46,940 nt of DNA from an uncultured Actinomycetes bacterium (GTDB taxonomy: Bacteria > Actinomycetota > Acidimicrobiia > Acidimicrobiales > RAAP-2), in NCBI GenBank assembly GCA_903900235.1, contig CAIUMH010000148.1, forward strand, positions 1 to 46,940, written 5' to 3'. The translations under genes and the position numbers were made by a program. The notes under the pieces are model-generated. The model was given only the letters and a program-made list of their open reading frames with translations, was not told where the DNA came from and did not search any database. Numbering within the stretch: position 1 is the first letter of the stretch; each line of letters starts with the position of its first letter. This document shows positions 1 through 46,940 of this stretch, one piece after another.

Positions 1-1
1 G

Positions 2-193
2 ATGGGGTGGCTGACGGCCACCATGATCGCCTCCTCGATGCTGGCCGTGGCATTCGGAACCTATCCAGTCTTCCGGTATTGGTCGCCGATCATGCCGGCT
101 CTGATCGTGCTCTGTGCGTTGGCACTCACTCGACCGAAGGCCGAGAGGCTCGACCCCGCTGGCAAGGTGTCCGCCCGGTCCGTGTCGGCATGA
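2..193 (+). CDS. C-terminal end of a membrane protein, probably GT-C-type glycosyltransferase (partial)
   Basis: Only the last 63 codons lie in the window; the gene begins upstream. The visible part is one hydrophobic segment (about residues 5-43) followed by a short polar tail. It aligns with the extreme C-terminus of the next gene: TYPVFRYWSPIMPALIVLCA here against SWPLFRLWAPLLPGIVILAV there, each followed by a short linker and a similar terminal tail. The two genes are therefore tandem paralogues. The stop TGA overlaps the ATG of the next gene (ATGA), so they are probably translated from one mRNA. The function follows from the neighbour only: a polytopic membrane enzyme, possibly a sugar transferase acting on polyprenyl-phosphate donors. 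Confidence 0.6.
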   Translation: MGWLTATMIASSMLAVAFGTYPVFRYWSPIMPALIVLCALALTRPKAERLDPAGKVSARSVSA

Positions 194-1731
194 TGGCTCT
201 TCACGCCGTGCACCGGGCGACGCAACGTGACCCATGGTGGCTGATCGTCGCAGCGTCGGCCACCATGATCCGAATCCTGCTCGCCCTCAGCGTCACGGCC
301 ACGCCGTACTCGGGTGACTCATGGTGCCTGCTCAATCTGGGCGGAGCCCCGCCATGCGCCAGTCATCCACCCACCATCGACTGGATCTGGCGGACGCTCA
401 CCTTCGGGCACTTCACTCAGACCTCGGTCCTTGTGCTCCAGGGGGTCCTTGGGGTGATTGGCGCCCTGGTGCTGTTTGCACTCTTGCGTCAGGTGGCTGA
501 TCGTCGCCTGGCCGCCTTGGGCGCTCTGGTGGCCTCGCTGATGCCGGTGACGCTCTTCATGGAGCGGGCCATCATGACCGAGTCGATCCAGGACCTGTTG
601 CTGCTTGTCGGCCTCCTGCTCGGCCTCGCCGGCCTGCGAGCCGTTCGACCACGTGAGGCTGGGTGGTGGACGACCGCCGCCGCGCTGGCATTCGGGGTGG
701 CGGCCGCCATCCACTCGGCCATCATCATGACGTCGGGTGGCCTGACCGTCATGCTGGTAGCCCTCGTACTCTGGCGGCAGGGGGTGGCTCGGACCCGAGG
801 ATCTCTCGGCACGCTGGTCGCTATTCCGGTCGTGGCCATCGTGATGCTGGTGGCCCCGAGCATCCCGATGTCGCTCCGGTACCACGCGACGTTCGGGGTG
901 TTCTCTTCTCAGGCGATGGGCGGGACCTACTTGGCCGCGAGCTGGGCTCCGCTGCTCGACTGTCCGGCCCCGGCCGGTTCGGAGCCCGCTGTGGCGGCCT
1001 TCTATGCGGTGGCCTGTTCGCACCACTCGTTCGGATCTCCTCCGGGGACGGTGAGCAAGCTGATGTGGGATCCGAGCCTGGCCTTCCTGCGCACGGCACC
1101 ATCACCGGGCCAGCACCATGCATTCGCCGCCGCACAGTCGGCGCTCAGTTCGGCAGCCATCTCTGGCATCATCCATCACCCCGCGGGCTTTGTCACGGAG
1201 GTCGGTCGATCGCTCTGGTTCCAGCTTGCCGACCGCCCGTGGACCCGCCCACTCCACGTCTACAGCACCGGCCGGCCGACCTGGGTCGCCGCCCAGGCGA
1301 GCTCTGGGAGGTGGAGCGACGTGGTGCGAGGGTGGTTCGGCGGGGCTATCCCAGCGGCAGGCCATAGCCCCTCGAGCCTGGCCGGTGCCGTGGAGACCAC
1401 CGACCGATTCCCTCAGGTCATCCTCTGGCTGGTGCTGCTGGCTGGTCTCGGCCGCACCTTGGGTGCTGCCGAGCGACGTCGGCGACGGGGCGAGCGTCTC
1501 GTCGTGCGGGGCTGGAGTCATCGGCCACCATCAGACCGAGTGTGCGTGGGCCTCCTGGCGACCACGGTCCTGCTCGGGAGCATGATCTCGTGGGCCCTCG
1601 GGTCGTGGCCGCTCTTCCGGCTCTGGGCACCGTTGCTGCCAGGAATAGTCATCTTGGCCGTCCTGGCGATCCCAACACGGCCGGCTACGCCGGTGGCGAC
1701 CGATGAGCCTGAGGTGGTGCTCGCCGGGTAG
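190..1731 (+). CDS. Polytopic membrane protein, probable GT-C/GT39-type glycosyltransferase
   Basis: A protein of 513 residues starting at the ATG that overlaps the previous stop codon; the open frame runs further 5' only inside the preceding gene. About ten hydrophobic segments are spread over its length. The first extracytoplasmic loop carries an acidic residue (TPYSGDSW, around residues 38-45) and a second loop has MERAIMTESI. This resembles the acidic-loop pattern of GT-C fold transferases such as the protein mannosyltransferase/ArnT group, which move a sugar from a polyprenyl-phosphate carrier outside the membrane. The C-terminus repeats that of the preceding gene. A polymer ligase or a membrane protein without catalytic activity remains possible. 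The membrane topology is clear; the enzyme class is an inference. Confidence 0.6.
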   Translation: MMALHAVHRATQRDPWWLIVAASATMIRILLALSVTATPYSGDSWCLLNLGGAPPCASHPPTIDWIWRTLTFGHFTQTSVLVLQGVLGVIGALVLFALLRQVADRRLAALGALVASLMPVTLFMERAIMTESIQDLLLLVGLLLGLAGLRAVRPREAGWWTTAAALAFGVAAAIHSAIIMTSGGLTVMLVALVLWRQGVARTRGSLGTLVAIPVVAIVMLVAPSIPMSLRYHATFGVFSSQAMGGTYLAASWAPLLDCPAPAGSEPAVAAFYAVACSHHSFGSPPGTVSKLMWDPSLAFLRTAPSPGQHHAFAAAQSALSSAAISGIIHHPAGFVTEVGRSLWFQLADRPWTRPLHVYSTGRPTWVAAQASSGRWSDVVRGWFGGAIPAAGHSPSSLAGAVETTDRFPQVILWLVLLAGLGRTLGAAERRRRRGERLVVRGWSHRPPSDRVCVGLLATTVLLGSMISWALGSWPLFRLWAPLLPGIVILAVLAIPTRPATPVATDEPEVVLAG

Positions 1732-1739
1732 GGTGGGCC

Positions 1740-1873
1740 TCCCGATCTTCGGAGCGGTGGCCGGGTCCTGCGCAATGTTCACTTGTGAACCGAGTCAGGG
1801 TCGGAAGGCAGCAGCTCTCAGCGAGATCGAGCGTGTGCCGCAGTCAACCTGGCCATCGCTCCGAGGACCGGGA
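1740..1873 (+). ncRNA. ffs: Signal recognition particle RNA (4.5S/SRP RNA, small bacterial type)
   Basis: The gap before dnaX holds the conserved SRP domain. A GGAA tetraloop at 1803-1806 is closed by GTC/GGC and followed by the AGCAG asymmetric loop (1810-1814). Further 3' is CGTGTGCCG (1832-1840), close to E. coli 4.5S RNA (GCGUGUGCCG). The two ends pair in a long helix: CGGAGCGGTGGCCGGG (1750-1765) matches CCTGGCCATCGCTCCG with two G-U wobbles, and TCCCG at 1740 extends it to CGGGA ending at 1873. The RNA is the scaffold for Ffh in co-translational membrane targeting. Its place directly before dnaX agrees with many actinobacteria. The exact ends are uncertain by several bases. Confidence 0.9.
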
Positions 1874-1920
1874 CTTCTCACGATGAAGGCCTCAGTGGGG
1901 ACGCCGTCACCGGTCACCGG

Positions 1921-1926
1921 TAGCAT
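1921..1926 (+). promoter_or_regulatory. -10 box of a leaderless dnaX promoter
   Basis: TAGCAT ends 6 nt before the dnaX ATG and no Shine-Dalgarno site is present. This geometry puts the transcription start at or next to the A of ATG. It lies downstream of the SRP RNA, so dnaX appears to have its own promoter. Confidence 0.6.
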
Positions 1927-1932
1927 CGCCCC

Positions 1933-3819
1933 ATGGCCCCTGATCCCGTAGCGACGACCACCGGCGATGCCGCCTTCGTCTCGCTCTACCGCCGTTATCG
2001 GCCCGGAACCTTCGATGCCCTGCGTGGCCAGGATCACGTGGTGCGTGCCCTGCGCACCGCCGTGATCGATGAGCACGTGGCCCATGCGTACCTCTTCAGT
2101 GGACCGCGCGGGACCGGCAAGACGTCATCGGCAAGGATCTTGGCGAAGGCACTCAATTGCGAGCACCTCGTCGACGGTGAACCTTGCGGGGTCTGTTCGA
2201 GTTGCATCGAGATCACCCGGGGCACCTCGATGGATGTGATCGAGCTCGATGCGGCCTCGAACAATGGGGTCGACGCGATGCGCGATCTCATCGGCCACGC
2301 CGCCCTCGGATCTCCCGGTCGACACAAGGTGTACATCATCGACGAGGTCCACATGCTGTCGAACGCGGCAGCCAACGCGCTGCTCAAGACGCTCGAGGAG
2401 CCACCGTCGCACGTCGTGTACATCCTGGCCACCACCGATCCGCAGAAAGTCCCTGCGACCATCAGAAGCCGCACCCAGCACCTTGAGTTCCGCCTGCTTG
2501 GTGCGGCCACCATCGAGCAGCTCCTGCGCGATGTGCGCGACGACGCCCACCTCGACCTTGACGACGACGCCCTGAGCATTGCCGTGCGCAAGGGTCGCGG
2601 ATCGGCCCGTGATGCTCTGAGCGCGCTTGACCAGGTGGCGGCATCGGGTGAGTCCACGGACCTGCGACCGGCCTTTATCGATGTCATCGAGGGGATCGCC
2701 GACGACGATGCTCGCCGATCGCTGCTCGCCCTGAACATGCTGGCCGGCAGCGGGTGGGGGCCGCAGCAATTGGCAATGGAGCTCGTGGAGGATCTGCGCC
2801 AAGGATTCCTGCTCACGATGTCCCCCGAGGTCGCCGAGGTTGTGGGTACCGAACGTCAGCGACTCTCTGCCCAAGCGGACCGGATCGGCCTGGCCCGGCT
2901 GGTGCGCTCCATCGAGCTTCTTGGTCAGGCCCAGATCGACATGCGCGAGGCCCCAGACCCCCAGGTGGTGCTTGAGGTCGCTGTGGTGCGGGCGGCACGA
3001 GCGGATCTCGGTGGTGGTGTGGCTGAGCTCGAAGGCCGCATCGGACGCCTTGAGCGCCGCTTGGCCGAGCTCGAAGCCCGGCCATCGGCTCCGACGGTGC
3101 CTGTGCCTGCACCGCCCCCTGCGACGGCCGACGGCTCGAGCCCATCGCTCGGTGCTTGGCGCAGCCAGCCGGGCGCCGCTCCTGCGACGGCTTCCGAGCA
3201 GCCGACAGAGCCAGCACCAGCAGCAGCCGTCATCGAACCCACCACCGAAGTTCCATCGGCCCCTGGATCGGACCCGGTGCTCGAGCCGGACCTCGAACCG
3301 GCCCTCGAACCCGAACCGGCCGACCCGATGGTTCTCGAGCGCGAGCCGGCGGTCGCACCATCTCCCGAATCCGCCCCTGCCCCAGGGGGCCAATTGTCGC
3401 TGGCCATGATCCGATCGCTCTGGGCCGACAGCATCCTCGGTGAGCTGGCCGGTCGCAATAAGGCGCTCTTTCGTACGGGTGAGCTCGTCAGGCTTGAAGG
3501 ATCCACGTTGCATATCGGCGTGTCGACCGAACCACAGCTCGAGCAGTGCCGCCCGGGGATCCCCGCCGTCGAGCGGGCACTCCTCCAGGCACTCGGCCAG
3601 GCCATCTCCGTCGAGCTCTCGATCACGGGACGGGGAGGTACCCCGGAACCAGCTCTCGAGGCTCCGGCGCCGGAGATTCCGGCACTGCCTGACGAGGCCG
3701 AGATGGATGAGGTGGGTGATGTCTCCACCCTCCCTGAGGCCCACCAGGTGACGACCGCATCGCTGGCTGCGTCGAAGATCCTCAAGGCTTTCCCTGGCGC
3801 CACCGAGGAGACGTCGTAG
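1933..3819 (+). CDS. dnaX: DNA polymerase III subunit gamma/tau
   Basis: The clamp-loader ATPase of the replicative polymerase, 628 residues. It has an N-terminal AAA+ domain with Walker A GPRGTGKTS (57-65), a four-cysteine zinc module (C76, C85, C88, C91), Walker B IIDEVH (135-140) and the SRTQHLEF sensor region near 176. A helical lid and collar domain follow to about residue 360. Next comes a Pro/Ala/Glu-rich linker (about 365-480), then a conserved C-terminal region starting LSLAMIRSLW that probably contacts the polymerase, as in tau. The start is supported by the TAGCAT box 6 nt upstream. I see no A-rich slippery site in the linker, so only the long form is expected. It abuts recR directly. 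Confidence 0.97.
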   Translation: MAPDPVATTTGDAAFVSLYRRYRPGTFDALRGQDHVVRALRTAVIDEHVAHAYLFSGPRGTGKTSSARILAKALNCEHLVDGEPCGVCSSCIEITRGTSMDVIELDAASNNGVDAMRDLIGHAALGSPGRHKVYIIDEVHMLSNAAANALLKTLEEPPSHVVYILATTDPQKVPATIRSRTQHLEFRLLGAATIEQLLRDVRDDAHLDLDDDALSIAVRKGRGSARDALSALDQVAASGESTDLRPAFIDVIEGIADDDARRSLLALNMLAGSGWGPQQLAMELVEDLRQGFLLTMSPEVAEVVGTERQRLSAQADRIGLARLVRSIELLGQAQIDMREAPDPQVVLEVAVVRAARADLGGGVAELEGRIGRLERRLAELEARPSAPTVPVPAPPPATADGSSPSLGAWRSQPGAAPATASEQPTEPAPAAAVIEPTTEVPSAPGSDPVLEPDLEPALEPEPADPMVLEREPAVAPSPESAPAPGGQLSLAMIRSLWADSILGELAGRNKALFRTGELVRLEGSTLHIGVSTEPQLEQCRPGIPAVERALLQALGQAISVELSITGRGGTPEPALEAPAPEIPALPDEAEMDEVGDVSTLPEAHQVTTASLAASKILKAFPGATEETS

Positions 3820-4428
3820 GTGTACACCGGTTCGCTCAGACGGCTGATCGACGAGCTGGGACGGCTCCCGGGGATCGGCCAGAAGTCCGCGCAGCGGATT
3901 GCCTTCCACCTGCTGAAGGTCCCGACTGAGGATGCCCGGCGACTGGCCGAGGCCATCATTGAAGTCAAGGAGCGCACCGCGCTGTGTGCCATCTGTCTGA
4001 ACGTCGCCGACACCGGGGAGCTCTGTCCGATCTGCGCCGATGACCGGCGCGACACCTCGGTGCTCTGTGTGGTGGAGGACCCACGAGACATCGTCGCGGT
4101 CGAGCGCACCAGTCGATTCTCGGGTCGATACCACGTGCTCCATGGGGCTCTGAACCCTCTCGAGGGCGTCGGACCTGAGCAGATCCGGGTGACCGAACTG
4201 CTCAGACGTCTCGAGCCCGAGCGAGTCCAAGAGGTCATCTTGTGCACCAACCCGAACCTCGAGGGTGAGGCCACGGCGCTCTATCTCGGCCGCCTGCTCG
4301 CGCCGCTCGGGCTGACGGTCACCAGAATCGCCAGCGGACTGCCGGTGGGCGGCGACCTCGAGTACGCCGACGAGTTGACCTTGGGTCGCGCCCTCGAGGG
4401 TCGACGCAACGTGGCCGACGGCTCGTAG
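3820..4428 (+). CDS. recR: Recombination mediator protein RecR
   Basis: A protein of 202 residues, the usual RecR length. RecR works with RecO (and RecF) to load RecA on SSB-coated gaps. An N-terminal helix-hairpin-helix ([17 protein letters not shown], about 16-32) is followed by the Cys4 zinc finger (C56, C59, C69, C72) and a Toprim domain beginning [13 protein letters not shown]. It starts at the GTG immediately after the dnaX stop codon with no spacer, so translation is very likely coupled to dnaX. The ffs-dnaX-recR order is a familiar bacterial arrangement. Its 3' end forms a small hairpin around the stop codon, facing the convergent uppP. Confidence 0.97.
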
Positions 4429-4433
4429 CCGTC
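4417..4433. terminator. Possible short terminator hairpin between convergent recR and uppP
   Basis: GACGGCT (4417-4423) and AGCCGTC (4427-4433) form a perfect 7-bp stem with a CGT loop over the recR stop codon. There is no T tract, so it may be only a weak or bidirectional terminator. Confidence 0.3.
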
Positions 4434-4443
4434 AGCTCGTCGG

Positions 4444-5394
4444 TCAGGCGAAGCGGATGATGCAGAACCCGCCGGCAATGAGGCAGTAGACACCGAAGGG
4501 CCACAGCGTGCGAGTCTCAAACCACCGCACCAAGAAGGCCACGGCTCCGAACGCGGCCACTCCCGCAGCCACCGCCCCGGCGATGCATTGACCCCGGATT
4601 CCCGCACCGAGGGGTCCGAAGAGGTCGGGGAGTTTGAGGAGCCCGGCGGCCAGGATCACGGGGGTGGCGAGCAGGAAGCTGAACTTGGCGGCGTCCTCGT
4701 GGTCGAGGCCCGAGGCGATCCCAGATCCCATGGTGACGCCTGAGCGACTGATGCCGGCGAAGAGAGCCAGGATCTGTGAGCACCCGATGGCCACGCCACG
4801 AAGCAGCGGGAGCGAGTCGAGGCGTCGGAAGCTGGTGGCCTCATCATCAGGAGCAGCCATACCCCGACTGTGGCGGCCTTTAGGGGCACGGAGGCGGCCA
4901 CCCTGGGCCAGGGTGCGTCGGCGCAAAACCTCGGCGGCGAGCAGCAGGAGACCGTTGATCGTCAGGAAGATGGCGGCCGAGAGGGGCTTGGCGAACTGGG
5001 TGCGAAGCTTGTGCTCGAACGCCAAGCCGACGATGCCCACGGGGATGGTGGCCAGGATGATGAGCCAGATGAGTCGTTCGTTGGGCTTGGCCAGCGAGCG
5101 GTCACGGACCGAGGTGATGAGCCCGCCGGTGAGGCCCAGCCAGGTGCGCCAGTAGTACGCGATCAGGGCGACGGCGGTGCCGACGTGGAGGCCCACGACG
5201 AAGGCGAGGAAGAATGACTCGCCGTTGCTCTGGCCGTTCGAGAGGTTGTCCCAGCCGAGCAGGGAAGGAATCAGCACGCTGTGGCCGAGGCTCGAGACGG
5301 GGAACAGCTCGGTGACCCCTTGGAGCACTCCCATCACGATGGCCTGGAAGTAGCTGAGGTGAGCTTGGACGGCGATGAGGGAGAGGGCAGGCAT
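4444..5394 (-). CDS. uppP: Undecaprenyl-diphosphate phosphatase (BacA/UppP family)
   Basis: An integral membrane enzyme that recycles undecaprenyl diphosphate to the monophosphate carrier used for peptidoglycan and other envelope polymers. Two family signatures are visible: QGVTELFPVSSLGH (25-38, with the catalytic-region glutamate) and AGISRSGVT (213-221). About eight hydrophobic segments are present. At 316 residues it is longer than the typical 265-280, because of a charged insertion at about 160-195 in a predicted loop (LRRRTLAQGGRLRAPKGR and on). The ATG at 5394 is chosen because AAGGAG lies 6 nt upstream. The longer open frame would run into the divergent gene at 5478. It converges with recR. 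Confidence 0.95.
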   Translation of the reverse strand: MPALSLIAVQAHLSYFQAIVMGVLQGVTELFPVSSLGHSVLIPSLLGWDNLSNGQSNGESFFLAFVVGLHVGTAVALIAYYWRTWLGLTGGLITSVRDRSLAKPNERLIWLIILATIPVGIVGLAFEHKLRTQFAKPLSAAIFLTINGLLLLAAEVLRRRTLAQGGRLRAPKGRHSRGMAAPDDEATSFRRLDSLPLLRGVAIGCSQILALFAGISRSGVTMGSGIASGLDHEDAAKFSFLLATPVILAAGLLKLPDLFGPLGAGIRGQCIAGAVAAGVAAFGAVAFLVRWFETRTLWPFGVYCLIAGGFCIIRFA

Positions 5395-5477
5395 GGGTGC
5401 TCCTTGAGGGGATCTCGTTCCCACGCTACCTGCGGAGGTTGCACTCGGTCGCACTCGTCGTCGGGCAGACTTGAGCG

Positions 5478-6017
5478 ATGGATCGTTCGCCGACCAAGAC
5501 CCTCTGGCTACTCCGCCACGCCACTGCTGAGGAGAATCCACCACCCGGAGGCGACGATCGCGATCGCATGCTCAGTCCGGCCGGCATCGCTCAGGCCGAG
5601 ACCTTGGGGGCAGCGATCGTGGCGGGGGAGGTCATCGGCGAGGCTCCCGAGTGTGTCCTGGTCTCTCCCGCGTCACGGACCCGTGGGACCGCCATGCTGG
5701 TCTTCTCCGGGCTCGGTGCGGCGTGCGGGTTCTCGGTGGACCAGCGCATCTACCCGGCGGCTCCCGATGACCTGCTGGCCCTGCTGGCTGAACAGGATGA
5801 TGAGTTGTCCTGCCTCGGGATCGTGGGACACAACCCGGCGATCGCCTGGTTCGGCATCGAGCTTGTCGACGAGTCAAACCTTCCCGAGGGGCACCCGGCT
5901 CGGGGTGACCACCCTCCGGCCACCTTGGCGGTGATCGAGTTGCCCGTGGCCCGCTGGGCGGACGTCGCCTTCGGCGAGGGAGCCCTGCTCGAGTACCGCC
6001 TTACCCCAGTCGACTGA
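5478..6017 (+). CDS. SixA-type histidine phosphatase family protein
   Basis: A 179-residue protein of the histidine phosphatase (phosphoglycerate-mutase-like) superfamily. The RHG-type motif is LWLLRHATAEE, with H14 as the probable phospho-acceptor. The second catalytic histidine is H118 in GIVGHNPAI, and SPASRTRGTA supplies the conserved SxxxRxxxTA arginine. The order and short length fit SixA-like enzymes, which in E. coli dephosphorylate phosphohistidine; other small-molecule substrates are equally possible. There is no Shine-Dalgarno site. CAGACT lies 6 nt before the ATG, so translation may be leaderless. It is divergent from uppP with an 83-nt gap. Confidence 0.85.
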   Translation: MDRSPTKTLWLLRHATAEENPPPGGDDRDRMLSPAGIAQAETLGAAIVAGEVIGEAPECVLVSPASRTRGTAMLVFSGLGAACGFSVDQRIYPAAPDDLLALLAEQDDELSCLGIVGHNPAIAWFGIELVDESNLPEGHPARGDHPPATLAVIELPVARWADVAFGEGALLEYRLTPVD

Positions 6018-6085
6018 GCTGCGGCATCAATCGTCGATCCGGCAGAAAGCTGCCTGAGGAACGTGGCGTGTGCCAGCACCCTCCC

Positions 6086-6091
6086 TAGAAT
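6086..6091 (+). promoter_or_regulatory. -10 box for the tandem-TetR gene
   Basis: TAGAAT would start transcription near 6098. This leaves a leader of about 30 nt that carries GGAGGA (6111-6116) ahead of the ATG at 6127. A GTG at 6098 opens a 10-codon frame ending in TGA at 6128-6130, overlapping that ATG. Confidence 0.45.
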
Positions 6092-6126
6092 GGATGGGTG
6101 ATCGACGACCGGAGGACATCAAGGCG

Positions 6127-7335
6127 ATGAACTCGTCGGGCAGCCTCTCGTGTGGCCAGCGATCGAAGATGGTGGAGCGCAACGACAGCCTCTTCCGCTC
6201 CGCGGCGGTCGACGTGCTCGCCGAGGAAGGGTGGAATGCCCTGAGTACCAGGGGCCTGAGCTCGCGGTGCGGGTTGACCACTGGTGCCCTGTACGCCCGG
6301 TTCGAGAACATGGACCAGCTCCTCGGCGAACTCTGGGTGAGCGAGCTCTCGGCCGCCCTGATGGGGCCGATCGATGCCGCCATCGATGCAGTGCGCTCGG
6401 GCGACGAGGAGGGATTCGTGGCAGCCTTCGGCTCGCTGGTCCACCCTGGCCCCGAGGTGCTGGCCGCGACCGAGCTCGTGCTGGCGGCCATGGTCGAACC
6501 TGAGGTGGAACCACTGGTAGCACCTGGATTCCGCGTGTTTCTCGCTGAACGGACGCGACCCTCCGCAGTGGTGTCGGAGGTCGACGCAACGGTGGCGGCC
6601 ACCATCTGTTTCCTAGGGCTCGGTCTCGCCCATCTCGCCAAGCGAAGCTGGACTGCCACCATCGACATGACCTCGGAACTCGAGCGCTACTACGCCGCCC
6701 TTCGCCAGCCGGGCCCGGCGGTGTCGACACCTCGTGACGAGATCGCCGAGTATCTCTCCGTCTACCCCATCGATTCCGGCGACGAGCGACTCGACCGGGT
6801 CCTGCAGGCCACGGCCATCGTCATCGGCGAGCAGGGCTACCGCCGGGCCACCGTCCAGCGGATCTGTCGAACAGCGGGTGTCTCGACCGGATTCTTGATG
6901 AGCCGATTCGGCACCAAGCTCGACCTCTTCGCCACCATCACCGAGATGATGTGGGGGAGAGGCATGGTGCAGATCGCCGGCTTTCTCGCTGAGGCCTCGG
7001 AGCGCCTCGGTCCGGCCATGGCTGAGGCATTGGCCTGGCGGGAGATGCAGAACCCGGTCATTGCCAAGGTGGCAGTCCTCGCCCTCGAGACGGGTCGGAT
7101 GGCCGGGTTCCTTCCGAAGATCGCCGGCCTGGTCGATTCACAGGAGGTGGGGTTCTTCGCCGGCCTCGCCAAAGGGGCTCCGTCCGGTTATCTCCTCAGC
7201 GAACTGGCCCTCGGCTCAGGGCTGAACCTGGTGGCCTGGTTCGCTCCCTCGGTGCGAGACCTGCCGTATCCGTGTGTCACGGTGCCACTCGTGGCCAGCG
7301 CACCCCCGCGCTACCTGCCGGACACGCCTTCCTAG
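6127..7335 (+). CDS. Transcriptional regulator with two TetR-type DNA-binding units in one chain
   Basis: A 402-residue protein with two TetR N-terminal domains in series. The first is about residues 18-65 (AVDVLAEEGWNALSTRGLSS, then GLTTGALYARFENMDQLL). The second is about 222-272 (ATAIVIGEQGYRRATVQRIC, then GVSTGFLMSRFGTKLDLF). Each is followed by a helical, ligand-binding-like region. Ordinary TetR proteins are about 200 residues and dimerise, so this chain looks like a covalent pseudo-dimer or a regulator with two different ligand pockets. The ATG at 6127 is chosen for GGAGGA 10 nt upstream; in-frame starts at 6070 and 6094 are alternatives. It converges with the thiolase across a 537-nt gap. 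The target genes are unknown. Confidence 0.88.
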   Translation: MNSSGSLSCGQRSKMVERNDSLFRSAAVDVLAEEGWNALSTRGLSSRCGLTTGALYARFENMDQLLGELWVSELSAALMGPIDAAIDAVRSGDEEGFVAAFGSLVHPGPEVLAATELVLAAMVEPEVEPLVAPGFRVFLAERTRPSAVVSEVDATVAATICFLGLGLAHLAKRSWTATIDMTSELERYYAALRQPGPAVSTPRDEIAEYLSVYPIDSGDERLDRVLQATAIVIGEQGYRRATVQRICRTAGVSTGFLMSRFGTKLDLFATITEMMWGRGMVQIAGFLAEASERLGPAMAEALAWREMQNPVIAKVAVLALETGRMAGFLPKIAGLVDSQEVGFFAGLAKGAPSGYLLSELALGSGLNLVAWFAPSVRDLPYPCVTVPLVASAPPRYLPDTPS

Positions 7336-7872
7336 CGAGGTCGTGCTTGCATCCTTGCCGTCGTGAATTGCCTGGTACCAAGATCCACAGGACAGGCGCA
7401 TTCGGTTGTGGGCGTCGAGCGTTACGCAGCGGACCCGATGGAGTCGGTGGCCGATCCGTCAACCCGGTGTGATCAAAGCCACAGGGCGCATCAGGGATGT
7501 CGGAGATCCAAGGTGTGGATCGCTCCGGCCGGTCACTGCGGCGAGCGATCACCTCGATGGCTTCGAAGCGGTAGTCGAGCCGCACGAGGCGAGGGACACG
7601 GCGACCTCGGCTGAGTTCAGCACTGATCAGTGACGGCATTGTGAAGCCAGAACGCCACGAACATGAGCGGGTATTGCTGATGGCGCACCGATCACCCGTC
7701 CAACATCAGCCTCTTGATCACGTTCGACACGATCCGACAATCGGCGCCAGCCGCCTCTCGTGCCTCACCACGTTGGTACCGACGAGCGCCACGCGTGCAG
7801 CCATCGTCCTGACGACCGTCACTCCCGCAGAGCAGAGGCTGCGCCAGCGAGCGTGACGGTCGTCGGGATGGA
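7336..7872. other. 537-nt interval without a supportable gene
   Basis: This interval separates the convergent TetR and thiolase genes. Several open frames exist on both strands, but none has a ribosome site, a recognisable motif or the codon pattern of its neighbours. The minus-strand frame 7277-7639 contains RLVRLDYRFEAIEVIARRS, which looks protein-like, and could be a worn-out gene. A perfect 12-bp palindrome, CACTGATCAGTG, lies at 7621-7632. I see no T-rich terminator and no RNA gene. Confidence 0.4.
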
Positions 7873-9051
7873 CTAGATGGTGCGCAGGATCGCAGCGTCG
7901 CCTTGGCCGCCACCGCCGCACAATGCGACCGCAGCGGTGCCACCGCCACGGCGGCCGAGCTCGTAGAGGGCGGTGATGGCCACCCGGTTGCCCGACATGC
8001 CGAGCGGGTGGCCGAGGGCGATGGCGCCACCGTTGACGTTCACGATTGAGGCGTCAAGGCCGAGCTCGTCGATCGAGGCGAGGCCGACGGCGGCGAAGGC
8101 TTCGTTGAGCTCGACAATGTCGAGGTCGGACACGCTGAGTCCGGCCTTGCCGAGAGCTTGGGCGATTGCCCGGGATGGCTGAGTCAAGAGGCTGGCGTCG
8201 GGGCCGGCCACCTGGCCATAGGCAACGAGCTCGCCGAGCGGGGTGACCCCAAGCTCGTCGGCCTTGGCCTTGGACATCATGACGACGGCGGAACCGCCAT
8301 CAGAGATCTGCGACGCGTTGCCGGCAGTGACGGTGCCGTCCTTGGTGAACGCCGGACGCAGGCCACCGAGGGACTCGGTGGTGGTCTCGCCGCGAACGCC
8401 CTCGTCGACGGAAATGACCTTGGGGTCACCCTTGCGCTGCGGGATGGTCACTGGGGCGATCTCGACCTCGAAGCGTCCGGACTCGATAGCGGCGGCGGCC
8501 TTCTGGTGGCTGGCGGCAGCCAGCTCGTCCTGGCGCTCGCGGCTGATGGCGCCGGCGGCGTAGTTCTCGGTACTCAAGCCCATGGCGCAGTTGTCGATGG
8601 CGCAAGTGAGGCCGTCGTACATCATCGAGTCGACCAGCGTGGCATCACCGATCCGGATGCCCGACCGGGCGCCGTCAAGCAGGTGAGGGGCCCGGGTCAT
8701 CGATTCCATGCCGCCGGCCACGACGATGTCGGCCTCACCAGCGTTGATCATCAGATCGGCGAGGTAGATCGAGTTGAGGCCCGACAGACACACCTTGTTG
8801 ATGGTGGTCGATGGGACGTTCATCGGCACGCCACCCTTGAGCGCCGCCTGACGGGCAGTGATCTGGCCTTGTCCGGCCTGGATGGCTTGGCCCATGAAGA
8901 CATAGTCCACCTGCTCGCCGGTGATCCCGGCGCGACGCAGTGCCTCGGCGATGGCGACGCCACCGAGGTCCATGGCGGTCAGCGAGGCGAAGGCCCCCGA
9001 CAGCTTGCCGATAGGGGTGCGTGCACCCGAAACGATCACGGTCCCGCCCAT
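7873..9051 (-). CDS. Acetyl-CoA C-acetyltransferase (thiolase)
   Basis: A 392-residue biosynthetic-type thiolase that condenses two acetyl-CoA to acetoacetyl-CoA, or runs in reverse. The catalytic residues are in place: nucleophile C88 (INKVCLSGLNS), H348 (ALGHPLGMSG) and C378 (VALCGGGGQGD). Numbering and length match PhaA/AtoB enzymes. The ATG at 9051 is preceded by AAGGAGG with good spacing; an upstream in-frame ATG at 9081 is unlikely. This activity is the entry step of the ethylmalonyl-CoA pathway, whose later genes lie at 14.6-22 kb, so it may supply that module. It could equally serve beta-oxidation or polyhydroxybutyrate synthesis. Confidence 0.95.
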   Translation of the reverse strand: MGGTVIVSGARTPIGKLSGAFASLTAMDLGGVAIAEALRRAGITGEQVDYVFMGQAIQAGQGQITARQAALKGGVPMNVPSTTINKVCLSGLNSIYLADLMINAGEADIVVAGGMESMTRAPHLLDGARSGIRIGDATLVDSMMYDGLTCAIDNCAMGLSTENYAAGAISRERQDELAAASHQKAAAAIESGRFEVEIAPVTIPQRKGDPKVISVDEGVRGETTTESLGGLRPAFTKDGTVTAGNASQISDGGSAVVMMSKAKADELGVTPLGELVAYGQVAGPDASLLTQPSRAIAQALGKAGLSVSDLDIVELNEAFAAVGLASIDELGLDASIVNVNGGAIALGHPLGMSGNRVAITALYELGRRGGGTAAVALCGGGGQGDAAILRTI

Positions 9052-9176
9052 GGGGTTCCTCCTTGTGTCCGCGCCACTCATCGTGACGCCCTCATGCGGT
9101 CGGGCGTTCTATGCCCGCCGTCCTTTCGCTCAACCTAGCGCTTGACATCGACTTCGATTGCCAGGGGTGGCGCTCC

Positions 9177-9458
9177 TCAGTACCAGGTATGTACGAGGAT
9201 CTTGCTCGCGGCGCGGTTCATGGCCGATCGGGCATCGGGCACCGCACGGTCGGACCGCAGCAGATCGGCACCATGGGAGGCGGCGGCCCGGCTGCACATC
9301 GGAACGGGCAGTGCGCTCGGCGCGGCCGATGGCACCGGTTCATAGGTCTCGACCGAGCCATCACGTACCAACTTGGTGGGAGTCCCCGCCGAGATCCATC
9401 GAGCTTCGTGGAGCTCGAACGGGTCGGTGCACCACCCTTCGGTCATCGTGATCGCCAT
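9177..9458 (-). CDS. Small conserved actinobacterial protein of unknown function
   Basis: A 93-residue soluble protein. The N-terminal half (DPFELHEARW, then SAGTPTKLVRDGSVETYE) has the feel of a short actinobacterial family recalled as carrying W-S-x-G-x-P-T-x-L-V-R-D-G; I cannot name a function. The C-terminal half is Ala/Ser-rich with SAMNRAASKILVHTWY at the end. AGGAG lies 7 nt before the ATG at 9458. The start overlaps the end of the upstream small gene by 16 nt, so the two look like an operon. A terminator-like hairpin lies just upstream of the start, inside the first gene. The thiolase is the next gene downstream on the same strand, 125 nt away. Confidence 0.65.
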   Translation of the reverse strand: MAITMTEGWCTDPFELHEARWISAGTPTKLVRDGSVETYEPVPSAAPSALPVPMCSRAAASHGADLLRSDRAVPDARSAMNRAASKILVHTWY

Positions 9459-9709
9459 GTCGACTCCTGTCGCTCGGTGTGTCGTGAAAATCCCCGTTCG
9501 GCGAGCGGACGGGGATGGGTGGTTCGCTTGGGGCCCAGGACGTCGAGCAAGCGTGAAGCCGACATCGAGCGAGGCAGTGCCAGGGGTGGCGTCGAGGAGA
9601 CCGCCGTGAGGTCCTCGAGGCCGAGCACGTCGAGCGAAGTCGGGGCAACGATGCGACCGGTGGTCCGTCGGGTGCTCGCCGGCCGCCGGGCCTTGGTAAA
9701 GTTCGCCAT
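9443..9709 (-). CDS. Small basic protein of unknown function
   Basis: An 88-residue open frame with GGGAGG well placed before the ATG at 9709 and strong GC bias at third codon positions, which support real coding. The product is rich in Arg, Ser and Thr (N-terminus MANFTKARRPASTRRTTGR). It contains two similar short segments, TSLDVLGLED and SRLLDVLGPK. No signal peptide, membrane segment or known domain is visible. It overlaps the next gene by 16 nt and is preceded by an inverted repeat that could be an operator. A peptide or regulatory leader role is possible because the hairpin at 9490-9516 lies inside its 3' part. Confidence 0.5.
   Translation of the reverse strand: MANFTKARRPASTRRTTGRIVAPTSLDVLGLEDLTAVSSTPPLALPRSMSASRLLDVLGPKRTTHPRPLAERGFSRHTERQESTWRSR
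9490..9516 (-). terminator. Terminator/attenuator-like hairpin upstream of the 9458 gene
   Basis: Read on the minus strand, ATCCCCGT and ACGGGGAT pair perfectly (8 bp) around an 11-nt loop, and TTTC follows directly. It lies inside the end of the 9709 gene and about 30 nt before the next start codon. It could therefore reduce expression of the downstream gene unless ribosomes disrupt it. Confidence 0.45.
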
Positions 9710-9741
9710 CTCACCACCTCCCGTTCATCTCTGTGTCTCGT

Positions 9742-9760
9742 AGTTAACCTTACGTTCACT
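9742..9760. promoter_or_regulatory. Inverted repeat, possible repressor operator
   Basis: AGTTAAC (9742-9748), 5-nt spacer, GTTCACT (9754-9760): 7-nt arms with one mismatch, in a distinctly AT-rich patch between divergent genes. The size fits a TetR/GntR-type operator. It overlaps TAAGGT, a plausible minus-strand -10 box for the small gene at 9709. Confidence 0.4.
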
Positions 9761-9796
9761 TTAGCGGCTCGACCTGCCCAATGGCGCCACCCTGGG

Positions 9797-9802
9797 TAGG
9801 TT
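9797..9802 (+). promoter_or_regulatory. -10 box of a leaderless promoter
   Basis: TAGGTT ends 7 nt before the ATG at 9810, and no Shine-Dalgarno site precedes that start. Confidence 0.55.
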
Positions 9803-9809
9803 GGCCAGC

Positions 9810-10406
9810 ATGAGCGCAGATCCGGAGCACTGGGACGAGATCTACCGCCAGCGAACCGACAGCGAGCTGAGCTGGTCTCGGGCTGACCAGGGACGTTCAC
9901 TCAAGCTGCTCTCACGTCTGGCGCCACCCCCTGCATCGGTGCTCGACGTGGGTGGAGGTCGATCAGGTTTGGCTGCAGCGCTGGCGGCAGCAGGCTGGTC
10001 GGATATCACGGTCCTCGACCTGAGCTCGGTGGCGCTCGAGACAGCCGATTTCCCGACGTCGGTCGCTCGGATCGTCGCCGACGTCACGGCGTGGGAGCCC
10101 GAGCGGAGCGTGCACGCCTGGCATGACCGAGCCGTGCTGCACTTCATGGCCTCTGACGACGAGCGGCAGGCCTATGCCCGGGTGGCCGCCGCCGCTGTGG
10201 CCCCCGGAGGCGTGGCCATCATTGGGACCTTCGGACCCGACGGGCCAGACCGCTGCTCGGGCCTTGAGGTGCGCCGATCGTCAGCCGACGAGGTGGCTGG
10301 CCTGCTCGGAGGTGGCTTCGCGTTCGAAGAGGCGCATGAGGAATTCCACCACACGCCCTGGGGCGTATCGCAGCAATTCACTTGGGCCGTCCTGCGTCGA
10401 CACTGA
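9810..10406 (+). CDS. Class I SAM-dependent methyltransferase
   Basis: A 198-residue Rossmann-fold methyltransferase. Motif I is VLDVGGGRSGLA (about 47-58) and motif II ends with the acidic residue in ITVLDLSS. A post-I region WHDRAVLHFM and a later strand GGVAIIGTFGPDGP complete the fold. The opening HWDEIYRQRTDSELSWSRAD resembles small methyltransferases of the tellurite-resistance/thiopurine type, in which a W-x-x-x-Y segment covers the SAM site. The substrate cannot be read from sequence. The ATG at 9810 is preferred over an in-frame TTG at 9801, because TAGGTT sits at leaderless distance from it. It is divergent from the small genes at 9.2-9.7 kb. Confidence 0.88.
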   Translation: MSADPEHWDEIYRQRTDSELSWSRADQGRSLKLLSRLAPPPASVLDVGGGRSGLAAALAAAGWSDITVLDLSSVALETADFPTSVARIVADVTAWEPERSVHAWHDRAVLHFMASDDERQAYARVAAAAVAPGGVAIIGTFGPDGPDRCSGLEVRRSSADEVAGLLGGGFAFEEAHEEFHHTPWGVSQQFTWAVLRRH

Positions 10407-10463
10407 GGTCTCACGGGTGATCGACAGGTCGCGCTGCGGGACTCCCCGGGTCTGCTTGGGGAC

Positions 10464-10469
10464 TAGAAC
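10464..10469 (+). promoter_or_regulatory. -10 box for the ABC/FtsX operon
   Basis: TAGAAC lies about 45 nt before the ATPase start. A leader with GAGGAGG follows, so this operon should be translated with a Shine-Dalgarno site. Confidence 0.35.
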
Positions 10470-10513
10470 TGAGGGGATGACCGTGGCGTCGGCCGTGGGA
10501 CGAGGAGGCAGCG

Positions 10514-11281
10514 ATGACCATGATCGACACCATCGAGGGCAGCCCGACTTCGGCACGCCGCCCTGCGGCTTCAGCGGTGGATCTGACGAAGACCTATGGC
10601 ACGGGCGATGCCACCGTCCAGGCCCTCGACGGGGTGACCCTCGAGTTCGGTGCTGGTCGGTTCACCGCCGTCATGGGTCCCTCCGGCTCGGGCAAGTCGA
10701 CCCTCATGCACTGCATGGCCGGCCTCGACACTCCAACATCAGGCACGGCCTTCATCGGTGATGCCGAGATCGGCTCGCTCGATGACAAGGCCCTCACGCA
10801 GCTTCGCCGTGACAAGGTCGGCTTCATCTTCCAGGCCTTCAACCTCGTCCCCACGCTGACGGCACGGGAGAACATCACCCTCCCCGTCGACCTTGCCGGG
10901 GGAAAGGTTGACGAGGACTGGCTTCGGCAGGTGACCGACCAACTACGGATCACCGATCGGCTCGGTCATCGGCCGAGCGAGATGTCGGGTGGCCAGCAGC
11001 AGCGAGTGGCCTGCGCCCGGGCCCTTGTCACTCGACCCGAGTTGATCTTTGCGGATGAACCCACAGGCAACCTTGACTCGAACTCCTCGACCGAGGTGCT
11101 CGAGTTCCTTCGACGCTCGGTGACCGAGTTCGGCCAGTCCATCGTCATGGTGACGCATGATGCCCGAGGAGCGGCATTCGCCGACCGGGTGGTCTTTCTC
11201 GCTGATGGCCGGCTGGTGGACGAACTCGAGGATCCGACGTCCGACGCCATCCTTGAGAAGATGAAGAAGCTCGGCGGCTGA
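10514..11281 (+). CDS. ABC transporter ATP-binding protein, LolD/MacB type
   Basis: A 255-residue ATPase that energises the FtsX-type permease encoded next. Walker A is GPSGSGKST, the Q-loop is FIFQAFNLVP, the signature is MSGGQQQRVACARAL and Walker B is LIFADEPTGNLD, with switch histidine VTHD. The QAFNLVPTLTARENI segment and the partner gene place it in the MacB/LolD group, which works by mechanotransmission rather than classical import. GAGGAGG precedes the ATG. The stop codon is one base before the permease start, so the two form one unit. Likely roles are export of a peptide or lipid, or release of a lipoprotein; nothing nearby fixes the substrate. Confidence 0.95.
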   Translation: MTMIDTIEGSPTSARRPAASAVDLTKTYGTGDATVQALDGVTLEFGAGRFTAVMGPSGSGKSTLMHCMAGLDTPTSGTAFIGDAEIGSLDDKALTQLRRDKVGFIFQAFNLVPTLTARENITLPVDLAGGKVDEDWLRQVTDQLRITDRLGHRPSEMSGGQQQRVACARALVTRPELIFADEPTGNLDSNSSTEVLEFLRRSVTEFGQSIVMVTHDARGAAFADRVVFLADGRLVDELEDPTSDAILEKMKKLGG

Positions 11282-11282
11282 G

Positions 11283-13826
11283 ATGCTTCGGCTGACCCTC
11301 AAGGGCCTCTTGGCCCACAAGCTCCGCGTGGCGCTGACCGCGCTCGCCATCGTGTTGGGCGTTACCTTCGTCACCGGCACGCTGGTGTTGACCGACACGA
11401 TCAACAACAGCTTCACGTCGTTGTTCTCCAAGATCTACAGCCACGTCGACTTCGAGGTGCGCGGAGTCGCTGCATTCTCTGACCAGCAGGGCGCTGGAGC
11501 TGTCCGCCAGCCCGTCTCCGACACCTTGCTGGGCAAGGTGGCGGCCGTGCCGGGCGTGGCCGCGTCCGAAGGCCTGGTCGGTGGGTACGCCCAGTTCGTG
11601 GGCAAGGATGGCAAGGCCATCACCACCGGGGGTGCGCCAACACTCGGGACCACCTTCGGCAGCAAGCCCGAGCTCTCGGCGCTTCATCCGATCTCGGGAC
11701 ATGGGCCGACGAACTCGTCCCAGCTCGCCATGGATGAGGGCACGGCCAAGAAGCACGGCTTCAACGTGGGTGACCGGGTGACCGTGTTGCTCCCGGGCCC
11801 ACCAGCGACCTTCACCATCGCTGGGATCGTCCGATTCGGCAGCGCCGACAACCTCGGCGGAGCGACTCTGGCGGCCTTCACGCTTCCCACGGCCCAGAAG
11901 CTGTTTCACGTCGAGGGCCGCGTCGACTCCATCGAGGTGGCGATCGCACCGGGGGCTGACAAGGCGACCGTGGAGCACTCCATCGCCAAGGTGCTCCCCA
12001 CGGGGGTCGAGGTCGTCCCTGCGCAGAAGGTGGCTGACGAGCAGTCGAGCGCGATTAACAACGCGCTGGGCTTCTTCTCAACCGCCCTGCTGGTCTTCGC
12101 CCTTATCTCGCTGTTCGTCGGTGGCTTCACCATCTTGAACACCTTCTCCATCACGGTGGGCCAGCGGACGAGAGAGCTGGCCCTCCTGCGGATCGTTGGC
12201 GCCAGCCGTGGGCAGGTCTTCCGATCGGTGATGCTCGAAGCACTGGTCATCGGGCTGCTGGCCTCGATCATCGGCCTTGGGCTCGGTGTGGCCATGGCGG
12301 TTGGTCTCGAGGCCTTGCTCGACGCATTCGGTATCTCGCTGCCCAAGGGGGCACTCATCTTCGCTCCTCGCACAGCCATCGTGGGCTTGGCTGTCGGCGT
12401 CGGCGTCACCGTCGTCTCGGCCGTCAGCCCGGCGCGTCGGGCGGTGAGGATTGCTCCCATCGCCGCGCTCCAAGGCGTCCAGGCCGGGACCGAGGGCAAC
12501 TCGCTCCGCCGCACCGTCGTCGGTGCGAGTTTCGTCCTTCTTGGAGGGGCAGCACTAGGTGTCGGGCTCAGCGCGCCACAGATCAGCCTGGTGGGCCTCG
12601 GAGCCTTCTTGACCTTCATCGGGGTCGGCATGCTCTCGCCACTGGTGGCCCGTCCGATGGCCAGCATGCTCGGGCGGCCCCTGGCCCGCCTGCGCGGCAT
12701 CTCCGGCCGACTGGGCCGAGAGAACTCCATGCGAAGTCCCCGCCGCACGGCCCAGACCGCAGCTGCGCTCATGGTGGGTCTCGCCCTGGTATCGACGATT
12801 GCCGTCTTCGGTGCCTCGTTGTCGCGCTCAGCCACGAGCAGCGTCAGCGATGCCATCGCCGCGGACTACATCGCCATGGCCACCTCACAGGGTGGCCCAC
12901 CCACCGGATTCTCCGAGGCGGCGGCCAAGACGGTTGCCGCGCTGCCCGGAGTCACTCTGGCCTCGCCGATCTATGCGGGCCAGGCCAAGGTCGCCAATTC
13001 GGTTACCTCCATCACCGGCCTCGCACCCAAGGACGTCGGTGTCACGATCACGCTGCGCATGGATCAGGGTGACGGTACTGGCGCCCTCGCTGGAGGCCAG
13101 CTGCTCGTGGACACGACCACGGCGACGAAGGACAAGCTCAGGGTCGGGCAGCGACTCAAGGTGACCTTCGCCGAGACGGGGCCGACGACCCTGACCATCG
13201 GGGGGATCTACAAACCGAACATCATCCTCGGCTCCTATCTCGTGGGCCGCTCCACCTTCAATGCCCACTTTGCCGCCGCCACGCTCCCGTTGGCGCTCCT
13301 CGTGTCCACGTCCGGCGTGACCAGCCGCGAGATGACGACCGAACTGACCAAGGGCCTCGCTGGCTATCCCAACCTGACGGTCCAGACCCGCGCAGAGTTC
13401 GAGAAGACCCAGGAGGCGCAGGTCAACCAGTTGCTCGGTCTCGTCTACGCCCTGCTGGCCTTGGCCATCGTGGTGGCGCTCATCGGGATCGTGAACACCC
13501 TGATGCTCTCGGTCTTTGAACGCACACGGGAGATCGGTCTGCTCCGAGCGGTCGGGATGAGTCGACGGCAGGTGCGGACGATGATTCGCGCCGAGGCGGT
13601 CATCTTGTCGGTCTTCGGTGCGGTCATCGGGATCGTGGTGGGCACCGGCCTCGGGGTCGCCCTTGTGACCTCGCTCAAGGATCAGGGCTTCACCGACCTC
13701 GTGGTGCCATGGGGGAACATGGTGACGTTCTTGGTGCTTGCCGGTCTGCTCGGATTGGCGGCCGCCTCGTGGCCCGCACGGCGTGCCGCCCGACTCAACA
13801 TCCTCGAGGCGATCGCCACCGAGTAG
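11283..13826 (+). CDS. ABC transporter permease with two FtsX domains
   Basis: An 847-residue membrane protein. An N-terminal transmembrane helix (about 15-38) is followed by an extracytoplasmic MacB-like domain. A first FtsX core of three helices (about 255-400) follows, with ILNTFSITVGQRTRELALLR and IVGASRGQVFRSV. There is then a central pair of helices, a second periplasmic domain and a second FtsX core near the C-terminus (IVNTLMLSVFERTREIGLLR, then AVGMSRRQVRTMIR). This duplicated layout is usual in actinobacteria for proteins that act with one LolD-like ATPase. The last helix is followed by the usual PARRAARLNILEAIATE tail. It is coupled to the ATPase gene one base upstream. Confidence 0.94.
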   Translation: MLRLTLKGLLAHKLRVALTALAIVLGVTFVTGTLVLTDTINNSFTSLFSKIYSHVDFEVRGVAAFSDQQGAGAVRQPVSDTLLGKVAAVPGVAASEGLVGGYAQFVGKDGKAITTGGAPTLGTTFGSKPELSALHPISGHGPTNSSQLAMDEGTAKKHGFNVGDRVTVLLPGPPATFTIAGIVRFGSADNLGGATLAAFTLPTAQKLFHVEGRVDSIEVAIAPGADKATVEHSIAKVLPTGVEVVPAQKVADEQSSAINNALGFFSTALLVFALISLFVGGFTILNTFSITVGQRTRELALLRIVGASRGQVFRSVMLEALVIGLLASIIGLGLGVAMAVGLEALLDAFGISLPKGALIFAPRTAIVGLAVGVGVTVVSAVSPARRAVRIAPIAALQGVQAGTEGNSLRRTVVGASFVLLGGAALGVGLSAPQISLVGLGAFLTFIGVGMLSPLVARPMASMLGRPLARLRGISGRLGRENSMRSPRRTAQTAAALMVGLALVSTIAVFGASLSRSATSSVSDAIAADYIAMATSQGGPPTGFSEAAAKTVAALPGVTLASPIYAGQAKVANSVTSITGLAPKDVGVTITLRMDQGDGTGALAGGQLLVDTTTATKDKLRVGQRLKVTFAETGPTTLTIGGIYKPNIILGSYLVGRSTFNAHFAAATLPLALLVSTSGVTSREMTTELTKGLAGYPNLTVQTRAEFEKTQEAQVNQLLGLVYALLALAIVVALIGIVNTLMLSVFERTREIGLLRAVGMSRRQVRTMIRAEAVILSVFGAVIGIVVGTGLGVALVTSLKDQGFTDLVVPWGNMVTFLVLAGLLGLAAASWPARRAARLNILEAIATE

Positions 13827-13843
13827 CCCAAGGAGGCTCAGCA

Positions 13844-14560
13844 GTGTCAACCCTCTACGGACCCGGCCTGTCGGCGATCCATCACGAGGCCTTCGCTAGC
13901 CACGGGGACCTCTGTGCGCCGGGCATCCTGGCGGCCCTCGCACCTGACTGTCAGGTGCTCGAGCTCGGGGCGGGGAGTGGAGCGTTGACTCGACACCTCG
14001 TCGCCGCCGGTCATCGGGTGATCGCCACCGATGCTTCGACCGACATGCTCGACCTGTTGGCCGAGGCTGTCCCGCACGCCACGGTCGGGCGGTTGGTGCT
14101 CGGTGACGACGGCATCATTCCCGCGCCGAACATCGTCTCGGTGGGTCACGTTCTCAACTACCTCGGTAGTCAAGAGCAGGTCTTCGACGTGCTGCTCCAG
14201 TGCGTGGACTCGCTCGAGATGGGTGGTCTGCTCCTCCTCGACCTGCTCGACCGTTCCTATGCCGAGACCCGGGCAACCCTCGAGCCTCTGCGATGGGAGG
14301 GCGAAGGTTGGGAGATGGACGTGACCTTCGCTCTGGCCTCGCCCGATCGCTTTGTTCGAGATATCTCGCTCACCTGGACGGACCCTGACGGCACCAGCCA
14401 CCACGAGCACGAGGTGCACACCAATATCCTCGTCGATGCCGACGAGGCCTGTCGGGTGCTGGTCGATGCCGGACTCGTCGCCGAGGTGCGCCGCTCATTC
14501 GGCGACGAGGTGCTTCCGGCAGGCTTCGCCGTGCTGCATGGGGCGCGTCCGGCCGGCTGA
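13844..14560 (+). CDS. Class I SAM-dependent methyltransferase
   Basis: A 238-residue protein with motif I VLELGAGSGALTRHL (about 39-53) and the acidic motif II in VIATDASTDMLDLL. A GGLLLLDLLDRSYAE strand-loop and a DPDGTSHHEHEVHT segment typical of small-molecule methyltransferases follow. The start is GTG at 13844, with AAGGAGG 7 nt upstream; longer in-frame starts lie inside the permease gene. It follows the permease by 17 nt and may be cotranscribed with the ABC system, which would suggest a methylated export substrate, though that is only inference. It is unrelated in detail to the methyltransferase at 9810. Confidence 0.88.
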   Translation: MSTLYGPGLSAIHHEAFASHGDLCAPGILAALAPDCQVLELGAGSGALTRHLVAAGHRVIATDASTDMLDLLAEAVPHATVGRLVLGDDGIIPAPNIVSVGHVLNYLGSQEQVFDVLLQCVDSLEMGGLLLLDLLDRSYAETRATLEPLRWEGEGWEMDVTFALASPDRFVRDISLTWTDPDGTSHHEHEVHTNILVDADEACRVLVDAGLVAEVRRSFGDEVLPAGFAVLHGARPAG

Positions 14561-14586
14561 CCCGGAAGAGAGAGTGCCGCGGCAAC

Positions 14587-14592
14587 TAGAGT
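14587..14592 (+). promoter_or_regulatory. -10 box of a leaderless ccr promoter
   Basis: TAGAGT ends 8 nt before the ccr ATG; no Shine-Dalgarno site is seen. Confidence 0.55.
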
Positions 14593-14600
14593 CGAAGCCC

Positions 14601-15941
14601 ATGAGCGACATCATCACTGCAGCAATCGAGGGCGCCGGCCGCGAGGACCTCCTCGGCATGGCCATGCCGGAGACGACCAAGGCGGCCTATGTCCGACGCG
14701 AGGACAGTGGCATGTTCGAGGGCCTTGCGTCAGAGGACAAGGACCCCCGGGCCTCACTCAAGGTCGGCGAGATCGCCCTGCCCGAGCTCGCCCCCGACGA
14801 GGCCTATGTCCTGATCATGGCATCGTCGATCAACTTCAACACCGTGTGGACCTCGATCTTCGAGCCACTGTCAACCTTCGGCTTCCTCGATCGTCTGGGC
14901 AAGGAGTCGATCTGGGGTGCTCGCCACGCCACCGACACCCACGTCGTCGGCTCCGACGGCGCGGGCATCGTACTCAAGACGGGTTCATCGGTGCGCTCGT
15001 GGGGCCCCGGCGACCAAGTCACGATCCACTGCAACTACGTCGATGACCAGGACCCGAGCGCGCATGACGACTCGATGCTGGCCTCGAACCAGCGCATCTG
15101 GGGCTTCGAGACCAACTTCGGCGGCCTCGCCGAGATCGCCGTGGTCAAAGCCAACCAGCTCATGCCCAAGCCCACCCACCTGACCTGGGAGGAGTCGGCG
15201 GTCAACGCACTGTGCAATTCGACCTCCTACCGGATGCTGGTCTCGGGCAACGGGGCCGACATGACCCAAGGTGACAAGGTCCTCGTCTGGGGTGCCACCG
15301 GTGGCCTCGGCGCCTTCGCTGTGCAGTACGTGCTCAACGGCGGGGGCACGCCGGTCGGGGTCGTCTCCTCGGCGTCGAAGGTCGAGATCTTGAACGAGCT
15401 CGGCGTGGATGCGGTCATCGACCGCAAGGAGAAGGGGTATCGCTTCTGGGCCGACGAGCACACCCAGGATGAGTCTGAGTGGCGTCGGCTGGGCAAGGAC
15501 ATCCGTGGCCTCATCGGCGACGATGTCGACATCGTCTTCGAGCACCCGGGTCGCCAAACCATGGGAGCCAGCGTGTTCGTGACCAGGCGGGCCGGGACGA
15601 TCGTCACCTGCGCCGCCACGTCTGGCTACATGATCGAGTACGACAACCGTCACCTCTGGATGAAGCTCAAGACCATCAAGGGCTCGCACTTCGCCAACTA
15701 CCGCGAGGCCTGGCACGCCAATCAGTTGATCTGCGAGGGCAAGATCCTGCCTCCGCTCTCCGCCGTGTTCAGCCTTGACCAGGTGGGGGATGCGACCTAT
15801 CAGGTCCACAAGAACCTCCACGAGGGCAAGATCGGCGTGCTCTGCGCAGCACCCTCCGAGGGTCTCGGCATCACCAACCCCGAACTTCGGGCCCAGGTGG
15901 GCGAGGACCGTCTGAACATCTTCCGTCGCCACGACGGCTGA
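14601..15941 (+). CDS. ccr: Crotonyl-CoA carboxylase/reductase
   Basis: A 446-residue medium-chain reductase that reductively carboxylates crotonyl-CoA with CO2 and NADPH to ethylmalonyl-CoA. The residues reported to hold CO2 in the Kitasatospora enzyme (N81, F170, E171, H365, as I recall) have counterparts at N80 (INFNTVW), F169-E170 (GFETNFGG) and H363 (GSHFANYREAW). The NADPH-binding loop is VWGATGGLGAFAVQY. The N-terminal region (EDLLGMAMPETTKAAYVR) and the IWGARHATDTHVVGSD segment are typical of Ccr and not of plain enoyl reductases. It is followed 17 nt later by a methylmalonyl/ethylmalonyl-CoA epimerase gene. Together with the mutase at 19.1 kb it marks the ethylmalonyl-CoA route. Confidence 0.95.
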   Translation: MSDIITAAIEGAGREDLLGMAMPETTKAAYVRREDSGMFEGLASEDKDPRASLKVGEIALPELAPDEAYVLIMASSINFNTVWTSIFEPLSTFGFLDRLGKESIWGARHATDTHVVGSDGAGIVLKTGSSVRSWGPGDQVTIHCNYVDDQDPSAHDDSMLASNQRIWGFETNFGGLAEIAVVKANQLMPKPTHLTWEESAVNALCNSTSYRMLVSGNGADMTQGDKVLVWGATGGLGAFAVQYVLNGGGTPVGVVSSASKVEILNELGVDAVIDRKEKGYRFWADEHTQDESEWRRLGKDIRGLIGDDVDIVFEHPGRQTMGASVFVTRRAGTIVTCAATSGYMIEYDNRHLWMKLKTIKGSHFANYREAWHANQLICEGKILPPLSAVFSLDQVGDATYQVHKNLHEGKIGVLCAAPSEGLGITNPELRAQVGEDRLNIFRRHDG

Positions 15942-15958
15942 ACTCTAGGAGTATCGAA

Positions 15959-16369
15959 ATGACCGACCTGATCCTGACCGAGATCGACCACGTGGCCATC
16001 GCCGTCAACGACCTCGATGGGGCCATCGCCTGGTACCAAGAGGCCTTCGGCGCCACGGTGGACCACCGCGAGACCGTCGAATCCGACGGTGTCGAGGAGG
16101 CGCTGCTCAAGGTGGCGGACTCCTATGTCCAATTGCTCACCCCCACCAACGACTCGTCACCGGTGGCCAAGTACCTAGAGAAGAAGGGCGAGGGCCTTCA
16201 CCACATCGGGTACCGAGTCGATGACTGCGCAGCGGCCCTCGAGTCGATCAAGGCCATGGGTGGCCGGGTGATCGATGAGGCTCCCCGTCCTGGAAGCCGA
16301 GGGACCACCGTGGCCTTCGTCCACCCGAAGACCTCGTTCGGCACGCTCATAGAACTCGTCCAGGAGTAG
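15959..16369 (+). CDS. epi: Methylmalonyl-CoA / ethylmalonyl-CoA epimerase
   Basis: A 136-residue vicinal-oxygen-chelate protein that interconverts the 2R and 2S forms of methylmalonyl-CoA and, in this pathway, ethylmalonyl-CoA. Metal ligands sit at the expected places: H in EIDHVAIAVNDLD, Q in SYVQLLTP, H in GLHHIGYRVDD and the C-terminal E in TLIELVQE. Length is normal. TAGGAG precedes the ATG, 17 nt after ccr, so the two are probably cotranscribed. The enzyme would feed ethylmalonyl-CoA from Ccr to the mutase in the right stereochemistry, and could also serve propionyl-CoA use. Confidence 0.93.
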   Translation: MTDLILTEIDHVAIAVNDLDGAIAWYQEAFGATVDHRETVESDGVEEALLKVADSYVQLLTPTNDSSPVAKYLEKKGEGLHHIGYRVDDCAAALESIKAMGGRVIDEAPRPGSRGTTVAFVHPKTSFGTLIELVQE

Positions 16370-16385
16370 GCCACCCCGGCGTCCT

Positions 16386-17216
16386 TCAGTGGATGCGGAA
16401 GCTGCAGCGGAAGCTTTCACCTGGAGAAACGACGATCGCTTCTGAGGGCTCCTCGAGAGCCAGCAGGGGCCCTGCCATGGGCTCAACGCAGATGAAGCCC
16501 GCTCCCTCGGGCGACCAGACCATGGCCCAGCCGTAGCCCGACGTCAGTTCGATGGCGGTCGCCGAGGTCGGCCCCTCGATGCGGGCAGTGTCGCCCTCGC
16601 GGGCGAAGAAGCAGTCGTCCCGGGGTCGCACGATGTCCTCGACGAGATCAGCCGAGGCCGTCTGCGACGTGGCCAGCAGGTCGGCGAGCACCACCTGACG
16701 CTCGAAGGGAAGGTGTACCGACCAGCGCTCCGGGTCGGCGCCACCCGCCACGAGGTATGGGTGCCAGCCGAATGCCACAGGCACCGCGCGCGAACCGGTG
16801 GGCGTCAGGGTGGTCGTGACCTCGAGGCCTGCCGCGGTGAGGGCCACCTCGACCGAGATCTCGTGGGGAAAGGGGAATGCCGGACCAGAGAGCTCAGTGC
16901 TCGAGGCCAGCGCCCGCGAGGGGTCGGGGGAGAAGAGGTGCCAGTCGTCCGGTCCGGTTCGCAGGCCGTGGAGCGGTCGGCCGAGGTCGTCGTGATCGAT
17001 CCGGGGGTCGCCGGGATCGAGGTCCACGGTCACGCCGTCGAAGGCGATCCTGTGGTCGCGCAGCCGACCGAACCAAGGTCCGATGAGAGGGCATCCCTCT
17101 GGGCCGAGCAGGTCGACGTCGCCTCGTCGGAGCCATCGCACCGAGAGGCGACCGTCGTGGTGGCCGAGGCCCGCCGACCAGGACCCATGGCAGATCGAGA
17201 GCGGTTCGACGTCCAT
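16386..17216 (-). CDS. Aldose 1-epimerase-like (galactose mutarotase fold) protein
   Basis: A 276-residue protein of the aldose 1-epimerase superfamily. Family features are the segment [15 protein letters not shown], the active-site histidine regions [11 protein letters not shown] and FGWHPYLV, and the C-terminal acidic region [20 protein letters not shown]. It may be a mutarotase or a glucose-6-phosphate 1-epimerase-like enzyme; the sugar cannot be told. The ATG at 17216 is chosen because CAGACT lies 6 nt upstream; the open frame continues N-terminally only as an overlap with the opposite gene. It sits against the direction of the ccr-epi and carboxylase genes and has no obvious link to them. 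Confidence 0.85.
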
Positions 17217-17254
17217 GGCCACAGTCTGCCTCCACCTTGGTCTGGACCTCCTTT

Positions 17255-17269
17255 GGGACCATCGGTCCC
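17255..17269. promoter_or_regulatory. Perfect inverted repeat in a divergent promoter region
   Basis: GGGACC (17255-17260), ATC, GGTCCC (17264-17269). It lies 22-37 nt before the carboxylase start, where a repressor or activator could act on the promoter at 17278. It also lies 39-53 nt upstream of the divergent epimerase-like gene. Confidence 0.4.
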
Positions 17270-17277
17270 TGCTCTTG

Positions 17278-17283
17278 TATCGT
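17278..17283 (+). promoter_or_regulatory. -10 box of a leaderless promoter for the carboxylase beta subunit
   Basis: TATCGT ends 8 nt before the ATG at 17292; no Shine-Dalgarno site is present. Confidence 0.5.
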
Positions 17284-17291
17284 TGGCTCCT

Positions 17292-18844
<1,553 letters not shown>

Positions 18845-18848
<4 letters not shown>

Positions 18849-19033
18849 GCACCTCGGGCGGCTTGACGCCCCGGCCTCAGCCTGACGGCGAGATCCTTGC
18901 CGTCATCACCGCTGCGGCCGAGCAGATGCTTCGTCCGGCGGTTGTGAGAGTCGACGAGGCTCCGGCGAACCCTTGGCGCTTCTCTGGCCGCTGGTTCACT
19001 AAGCACCACGTCACCCGGCGCGATCGTCCCTAG
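18845..19033 (+). CDS. Acyl-CoA carboxylase epsilon subunit
   Basis: A 62-residue protein of the actinobacterial AccE/PccE type, a small subunit that binds and stimulates the carboxyltransferase. Typical features are the short N-terminal stretch, [18 protein letters not shown], an Arg/Pro-rich middle and the C-terminal W-x-x-SGRW signature ([10 protein letters not shown]). It starts at GTG overlapping the beta-subunit stop (GTGA, 4-nt overlap), so the two are translationally coupled. Epsilon subunits occur with several mycobacterial and streptomycete carboxylases, which supports placing the beta subunit in that class. It converges with the mutase gene 49 nt downstream. Confidence 0.85.
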
Positions 19034-19082
19034 GGGGACATCACCTTCTCATTGGGCGGGGGTGATTGGGGATTGGGTGGCC

Positions 19083-21059
19083 TCAGGCCTGCGAGGCCCG
19101 GTGGGCGATGACGAGATCGACCATGTCGTCCATGATCTCGACGAGCTCGTAATCCTTGGGGGTGTAGACCGCCGCCACACCCTTGTCGAGGAGGACCCGG
19201 GCGTCGTCAGGGGGGATGATCCCACCCACGATGACCTTGGCCTCGACGCCGGCAATCCGGGCGCGATCGAGAATTTCGGGCACGAGCTCTAGGTGCGAGC
19301 CCGACAGGATCGAGATGCCAATGAGATCGACGTCTTCGTCGCGAGCGGCAGCCACGATCTGCTCTGGGGTGAGCCGGATGCCCTGGTAGACCACCTCGAA
19401 GCCAGCATCTCGAGCGGCCACGGCGATCTGCTCGGCGCCATTGGAGTGACCATCGAGGCCGGGCTTGGCCACGAGGAGTCGCGGCCGGCCGCCGGATTCT
19501 TCCATCGAGGCGGTCCGTGCCGCCACGGCGGCCATGGAACTGCCCCGGCGACCGACGCCGCCGGCCACGCCGGTGGGCGCCCGGTACTCGCCGAAGACAT
19601 CTCGGAGCGCAGCGGCCCATTCGCCTGTCGTGCCCCCGGCGTGGGCGAGGGCGATCGACGGGATCATGATGTTGTCGGCGACATCCTCGCTGACCGCCAC
19701 GCGCTTGAGCTCAGCGAGGGCAGCGGTGACCGCAGCCTCGTCGCGTATCGCCCGCCAGGAAGCCACGTCCTCTTTGAGCTGGTTCTCGACGAGGGGGTCC
19801 ACCTTCATGATGGCCTCGAGCCCATTCTCGTCGATGAGAGGTGAGTCGGCGGTCTCGACGAAGCTGTTGACTCCGATGACCTTTTGCTCGCCGGCCTCGA
19901 TGCGGGCCACCCGCTCAGCCTGGCTGCGCACGAGTCGGGACTTGAGCTCGTCGATGGCCTCGAAGGCGCCACCGAGGCTGAGGACCTCGTCGAGCTCGGC
20001 CTGGGCGGCCTCCATGAGCTCGGCGGTCTTGGCTTCCATGACGTGGCTGCCCTCGAAGATGTCCCCGTACTCGAGGAGGTCGGTCTCGAAGGCGAGGACC
20101 TGCTGGATGCGCAGGCTCCACTGCTGGTCCCACGGACGGGGAAGTCCCAGAGCCTCGTTCCAGGCAGGCAGCTGCAGGGCCCGAGCCCGAGCATCGGCCG
20201 AGAGTGTGACACCCAAGGCCTCGAGCACGATCCGCTGAACGTTGTTCTCGGGCTGCTGCTCGGTCAGGCCGAGGCTGTTGACCTGCACGCCATAGCGGAA
20301 GCGGCGCTTGGCGGGGTCTTGAACGCCGTAGCGCTCGAGGCAGATGACGTCCCACATCTTGGTGAACGCCCGCATCTTGGCCGTCTCCTCGACGAAGCGG
20401 ATCCCGGCATTGCAGAAGAAGCTGATGCGACCGACCAAGGCCGGGATCTCGTCAGCATCGAGCTTTCCAGAGTCCCGGACGGCATCGATGACGCCGATGG
20501 CGGTGGCCAGGGCATAGGCGATCTCCTGGACGGGCGTGGCTCCGGCCTCTTGGAGGTGGTAGCTGCAGACGTTGATGGGGTTCCACTTCGGCACATGGCG
20601 CACGGTGTAGGCGATCATGTCGACGATGAGGCGTCGGGAGGGGACGGGGCCGTAGATGTAGGTGCCCCGGCTCAGGTACTCCTTGACGATGTCGTTCTGG
20701 GTGGTGCCGGTCAGCACCGCCGGGTCGACACCCTGGTCCTCGGCGTTGGCGATGTAGAGCGCCAGCAGCCAGGCAGCGGTGGCGTTGATCGTCATCGAGG
20801 TGTTCATCTCCCCGACCGGGATCTGGTCGAGCAGTGCCGCCATGTGGCCGAGGTGGGCCACGGGAACGCCGACCTTGCCGACCTCGCCCGAAGCCTCGGG
20901 TGCGTCGGGGTCGTAGCCGGTCTGGGTGGGCAGGTCGAAGGCGATCGACAGTCCGGTCTGACCCTTGGCCAGGTTGGTCCGGTATAGGGCGTTGGACGCC
21001 TCGGCGGTTGAGTGACCCGAGTAGGTCCTCATGACCCAGGGCTTGGCGCGCTCAGCCAT
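19083..21059 (-). CDS. ecm: Ethylmalonyl-CoA mutase-type coenzyme B12 acyl-CoA mutase (MeaA/Ecm)
   Basis: A 658-residue single-chain B12 mutase. The opening RTYSGHSTAEASNALYRTNL, followed by AKGQTGLSIAFDLPTQTGYD, and the later GLTEQQPENNVQRIV and PRPWDQQWSLRIQQVL match MeaA/Ecm sequences as I recall them. Methylmalonyl-CoA mutase is usually longer (about 730) and begins differently. The C-terminal B12 domain has the LDGHSNG (D-x-H-x-x-G) motif with base-replacing H538, and SGSHLE. The reaction is 2R-ethylmalonyl-CoA to 2S-methylsuccinyl-CoA. AAGGAGG precedes the ATG at 21059. It lies 72 nt after the dehydrogenase gene on the same strand, so the two are likely cotranscribed. Confidence 0.92.
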   Translation of the reverse strand: MAERAKPWVMRTYSGHSTAEASNALYRTNLAKGQTGLSIAFDLPTQTGYDPDAPEASGEVGKVGVPVAHLGHMAALLDQIPVGEMNTSMTINATAAWLLALYIANAEDQGVDPAVLTGTTQNDIVKEYLSRGTYIYGPVPSRRLIVDMIAYTVRHVPKWNPINVCSYHLQEAGATPVQEIAYALATAIGVIDAVRDSGKLDADEIPALVGRISFFCNAGIRFVEETAKMRAFTKMWDVICLERYGVQDPAKRRFRYGVQVNSLGLTEQQPENNVQRIVLEALGVTLSADARARALQLPAWNEALGLPRPWDQQWSLRIQQVLAFETDLLEYGDIFEGSHVMEAKTAELMEAAQAELDEVLSLGGAFEAIDELKSRLVRSQAERVARIEAGEQKVIGVNSFVETADSPLIDENGLEAIMKVDPLVENQLKEDVASWRAIRDEAAVTAALAELKRVAVSEDVADNIMIPSIALAHAGGTTGEWAAALRDVFGEYRAPTGVAGGVGRRGSSMAAVAARTASMEESGGRPRLLVAKPGLDGHSNGAEQIAVAARDAGFEVVYQGIRLTPEQIVAAARDEDVDLIGISILSGSHLELVPEILDRARIAGVEAKVIVGGIIPPDDARVLLDKGVAAVYTPKDYELVEIMDDMVDLVIAHRASQA

Positions 21060-21131
21060 GGTGAGCCTCCTTCGGATGGGTGCTGTGTGGTGGTCTCAGT
21101 CTCATCGCCGGATCATGGCGACGGGCGTCGA

Positions 21132-21986
21132 CTACTTGTTGTAGTCGTAGAAGCCGAGCTTGGTCTTGCGACCGAGTTGGCCGGCGGCCACCATGCGACG
21201 CAGCAGCGGTATGGCTGCGTAGTTGGGGTCCCGGAACTCGTCGTAGAGGGCGTCGAGGATGGCCAGCGAGGTGTCAAGACCGACGAGGTCAAGCAGGGCG
21301 AAGGGGCCCATCGGGAAGCCGCAGCCACCCTTCATGGCCGAGTCGATGCCCTCCTTGGTGGCCACGCCACCCTCGAGCAGGCGGATGGCATTGTTCAGGT
21401 AAGGGAAGAGCAGAGCGTTGACGATGAAGCCGGCCTGGTCCTTAACCGCCACGGCGTCCTTGCCGCACGAGGTGGCGAACTCAGTCACGGCCGCCATGGT
21501 CTCGTCCGAGGCCGTGATCGGGGCGACGATCTCTACGAGGGCCATGGCGGGGGCGGGGTTGAAGAAGTGGACGCCGCAGACCTTGTCGGGGCGATTCGTC
21601 GCCATGGCCATCTCGACGACGGGAAGGGTCGAAGTGTTGGTGGCCAGGATGGCGCCCTCTTTTACGATGCCGTCGAGCTCGGAGAACAGGGCCAGCTTCA
21701 CGGCGAGGTCTTCGACGACGGACTCGATCACGAGGTCACAGTCACGAAGAGCGGACAGCTCGGTGGCGGTGGTGACGCGACCGAGGATCTCGGCGGCCTC
21801 CTCAGCGGTGCGCTTCTCTCGCGCCACCTGCTTGTCGAGCGACTTGGCGAGGCCCGCCTTCATGCCCTCGGCGCTGTCGAGGCTTCGGCTTCGCAGCACG
21901 ACCTCGTAGCCGTTGGCCGCAGCCACCTCGGCGATGCCCGAGCCCATGATTCCTGATCCGATGATTCCCACGCGTGTGATCGACAT
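21132..21986 (-). CDS. hbd: 3-hydroxyacyl-CoA (3-hydroxybutyryl-CoA) dehydrogenase
   Basis: A 284-residue NAD(P)-dependent dehydrogenase. The dinucleotide-binding loop is VGIIGSGIMGSGIAEVAAAN (6-25). Catalytic features are S in TNTSTLPV, H in GVHFFNPAPAM, E in ALVEIVA and N in FIVNALLFPYLNNA. It ends with GLGFYDY-type residues (LGFYDYNK). Single-domain enzymes of this size act on acetoacetyl-CoA and give S-3-hydroxybutyryl-CoA. With the thiolase it could supply crotonyl-CoA for Ccr. The ATG at 21986 is supported by TAGGGT 7 nt upstream; longer open frame is not used. It precedes ecm on the same strand. Confidence 0.93.
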   Translation of the reverse strand: MSITRVGIIGSGIMGSGIAEVAAANGYEVVLRSRSLDSAEGMKAGLAKSLDKQVAREKRTAEEAAEILGRVTTATELSALRDCDLVIESVVEDLAVKLALFSELDGIVKEGAILATNTSTLPVVEMAMATNRPDKVCGVHFFNPAPAMALVEIVAPITASDETMAAVTEFATSCGKDAVAVKDQAGFIVNALLFPYLNNAIRLLEGGVATKEGIDSAMKGGCGFPMGPFALLDLVGLDTSLAILDALYDEFRDPNYAAIPLLRRMVAAGQLGRKTKLGFYDYNK

Positions 21987-21993
21987 GGCATGA

Positions 21994-21999
21994 ACCCTA
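21994..21999 (-). promoter_or_regulatory. -10 box of a leaderless hbd-ecm promoter
   Basis: On the minus strand TAGGGT ends 7 nt before the ATG at 21986; there is no Shine-Dalgarno site. Confidence 0.6.
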
Positions 22000-22190
22000 T
22001 CGCCAGCACGCCTGTCACGGTCAAGCCGCAGCTGGATGCGTGGCGAGAGCGACATGTCCTCTTGAAGGTCCCTAGCCAGACGAGTACTGCCGTCGCTCAG
22101 CCTCATGGTCGCCGGCGGCCTGACAGCCGTCGAGCCGGCCGGAGCGATCCTGTCACCCCCGATGGCTCCCCTGCGCCGGCGGCACCGATC

Positions 22191-22403
22191 TTCTCCGGGG
22201 GCATCGCTGTGGATGCGGCGGGGAGCCTTCGTGGCCAATTCCCATGGCAATGCGGCCTCCGGCTGCCCGCCATCTCCTGAATTCTGGTTGGTCAGGAGAT
22301 GGCGACCGCGGTCGAGGTGAAGCTCAACGCCACCCGAATCCTCAAGATGCCCGCCGGCCTCGCCATCGATGCCGCCGGCGACCTCAGGTGCGCTCGGGAG
22401 TGA
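22191..22403 (+). pseudogene. Decayed NHL-repeat (beta-propeller) fragment
   Basis: Two pieces resemble the NHL core [G/A]-[IL]-A-[VI]-D-A-A-G: SGGIAVDAAGS at 22194-22226 and PAGLAIDAAGDL at 22350-22382. Between them, one base out of frame at 22228, is FVANSHGNA, which is the usual continuation of such a repeat. An in-frame TGA (22278-22280) then interrupts it. The cores lie 52 codons apart, close to one repeat. The last part overlaps the 3' end of the P450 gene. No intact start or full gene remains, so I read this as a relic of a larger extracellular propeller protein. Chance resemblance is possible in so short a stretch. Confidence 0.4.
22268..22304. terminator. Perfect 13-bp hairpin downstream of the P450 gene
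   Basis: CGCCATCTCCTGA (22268-22280), 11-nt loop, TCAGGAGATGGCG (22292-22304). It lies about 80 nt past the P450 stop codon on the minus strand and upstream of the hbd promoter, so it could end P450 transcription. There is no T tract. Confidence 0.45.
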
Positions 22404-23649
22404 AGGTCACCGGCAGCGACTCGATGGCGTGGACCAGGGTTGAGTCGCCCCACACCGGGGAGGTACCAGCGACCACGTCGATGTCAGGGAAGCGTCGCGA
22501 GAGCTCCTCGAACAAGACCCGGATCTCGAGCCGGGCGAGGTTGATCCCCATGCAGACGTGGGGCCCGACACCGAAGGCCAGATGGGGGTTCGGGCTGCGG
22601 TCGAGGCGGAGGTTGTCGGGGTCGTCGAAGACGGCCTCGTCTCGGTTCGCCGACTGGTACAGCATCAGGACCTTTTCGCCCTGGAGGATCTGGTGGCCGG
22701 CAATCGTGGCGTCGCAGGTGGCCGTGCGCACGAAGCTGATCACCGGGCTGACCCAGCGGCAGATCTCGTCGGCAGCACTGGCCCAGAGCTCTGGGCGGGC
22801 GAGGGCAGCCTCCCACTGGTCGCGGAACTCGTGCAGCGCCCACATCCCGCCAGAGATCGCGTTGCGGGTGGTCTCGTTCCCAGCCACGATCACCACTACC
22901 AGGAACATCATCAGCTCGTCTTCGGCCAAGGTGTCGTTGTCGCGGTCCTCGTCGGTGTCGATGATGCCCTCCTCGGCAGCAGCCACCAGCACGCTGATCA
23001 GGTCGTCGCCCTCGGGCTCGCGACCCTCTGCCTTGGCCGCCCGGTAGTTGGCCCGACGGTCGGCCACGAGGCCCGACACGTAGTCCATGTACTCCCCGAA
23101 GGCGTGGCCTGCCGCTTCGAGCTCCGGGTCGCCCTCGCGGCGGCCCTCGCCCGCCATCATGGCATCGGACCAGCGCCAGAAGCGGTCCCGGTCTTCGACA
23201 GGAAGGCCCATCAGTTCGGCGATGACCACCATAGGGATGGGCACGGCGATGTCCTCGACGAAGTCGCAGGATCCCTTGGTGGCGATGGCGTCGAGAGTCT
23301 CTGTAACGACCTGGCGGATGCGCTTCTCCATGGTCCGGATCATGCGGGGGGAGAAGCCCTGGTTGATCAGGCGGCGCTGGCGGATGTGCCGCTCGCCATC
23401 GAGAGCGATGAGCGAGAGGTCGAAGGACCCGGTGGGCCGGACGCCCTGGCCTGAGCAGAACAGCTCAGGGTGGATCGAGGCATAGGTCACATCGTCGTGG
23501 CGGGTCAGTACCCAGAGGTCGTTGACATCGTCGAAGAAGATGGGCTGTTCGGCACGGAGTCGCGCGTAACCCTCCCAGGGGTCCCGGATGAAATCTCGAT
23601 CGAGGACGTTGATCTCGTGACGGGGTCGATTCATGTCGATGGCGGTCAT
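22384..23649 (-). CDS. Cytochrome P450
   Basis: A 421-residue soluble bacterial P450. The heme-ligand motif is FGVGPHVCMG with C366. The I-helix motif is VAGNETTRN (normally A/G-G-x-E/D-T-T) and the ExxR pair is in DEICRW. The N-terminal half has GERHIRQRRLINQGFSPR. The overall pattern reminds me of the CYP142/CYP125 group of actinobacterial sterol-side-chain and lipid hydroxylases, but the subfamily is not certain. GAGGAG lies about 7 nt before the ATG at 23649. No ferredoxin or reductase gene is adjacent. It is divergent from the ABC importer operon, across a 156-nt gap. Confidence 0.93.
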   Translation of the reverse strand: MTAIDMNRPRHEINVLDRDFIRDPWEGYARLRAEQPIFFDDVNDLWVLTRHDDVTYASIHPELFCSGQGVRPTGSFDLSLIALDGERHIRQRRLINQGFSPRMIRTMEKRIRQVVTETLDAIATKGSCDFVEDIAVPIPMVVIAELMGLPVEDRDRFWRWSDAMMAGEGRREGDPELEAAGHAFGEYMDYVSGLVADRRANYRAAKAEGREPEGDDLISVLVAAAEEGIIDTDEDRDNDTLAEDELMMFLVVVIVAGNETTRNAISGGMWALHEFRDQWEAALARPELWASAADEICRWVSPVISFVRTATCDATIAGHQILQGEKVLMLYQSANRDEAVFDDPDNLRLDRSPNPHLAFGVGPHVCMGINLARLEIRVLFEELSRRFPDIDVVAGTSPVWGDSTLVHAIESLPVTFTPERT

Positions 23650-23763
23650 AGTGCTCCTCGAGGTCGGGCCCGCAGGCTCTGCGCGTCACGCTAGGGATGC
23701 GCCTCGAGACTTGGTAGGGCCGAAGGTCCCTGTGCAACACGCCTCGATGACGTGGTCTGGGAC

Positions 23764-23769
23764 TAGGTT
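23764..23769 (+). promoter_or_regulatory. -10 box for the ABC importer operon
   Basis: TAGGTT would start transcription near 23776, giving a 30-nt leader with GGAGGG ahead of the GTG start at 23806. Confidence 0.4.
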
Positions 23770-23805
23770 TCCCTCAGGAGTACCGACTGAGGAGGGTCTT
23801 GGCCT

Positions 23806-24873
23806 GTGGCCAGAGTGCACTTTGCCAACGTGTCGAAGCGCTATGGGGACGTTGCTGCGGTTGACGATCTGAGCCTCGAGGTGGCCGACGGCGAGCTCCT
23901 CGTCCTGCTTGGCCCCTCGGGCTGCGGTAAGACCACTGCCCTGCGCATGGTGGCGGGACTCGAGGAGGTCACCGAAGGGTCGCTGATGATCGGCGATGAC
24001 CTGGTCAACGACGTGGACCCGAAGGACCGTGACGTGGCCATGGTCTTCCAGAGCTACGCCCTCTACCCGCACATGAGCGTGGCCAAGAACATCGAGTTCC
24101 CGCTGCGCCAACGCAAGATCGAGACAGCCGAGCGGAAGCAACGTGCACTCGAGGCGGCGACGACCCTCGGTCTCGAGGACCTGATGGACCGCAAGCCCGG
24201 CCAGCTCTCCGGCGGCCAGCGCCAGCGGGTGGCTCTCGCCCGTGCCATCGTGCGCGACCCCAGGGTCTTCCTCATGGATGAGCCGCTCTCTAACCTCGAC
24301 GCCAAGCTCCGAGTGCAGACCCGGGGCGACATCGTGGCGCTGCAGCGACGCCTCGGTACGACGACGCTGTACGTCACCCACGATCAGGTTGAAGCCATGA
24401 CCATGGGTCACCGCATCGCCGTGATGCAGGGCGGCCGCCTCCAGCAGGTTGCTGCCCCTCAAGATCTCTATGAGCGCCCGGCCAATACCTTCGTGGCCAC
24501 CTTCCTTGGCAGTCCGGGGATGAACCTCATCCCGGCGAGACGTCAGGGCGACGAACTGGTCACGCCCAGCGGATCGCTGGTGGTGCCCGCTGAGCTTTCG
24601 GGCATCGCGCCGGGGGAGGTCACCCTCGGGGCTCGACCCGAGTCGCTGTCGCTGGGCACCGAAGGCCTCCGGGCCACCGTCAGCTTGGTCGAGATGCTCG
24701 GAGCCGAGACTCAGGTGCACTGCAAGCTCGAGGGAGGCACCACCCTGGTGGTCCGCCAGGGCCATGACCAGGTCCGCCCTGACCTTGGCCACTCGGTGCT
24801 GGTCTCGGTGGATCCTTCGAGCCTCCACGCATTCGACGCTGCGACCGGGGACCGGATCGAAGGATCCCAATGA
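23806..24873 (+). CDS. Carbohydrate/glycerol-phosphate ABC importer, ATP-binding protein (UgpC/MsmK type)
   Basis: A 355-residue ATPase of the CUT1 importer family. It has Walker A GPSGCGKTT, Q-loop MVFQSYALYPHMSV, signature LSGGQRQRVALARAIV, Walker B VFLMDEPLSNLD and a switch histidine in YVTHDQVEAMTM. The C-terminal TOBE-like regulatory domain (about 235-355) contains GARPESLSL. It energises the two permeases that follow. The GTG start at 23806 has GGAGGG 9 nt upstream, and the stop overlaps the first permease start by 4 nt. ATPases of this type sometimes serve several importers. Confidence 0.94.
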   Translation: MARVHFANVSKRYGDVAAVDDLSLEVADGELLVLLGPSGCGKTTALRMVAGLEEVTEGSLMIGDDLVNDVDPKDRDVAMVFQSYALYPHMSVAKNIEFPLRQRKIETAERKQRALEAATTLGLEDLMDRKPGQLSGGQRQRVALARAIVRDPRVFLMDEPLSNLDAKLRVQTRGDIVALQRRLGTTTLYVTHDQVEAMTMGHRIAVMQGGRLQQVAAPQDLYERPANTFVATFLGSPGMNLIPARRQGDELVTPSGSLVVPAELSGIAPGEVTLGARPESLSLGTEGLRATVSLVEMLGAETQVHCKLEGGTTLVVRQGHDQVRPDLGHSVLVSVDPSSLHAFDAATGDRIEGSQ

Positions 24874-25766
24874 GGACCCGGGCGACGCGTCGGCACAAGG
24901 ACTGGGCCTTGGCCTATGCCCTGTTGCTGCCGGGCCTCGTCATATTTTCTATCTTCACCTTCTGGCCCTTTCTCCAGAACTTCAAGTTGGCCCTCTATCA
25001 GAACCCTCCGTACCCCGGGCTGCCCTCGACCTTCGTCGGATTGAGCCAGGTCGGCGACGTCCTGTCGTCGGTGACCTTCCACCAGAGCCTGATCTCGACG
25101 CTGCTGTTCGTGGTGATGGTGGTCCCCACCGGTCTTCTCGGAGGCCTGGTGCTGGCCCTCGCCGCCCACAAGGCGCTCAAGGGGATGGCCATATTCCAGG
25201 TCATCTTCTCGTCCACGGTGGTGACCTCGGTCGCGGTGGCCGCCGTGGTGTTCGGCACCCTGATGGACCCCGTGGTGGGCCTGCTGCCTTGGCTGGGCCT
25301 CGACCCGCACCCCGCCATCTTGTCGAATCCCACCTGGGCCCTGCCGGCCGTCGCCGTGATCGCCATCTGGCAGTTCCTCGGCCTCTCGTTCATCATCATG
25401 ACTGCTGGCCTCCAGTCGCTGCCCGAGGAGGTCCTCGAGGCCGCCCGACTCGATGGCGCACGGGCCCCCACGATGTTCTTCCGAGTGACCATTCCGCTGC
25501 TGTCGCCAACGATCTTCTTCGGCCTCGTGGTCGGATTCATCTATGCCTTCCAGAGCTTCGGCCAGATCGACATCCTCATCGGATCGCAGAACGCTGAGTT
25601 CACCCACACCAACGTGCTGCTCTTCTATATCTACCGGGCACTCTCGGTGCAGAACGATCCAGGTCTCGCCGCGGTGCTATCCATCGTGCTGTTCGCGATC
25701 CTGCTCAGCGTGACGCTGCTGCAGTTCCGGTTCCTCGAAAGGCGGGTGCACTATGCCGGCAACTGA
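24870..25766 (+). CDS. ABC importer permease, MalF/UgpA type
   Basis: A 298-residue inner-membrane permease with six predicted helices. The first is at about 15-37 (AYALLLPGLVIFSIFTFWPF). The conserved EAA loop that docks on the ATPase is LEAARLDGARAPTMFFRVTI (about 189-208). It forms a heterodimer with the next permease. The start overlaps the ATPase stop codon (ATGA), and its own end overlaps the next start by 14 nt. UgpA-like transport of glycerol-3-phosphate, or of a di/oligosaccharide, is the likely role. Confidence 0.93.
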   Translation: MRTRATRRHKDWALAYALLLPGLVIFSIFTFWPFLQNFKLALYQNPPYPGLPSTFVGLSQVGDVLSSVTFHQSLISTLLFVVMVVPTGLLGGLVLALAAHKALKGMAIFQVIFSSTVVTSVAVAAVVFGTLMDPVVGLLPWLGLDPHPAILSNPTWALPAVAVIAIWQFLGLSFIIMTAGLQSLPEEVLEAARLDGARAPTMFFRVTIPLLSPTIFFGLVVGFIYAFQSFGQIDILIGSQNAEFTHTNVLLFYIYRALSVQNDPGLAAVLSIVLFAILLSVTLLQFRFLERRVHYAGN

Positions 25767-26613
25767 GCAGCCCACCGATGTCGTGCGGCGACGCCGGCCC
25801 CGGGCTCGGCTGGTGGCCCGTTACCTCCTGCTCACCTTGGGCGCGGTGATCGTGCTGTTCCCGGTGTACATGGCGCTGGTGAACTCACTCCTGCTCCCGA
25901 GCCAGATCGCCCACCAGCCACCACCACTGATCCCGACCAACCCGCAGTGGCACACCTACCCCGATGCATGGACCGGTGGCCATCTGGGCATCTACCTGCG
26001 CAACTCCGCCGTCCAGACCGTGATCATCGTGGCAGGCCAGTTGGTGACGTCGATCCTGGCCGCATTCGCCTTCGCGTTCCTTGAGTTCCCCCTTAAAAAG
26101 ACGCTGTTCATCGTCTTCCTCATGACTCTGATGATCCCCTTCGAGGTGACCGTGGCGACCAACCTCACCACCGTGTCGAGTCTCGGGTGGTTCAACAGCT
26201 TCCCCGGACTCACCTTGCCGTTCCTGGCCACTGGGTTTGGCGTGTTCCTGCTCCGTCAGGCCTTCCTGCAAATCCCGCGGGATCTGAAGGAAGCAGCCCA
26301 GCTCGACGGCTACGGCCACCTCCGATTCCTCTGGGCCGTGGCCATCCCGCTGGCCCGACCGGCCATTGCCGCCCTCGGTGTGTTCAGCTTCCTTGGCGCC
26401 TGGAACCAATACCTCTGGCCGCTCCTGGTCACTGGCAACGACAACTCGGTCCGCACCGTGCAGATCGGCCTCAAGCAGCTGCTCAACACCCAGCTCGACC
26501 AGCTCAATGTCTCGCTGGCAGGGACGATTATCGCCATCGCCCCCTTGATCGTCTTGCTGGTGGTGTTCCAGAAGCAACTGGTTCGCAGCCTCACTGCCGG
26601 CGCCGTCAAGTAG
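25753..26613 (+). CDS. ABC importer permease, MalG/UgpE type
   Basis: A 286-residue permease with six predicted helices and the EAA loop KEAAQLDGYGHLRFLWAVAI (about 178-197). The large extracytoplasmic loop after the first helix (NSLLLPSQIAHQPPPLIPTN) is typical of the MalG/UgpE branch. It overlaps the preceding permease gene by 14 nt, indicating tight coupling. The binding protein follows 87 nt later under what may be a second promoter. Confidence 0.93.
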   Translation: MPATEQPTDVVRRRRPRARLVARYLLLTLGAVIVLFPVYMALVNSLLLPSQIAHQPPPLIPTNPQWHTYPDAWTGGHLGIYLRNSAVQTVIIVAGQLVTSILAAFAFAFLEFPLKKTLFIVFLMTLMIPFEVTVATNLTTVSSLGWFNSFPGLTLPFLATGFGVFLLRQAFLQIPRDLKEAAQLDGYGHLRFLWAVAIPLARPAIAALGVFSFLGAWNQYLWPLLVTGNDNSVRTVQIGLKQLLNTQLDQLNVSLAGTIIAIAPLIVLLVVFQKQLVRSLTAGAVK

Positions 26614-26700
26614 TCCACGCCATCGCAGCGGGAGGGTTGATCGACGCGACACGTCGGCAGCGTCCGTGCGCTCGGCCGGAGAGCGTGCGATGATCGCCTC

Positions 26701-28104
26701 ATGATTCGATCCCGTACCATTGCCGCCACCGCCGCTCTCTGTCTCGGCGCTACCGTCCTCCCGCTGGTCGCGGGCAGCGGTGCGCTCGCAGGTGCCGCAT
26801 CGACCCCGGTCTGCAGTCCCAAGGCCCTTGCCTCCTCCAAGGGACCCGTGACCATCAACTTCTGGGAGTCGATGCCTCGGGCCAATGGCGAGGAGATGGT
26901 GCGGCTCACCGATGCCTTCAACGCCTCGCAGAAGAAGGTCCACGTCAACCTCGTGGTCCAGACCAGCTATCAAGAGACCTTCCAGAAGTACCGTTCGGCC
27001 CTTTCGACTGGCCTGACGCCGGACCTCGCGATGCTGACCGACACTGACACCCAGGCCGCCATCGACACCCAGTCGTTCATCCCGGCCCAGACCTGCATGT
27101 CGGCGGCTGGCTTCAAGACTGGTGACCTGCTGCCCCGGGCGCTGGCCTACTGGAAGGTCAACAAGGTCCAGTGGGGCATGCCATTCGGCGTCTCCGGCCC
27201 GGTGTTGTATTACAACAAGAAGGCCTTCACTGCGGCTGGTCTGGACCCCACGAAGCCACCCGCAACGCTGAGCCAGCTGGTCTCGACGGCCAAGGTCCTC
27301 AAGGCCAAGACCGGCGCCGGCATGGGTATGGTCCTTGACCCCTGGCACCTCTTCACCTGGATGGCCACAGGCAACCAGGTGTCGGTGAACAACTCCAATG
27401 GTCGAACCAGCCGGGCCACCAAGGCCAGCTTCAACTCCTCGGCTGGTCTCGCGGTCTTCAATGCGTTGGCACAGATGAAGAAGGACGGCAGCGTCCAGAC
27501 CAACTCGGTCCAGGGGGCGAGCCGCTACGACAACCTCCTTGGCGCCGGCTCAGGCAAGTTCTCCATGACCATCGATACTTCAGCCGCCCAGGGCACCATC
27601 GAGCAGCTGCTCGCCACGGGACAGTACCCGAACGTGGATGTCGGTGTGGCTCCGATGCCCAAGGTGTTCACCACTTCGTCGAAGGGTGGTGTCGAGCCCG
27701 GCGGCAACGGCCTGTGGATCTCCAAGCGCTCCACTCCGGCCAAGCAGGCAGCCGCCTGGCAGTACGAGGCGTACCTGCTGTCGGCATCGACCCAGGCGGC
27801 CTGGTCGGCCGGCACCGGCTACATCCCGCTGCGTACCTCGGCGGCTAACAGCCCGAGCATCAAGGCCCTCTGGGCCAAGGACCCTGGCTTCAAGGTCGCC
27901 TACACGCAGCTGACCAAGGGCACCCAGGATGCTGCCACCGCCGGTGCGGTGATCGGGCCGTTCGAGGACGTCAATGGGGCGATCGCCAATGCCGAAGCCT
28001 CGATCTTTGTGAAGAACATTGCCCCGAAGACGGCGATCAACGCCGCGGTCTCGGCGTCGAATGGGATCATCGCCGCCTACAACAAGCGGCTCGGGGTCAA
28101 GTAG
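26701..28104 (+). CDS. ABC importer solute-binding protein, family 1 (UgpB/MalE type)
   Basis: A 467-residue exported binding protein. The N-terminus has a Sec-type signal (positive MIRSR, hydrophobic core, AGAASTP cleavage region near 32-36) and no lipobox cysteine, unusual for Gram-positive binding proteins, so it may be released or held another way. The mature part shows the family-1 pattern: ITINFWES-like start, QASYQ-type segment, SGLTPDLAMLTDTDTQA, and GMPFGVSGPVLYYNKKAFTA as in UgpB proteins. GATGAT lies 6 nt before the ATG, so it may be leaderless and separately controlled from the permeases. A strong palindrome follows its stop codon. Confidence 0.92.
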   Translation: MIRSRTIAATAALCLGATVLPLVAGSGALAGAASTPVCSPKALASSKGPVTINFWESMPRANGEEMVRLTDAFNASQKKVHVNLVVQTSYQETFQKYRSALSTGLTPDLAMLTDTDTQAAIDTQSFIPAQTCMSAAGFKTGDLLPRALAYWKVNKVQWGMPFGVSGPVLYYNKKAFTAAGLDPTKPPATLSQLVSTAKVLKAKTGAGMGMVLDPWHLFTWMATGNQVSVNNSNGRTSRATKASFNSSAGLAVFNALAQMKKDGSVQTNSVQGASRYDNLLGAGSGKFSMTIDTSAAQGTIEQLLATGQYPNVDVGVAPMPKVFTTSSKGGVEPGGNGLWISKRSTPAKQAAAWQYEAYLLSASTQAAWSAGTGYIPLRTSAANSPSIKALWAKDPGFKVAYTQLTKGTQDAATAGAVIGPFEDVNGAIANAEASIFVKNIAPKTAINAAVSASNGIIAAYNKRLGVK

Positions 28105-28110
28105 CTGGTG

Positions 28111-28140
28111 GGCTGCTCCGGGCCATGGCCCGGAGCAGCC
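28111..28140. terminator. 30-bp perfect palindrome, probable bidirectional terminator
   Basis: GGCTGCTCCGGGCC and GGCCCGGAGCAGCC flank a central AT and form a stem of 12-14 bp. It starts 6 nt after the binding-protein stop codon and ends 9 nt before the stop codon of the convergent subtilase. There is no T tract. Confidence 0.7.
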
Positions 28141-28149
28141 TGCGTGGCC

Positions 28150-31100
28150 TCAGCAGGTTGAGGCTGGCAGCGTTGTCGACAAGTTCGATGAGTTGGCGAG
28201 GTCGTGGTGGACCTGCGGCCAGGCACCGGGGGCTTTGCAGCCCTTGCCGTGGATTCGCCAAGCCCATAGTTGGCCACTGCGGGTTCCGACCATGACGACA
28301 CCCGATTGAATGCCGCTGACCTGGCCGACGGCCGCGCCGCCGACCACCCACCCCCCCGTGAACTTCGGCCAGCCGGCAGGGACCACCCCATCGGGTCCAT
28401 AGGCCCTCAGGTCGCCGAGTCCGCTGCCCTGAATCACGAAGCCACCCGCTGATCTCCCGGCCACGTTGGCCACGATCGGGTAGGTGAGGAACTGCAGGTC
28501 GTTCATCGTCCCGGGAAAGCCGGGCAGGAAGGCACCTGACGAGGCGGACCATCCACCGAGCAGGTTGGTGCTCGGAGTCTGGGCCCCGGGTGCGCCCTGG
28601 TCGGCGAGACGACCGAGTGAGGCGAGTGCCGAGAAGATCGATGGGGTTCGGCTCCGACCGATCGGCGCTACCGTCGCTGCACCCAGAGCGGGGATCGACA
28701 GGTTTGCCAGACCCGGTAGCGCCGGGGACTGTGAGAGCACATTGGGGAGGCCGTTTGTCGTACCGAGTGCCGAGGCCCCCTTGGCGGTCAACTCATAGAG
28801 CGGGCCGGCCGTTGCTCCGGTCACCACGGTGAGTGAACGTTTGCTTCCAAGGCGAACCAGCGCCGGACTGGCGGTGGCTCCATCACCGATGGTGGGAAGA
28901 AGGCCGGGCTCGAGGTCGCCCACCTTGGCGGGCCATCCAGGCAGGATGGCTCCGGCCGAGGGGACCGCTCCGATCCCCGGGCCGGCGTTGGTCCCGTCGG
29001 GACTCAGGGCGTAGACCCTGGCATTGGCGGTGTGATTCAGGTACCCGGCCGCACTCAAGATGGCGTGCATGAGGCCGTCGAGCGAGGCATTGAGTGGCTC
29101 GTAGTACTCCTCGTCGGAGGCCACCACCACATTGGGTCGACCCGAGCCGGATAGGGAGCCAATGGCCGGCGTGTCGAGCAGTTCGGTTCCCTGGGCCACG
29201 GTGGCCGGGTCGGAGAAGGTCACGTGGTTGGTCACCGGGTCTACCGCTGCGACCTTGCTTGGGTCGATGACGAGGACCGGCCACCCGGGCAGCGCACTTG
29301 CGGCGGGGCTGAAGGCGTAGACGTGCCGGTCCATCCCTGAGGCCACCACGTCGAGCGTTCCGTTGCCGGTCAGGTCGGCCAGGGAGGGGGCACCGAGGAA
29401 GCCCGGGAGCAGGCGGTTGAACCGGTCCCGGGCGGATGAGGCCGAGTAGTCCGGGTTCGAGTGCACTGGCCACCCTGGCAGCAGCGTGCCCGAGCTGTCC
29501 CATGCGTAGATTTTTCCGGAGTAGTCGGTGGCCACGACATCGGTCGGCACCCCGCCGGCATCGGCGAGGTTCCCAATGGCCACGCCACCGATGATCTCTC
29601 CGTGGGGAGCCGAGATGGCGCCCGTCGAGAAGGCGGGCTCGTTGGCGTGATATCCGAGAGGGTCGGTGTGCACGGGCCATCCGGGAAGTTCAGCCCCGTC
29701 GGAGGTGTAGGCGTGGATGGTGCCATCGGACTCGGGGACGACCGCCACCTGACTGCCGTCGGGCCCGAGTGGGGCAAGGCGGATCGGGGCATCGAGGGAG
29801 CTGCTGAGGGTCTTGGTCAAGCTGGTGACCAGGGTCGGGTCATCATGCATCGACAGAGTTGACCGGGACATGGCGAGCTGGCCATCGGCGGCTTGGACGA
29901 CGAGACGGATGGTGAAGGCGAAGCGATCGACCGAAGGCGAACCGCTGGCCTTGGTGTTGGCCCCCGTGAGCGAGGTGGCGCCACCGGGGAACAGGTCGGC
30001 CACCGTGGCAAGGTCCAAGGTGGCCAGTGTCCCGGTGGTCGGCGCTGTGCCTGCTCCGTGGGCGGCCTGCTTCCATGCCGAGTCGGCAGGCGAGGCACCC
30101 GGTGCCACGTCGAGCTGCCAGGTGTAGGCCGACGAGCGCACCGCTGCCGCAGTTCCGGTGACGGCCAGTTTCCCGGTGGTCGGGACCACGAGGCCCGGGG
30201 TCGGCGACGAGACCAGGGCCTCGGGTGGGATCTGGCCAGTGGCGATCCGCCGGACGATCCGGGCAGCGTCGATGCGTCCGTAGCCCGTGGAGAGGTCATA
30301 GCCAGGGGTGGACTTGTACCGCTTGGAGGTGATCCCGAGGATGTTGAACGTTGTCGGCGAGGTCAGGGCAAAGTTGTTGTGCTTCGCGGGAGGAGACGCC
30401 GAGGGCGCCGCCGTGGTGAAGTCGACGTCATCGGCGGACATGGTCACGAGCTGGAGGATCTCATTGGCGCTCAAGGGCACTGATGCTCCGACCCCGTTCG
30501 TGAGGCCGGGATAGGCCGTGATGGTTCCCGCGGCCATTGACTGGGCGGCGGCGGTCTCGGCCAGGCCGATGATGCCCGACGTCTTGCCGGTGGCCTCGGA
30601 CGAGCAACTCGACGACTCGACCGTGACCGAGATCTGGGGGCCGTAGTTGGTGCAGCCGTTGAGCAGCAGTGCACTGGCCGGGCCGATGCCGGCCGAGGCT
30701 CGGGTTGAGGAGTTCACATCGATGACCTGATTCGACATCGACGAAGGCAGGTTGGCGTGCTCGGACTCCTCATCAGCGGAGCTGGCCACGATGGGTACGC
30801 CGTGGGCTGAGGCGTAGTCGATGGCCTGGGTGGCAGAAGCAGTGTGGTCGATGGCGCCGAGGGCTTCTGAGACGATGGTGGCTCCAGAGTCGACTGCGAA
30901 GGCGACTCCCTGGGCGAAGGCATTCGAGGCGGCGATGAAACTGGTTCCCACGCGCACCGGCAGTACTCGGCAGCTCGGGCAGGCACCCACGCCGTTGCCG
31001 GTAGATCCGGCGGATCCAGCCATGTCACCAGCCTCACCGGTGCCGTGGCCGTAACTGACATCGTCGATCGGGTCATTGGTGTTGTCGACGAAGTTCCAGC

Positions 31101-31962
31101 CAGCGATGGCCTCGGTGAAGCCGTTCGTGGTCACTGCGTAGTAGCTCGGGTTGCTCGAGGTGTCAGGGAGAGTGGGGCGACCGAAGGTCCGGATCAGGTC
31201 CTCAGCCGAGATGCCGGTGTAGTCACCACCCTCGGATGAGCAGTAGGTGCCGCCGTACGCAGCCTCGACAGCAGCCACTCGAGGGTCAGCCGCGTACTGG
31301 GCGACGTCGAGGACACCGATGCCGAGTAGGTCATAGGGGTCGGTATCGCTCGGTGTTGCACCCGCAGCGACGAGGTCGGCCTTGGTGCGTCCCTGAGCAT
31401 CCTCAGGAGCCGGGAGGGCGGCCCGGTTGAGGGCGATCTTTTCCACGGTCCCGGGATCGCACCAGCGGATGCCGGAGTCGAGGACGCCGATCACGGTGGT
31501 CGGAGCGCCGGTGGTGGTCTGCCAGGCGGTGTCGACGCTGTTGCCCTGGACGCCGCAGAGCTCCTGAGGGTTCGACGAGATCGTGGTGTCGGCGCTGCGT
31601 TCGGCCCCCAGCTTCCAGTCGGACCCGTCACTTGCCCAGTTCGACGGGACCTGTGGGGTCGCCGTCACGGCCGTGTGGAGATAGGTGGCGAAGGCCGTCG
31701 GATCCCCACTCTGGCGAACCGGCCATACCGGCGTGCCGGTCACTGAGGAGGTTGCATCGCTTGGTGCGATCGGCATGGTCGTTCCGGGGGTGAGGGCGGG
31801 ACAGGTGGCCGGCCGCTCCGGTCCCAGGCCGGCAGGTGCCGTCCATTGGGGAGCGTTGGCCAGGCCGGCGGCGGAGACCAGCGAAGGAGGTGTGATCATC
31901 ACCGTTGCGGCCAACGTGGCCAGTGCAGCGACGATCATGCTCGTCGGTCGGTGCGTTCTCAT
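28150..31962 (-). CDS. Secreted subtilase (S8 peptidase) with C-terminal GWP-repeat propeller-like region
   Basis: A 1270-residue exported protein. A signal peptide covers about 1-32. The S8 domain has D162 (GVLDSGIRW), H306 (SYGHGTGEAGD) and S462 (GKTSGIIGLAE). Where most subtilases have the oxyanion asparagine in A-A-x-G-N-E, this one reads VASSADEE with D397. The C-terminal half carries six spaced copies of a motif based on PGWPV (PGWPVHTDPLG, PGWPVHSNP, PGWPVLVID, PGWPAKVGD, PGFPGTMND, AGWPKFTGG), like FG-GAP/PQQ-type propeller blades. The ATG at 31962 starts the signal peptide. The three genes upstream of it on the same strand form a separate operon. Confidence 0.9.
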   Translation of the reverse strand: MRTHRPTSMIVAALATLAATVMITPPSLVSAAGLANAPQWTAPAGLGPERPATCPALTPGTTMPIAPSDATSSVTGTPVWPVRQSGDPTAFATYLHTAVTATPQVPSNWASDGSDWKLGAERSADTTISSNPQELCGVQGNSVDTAWQTTTGAPTTVIGVLDSGIRWCDPGTVEKIALNRAALPAPEDAQGRTKADLVAAGATPSDTDPYDLLGIGVLDVAQYAADPRVAAVEAAYGGTYCSSEGGDYTGISAEDLIRTFGRPTLPDTSSNPSYYAVTTNGFTEAIAGWNFVDNTNDPIDDVSYGHGTGEAGDMAGSAGSTGNGVGACPSCRVLPVRVGTSFIAASNAFAQGVAFAVDSGATIVSEALGAIDHTASATQAIDYASAHGVPIVASSADEESEHANLPSSMSNQVIDVNSSTRASAGIGPASALLLNGCTNYGPQISVTVESSSCSSEATGKTSGIIGLAETAAAQSMAAGTITAYPGLTNGVGASVPLSANEILQLVTMSADDVDFTTAAPSASPPAKHNNFALTSPTTFNILGITSKRYKSTPGYDLSTGYGRIDAARIVRRIATGQIPPEALVSSPTPGLVVPTTGKLAVTGTAAAVRSSAYTWQLDVAPGASPADSAWKQAAHGAGTAPTTGTLATLDLATVADLFPGGATSLTGANTKASGSPSVDRFAFTIRLVVQAADGQLAMSRSTLSMHDDPTLVTSLTKTLSSSLDAPIRLAPLGPDGSQVAVVPESDGTIHAYTSDGAELPGWPVHTDPLGYHANEPAFSTGAISAPHGEIIGGVAIGNLADAGGVPTDVVATDYSGKIYAWDSSGTLLPGWPVHSNPDYSASSARDRFNRLLPGFLGAPSLADLTGNGTLDVVASGMDRHVYAFSPAASALPGWPVLVIDPSKVAAVDPVTNHVTFSDPATVAQGTELLDTPAIGSLSGSGRPNVVVASDEEYYEPLNASLDGLMHAILSAAGYLNHTANARVYALSPDGTNAGPGIGAVPSAGAILPGWPAKVGDLEPGLLPTIGDGATASPALVRLGSKRSLTVVTGATAGPLYELTAKGASALGTTNGLPNVLSQSPALPGLANLSIPALGAATVAPIGRSRTPSIFSALASLGRLADQGAPGAQTPSTNLLGGWSASSGAFLPGFPGTMNDLQFLTYPIVANVAGRSAGGFVIQGSGLGDLRAYGPDGVVPAGWPKFTGGWVVGGAAVGQVSGIQSGVVMVGTRSGQLWAWRIHGKGCKAPGAWPQVHHDLANSSNLSTTLPASTC

Positions 31963-32116
31963 CCCAAACCCCCCGGTTATCGATGACGCTACGTTGGCAC
32001 ATCGACGTCGTTCTCGCTGAGCCGCCCTCAACGCCGTTCGGTGAGATCGGAACTCGAGTGAGCAGGGTCGTACCCTCATCTGGCCACGGTGGACCCAGCG
32101 ACTGCGACGTGTGCGC

Positions 32117-32986
32117 TCAGGTGAGGCGGGTCATAGCCACGGTCACGCCGAGCGAGCCCACCGGGGCACCGTGGTAGATACCCTTGAGCGGGGCTGCGTC
32201 GTTGTAGTCACGGCCTCGGGCCACGACGACGTGCCGGGGCCCGACTTCGGCGCCAGACGTGGGGTCGAGGGCATTCCATTCCCCGGCGAAGTAGTCAATC
32301 CAGGCATGGCTCTCGCCCTCCGTGGTCTCACCGGGGTCGACACCATCCTTGGGGTAGAGATAGCCCGATACGTAGCGGGCCGGAATGCCGATGCCGCGGA
32401 GCAGACCGAGCCCCACGTGGGTGAAATCCTGGCAGACGCCCTTGCCCACCGCGATGGCCTCGGTGGCGGTGGTCTGGACGCTGGTGGCGCCCGAGACATA
32501 GGTCAGCAGGGAGCGGACGATCTCGCTTACTTGGGCAGCGGCCTCGTGGGGATCGAGGTCCCGGGTCGCCTCGGCCACGGAGGCGATCAGTTCACCATCG
32601 AGCCGTGTGGGTGGGGTGGCGGCGAGCAGCTCATCCATGAGGTCAGCCACCGGACCACTGGATAGCTCTGAGCGGCTCAGCACCCCGAACGGCGCCTGGG
32701 CAGCTGAGGTCTCCACCGTGGACTCGCAGGTCACCTCGAGCGAGGCGTGCGGCTCGTCGAGCTGAAAGGCCACTACTCGGTTGCCCCAATAGTCCCGGTA
32801 AGAGGAGCGTCCGGCGGTGGGCTTAACCCGGAGCTCGGTGGTGAGCACTGACTGGGTAGGGAGGGCGGCCGGCGTGAGGCGAGCCTCGTTGTGCGACGCC
32901 CTCGCCAGCCCGTCATAGGCGAATCCCGTCTCGTGCACCACGTGGAGTCGCCAGCCTCCGGAGTGCGGGGTCCAGGTCTGGGTCAT
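32117..32986 (-). CDS. Transglutaminase-like protein of the ATP-grasp/alpha-E cluster
   Basis: A 289-residue protein. An N-terminal beta domain (HVVHETGFAYDGLARASHNE, typical of this bacterial family) precedes the transglutaminase core. The triad is C185 (GKGVCQDFTH), H227 (ESHAWIDYF) and D241 (NALDPTSG). Such proteins are often peptidases or amide-forming enzymes rather than true cross-linkers. The ATG at 32986 overlaps the stop of the alpha-E gene by 4 nt; the longer open frame is not the start. Mycobacteria carry the same trio, as I recall Rv2409c-Rv2411c, still without a defined function. Confidence 0.94.
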   Translation of the reverse strand: MTQTWTPHSGGWRLHVVHETGFAYDGLARASHNEARLTPAALPTQSVLTTELRVKPTAGRSSYRDYWGNRVVAFQLDEPHASLEVTCESTVETSAAQAPFGVLSRSELSSGPVADLMDELLAATPPTRLDGELIASVAEATRDLDPHEAAAQVSEIVRSLLTYVSGATSVQTTATEAIAVGKGVCQDFTHVGLGLLRGIGIPARYVSGYLYPKDGVDPGETTEGESHAWIDYFAGEWNALDPTSGAEVGPRHVVVARGRDYNDAAPLKGIYHGAPVGSLGVTVAMTRLT

Positions 32987-33930
32987 CCGGCCTCCGCCTT
33001 CCACTGGACCGAGTGGATGGAGCCGAAGTGCTGGGTTGCCACAGCCTCGGACGCCGTGGCGCAGGCTTCGGAGATCTCCTCGAGGAGCCCGGGCAGGTCG
33101 TCGAGAAGTGAGGCTCGATCGACGTATACCAGATGCGTGCGCATCTGCCCGATGGCCCGCCTCGCTGGTCCGGATCTGGCAGCATCCAAGGAGTCCTCGA
33201 GGTCGGCCAGGCAGATCTCGGCGACCTCGAGGGCGTGGATCACCGAACGAGGGAAGAGTGGGTCGAGCAGCAGGAACTCGGCGATGTCCTGAGGCCGCTC
33301 GATGCCCGCGTGCGCACGGAGGAAGGCTTCCTCGGCCCCGGCGGCCCGCAGCAGGGTAGGCCAGTCCGGGGCGTGTCCGCCGGCCACCACTCGGACCGAG
33401 AGAAGGCGAGCGATCATGTCGACGCGCTCGAGGCTGCGACCGAGGACCACGAACCGCCATGCGTCGGTCCGGCTCATGGTCGAGTCGGTGAGGCCGGCGA
33501 AGAGTGCGGCTCGCTCGCGGATGAAGCGCAGGAAGGCGTGAGGCCCAAGTCGGGCCGAATTCGCCTCGCGTGTGGGGATCTCGAACCAGGTGGTGTTGAG
33601 GCACTCCCACATCTCTGACGACACCACGTCGCGAGACCCCAAGGCGTTTTCATAGGCGCATCGGAGCGACCCAACGATGGCAGACGGATTGTCTGGGCTG
33701 AAGCTGAGCAGCGACATGACCGTGGCCGTGGTCACCGGGCCCTCTTCTGCCTCGAGGCCCATGATGGCCAGCAGGGACCGGCACGCCAGAGACTCGTCCT
33801 CGAAGGGGTCCTCGAGTAGCCGGTGGAGGTAGGCGTCCACCACGCGTGAGGTGTCGTCGGCCCGCTCGACATAGCGGCCGATCCAGAACAGGGCCTCGGC
33901 GAGGCGTGAGAGAAGTCCGGTGCGGTTCAC
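32983..33930 (-). CDS. Alpha-E domain protein (DUF403)
   Basis: A 315-residue, almost wholly alpha-helical protein beginning SRLAEALFWIGRYVERADDT, the signature of the alpha-E family (IGRYxERA). Further segments AWRFVVLGRSLERVDMIARL and FPRSVIHALEVAE fit the repeated helical pattern. It is known only from its constant company with circularly permuted ATP-grasp and transglutaminase-like proteins; a role as scaffold or substrate carrier has been suggested from comparative genomics. Start and stop overlap its neighbours by 4 nt each. Confidence 0.93.
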   Translation of the reverse strand: MNRTGLLSRLAEALFWIGRYVERADDTSRVVDAYLHRLLEDPFEDESLACRSLLAIMGLEAEEGPVTTATVMSLLSFSPDNPSAIVGSLRCAYENALGSRDVVSSEMWECLNTTWFEIPTREANSARLGPHAFLRFIRERAALFAGLTDSTMSRTDAWRFVVLGRSLERVDMIARLLSVRVVAGGHAPDWPTLLRAAGAEEAFLRAHAGIERPQDIAEFLLLDPLFPRSVIHALEVAEICLADLEDSLDAARSGPARRAIGQMRTHLVYVDRASLLDDLPGLLEEISEACATASEAVATQHFGSIHSVQWKAEAG

Positions 33931-35465
33931 TGTTGATCCGTCCGGTCGAGCGGGAGTGGCCCTGCGGAGCGTCGGGCTGTCTCGGGGGGCGTACGGACCT
34001 CAACGGGTACATCCCCGGAGATCTCGCCGGCTGCCTCGTCGAGCAGTACCCAGGTATCTTTCGAGCCTCCTCCCTGTGAGGAGTTCACCACCAGCGCTCC
34101 CTCGGGGAGGGCCACGCGTGTGAGGCCGCCGGGGAGGACCCAGATGTCTTCGCCGTCATTGACGGCGAAGGGACGCAGATCGATGTGCCGAGGTGCGAGT
34201 CGCTCGTTGATGAGCGTGGGATGGGTTGACAGCGCTACGGGGCGCTGGGCGATGAAGCCACGGGGGTTGGCCGCCACCTCAACTGCCACCGAAGCCAAGG
34301 TCTCTTCGTCCGCCTGAGGTCCGATCACGATGCCGACACCGCCGGCACCGTCGACCGGTTTGATGACGAAGTCGCCGATGCGACTGAGGACGTCGCTGAG
34401 CACCTCAGGGTCGTCGAGGCGATGGGTCTCGACATTGCGCAGGATGGGCTCCTCGCCGAGGAAATAGGAGATCAGCTCGGGGAGATAGGTGTAGATCAGT
34501 TTGTCGTCAGCGATGCCGTTGCCCACGGCATTGGCGATGGTCACTGATCCTGATCGTGCGGCGTTGAGCAGACCGGCAACTCCTATCAGAGAGCCGGGGC
34601 GGCCGTGGAGCGGGTCAAGGAACTCGTCGTCGACCCGGCGGTAGACGACATGGACGGGCACGTCGCCGTTGGTTGTCCGCATGAACAGCTGGCTTCCTCG
34701 ACAGAACAGGTCGCGGCCCTCAACGAGTTCGATCCCCATCCGACGAGCCAGGAGGGCGTGCTCGAAGTACGCGGCGTTGTGGACGCCGGGGGTGAGCACG
34801 ACAACGGTTGGATCGGCCACAGTGATGGGAGCGGCGGCCCGCAGGGCGGCAAGCAGTTGCTGGGGGTACTCGTCCACGGGGAGGATGCGATCCTCGGCGA
34901 AGAGCGCGGGGAAGGTCCGGGTCATCGCCCGACGGTTCTCCATGACATAGGAGACTCCAGACGGGATCCGCACATTGTCCTCGAGTACCCGGAGATGGCC
35001 CTCCTCATCGCGGATCACGTCGATACCGGCCACTTGAACCCGGACCCCATTGGGCGCGCTGATACCGTGAGCGGCTCGATTGAACTCGGTCGATGACGTC
35101 ACAAGCCGCTTGGGTACGATGCCTTCAGCGAAGGCCGCACCATCTCCATAGGCGTCGGCGAGGAAGGCCTCAATGGCCCGGATGCGCTGGCGCACTCCGT
35201 CAGCGAGGTATCGCCACTCCTCAGCATCAATGATGCGAGGGATCAGGTCGAGCGGAAAGGGGCGCTCGACGCCCTTGAACGCGAAGGTAACTCCTCGTTC
35301 AGTGAAGGTCCGTGCCAGCTGGTCTGAGCGGAATCGCAGGTCGGCGGGCTCAAGCGGCCGGAGGGCCTCGACGACTCGGTCGTAGAGCTCGCGTGTCGAA
35401 CCGTCTGGGCGGACCATCTCGTCGAAGGCCACGTCGATCTCGTAGCTGTTGAGGACATCAAGCAC
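33927..35465 (-). CDS. Circularly permuted ATP-grasp protein (DUF404/DUF407)
   Basis: A 512-residue protein of the permuted ATP-grasp family, expected to form an amide or peptide bond with ATP. Visible family features are RPFPLDLIPRII, RAIEAFLADAYG, VDGAGGVGIVIGPQADEE (glycine-rich nucleotide loop region), and FIAQRPVALSTHPTL, with RHIDLRPFAVNDGEDIWVLP near the C-terminus. This set matches the DUF404/407 proteins. It is the first gene of a three-gene chain, ATP-grasp, alpha-E, transglutaminase, each overlapping by 4 nt. GTG at 35465 with TAGCGT 6 nt upstream suggests a leaderless start. Confidence 0.93.
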   Translation of the reverse strand: MLDVLNSYEIDVAFDEMVRPDGSTRELYDRVVEALRPLEPADLRFRSDQLARTFTERGVTFAFKGVERPFPLDLIPRIIDAEEWRYLADGVRQRIRAIEAFLADAYGDGAAFAEGIVPKRLVTSSTEFNRAAHGISAPNGVRVQVAGIDVIRDEEGHLRVLEDNVRIPSGVSYVMENRRAMTRTFPALFAEDRILPVDEYPQQLLAALRAAAPITVADPTVVVLTPGVHNAAYFEHALLARRMGIELVEGRDLFCRGSQLFMRTTNGDVPVHVVYRRVDDEFLDPLHGRPGSLIGVAGLLNAARSGSVTIANAVGNGIADDKLIYTYLPELISYFLGEEPILRNVETHRLDDPEVLSDVLSRIGDFVIKPVDGAGGVGIVIGPQADEETLASVAVEVAANPRGFIAQRPVALSTHPTLINERLAPRHIDLRPFAVNDGEDIWVLPGGLTRVALPEGALVVNSSQGGGSKDTWVLLDEAAGEISGDVPVEVRTPPETARRSAGPLPLDRTDQQ

Positions 35466-35471
35466 GCTCCC

Positions 35472-35477
35472 ACGCTA
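35472..35477 (-). promoter_or_regulatory. -10 box of a leaderless promoter for the ATP-grasp operon
   Basis: Minus-strand TAGCGT, 6 nt before the GTG start at 35465. Confidence 0.6.
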
Positions 35478-35624
35478 GGGACGAAGTGTTTCACTGTTAT
35501 TTCAGCGTGTTACGGCCGTGTTGCATCTCGTGCCCCAGTCCTTCCGGTGTGTCCATCCCCCGAAGGGTGCGGGGTCCTCGGTACGCTCCACCAAGAGATC
35601 CGAGACGTCGAGCAAAGGGCCGGG

Positions 35625-35783
35625 ATGGACATCGTCATCATGATCGTGCTGATGGCTACGGCATTCTGCGCATGGCGGGGGCTGTCTCGCCGTGTGGTGA
35701 TGACGCTGTGGGTGCTCGGCCTCGTGGCCATGCTGGGCCTGTTCAAGTATCACGTGACGAGCCCACTCCACCTCAACTTCTAG
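35625..35783 (+). CDS. Small membrane protein, DUF5993-like
   Basis: A 52-residue protein with two hydrophobic segments (VIMIVLMATAFCAW and VVMTLWVLGLVAMLGLF) joined by an Arg-rich turn (RGLSRR). It ends KYHVTSPLHLNF, a pattern I associate with the DUF5993 family, which is usually found next to a DsbB gene, as here. The function is unknown; the pairing suggests an accessory to disulfide-bond formation. The ATG at 35625 is preferred because the longer frame upstream (from 35547) is soluble and unlike the family. It is separated from dsbB by 10 nt. Confidence 0.7.
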   Translation: MDIVIMIVLMATAFCAWRGLSRRVVMTLWVLGLVAMLGLFKYHVTSPLHLNF

Positions 35784-35793
35784 GGGGACCGCC

Positions 35794-36450
35794 GTGACCA
35801 CCACCACCGACATCGACGCAACCGTCGCAATCGAATCCTCGGACCTCAGTATCACCTGGAGCCGCATCGCCTTCTGGGGGATCGTTCTCTTCGTCGTTGG
35901 CTACTGCGGGGTGCTGCTCGCCGCCATGGGGGTGCAGATCTTCGGGAATGAGAAGCCCTGTCCGCTCTGCATGTTGCAGCGCTACGCCATGATCCTGGCC
36001 ACCATCCCCGCCATGTGGATCGTGGCCGATGCGCTCAGGGCCAAGCTCACCAGGGCTCGATATGCCTCGGCGCTCGGTATGTCTATCGTGGCGGCCACCT
36101 GCGGAGCCTTCGAATCGACCCGACAGATCCTGCTGCACATCGCCTCACCGACGGATCGGGGCTACGGCAGTGCGGTCATCGGTCTCCACCTCTACACATG
36201 GGCGCTCATCACCTTCATCGTCGTGATCCTCTTCTGCGGGGTGGCACTGATGTGCTCGGTCTCGGTGATTCCGGTGGCTCCCGGTCCCGGTGCACTGCGC
36301 ACAATGGCGCGGGCCGTCGAGATCGGTTTCCTCGTCGTGATCGCCATCAATGTCGTGCTCATCGTGCTGCTCGAAGGGCTCTCCTGGGTCCTGCCCGACG
36401 ATCCCACGCGCTACAAATTGATCAACGACTTGGGCTTCGGCCTGCACTGA
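35794..36450 (+). CDS. dsbB: Disulfide bond formation protein B
   Basis: A 218-residue polytopic protein of the DsbB family, which passes electrons from a thiol oxidase to quinones. The first periplasmic redox pair is present: KPCPLCMLQR with C56 and C59 (C-P-L-C), in the loop after the first helix. In E. coli DsbB a second periplasmic pair (C104/C130) is needed. Here the corresponding loop (HIASPTDRGYGSAVIGLHLY) has no cysteine; C103, C148 and C154 appear to lie within or near membrane helices. No dsbA gene is adjacent. The start is GTG with GGGGGA just upstream. It follows the DUF5993 gene, as in other genomes. Confidence 0.87.
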   Translation: MTTTTDIDATVAIESSDLSITWSRIAFWGIVLFVVGYCGVLLAAMGVQIFGNEKPCPLCMLQRYAMILATIPAMWIVADALRAKLTRARYASALGMSIVAATCGAFESTRQILLHIASPTDRGYGSAVIGLHLYTWALITFIVVILFCGVALMCSVSVIPVAPGPGALRTMARAVEIGFLVVIAINVVLIVLLEGLSWVLPDDPTRYKLINDLGFGLH

Positions 36451-36496
36451 GTCGAGTCACGACCGCCATGAGAACCCACGCTCCAAGGAGGAAGCC

Positions 36497-37537
36497 ATGA
36501 CCGACGTCGCCGCCTACGCGCTGGTGGAGAAGGACGGTGGGTTCGTCCCGACCACGATCGAGCGGCGCCCGGTTGGCGCGCACGACGTGGAGATCAGGAT
36601 CGCCTTCGTCGGGATCTGTCACTCCGACATCCACACAGCGCGCGAGGAGTGGGGGTCTGTTGAGTACCCCCTGGTGCCCGGTCACGAGATTGCCGGGATC
36701 ATCGAGTCGGTCGGCTCGGCCGTGACCACGCATCAGCCGGGAGATCGCGTCGGAGTCGGCTGCATGGTCAACTCATGCCGGGTCTGTGAGAACTGCCTGG
36801 CGGGTGAGGAGCAGTACTGCGCCGAAGGCAATGTCGGCACCTACGGTGCCGTCGATGTTGATGGCACGATCACGCGAGGCGGCTACGCCTCTCACGTGGT
36901 GGTCGACGAGCACTTCGCGGTCTCGATTCCCGACGGGATCGGCCTCGATGTCGCGGCTCCGCTGTTGTGCGCTGGGATCACCATGTTCTCGCCGCTCAGC
37001 CACTGGGGTGCGGGCCCCGGACGGCGCGTGGCCATCGTGGGTCTGGGCGGCCTCGGACATATCGGTGTCAAGATCGCCGCTGCCATGGGGGCCGACGTGA
37101 CCATCCTGACGCGATCTGACGCCAAGCGATCCGATGCGGAGCGTCTCGGTGCCCATCACTTCCACGCCACCGGCGATCCCAGCGTCCTCAAGGGCCTGCG
37201 GAACACCTATGACCTGATCATCAACACGGTCTCCGGCGAGATCGACACGGATCGCTACCTCAGCCTTCTGCGGCTCAACGGCACGATGGTCAATGTCGGG
37301 GTCTCCCCCCTGGGCTATCGGGCCCGATTCGGATCCCTGGCCACCAACCGCCGCAGCCTGGCCGGCTCGGGGATCGGCGGCATCCGTCAGACCCAAGAGA
37401 TGCTCGACTTCTGCGCCGCACACGGCATCGGCGCCGAGATCGAGACGATCCCGGCCTCGATGATCGACGAGGCCTACGACCGGGTCGTGGCGAGCGACGT
37501 TCGCTATCGCTTCGTGATCGACGCTGCGACGATTTGA
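36497..37537 (+). CDS. Zinc-dependent alcohol dehydrogenase (cinnamyl-alcohol-dehydrogenase-like)
   Basis: A 346-residue medium-chain dehydrogenase. The catalytic zinc ligands are C41 (GICHSDIH), H63/E64 (PGHEIAGII) and a later C. The structural zinc site is NSCRVCENCLAGEEQYC. The nucleotide-binding loop is VGLGGLGHIGVKIA. Overall it looks like the AdhC/YahK group, NADPH-dependent aldehyde reductases with broad substrate range. AAGGAGG lies just upstream of the ATG. It follows dsbB closely but has no clear functional link to it. Confidence 0.93.
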   Translation: MTDVAAYALVEKDGGFVPTTIERRPVGAHDVEIRIAFVGICHSDIHTAREEWGSVEYPLVPGHEIAGIIESVGSAVTTHQPGDRVGVGCMVNSCRVCENCLAGEEQYCAEGNVGTYGAVDVDGTITRGGYASHVVVDEHFAVSIPDGIGLDVAAPLLCAGITMFSPLSHWGAGPGRRVAIVGLGGLGHIGVKIAAAMGADVTILTRSDAKRSDAERLGAHHFHATGDPSVLKGLRNTYDLIINTVSGEIDTDRYLSLLRLNGTMVNVGVSPLGYRARFGSLATNRRSLAGSGIGGIRQTQEMLDFCAAHGIGAEIETIPASMIDEAYDRVVASDVRYRFVIDAATI

Positions 37538-37582
37538 GGCCCGGCCCGCCCTGGCGGATGCAGGTCTGGGAGGATCGGGTCC

Positions 37583-38608
37583 TTGACTGCTGATCTCACC
37601 TCCACCATCCTCGCCTCGCTCGGTGCTCCGGCCGGCATGGACCTCGACGTCCCCGAGGGTCTCGACCCCGGACGAGTGAGCATCGTCCATGGGGCGCTGG
37701 TCGACGTGATCTTCGCCGACGCTTCCGGTATCGAGCACGAGGAGACCTTCCCGACAGGGACCATCGAGCCGCACCCGGTGGCAGGGGACTGGGTGGGCGT
37801 CACGCAGGGCACCATCGCCTGGATCCGTCCGCGCAGCAGTCAGCTGCGCCGGCCGGAGACCTCCAAGCGTCGTGTCCAGATCCTGGCGGCCAACCTCGAC
37901 CTCGTCCTCGTGGTGGTCCCCATCGACCGACCGCTCAACCTCCAGATGCTCGAGAGCTTCTCAGTGATGGCATGGGATTCCGGCGCCGAGCCGGTGGTGG
38001 TTCTGACCAAGGCAGACGGGGCCGACGATGTTCAGGCCCAGGCAACTGAGGCGGCGGTCACACTGCCTGGGATCCGCCAGGTCGTCACGAGCGCCGAGAC
38101 GGGCCTTGGTCTCGATGAGGTCTCCGCACTGCTCGGTCCGGGCACGACGGCCGTCATGCTCGGTGCCTCAGGGGTCGGCAAGACCACCCTGCTCAACGTC
38201 CTCGACGATCGAGACGAGTTCGTCCGTCCAGTCGGCCCCCACGGAGAAGGCCGGCACTCGACGACCACCCGCAAGCTCCATCGCCTCGCATCGGGAGGGG
38301 TACTCCTCGACATCCCGGGCATCCGCCTCCTCGATGTCGTGGTGAGCGCCCAGGGTCTCGCCGAGACGTTCCCTGATATCGAGGAGCTCGGCACCACCTG
38401 CCGCTTCGCCGATTGTCGTCACCGTGGTGATGAGGGCTGCGCCGTGCTGGCGGCGGTCGCCGACGGATCGCTCGACGAGCGACGCTTCGAGAGCTGGCGA
38501 CGGATCCGCACGGCCATGGCCGAGCAGACGGTTGAACCGCGAGGAGAGGCCTCCGGTCGATCGCGTCGGCAGCTGAGACGTCGGGACTCCGACGAGGAGC
38601 TCGACTGA
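37583..38608 (+). CDS. rsgA: Ribosome small-subunit-dependent GTPase A
   Basis: A 341-residue circularly permuted GTPase that helps late maturation of the 30S subunit. An N-terminal OB-like domain (GDWVGVTQGTIAWIRPR) precedes the permuted G motifs: VLTKAD (G4), LGASGVGKTTLLN (G1), GEGRHSTTTR (G2) and LDIPGIR (G3). The C-terminal zinc module has CRFADCRHRGDEGCAV. The order G4-G5-G1-G2-G3 is diagnostic. The start is TTG at 37583, with GGGAGG about 9 nt upstream; no better ATG precedes the OB domain. Confidence 0.95.
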   Translation: MTADLTSTILASLGAPAGMDLDVPEGLDPGRVSIVHGALVDVIFADASGIEHEETFPTGTIEPHPVAGDWVGVTQGTIAWIRPRSSQLRRPETSKRRVQILAANLDLVLVVVPIDRPLNLQMLESFSVMAWDSGAEPVVVLTKADGADDVQAQATEAAVTLPGIRQVVTSAETGLGLDEVSALLGPGTTAVMLGASGVGKTTLLNVLDDRDEFVRPVGPHGEGRHSTTTRKLHRLASGGVLLDIPGIRLLDVVVSAQGLAETFPDIEELGTTCRFADCRHRGDEGCAVLAAVADGSLDERRFESWRRIRTAMAEQTVEPRGEASGRSRRQLRRRDSDEELD

Positions 38609-38648
38609 CCTCGTTGCGCAACGGGCCTCTTGGTGAGAGTGTGGCGGC

Positions 38649-39104
38649 ATGAGCCGCATCGAAGAGTCCATCGAGATCGCCGTCAGCCCAGAGGTCGCCT
38701 TCGACGCGATCAGCGACCTGCCCTCTATGGGTCGCTATTCACCGGAGAACACCGGCGGCCGCTGGACCAAGGGCGCCGGCCCGGCCGTCGGGGCTCGCTT
38801 CAAGGGCACGAATGCCCAGGGCAAGAAGGAGTGGTCGACCACCGCCACGGTGGTGATCTGCGACCGGCCGAACCACTTTGCCTTTGAGGTCACTGTCGCG
38901 GTGGTGAAGGTCGCCCGCTGGGAGTTCGCCATCACCGCTACCCCGGAGGGCTGTCGGGTCACAGAGGCGACGACCGACCGTCGGAGCGGGCTCGTCAAGC
39001 GATTCGCCGGCATCGAGGGGATCGACGATCGTGAGGCCTACAACGCTGCCTCAATGGCCACGACGCTGGCCGCCCTCAAGGCGCACCTCGAAGCCGGCGG
39101 CTGA
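38649..39104 (+). CDS. SRPBCC-fold protein
   Basis: A 151-residue START/Bet v 1-like protein. The N-terminus EESIEIAVSPEVAFDAISDL is the usual first strand and helix. The middle strand region and the C-terminal helix AYNAASMATTLAALKAHLEA complete the ligand-binding cup. Such proteins bind hydrophobic molecules or act as cyclases; no substrate is evident. GAGAGT lies 8 nt before the ATG, so it may be leaderless. A second protein of this fold is encoded at 40.5 kb, with little similarity. Confidence 0.8.
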   Translation: MSRIEESIEIAVSPEVAFDAISDLPSMGRYSPENTGGRWTKGAGPAVGARFKGTNAQGKKEWSTTATVVICDRPNHFAFEVTVAVVKVARWEFAITATPEGCRVTEATTDRRSGLVKRFAGIEGIDDREAYNAASMATTLAALKAHLEAGG

Positions 39105-39116
39105 GGCCGTTGGCGC

Positions 39117-39545
39117 TCAGCACTCCTCGCTGGCCGAGGAGTGGAGGGGCGTCAGCTCGAAACATCCGTCCTCGAGGGGCTGGGCCTTGAGCACAGCTGC
39201 GGTGAGGGCCTTGAGCGAGCTGGCCTTGATGAACACGTTGACCTCTCGGTCACCCTCGTGATCGAAGTGGTCGACGAGGATCCGCGCCTGGTGACGACGG
39301 CGCTTCTTCTTCGACGCCTTGGGCGAGACCGCTGATCCTTTGAGCGACAGCATCAGGGTCGACCGGCCTGAGCTTGAGACATTGGTCCTGATCACCTTGA
39401 GGCCGGGGTCTGTCGCCAGCCGGGTCAGCACGGTTGGATCCGAACAGCTGAAGGCATCGCAGTAGTCAGCGTCGGAGTGGTTCCACTTCTGGATGAGGCG
39501 CATCCAGGACTGGAAGTCGGGTCGGATGTTCTGTGCGTGGCTCAT
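39117..39545 (-). CDS. Hypothetical protein
   Basis: A 142-residue soluble protein with no domain I recognise. It has a Lys/Arg-rich stretch SPKASKKKRRRHQ near 75-87, after which LVDHFDHEGDREVNVFIKAS follows. There are three cysteines (YCDAFSCSDP and the C-terminal ASEEC). The ATG at 39545 is preceded by AGAGGAG at a good distance, and GC-rich third positions support coding. It converges with the SRPBCC gene at 38.6 kb, 12 nt apart, and is divergent from the DUF6325 gene. Confidence 0.7.
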   Translation of the reverse strand: MSHAQNIRPDFQSWMRLIQKWNHSDADYCDAFSCSDPTVLTRLATDPGLKVIRTNVSSSGRSTLMLSLKGSAVSPKASKKKRRRHQARILVDHFDHEGDREVNVFIKASSLKALTAAVLKAQPLEDGCFELTPLHSSASEEC

Positions 39546-39643
39546 AGCGCTCCTCTGCTCATCTCGGGCCCTCAACGCTACGAGACGGGTGTGACAGATC
39601 CGCCTGGTGAGGGTGCCGCAGGGATTCTGTGATTCGGCGGCGG

Positions 39644-39649
39644 TAGGGT
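39644..39649 (+). promoter_or_regulatory. -10 box for the DUF6325-SHOCT pair
   Basis: TAGGGT, with a probable start near 39656 and a short leader carrying AAGGAAGG before the ATG at 39675. Confidence 0.45.
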
Positions 39650-39674
39650 GAGCCTTCGACCAAGGAAGGCACCG

Positions 39675-40097
39675 ATGAGTACTGAGCAACTAGGACCGAT
39701 CGACTTCGCGCTGGTGGAGTTCGTGGACGGACGATTCGACGGCAGCATCGCCGAGGAGCTGCTGCGGCTCGTCGCCGACGGCACCGTGCGCATCATGGAC
39801 CTGGTCTTCATCTCCAAAGATGCCGCCGGCGAGGTGGTCGCCCTCGAGGTCGACGAGCTCGACGAGGCCGAGGTTGGCCTGATGACGACCTTCGGGGCCG
39901 TCACCGCTCCGCTCGTCAGCCAAGAGGATCTGCTGGCGGCCGGTGAGCTGCTCCCGGCCGGCGGAGCCGCCCTGATGGTCGTCTGGGAGAACACCTGGGC
40001 CAACACGCTGCTGGGCGCCATCGGCCGCGCCGGTGGAGAGATCATCGTCAGCCAGCGATTGGCACACGCCGACGTGCTGGCCGCGCTCGAGGCCTGA
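39675..40097 (+). CDS. DUF6325-like protein
   Basis: A 140-residue protein with the pattern LGPIDFALVEFVDGRFDGSI, then ALVVWENTWAN-like text (ALMVVWENTWANTLLGAIGR), which I recall from the actinobacterial DUF6325/DUF1269-type family of membrane-associated or stress proteins. No transmembrane helix is obvious. It is usually beside a SHOCT-domain gene, as here (58-nt gap). AAGGAAGG precedes the ATG. Function unknown. Confidence 0.75.
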   Translation: MSTEQLGPIDFALVEFVDGRFDGSIAEELLRLVADGTVRIMDLVFISKDAAGEVVALEVDELDEAEVGLMTTFGAVTAPLVSQEDLLAAGELLPAGGAALMVVWENTWANTLLGAIGRAGGEIIVSQRLAHADVLAALEA

Positions 40098-40155
40098 GCA
40101 CACACGAACTGACGGGTGCTCAACCGAGTGGCCCCGACCAACCAAGGAGGAACAG

Positions 40156-40482
40156 ATGCGACGTATGGGACGACCGGGACTGGTCGGGACAATGGCCCGC
40201 ACGGCAGTAATCGCAGGCACCGCCACCGCGGTGTCGGGTGGCGTGCAGCGACGCCAGGCCGAACACGCCGAGCAGGCTCAGCAGCAGCAGTGGGACCAGC
40301 AGCAGCAGTGGGCGGCGCAACAGCAGGCTGCTGCCCCGGCACCAGCTCCTGCCGCAGCCCCGGCACCAGCCGCTGAGGAGTCACTGGTCGACCAATTGAC
40401 GAAGCTCGCCGACCTCAAGGCTCAGGGCATCTTGAGCGACGAGGAGTTCGAGGTGGCGAAGGCCAAGGTCCTCGCCGGCTAG
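40156..40482 (+). CDS. SHOCT-domain protein with Gln/Pro/Ala-rich linker
   Basis: A 108-residue protein. A short N-terminal segment (MRRMGRPGLVGTMARTAVIAGTATAVSGG) is weakly hydrophobic and may touch the membrane. It is followed by QQQQW repeats and a Pro/Ala linker. The C-terminal SHOCT domain (LVDQLTKLADLKAQGILSDE, then EFEVAKAKVLAG) is a small oligomerising unit often attached to signalling proteins. AAGGAGG precedes the ATG. It follows the DUF6325 gene, a frequent pairing. Confidence 0.85.
   Translation: MRRMGRPGLVGTMARTAVIAGTATAVSGGVQRRQAEHAEQAQQQQWDQQQQWAAQQQAAAPAPAPAAAPAPAAEESLVDQLTKLADLKAQGILSDEEFEVAKAKVLAG
40279..40312 (+). repeat. Tandem 16-nt direct repeat inside the SHOCT gene
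   Basis: CAGCAGCAGCAGTGGG occurs at 40279-40294 and identically at 40297-40312, an 18-nt period, encoding QQQQWD QQQQWA. Such a tract could change copy number by slippage. Confidence 0.8.
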
Positions 40483-40522
40483 CGCAGTCGGGCTCTGACT
40501 TAGCCCGTCGACACCAGACGAT

Positions 40523-40990
40523 TCAGCCGGCCTGCACCGTGCGGGCAAGGATCCCGAGTGAGGCGCGCAGCGCCTGCTCGGACATGATCGGAAAGATGTC
40601 GGCCTCTCGCCAGACCGGGTCGATGTCGGACCAGTCGTAGTACGAGGTCACGAGCGACCCGGCATCGACCGCCTCGATCCGGTAGCCGTAGACGTGGCCG
40701 ATGTTGGGCTTGAGCTGGCCGACCACGGTCCAGGCGATCTCGATGTCAGCCTCGAAGGTGGTGATGACCACCTCGACGTCGTAGAGACCGAGTGGATAGT
40801 CCCCGAGGGCCTCGCGATCCATGTGGACGGTGAAGGTCTGGCCGACCCCAGAGACTCGGCTGCCCGTGGCACTCATGAGCATGCCCGAGCTGTCGATGGT
40901 GACGTGACCGTTGGGGTCACAGAGGACGGAGAAGATCTTGGCGGGGGATGCAGAGATCATTCGCTGGGCTTCGAGGCGTTCGGTGGTCAT
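40523..40990 (-). CDS. SRPBCC-fold protein
   Basis: A 155-residue START/Bet v 1-like protein beginning RLEAQRMISASPAKIFSVL and ending with a helix EQALRASLGILARTV. The strand EIAWTVVGQLKPNIGHVYGY and the later YYDWSDIDPVWREAD are shared by actinobacterial members annotated as cyclase/dehydrase-like. No catalytic site is evident. AATGCT lies 6 nt before the ATG, consistent with a leaderless start. It is on the same strand as the TY-Chap-like gene upstream. Confidence 0.8.
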   Translation of the reverse strand: MTTERLEAQRMISASPAKIFSVLCDPNGHVTIDSSGMLMSATGSRVSGVGQTFTVHMDREALGDYPLGLYDVEVVITTFEADIEIAWTVVGQLKPNIGHVYGYRIEAVDAGSLVTSYYDWSDIDPVWREADIFPIMSEQALRASLGILARTVQAG

Positions 40991-41036
40991 GGGTGAAGCA
41001 TTCCACCTCGCCGGGGTAGGCGCTGATCCTCGTCGC

Positions 41037-41477
41037 TCAAGTGAACTGACGAACCCAGACCGGATCGTTCGATCGGACGGCGAAGATCCCCTCCAGCACC
41101 CGGACCATCTTGGTGCAGGCCTCGAGTGCCAGTCCGTCCTCCGTCGGGTACCACCACCAGTTCGGGTGGGTTGAGTCGATGCCCTCCGGGGGAAGGAATC
41201 CGAGTTCCATGAGTGCGAGCTCGTCGTCGAGGCTCAGGTGCTCGTCCTCGTCCTCGATGAAGTCGTTCGAGACGCACTCGACGAAGAGCCTGCCCTTCTT
41301 TTCCGTGAGGACCTGGACGTAGTGAAGAGGCTGGTCGATGTGCTCGATGATGATGATGCGCTTGGTGGGAGCGAGGATGTCCCGAAGGAGCATCTCGGGG
41401 AGGTTGCCGGCGAGGGATCCCATGCGGATCTGCGCCCAGCCGTCCTTGCTGCTGTGGGGATTCGTTTCGTGGTCCAT
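41037..41477 (-). CDS. TY-Chap-like chaperone-fold protein
   Basis: A 146-residue soluble acidic protein with no enzyme motif. The pattern HYVQVLTEKKGRLFVECVSN, then an acidic region, LMELGFLPPE and PNWWWYPTEDGLA resembles the actinobacterial TY-Chap (YbjN/secretion-chaperone fold) family, in which N-W and LG[WF]xPP are typical. Related YbjN-fold proteins accompany type VII secretion or sit alone; no secretion gene is nearby. The ATG at 41477 has CAGATT 6 nt upstream, suggesting a leaderless start. It is divergent from the metallophosphoesterase gene. Confidence 0.65.
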   Translation of the reverse strand: MDHETNPHSSKDGWAQIRMGSLAGNLPEMLLRDILAPTKRIIIIEHIDQPLHYVQVLTEKKGRLFVECVSNDFIEDEDEHLSLDDELALMELGFLPPEGIDSTHPNWWWYPTEDGLALEACTKMVRVLEGIFAVRSNDPVWVRQFT

Positions 41478-41591
41478 GACCCCAATCTGCCATCTGGGTG
41501 TGACGGTTCTGGCGAGCCAAACCCTTGGTATTACTGGGATCTGGATGTCACATGCGCATGAGAGCATGAAGGCGAGAGAGAGGGAGATGCC

Positions 41592-42575
41592 ATGAGCAGA
41601 GACACCAACGACCGGGCGGGATACGACATCATCGGAGACATCCACGGCTGCGCCGAACCCCTTGAGGGTCTGCTTGAGGCATTGGGGTACGAGGTGGTCG
41701 ACGGGTCCTGGACCCCGCCGGAGGGCCGCCGAGCGATCTTCGTCGGCGACCTGATCGATCGCGGACCGAACCAGCGACGTGTTCTTGAGATCGTCAAAGG
41801 TCTCGTCGATGCCGGTGCCGCTCTGATCACCCTTGGCAATCACGAGTTCAATGCCCTGGCCTGGAGTACCGAGCACCCGAATCGACCTGGGGAGTTCCTC
41901 CGTGAGCACTCCGAAGGGAAGCGCAAGCAGCATGCGGCCTTCCTCGACCAGCTCACCGAGCAGGAGCGGTCCTTCTACCTCGAGTGGTTCCTTAGCCTTC
42001 CGCTATGGCTTGATCTCGAGGGGATACGCGTGGTCCATGCGTGTTGGGATCCCAAAGCGATCGAGTTGCTCCGGAACCAGTTGGGCGGTGACCGGTTCGC
42101 TGATCGCGGCCAACTGGCGCGAGCCTGCGATCGGAGCGATCCACTCTTCACTGCGGTCGACACCGTCCTCAAAGGCCCCGAGATCAACCTTGTCCGCTCC
42201 GGGCTCCCCGAGTTCCAAGACAAGGATGGAACCCATCGTGAGCAGGCTCGGCTCCGCTGGTGGGTGTCGGGAAGTGATCGGGTGGCTCACCTGGCGGAGA
42301 TCCCCCCGGGATCTCTCACTGCAGATGGGGATCGCTATCCGGTGATCAACGGTGACCTCGTTGTCGCAGATCATCTGGAGTTCGCCCCGCACGAGGGAAC
42401 CCCGATCTTCTTCGGGCACTACTGGCGGCGATATGACGACGGCCTCGAGGTCGCCTGCACTGAGAACACGGCCTGCGTCGACTTCAGCGCCGCCAAGGAC
42501 GGCCCGCTCGTTGCCTATCGCTGGTCGGTCGGCGAGGAGTGGATCGATCCCTCTCGGTATGTGGCGTACTACTGA
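41592..42575 (+). CDS. Metallophosphoesterase (calcineurin-like, PrpE/ApaH type)
   Basis: A 327-residue dimetal phosphoesterase. The metal-binding motifs are in order: GDIHG (15-19), GDLIDRGP, GNHE, a histidine in VVHACWD, and FFGHYW near the C-terminus. The arrangement and length are like PrpE/ApaH-type Ser/Thr-phosphatases and diadenosine tetraphosphatases. The substrate is open. GGGAGA is 5 nt before the ATG at 41592. The next gene starts about 30 nt downstream. Confidence 0.92.
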   Translation: MSRDTNDRAGYDIIGDIHGCAEPLEGLLEALGYEVVDGSWTPPEGRRAIFVGDLIDRGPNQRRVLEIVKGLVDAGAALITLGNHEFNALAWSTEHPNRPGEFLREHSEGKRKQHAAFLDQLTEQERSFYLEWFLSLPLWLDLEGIRVVHACWDPKAIELLRNQLGGDRFADRGQLARACDRSDPLFTAVDTVLKGPEINLVRSGLPEFQDKDGTHREQARLRWWVSGSDRVAHLAEIPPGSLTADGDRYPVINGDLVVADHLEFAPHEGTPIFFGHYWRRYDDGLEVACTENTACVDFSAAKDGPLVAYRWSVGEEWIDPSRYVAYY

Positions 42576-42605
42576 GACGGCAGGTCCCTGTGGGATGCTC
42601 GGTGC

Positions 42606-43292
42606 ATGACTTAGTCTGCCGGCACCTTCATCCTCCTCGGCGGTCAGGCTGCCCGGACTGCATCACTGGCCCGATTCCTGCTCGAGCTGGCTCCGGGGCC
42701 GAGGGTGGCGGTACTCCCTCTGGCGGCGGCATTCGGGTCGCCGGAGCACGAGGTCGTTTCGGCCGCTACTTGGGTGAACGAGGCCGGGGCGGAGGTCGAG
42801 GGGGTCATGGCGATGAACCGAGCCGAGGCCGACACCGCGGAGTTGGCGGCCCGGGTGGCTGAGGCTGACATCGTGCTGCTGGTTGATGGCTCAGCCATGC
42901 ACCTTCGCACGGCGCTCAAGGCCACGCGCCTCCTCGACGAGATCCGAGCGCTACTGATCCGCGGCGGTGTACTCGTTGCGGAGGGCTCATCGGCCACGGT
43001 GCTGTGCGATCCGATGGTGGACCCTCGTGGCGGCGCTCCGACCGTTGGTCTCGGGCTCCTCTCGGGGATCACCGTCATCTCACACATCGCTGGAGAGACC
43101 GAGGAGACAGCGGCCGACAAGTTGGCTCGGACGGCGGCGCTCGTGCCTAGTGATCTTCCGGTGCTCGGTCTGGCTGCCGATGCGGCGGTGCTGGTGGACG
43201 CAGACCGCCGGCTCCAGTTGATCGGAGCCGGCGTGGTCAGCGTGCTTCAGGGTGGAGTGGAAGTCGATCCCGGGCAGATCAACCTCAGCTGA
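42606..43292 (+). CDS. Peptidase S51/cyanophycinase-like protein, amber codon at position 3
   Basis: The natural start appears to be ATG at 42606: it opens a frame that runs ATG ACT TAG and then codes directly for SAGTFILLGGQAARTASLA, the expected first beta strand of an S51/class I amidotransferase-like fold. The frame stays open to 43292. No in-frame ATG, GTG or TTG exists between the TAG and GTG at 42705, where annotation software would start the gene (195 residues), but this would remove the first strand and glycine loop. The later part has VAEGSSATVLCDPM, the probable nucleophile region. Either the gene is inactivated, the TAG is read through, a rare start codon (ATC or CTG) is used, or the base is a sequencing error. 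Confidence 0.65.
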
Positions 43293-43295
43293 GGG

Positions 43296-43853
43296 TCAGT
43301 CAGCCTCGGAGATCGTCACCGACTCGATGATGACGTCGGTCACCGGCTTGTCACCGCGACCGGTCTCCACCTTCTCGATGGCGTCCACGACGTCAAGACC
43401 CTTCACGACCTTGCCGAAGAGTGAGTAGGACGGAGGAAGGTTGACCCCACTCGGTCCCGAGATGACGAAGAACTGACTGCCATTGGTGTTGGGACCAGCA
43501 TTGGCCATGGCCAGGGAGCCGATCTCGTAGCGGCCGGCGGCGGGGAGCTCGTCAGCGTAGCGATAGCCGGGGCCGCCGGTGCCGGTGCCGAGCGGGCAAC
43601 CGCCCTGGAGCACGAAGCCCTGGATGACCCGATGGAACGTCAGACCGTCGTAGAAGTGGTACCGAGCGAGGAAGACGAAGCTATTGACCGTCTTGGGTGC
43701 AGCGAGGGGGTCGAGGGCAATGACGATCTCGCCCATCGACGTCACCATGGTGGCGGTGTAGCGCTTGGAGACGTCGATGCACATCGGGGGCTCACCGGCG
43801 AACTGTGTGGTGCGCGGCGAGGATCCGTCAGGGTTGGGGCACTCAGTGGACAT
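43296..43853 (-). CDS. Cyclophilin-type peptidyl-prolyl isomerase (cytosolic)
   Basis: A 185-residue cyclophilin. Core motifs: FHRVIQGFVLQGG, MANAGPNTNGSQFFV (active-site N-T-N-G-S-Q-F-F) and SLFGKVVKGLDVVDAI. It has no signal peptide or membrane anchor. A 26-residue N-terminal extension includes several Cys and Pro. AAGGAG precedes the ATG at 43853. It follows the membrane-anchored cyclophilin gene by 38 nt on the same strand and is its paralogue. Confidence 0.94.
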   Translation of the reverse strand: MSTECPNPDGSSPRTTQFAGEPPMCIDVSKRYTATMVTSMGEIVIALDPLAAPKTVNSFVFLARYHFYDGLTFHRVIQGFVLQGGCPLGTGTGGPGYRYADELPAAGRYEIGSLAMANAGPNTNGSQFFVISGPSGVNLPPSYSLFGKVVKGLDVVDAIEKVETGRGDKPVTDVIIESVTISEAD

Positions 43854-43891
43854 GGATATCTCCTTGGATGGGGCGTCCCGGCGTTGGCCGG

Positions 43892-44728
43892 TTAGCTGCT
43901 GGCGATGGTGACCGACAAGATCCGATGGGTGACCGCCGGCGGTACGCCCGCCGGAGTGCCCTGCTTGTTGATGGCCTGGACGATGTCCATGCCCGCGGTC
44001 ACGCTGCCGAAGAGCGAGTACGAGGGCGGAAGGGCCTCGCCTTGGGCCCCGGTGACGATGAAGAACCGACTGCCATTGGTGTTGGCGCCAGAGTTCGCCA
44101 TGGCCACGGACCCGATCGGGTACTGCGGGTTGGCCGTGGCTGGAAGCTCATCGGCGAAGGAGTAGCCAGGTCCTCCAGTGCCGGTGCCCTGGGGGTCACC
44201 GGTCTGGTCCATGAAGCCCGGGATGACCCGGTGGAAGATGACGCAGTGGTAGTAGCTCTGGTTGGCGAGGAACACGAAGTTGTTCACCGTGTTGGGCGCC
44301 TTCTTCGCATCGAGGGTGATGGTGAAGGGACCGAGGTCGGTCAGCACGGTGGCGGTGTAGGTCTTCGACGTGTCGATGGACATCGCCGGGGCCGTTGACC
44401 AGGACATCGTGTTGGCCCGGGTGGAGGGGGAGGCCGGGCAGCCAGCGGCGACGGCTGCAGCATCGGCCTTCTTCTGTGCCGCCACATCGGTGGCCGAGGC
44501 GGCCGTGGTGGTCGTGACGGCGGACGTTGTCGGTGCGCTGCTGGTCGTCGACGTGGAGGTCTTACTTCCTCCGCCGCTGAGCAGTGCGACGGTACCGATC
44601 ACGATCACGGCGGCCACCGCCACGATGCCAATCCGGCGCAGCGTCTTGTCTCGCTTGGCCTTCTTCATCTCGGCCTCGCGCTTTGTCGCACGGGCCGCCC
44701 TCTGACGTTCACGCTTCTCAGTAGCCAC
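43892..44728 (-). CDS. Membrane-anchored cyclophilin-type peptidyl-prolyl isomerase
   Basis: A 278-residue protein. A highly basic cytoplasmic N-terminus (about 1-32, KREAEMKKAKRDKTLRR) precedes one transmembrane helix (IGIVAVAAVIVIGTVALL, about 33-50). A Ser/Thr-rich linker of about 45 residues follows, then a cyclophilin domain (FHRVIPGFMDQTGD, MANSGANTNGSRFFIV). In the active-site motif the usual Gln is replaced by Arg (G-S-R-F-F). The domain faces outside, so it probably assists folding of secreted proteins. GTG at 44728 with TAGCAT 8 nt upstream suggests a leaderless start. Confidence 0.93.
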   Translation of the reverse strand: MATEKRERQRAARATKREAEMKKAKRDKTLRRIGIVAVAAVIVIGTVALLSGGGSKTSTSTTSSAPTTSAVTTTTAASATDVAAQKKADAAAVAAGCPASPSTRANTMSWSTAPAMSIDTSKTYTATVLTDLGPFTITLDAKKAPNTVNNFVFLANQSYYHCVIFHRVIPGFMDQTGDPQGTGTGGPGYSFADELPATANPQYPIGSVAMANSGANTNGSRFFIVTGAQGEALPPSYSLFGSVTAGMDIVQAINKQGTPAGVPPAVTHRILSVTIASS

Positions 44729-44736
44729 GGTTCAAG

Positions 44737-44742
44737 ATGCTA
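44737..44742 (-). promoter_or_regulatory. -10 box of a leaderless promoter for the cyclophilin pair
   Basis: Minus-strand TAGCAT, 8 nt before the GTG at 44728. Confidence 0.55.
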
Positions 44743-44781
44743 GCGGCGAACGAGGCGACCGACCGCCCGCCCGATCCCCGG

Positions 44782-44787
44782 TAACCT
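44782..44787 (+). promoter_or_regulatory. -10 box of a leaderless lysC promoter
   Basis: TAACCT ends 8 nt before the GTG at 44796; no Shine-Dalgarno site is seen. Confidence 0.5.
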
Positions 44788-44795
44788 CATGACCC

Positions 44796-46940
<2,145 letters not shown>

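Follow-up and report, generated by a model that had tools for sequence, protein, structure and literature searches.

The S51-like gene of the window, by which we mean the whole stretch of 46,940 nucleotides analysed here from an uncultured bacterium of the Acidimicrobiales, opens with ATG ACT TAG. This raises the question of whether a gene with a stop as its third codon can still yield its protein, and of what brought the stop about. The original prediction had described an amber third codon in frame with the gene, and the sequence agrees: the ATG (42606-42608) and the TAG (42612-42614), both on the plus strand, share the frame of the codons directly 3' of the stop (TCT GCC GGC ACC TTC ATC CTC CTC GGC GGT), and orthologues start exactly at this ATG. 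Beyond the TAG the frame is open for 225 codons (42615-43289) up to a terminal stop at 43290-43292 (+). The next in-frame start is a GTG at 42705-42707 (+), 33 codons from the ATG and residue 31 counted after the TAG, which opens an ORF of 195 amino acids. The absence of a normal start between the TAG and this GTG had also been predicted; it was borne out, and a scan of 42607-42704 for ATG, GTG and TTG found none in any of the three forward frames. TAG is the terminator of 6 of the 20 long gene-like frames in the window.

The interrupted frame retains the properties of a gene. Codon usage over the 30 codons between the TAG and the GTG (42615-42704, +) scored +0.11 bits per codon in the gene frame, compared with -0.42 and -0.46 in the other forward frames, and was thus coding-like in the gene frame only. 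The remainder of the gene, which had been said to keep its coding character, does so at +0.19 bits per codon over a frame without further stops; the reference is a median of +0.29 bits per codon over 328 windows in long gene-like frames.

The S51-like label given to the gene was right. The frame after the TAG (42615-43292, +) matched Pfam Peptidase_S51 (PF03575) at 35.3 bits, with a cut-off of 23.9. The cyanophycinase equivalog TIGR02069 gave 47.1 bits, below its cut-off of 126.6, and by sequence the protein is a member of the S51 family that is not filed as a cyanophycinase. An AlphaFold model of the frame had a mean pLDDT of 94.3, and the best Foldseek match in the PDB was 6nqc (E 2.1e-13, TM 0.81 by query length), followed by 7uqv, 7uqw and 3en0; 6nqc, a peptidase from an acI-B1 actinobacterium, is the nearest solved structure. 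The predicted protein thus combines a near full-length profile match above the curated cut-off with the fold of solved cyanophycinase-like members (6nqc, 7uqv, 3en0), but it differs from them at the putative nucleophile. We take the Ser of TSAGA in 3en0 to be that nucleophile, in agreement with the title of 7uqw (S132DAP). At the corresponding column the window and four other aligned members of the genus (L031, L003, L004 and L010) have Gly, and of 97 aligned sequences, counting the window, 32 have Ser there and 48 have Gly. The window therefore lacks the Ser in an xSAG-type motif expected of an active S51 serine peptidase, and because this column is Gly the name peptidase should not be taken to mean activity. 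This column falls within 42984-42998, which are residues 124-128 when counted from the codon after the TAG. From these alignments, part of the S51 branch in Acidimicrobiia is predicted to be non-catalytic, and its LCDPMVDPRGGA block is strikingly conserved.

Comparison with orthologues located the ancestral start. In L003, L004, L010 and L171, which represent four other species of the genus, the gene starts at the codon equivalent to ATG 42606, and the spacer from the ATG to GGNAC[C/G] is 12 nt in these four and in the window. This shared position and spacing show ATG 42606 to be the ancestral start; with orthologues beginning at the very same codon, it is not just a chance ATG ahead of the gene. 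By the same comparison the TAG is a substitution-type change within the variable codons 2-5, not a frameshift; an indel in place of a substitution was ruled out by the identical 12-nt spacer in all five.

The wider family agreed. An in-frame start was found before the GG motif of strand 1 (G-x-L-A-L-V-G-G or similar) in 97 of the 97 other distinct 5' ends, every one of them upstream of the equivalent of GTG 42705, so that the possibility that orthologues all start at the position of this GTG, which would have undone the original prediction, failed. The prediction had also called for a search of orthologues for a sense codon at this place; no readable orthologue 5' end had an in-frame stop between start and motif in its printed frame, and the window was the sole exception. 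The printed frames served as the check, because the start-counting script searches backwards for the closest start, never passes a stop and is therefore blind to interrupted genes. The script could read the start in 104 of the 110 loci gathered (window included), which gave 98 distinct 5' ends. The six uncounted loci were L002 and L031 (same contig, cut at residue 10), L103, L109 and L110 (the contig begins inside the gene) and L039, which was mis-anchored by the script and has a normal start, MSGWLALIGG, in its printed frame. L171 and L174 were added later and stand outside the 110 loci.

The closest relative, G003, is 82% identical, and its contig ends at residue 10 of the S51-like gene, so that codon 3 lies outside it. 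This break, on contig 93 (L170), falls inside the first codons of the gene. A search of the G003 DNA with window positions 41500-42700 returned only a 34-base match (88%) elsewhere, and a protein search of G003 with the gene upstream of the S51-like gene returned no match. That upstream gene is co-directional (41592-42575, +), ends 30 nt before ATG 42606 and is not the ancestral neighbour. A rearrangement that cut the 5' end of the S51-like gene was considered on account of this non-ancestral neighbour and rejected: the 30 nt upstream of the ATG share 18 of 30 positions with those of L003, a level that 1 of 5000 shuffles attained (mean over the shuffles 8.7), and the start region itself therefore looks ancestral. 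The same 30 nt matched L004 at 7 and L010 at 9 of 30 positions, no better than shuffles.

The ATG appears to be the first codon of a leaderless mRNA. Zheng et al. 2011 (PMC3160421) describe TANNNT about 12 bp upstream of the start as a mark of bacterial leaderless genes that is frequent in actinobacteria, and Cortes et al. 2013 (PMC3898074) give a like signal for M. tuberculosis. In the window a -10-like hexamer, GATGCT (42594-42599, +), is separated from the ATG by 6 nt and so ends 7 nt before its A, the register of leaderless actinobacterial genes (hexamer at about -12 to -7). It has the A at -11 and the T at -7 but, unlike the described hexamer, lacks the first T of TANNNT. The register recurs in the S51 family: A at -11 together with T at -7 occurred in 14 of 25 distinct 5' ends from the same taxonomic family (1000 shuffles: mean 0.6, maximum 4), and in 21 of 25 with one position of slack (mean 1.9, maximum 6). 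When the register was slid by one position, 4 and 3 of the 25 matched, and when it was slid by two or more, 0 or 1. Across all 97 other 5' ends the strict pattern occurred in 24 (mean 2.2, maximum 8). Because this recurrent register stands directly before the ATG, the S51-like mRNA probably begins at ATG 42606 itself. The probable identity of the ATG with the first base of the message goes beyond what the original prediction had read from the locus.

Whether ribosomes could pass the TAG was assessed from the translation machinery. RF1 is encoded (prfA, 466.5 bits; cut-off 423.25), and ARAGORN calls on the stretches around all 46 tRNA-model hits in this incomplete genome contained no CUA anticodon; of four tRNA-model hits below the cut-off, three were not called as tRNAs by ARAGORN. 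The genome thus shows neither of the signs of stop reassignment or suppression, a CUA suppressor tRNA or a missing RF1. With RF1 encoded and no CUA tRNA among the calls, translation is expected to stop at the TAG once Met-Thr has been made, and, from the sequence and the structural model, the most likely outcome is that no functional protein is made.

The original prediction had offered three readings of the stop, namely a fresh nonsense mutation, a read-through device and a two-codon leader with re-initiation. The first is now the best supported, with a sequence error as its alternative, and the other two did not hold up: read-through is left without support by the RF1 and tRNA results and by the lack of a stop at this place in any orthologue, and the leader is little supported because there is no usable second start. 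The general form of these latter two readings, in which a leaderless ATG ACT TAG sets the output of the S51-like gene as a two-codon leader or through low-level read-through of the TAG, appears quite improbable. In its favour, an ATG or GTG at the 5' end of the mRNA is, according to Shell et al. 2015 (PMC4633059), necessary and sufficient for leaderless translation in mycobacteria, so a Met-Thr-stop mini-ORF would be translated; the frame downstream of the TAG has also been under past purifying selection. Against it, the next ATG, GTG or TTG in any forward frame lies at least 90 nt beyond the TAG, the first one reached would cost the protein strand 1, helix 1 and part of strand 2, and no Shine-Dalgarno-like site was apparent, by eye only, before residue 31 or the near-cognate codons. 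The arrangement resembles the mycobacterial leaderless short ORFs described there, in that ribosomes would start on a 5'-terminal AUG and finish after very few codons; it differs in that the short ORF here is the start of the gene, which offers no other ATG, GTG or TTG for that distance, and is not a separate small ORF. A narrower version, a minimal leaderless start-stop switch in which the ribosome is retained after Met-Thr-stop and restarts at a non-AUG codon just past the stop, or reads through it under stress, and so makes the conserved protein at a low, conditional level, has the slightest probability that we would assign to any reading.

Short ORFs do occur before S51 starts in some relatives, which makes a short leader conceivable. 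In four distinct 5' ends from one other genus of the family (L011, L015, L016 and L174) an ATG or GTG stands exactly 14 nt before the S51 start and opens a mini-ORF of five codons and varying sequence, out of frame, whose TGA overlaps the S51 start (ATGA or GTGA); in L009, from a fifth genome of the genus, the start is in frame. These mini-ORFs, which were noticed after the fact, are possibly leaderless and coupled to the S51 gene. Unlike the arrangement in the window, they are out of frame and precede an intact start. Nor is the overlapping mini-ORF a family-wide feature, a candidate that was rejected because overlapping out-of-frame mini-ORFs in 17 of all 98 distinct 5' ends are not above chance (500 shuffles: mean 10.9, maximum 22).

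Expression could also be imagined from another start, with ATG-ACT-TAG irrelevant: GTG 42705 is one candidate, and near-cognate codons, for example ATC 42630 and CTG 42666, are others. The GTG opens its own ORF, and the protein truncated to that start would score 28.3 bits, still above the Pfam cut-off. This start would, however, lie downstream of those used by the orthologues, and in the AlphaFold model it would delete strand 1 (residues 4-8), helix 1 (16-25) and the first residue of strand 2 (30-34), within a 30-residue N-terminal part whose ten-residue blocks have mean pLDDT values of 92-96. Codons 10-30, which it would remove in full, are conserved as protein. Comparison of these codons with G003 gave 15.5 synonymous changes in 19.5 sites (pS 0.79) and 5.5 non-synonymous changes in 43.5 sites (pN 0.126), while pN elsewhere in the gene was 0.125 (codons 31-129) or 0.111 (codons 31-223); by this measure the segment is conserved as protein despite saturated synonymous change. 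An alternative start is accordingly unlikely, if a little less so than a control device.

The same comparisons bear on the age of the stop. Of 39 amino-acid differences between the window and G003 in 216 aligned sites, 10 were derived in the window, 10 were derived in G003 and 19 could not be assigned. At 47 columns conserved to at least 90% among the other sequences, the window departed at 12 and G003 at 13. Judged from these substitutions, the window branch is without sign of relaxed selection or excess amino-acid change, which suggests that the TAG is either recent or not real. The gene itself had no match in 16 of 100 genomes of the wider clade (its own genome included in the set); 9 of these 16 belong to the 70 genomes with completeness of 90% or more and contamination of 5% or less. 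It was matched in all six genomes of the genus. Taken at face value, this distribution indicates that loss is tolerated in the wider clade and that the gene is not obviously dispensable within the genus. When its own genome was searched with the S51-like protein, the sole match was the protein itself.

We favour, with somewhat better than even confidence, a real nonsense substitution of very recent date at the third codon of the S51-like gene, itself dispensable and leaderless, in the strain or strains assembled. The main competitor, to which we give a substantial but clearly smaller share of belief, is a base error in a metagenome assembly, through sequencing error, low coverage or a mixed-strain consensus, with the real gene intact and ordinary. 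The window is the whole of one contig in a 157-contig assembly (96.55% complete, 1.52% contamination), presumably of metagenomic origin; the rest of the gene is without decay, as would be expected equally of an error and of a recent mutation; and stops between the start codon and the motif are absent from all 97 other distinct 5' ends. Nothing speaks directly against an error; an indirect point is that both the -10 register and the spacing from the ATG to the following conserved codons are preserved. The preference for the mutation is one of judgement and not of measurement. Mutation and error taken jointly make it very probable that no special mechanism is at work.

If the base at the TAG is taken as correct, a recent nonsense mutation would act as follows. 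The mRNA would start at the A of ATG 42606, the ancestral start, and the 70S ribosome would begin there, add Thr and meet the UAG, whose position is read directly from the DNA. RF1, which is present, would release the ribosome, and presumably no full-length or other product would be made from the downstream frame, which bears the marks of past selection. No other ATG, GTG or TTG precedes GTG 42705, and re-initiation there would give at best a core-deleted fragment. The locus in this form resembles an incipient nonsense pseudogene, with a single in-frame stop, a frame otherwise intact, no other defect seen and intact orthologues in sister species. It differs from one in that the stop is at codon 3, the start is apparently leaderless and no rescue start is nearby; the base, too, is putative. 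Among the matches listed in a literature search on leaderless starts, early stops, pseudogenes in metagenome-assembled genomes and S51 proteins in freshwater actinobacteria, none evidently concerned this case.

As a nonsense mutation or an error, the TAG has little import except for annotation: automatic gene prediction could place the start at GTG 42705 and so yield a truncated protein, and since the orthologues do not share that start it should not be trusted. Were the TAG confirmed and found fixed across several strains that still conserve the remainder of the gene, the locus would offer a clean test of restart or read-through right behind a leaderless AUG.

A codon-model scan of the window for other interrupted genes was also tried, and the candidate stops that it flagged are unsuited to estimating an error rate. 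At a strict threshold (30-codon flanks) it listed no interrupted gene in the window. At a lax threshold it flagged 9 of 511 stops with 25-codon flanks (sensitivity 0.67) and 4 of 280 with 40-codon flanks (0.75). Stops with coding-like flanks on both sides at the lax threshold included 3817, 19290 and 44358 on the plus strand and 43298, 38170 and 35984 on the minus strand; several of these are probably ordinary gene ends or shadow frames.

The surroundings of the gene have also changed. In four congeners (G001, G002, G004 and G005) the S51 gene is divergent and lies beside a gene that we take, from sequence resemblance and not from a family search, to encode a 3-hydroxyacyl-CoA dehydrogenase-like protein. 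In the window the two genes are on the same contig, 20.6 kb apart (21986 and 42606), and in G003 the dehydrogenase-like gene likewise has other genes upstream, with the S51 gene on another contig. Because the G003 arrangement is separated as well, the separation of the two partners probably predates the split between the window and G003, and is probably independent of the TAG. The interval from 21986 to 42606 holds what we presume to be a P450-like gene, a sugar ABC transporter and a large S8-like protease, among others. Of these, P450-like and ABC-ATPase genes at the least also precede the dehydrogenase-like partner in G003. The interval looks like an old insertion or rearrangement.
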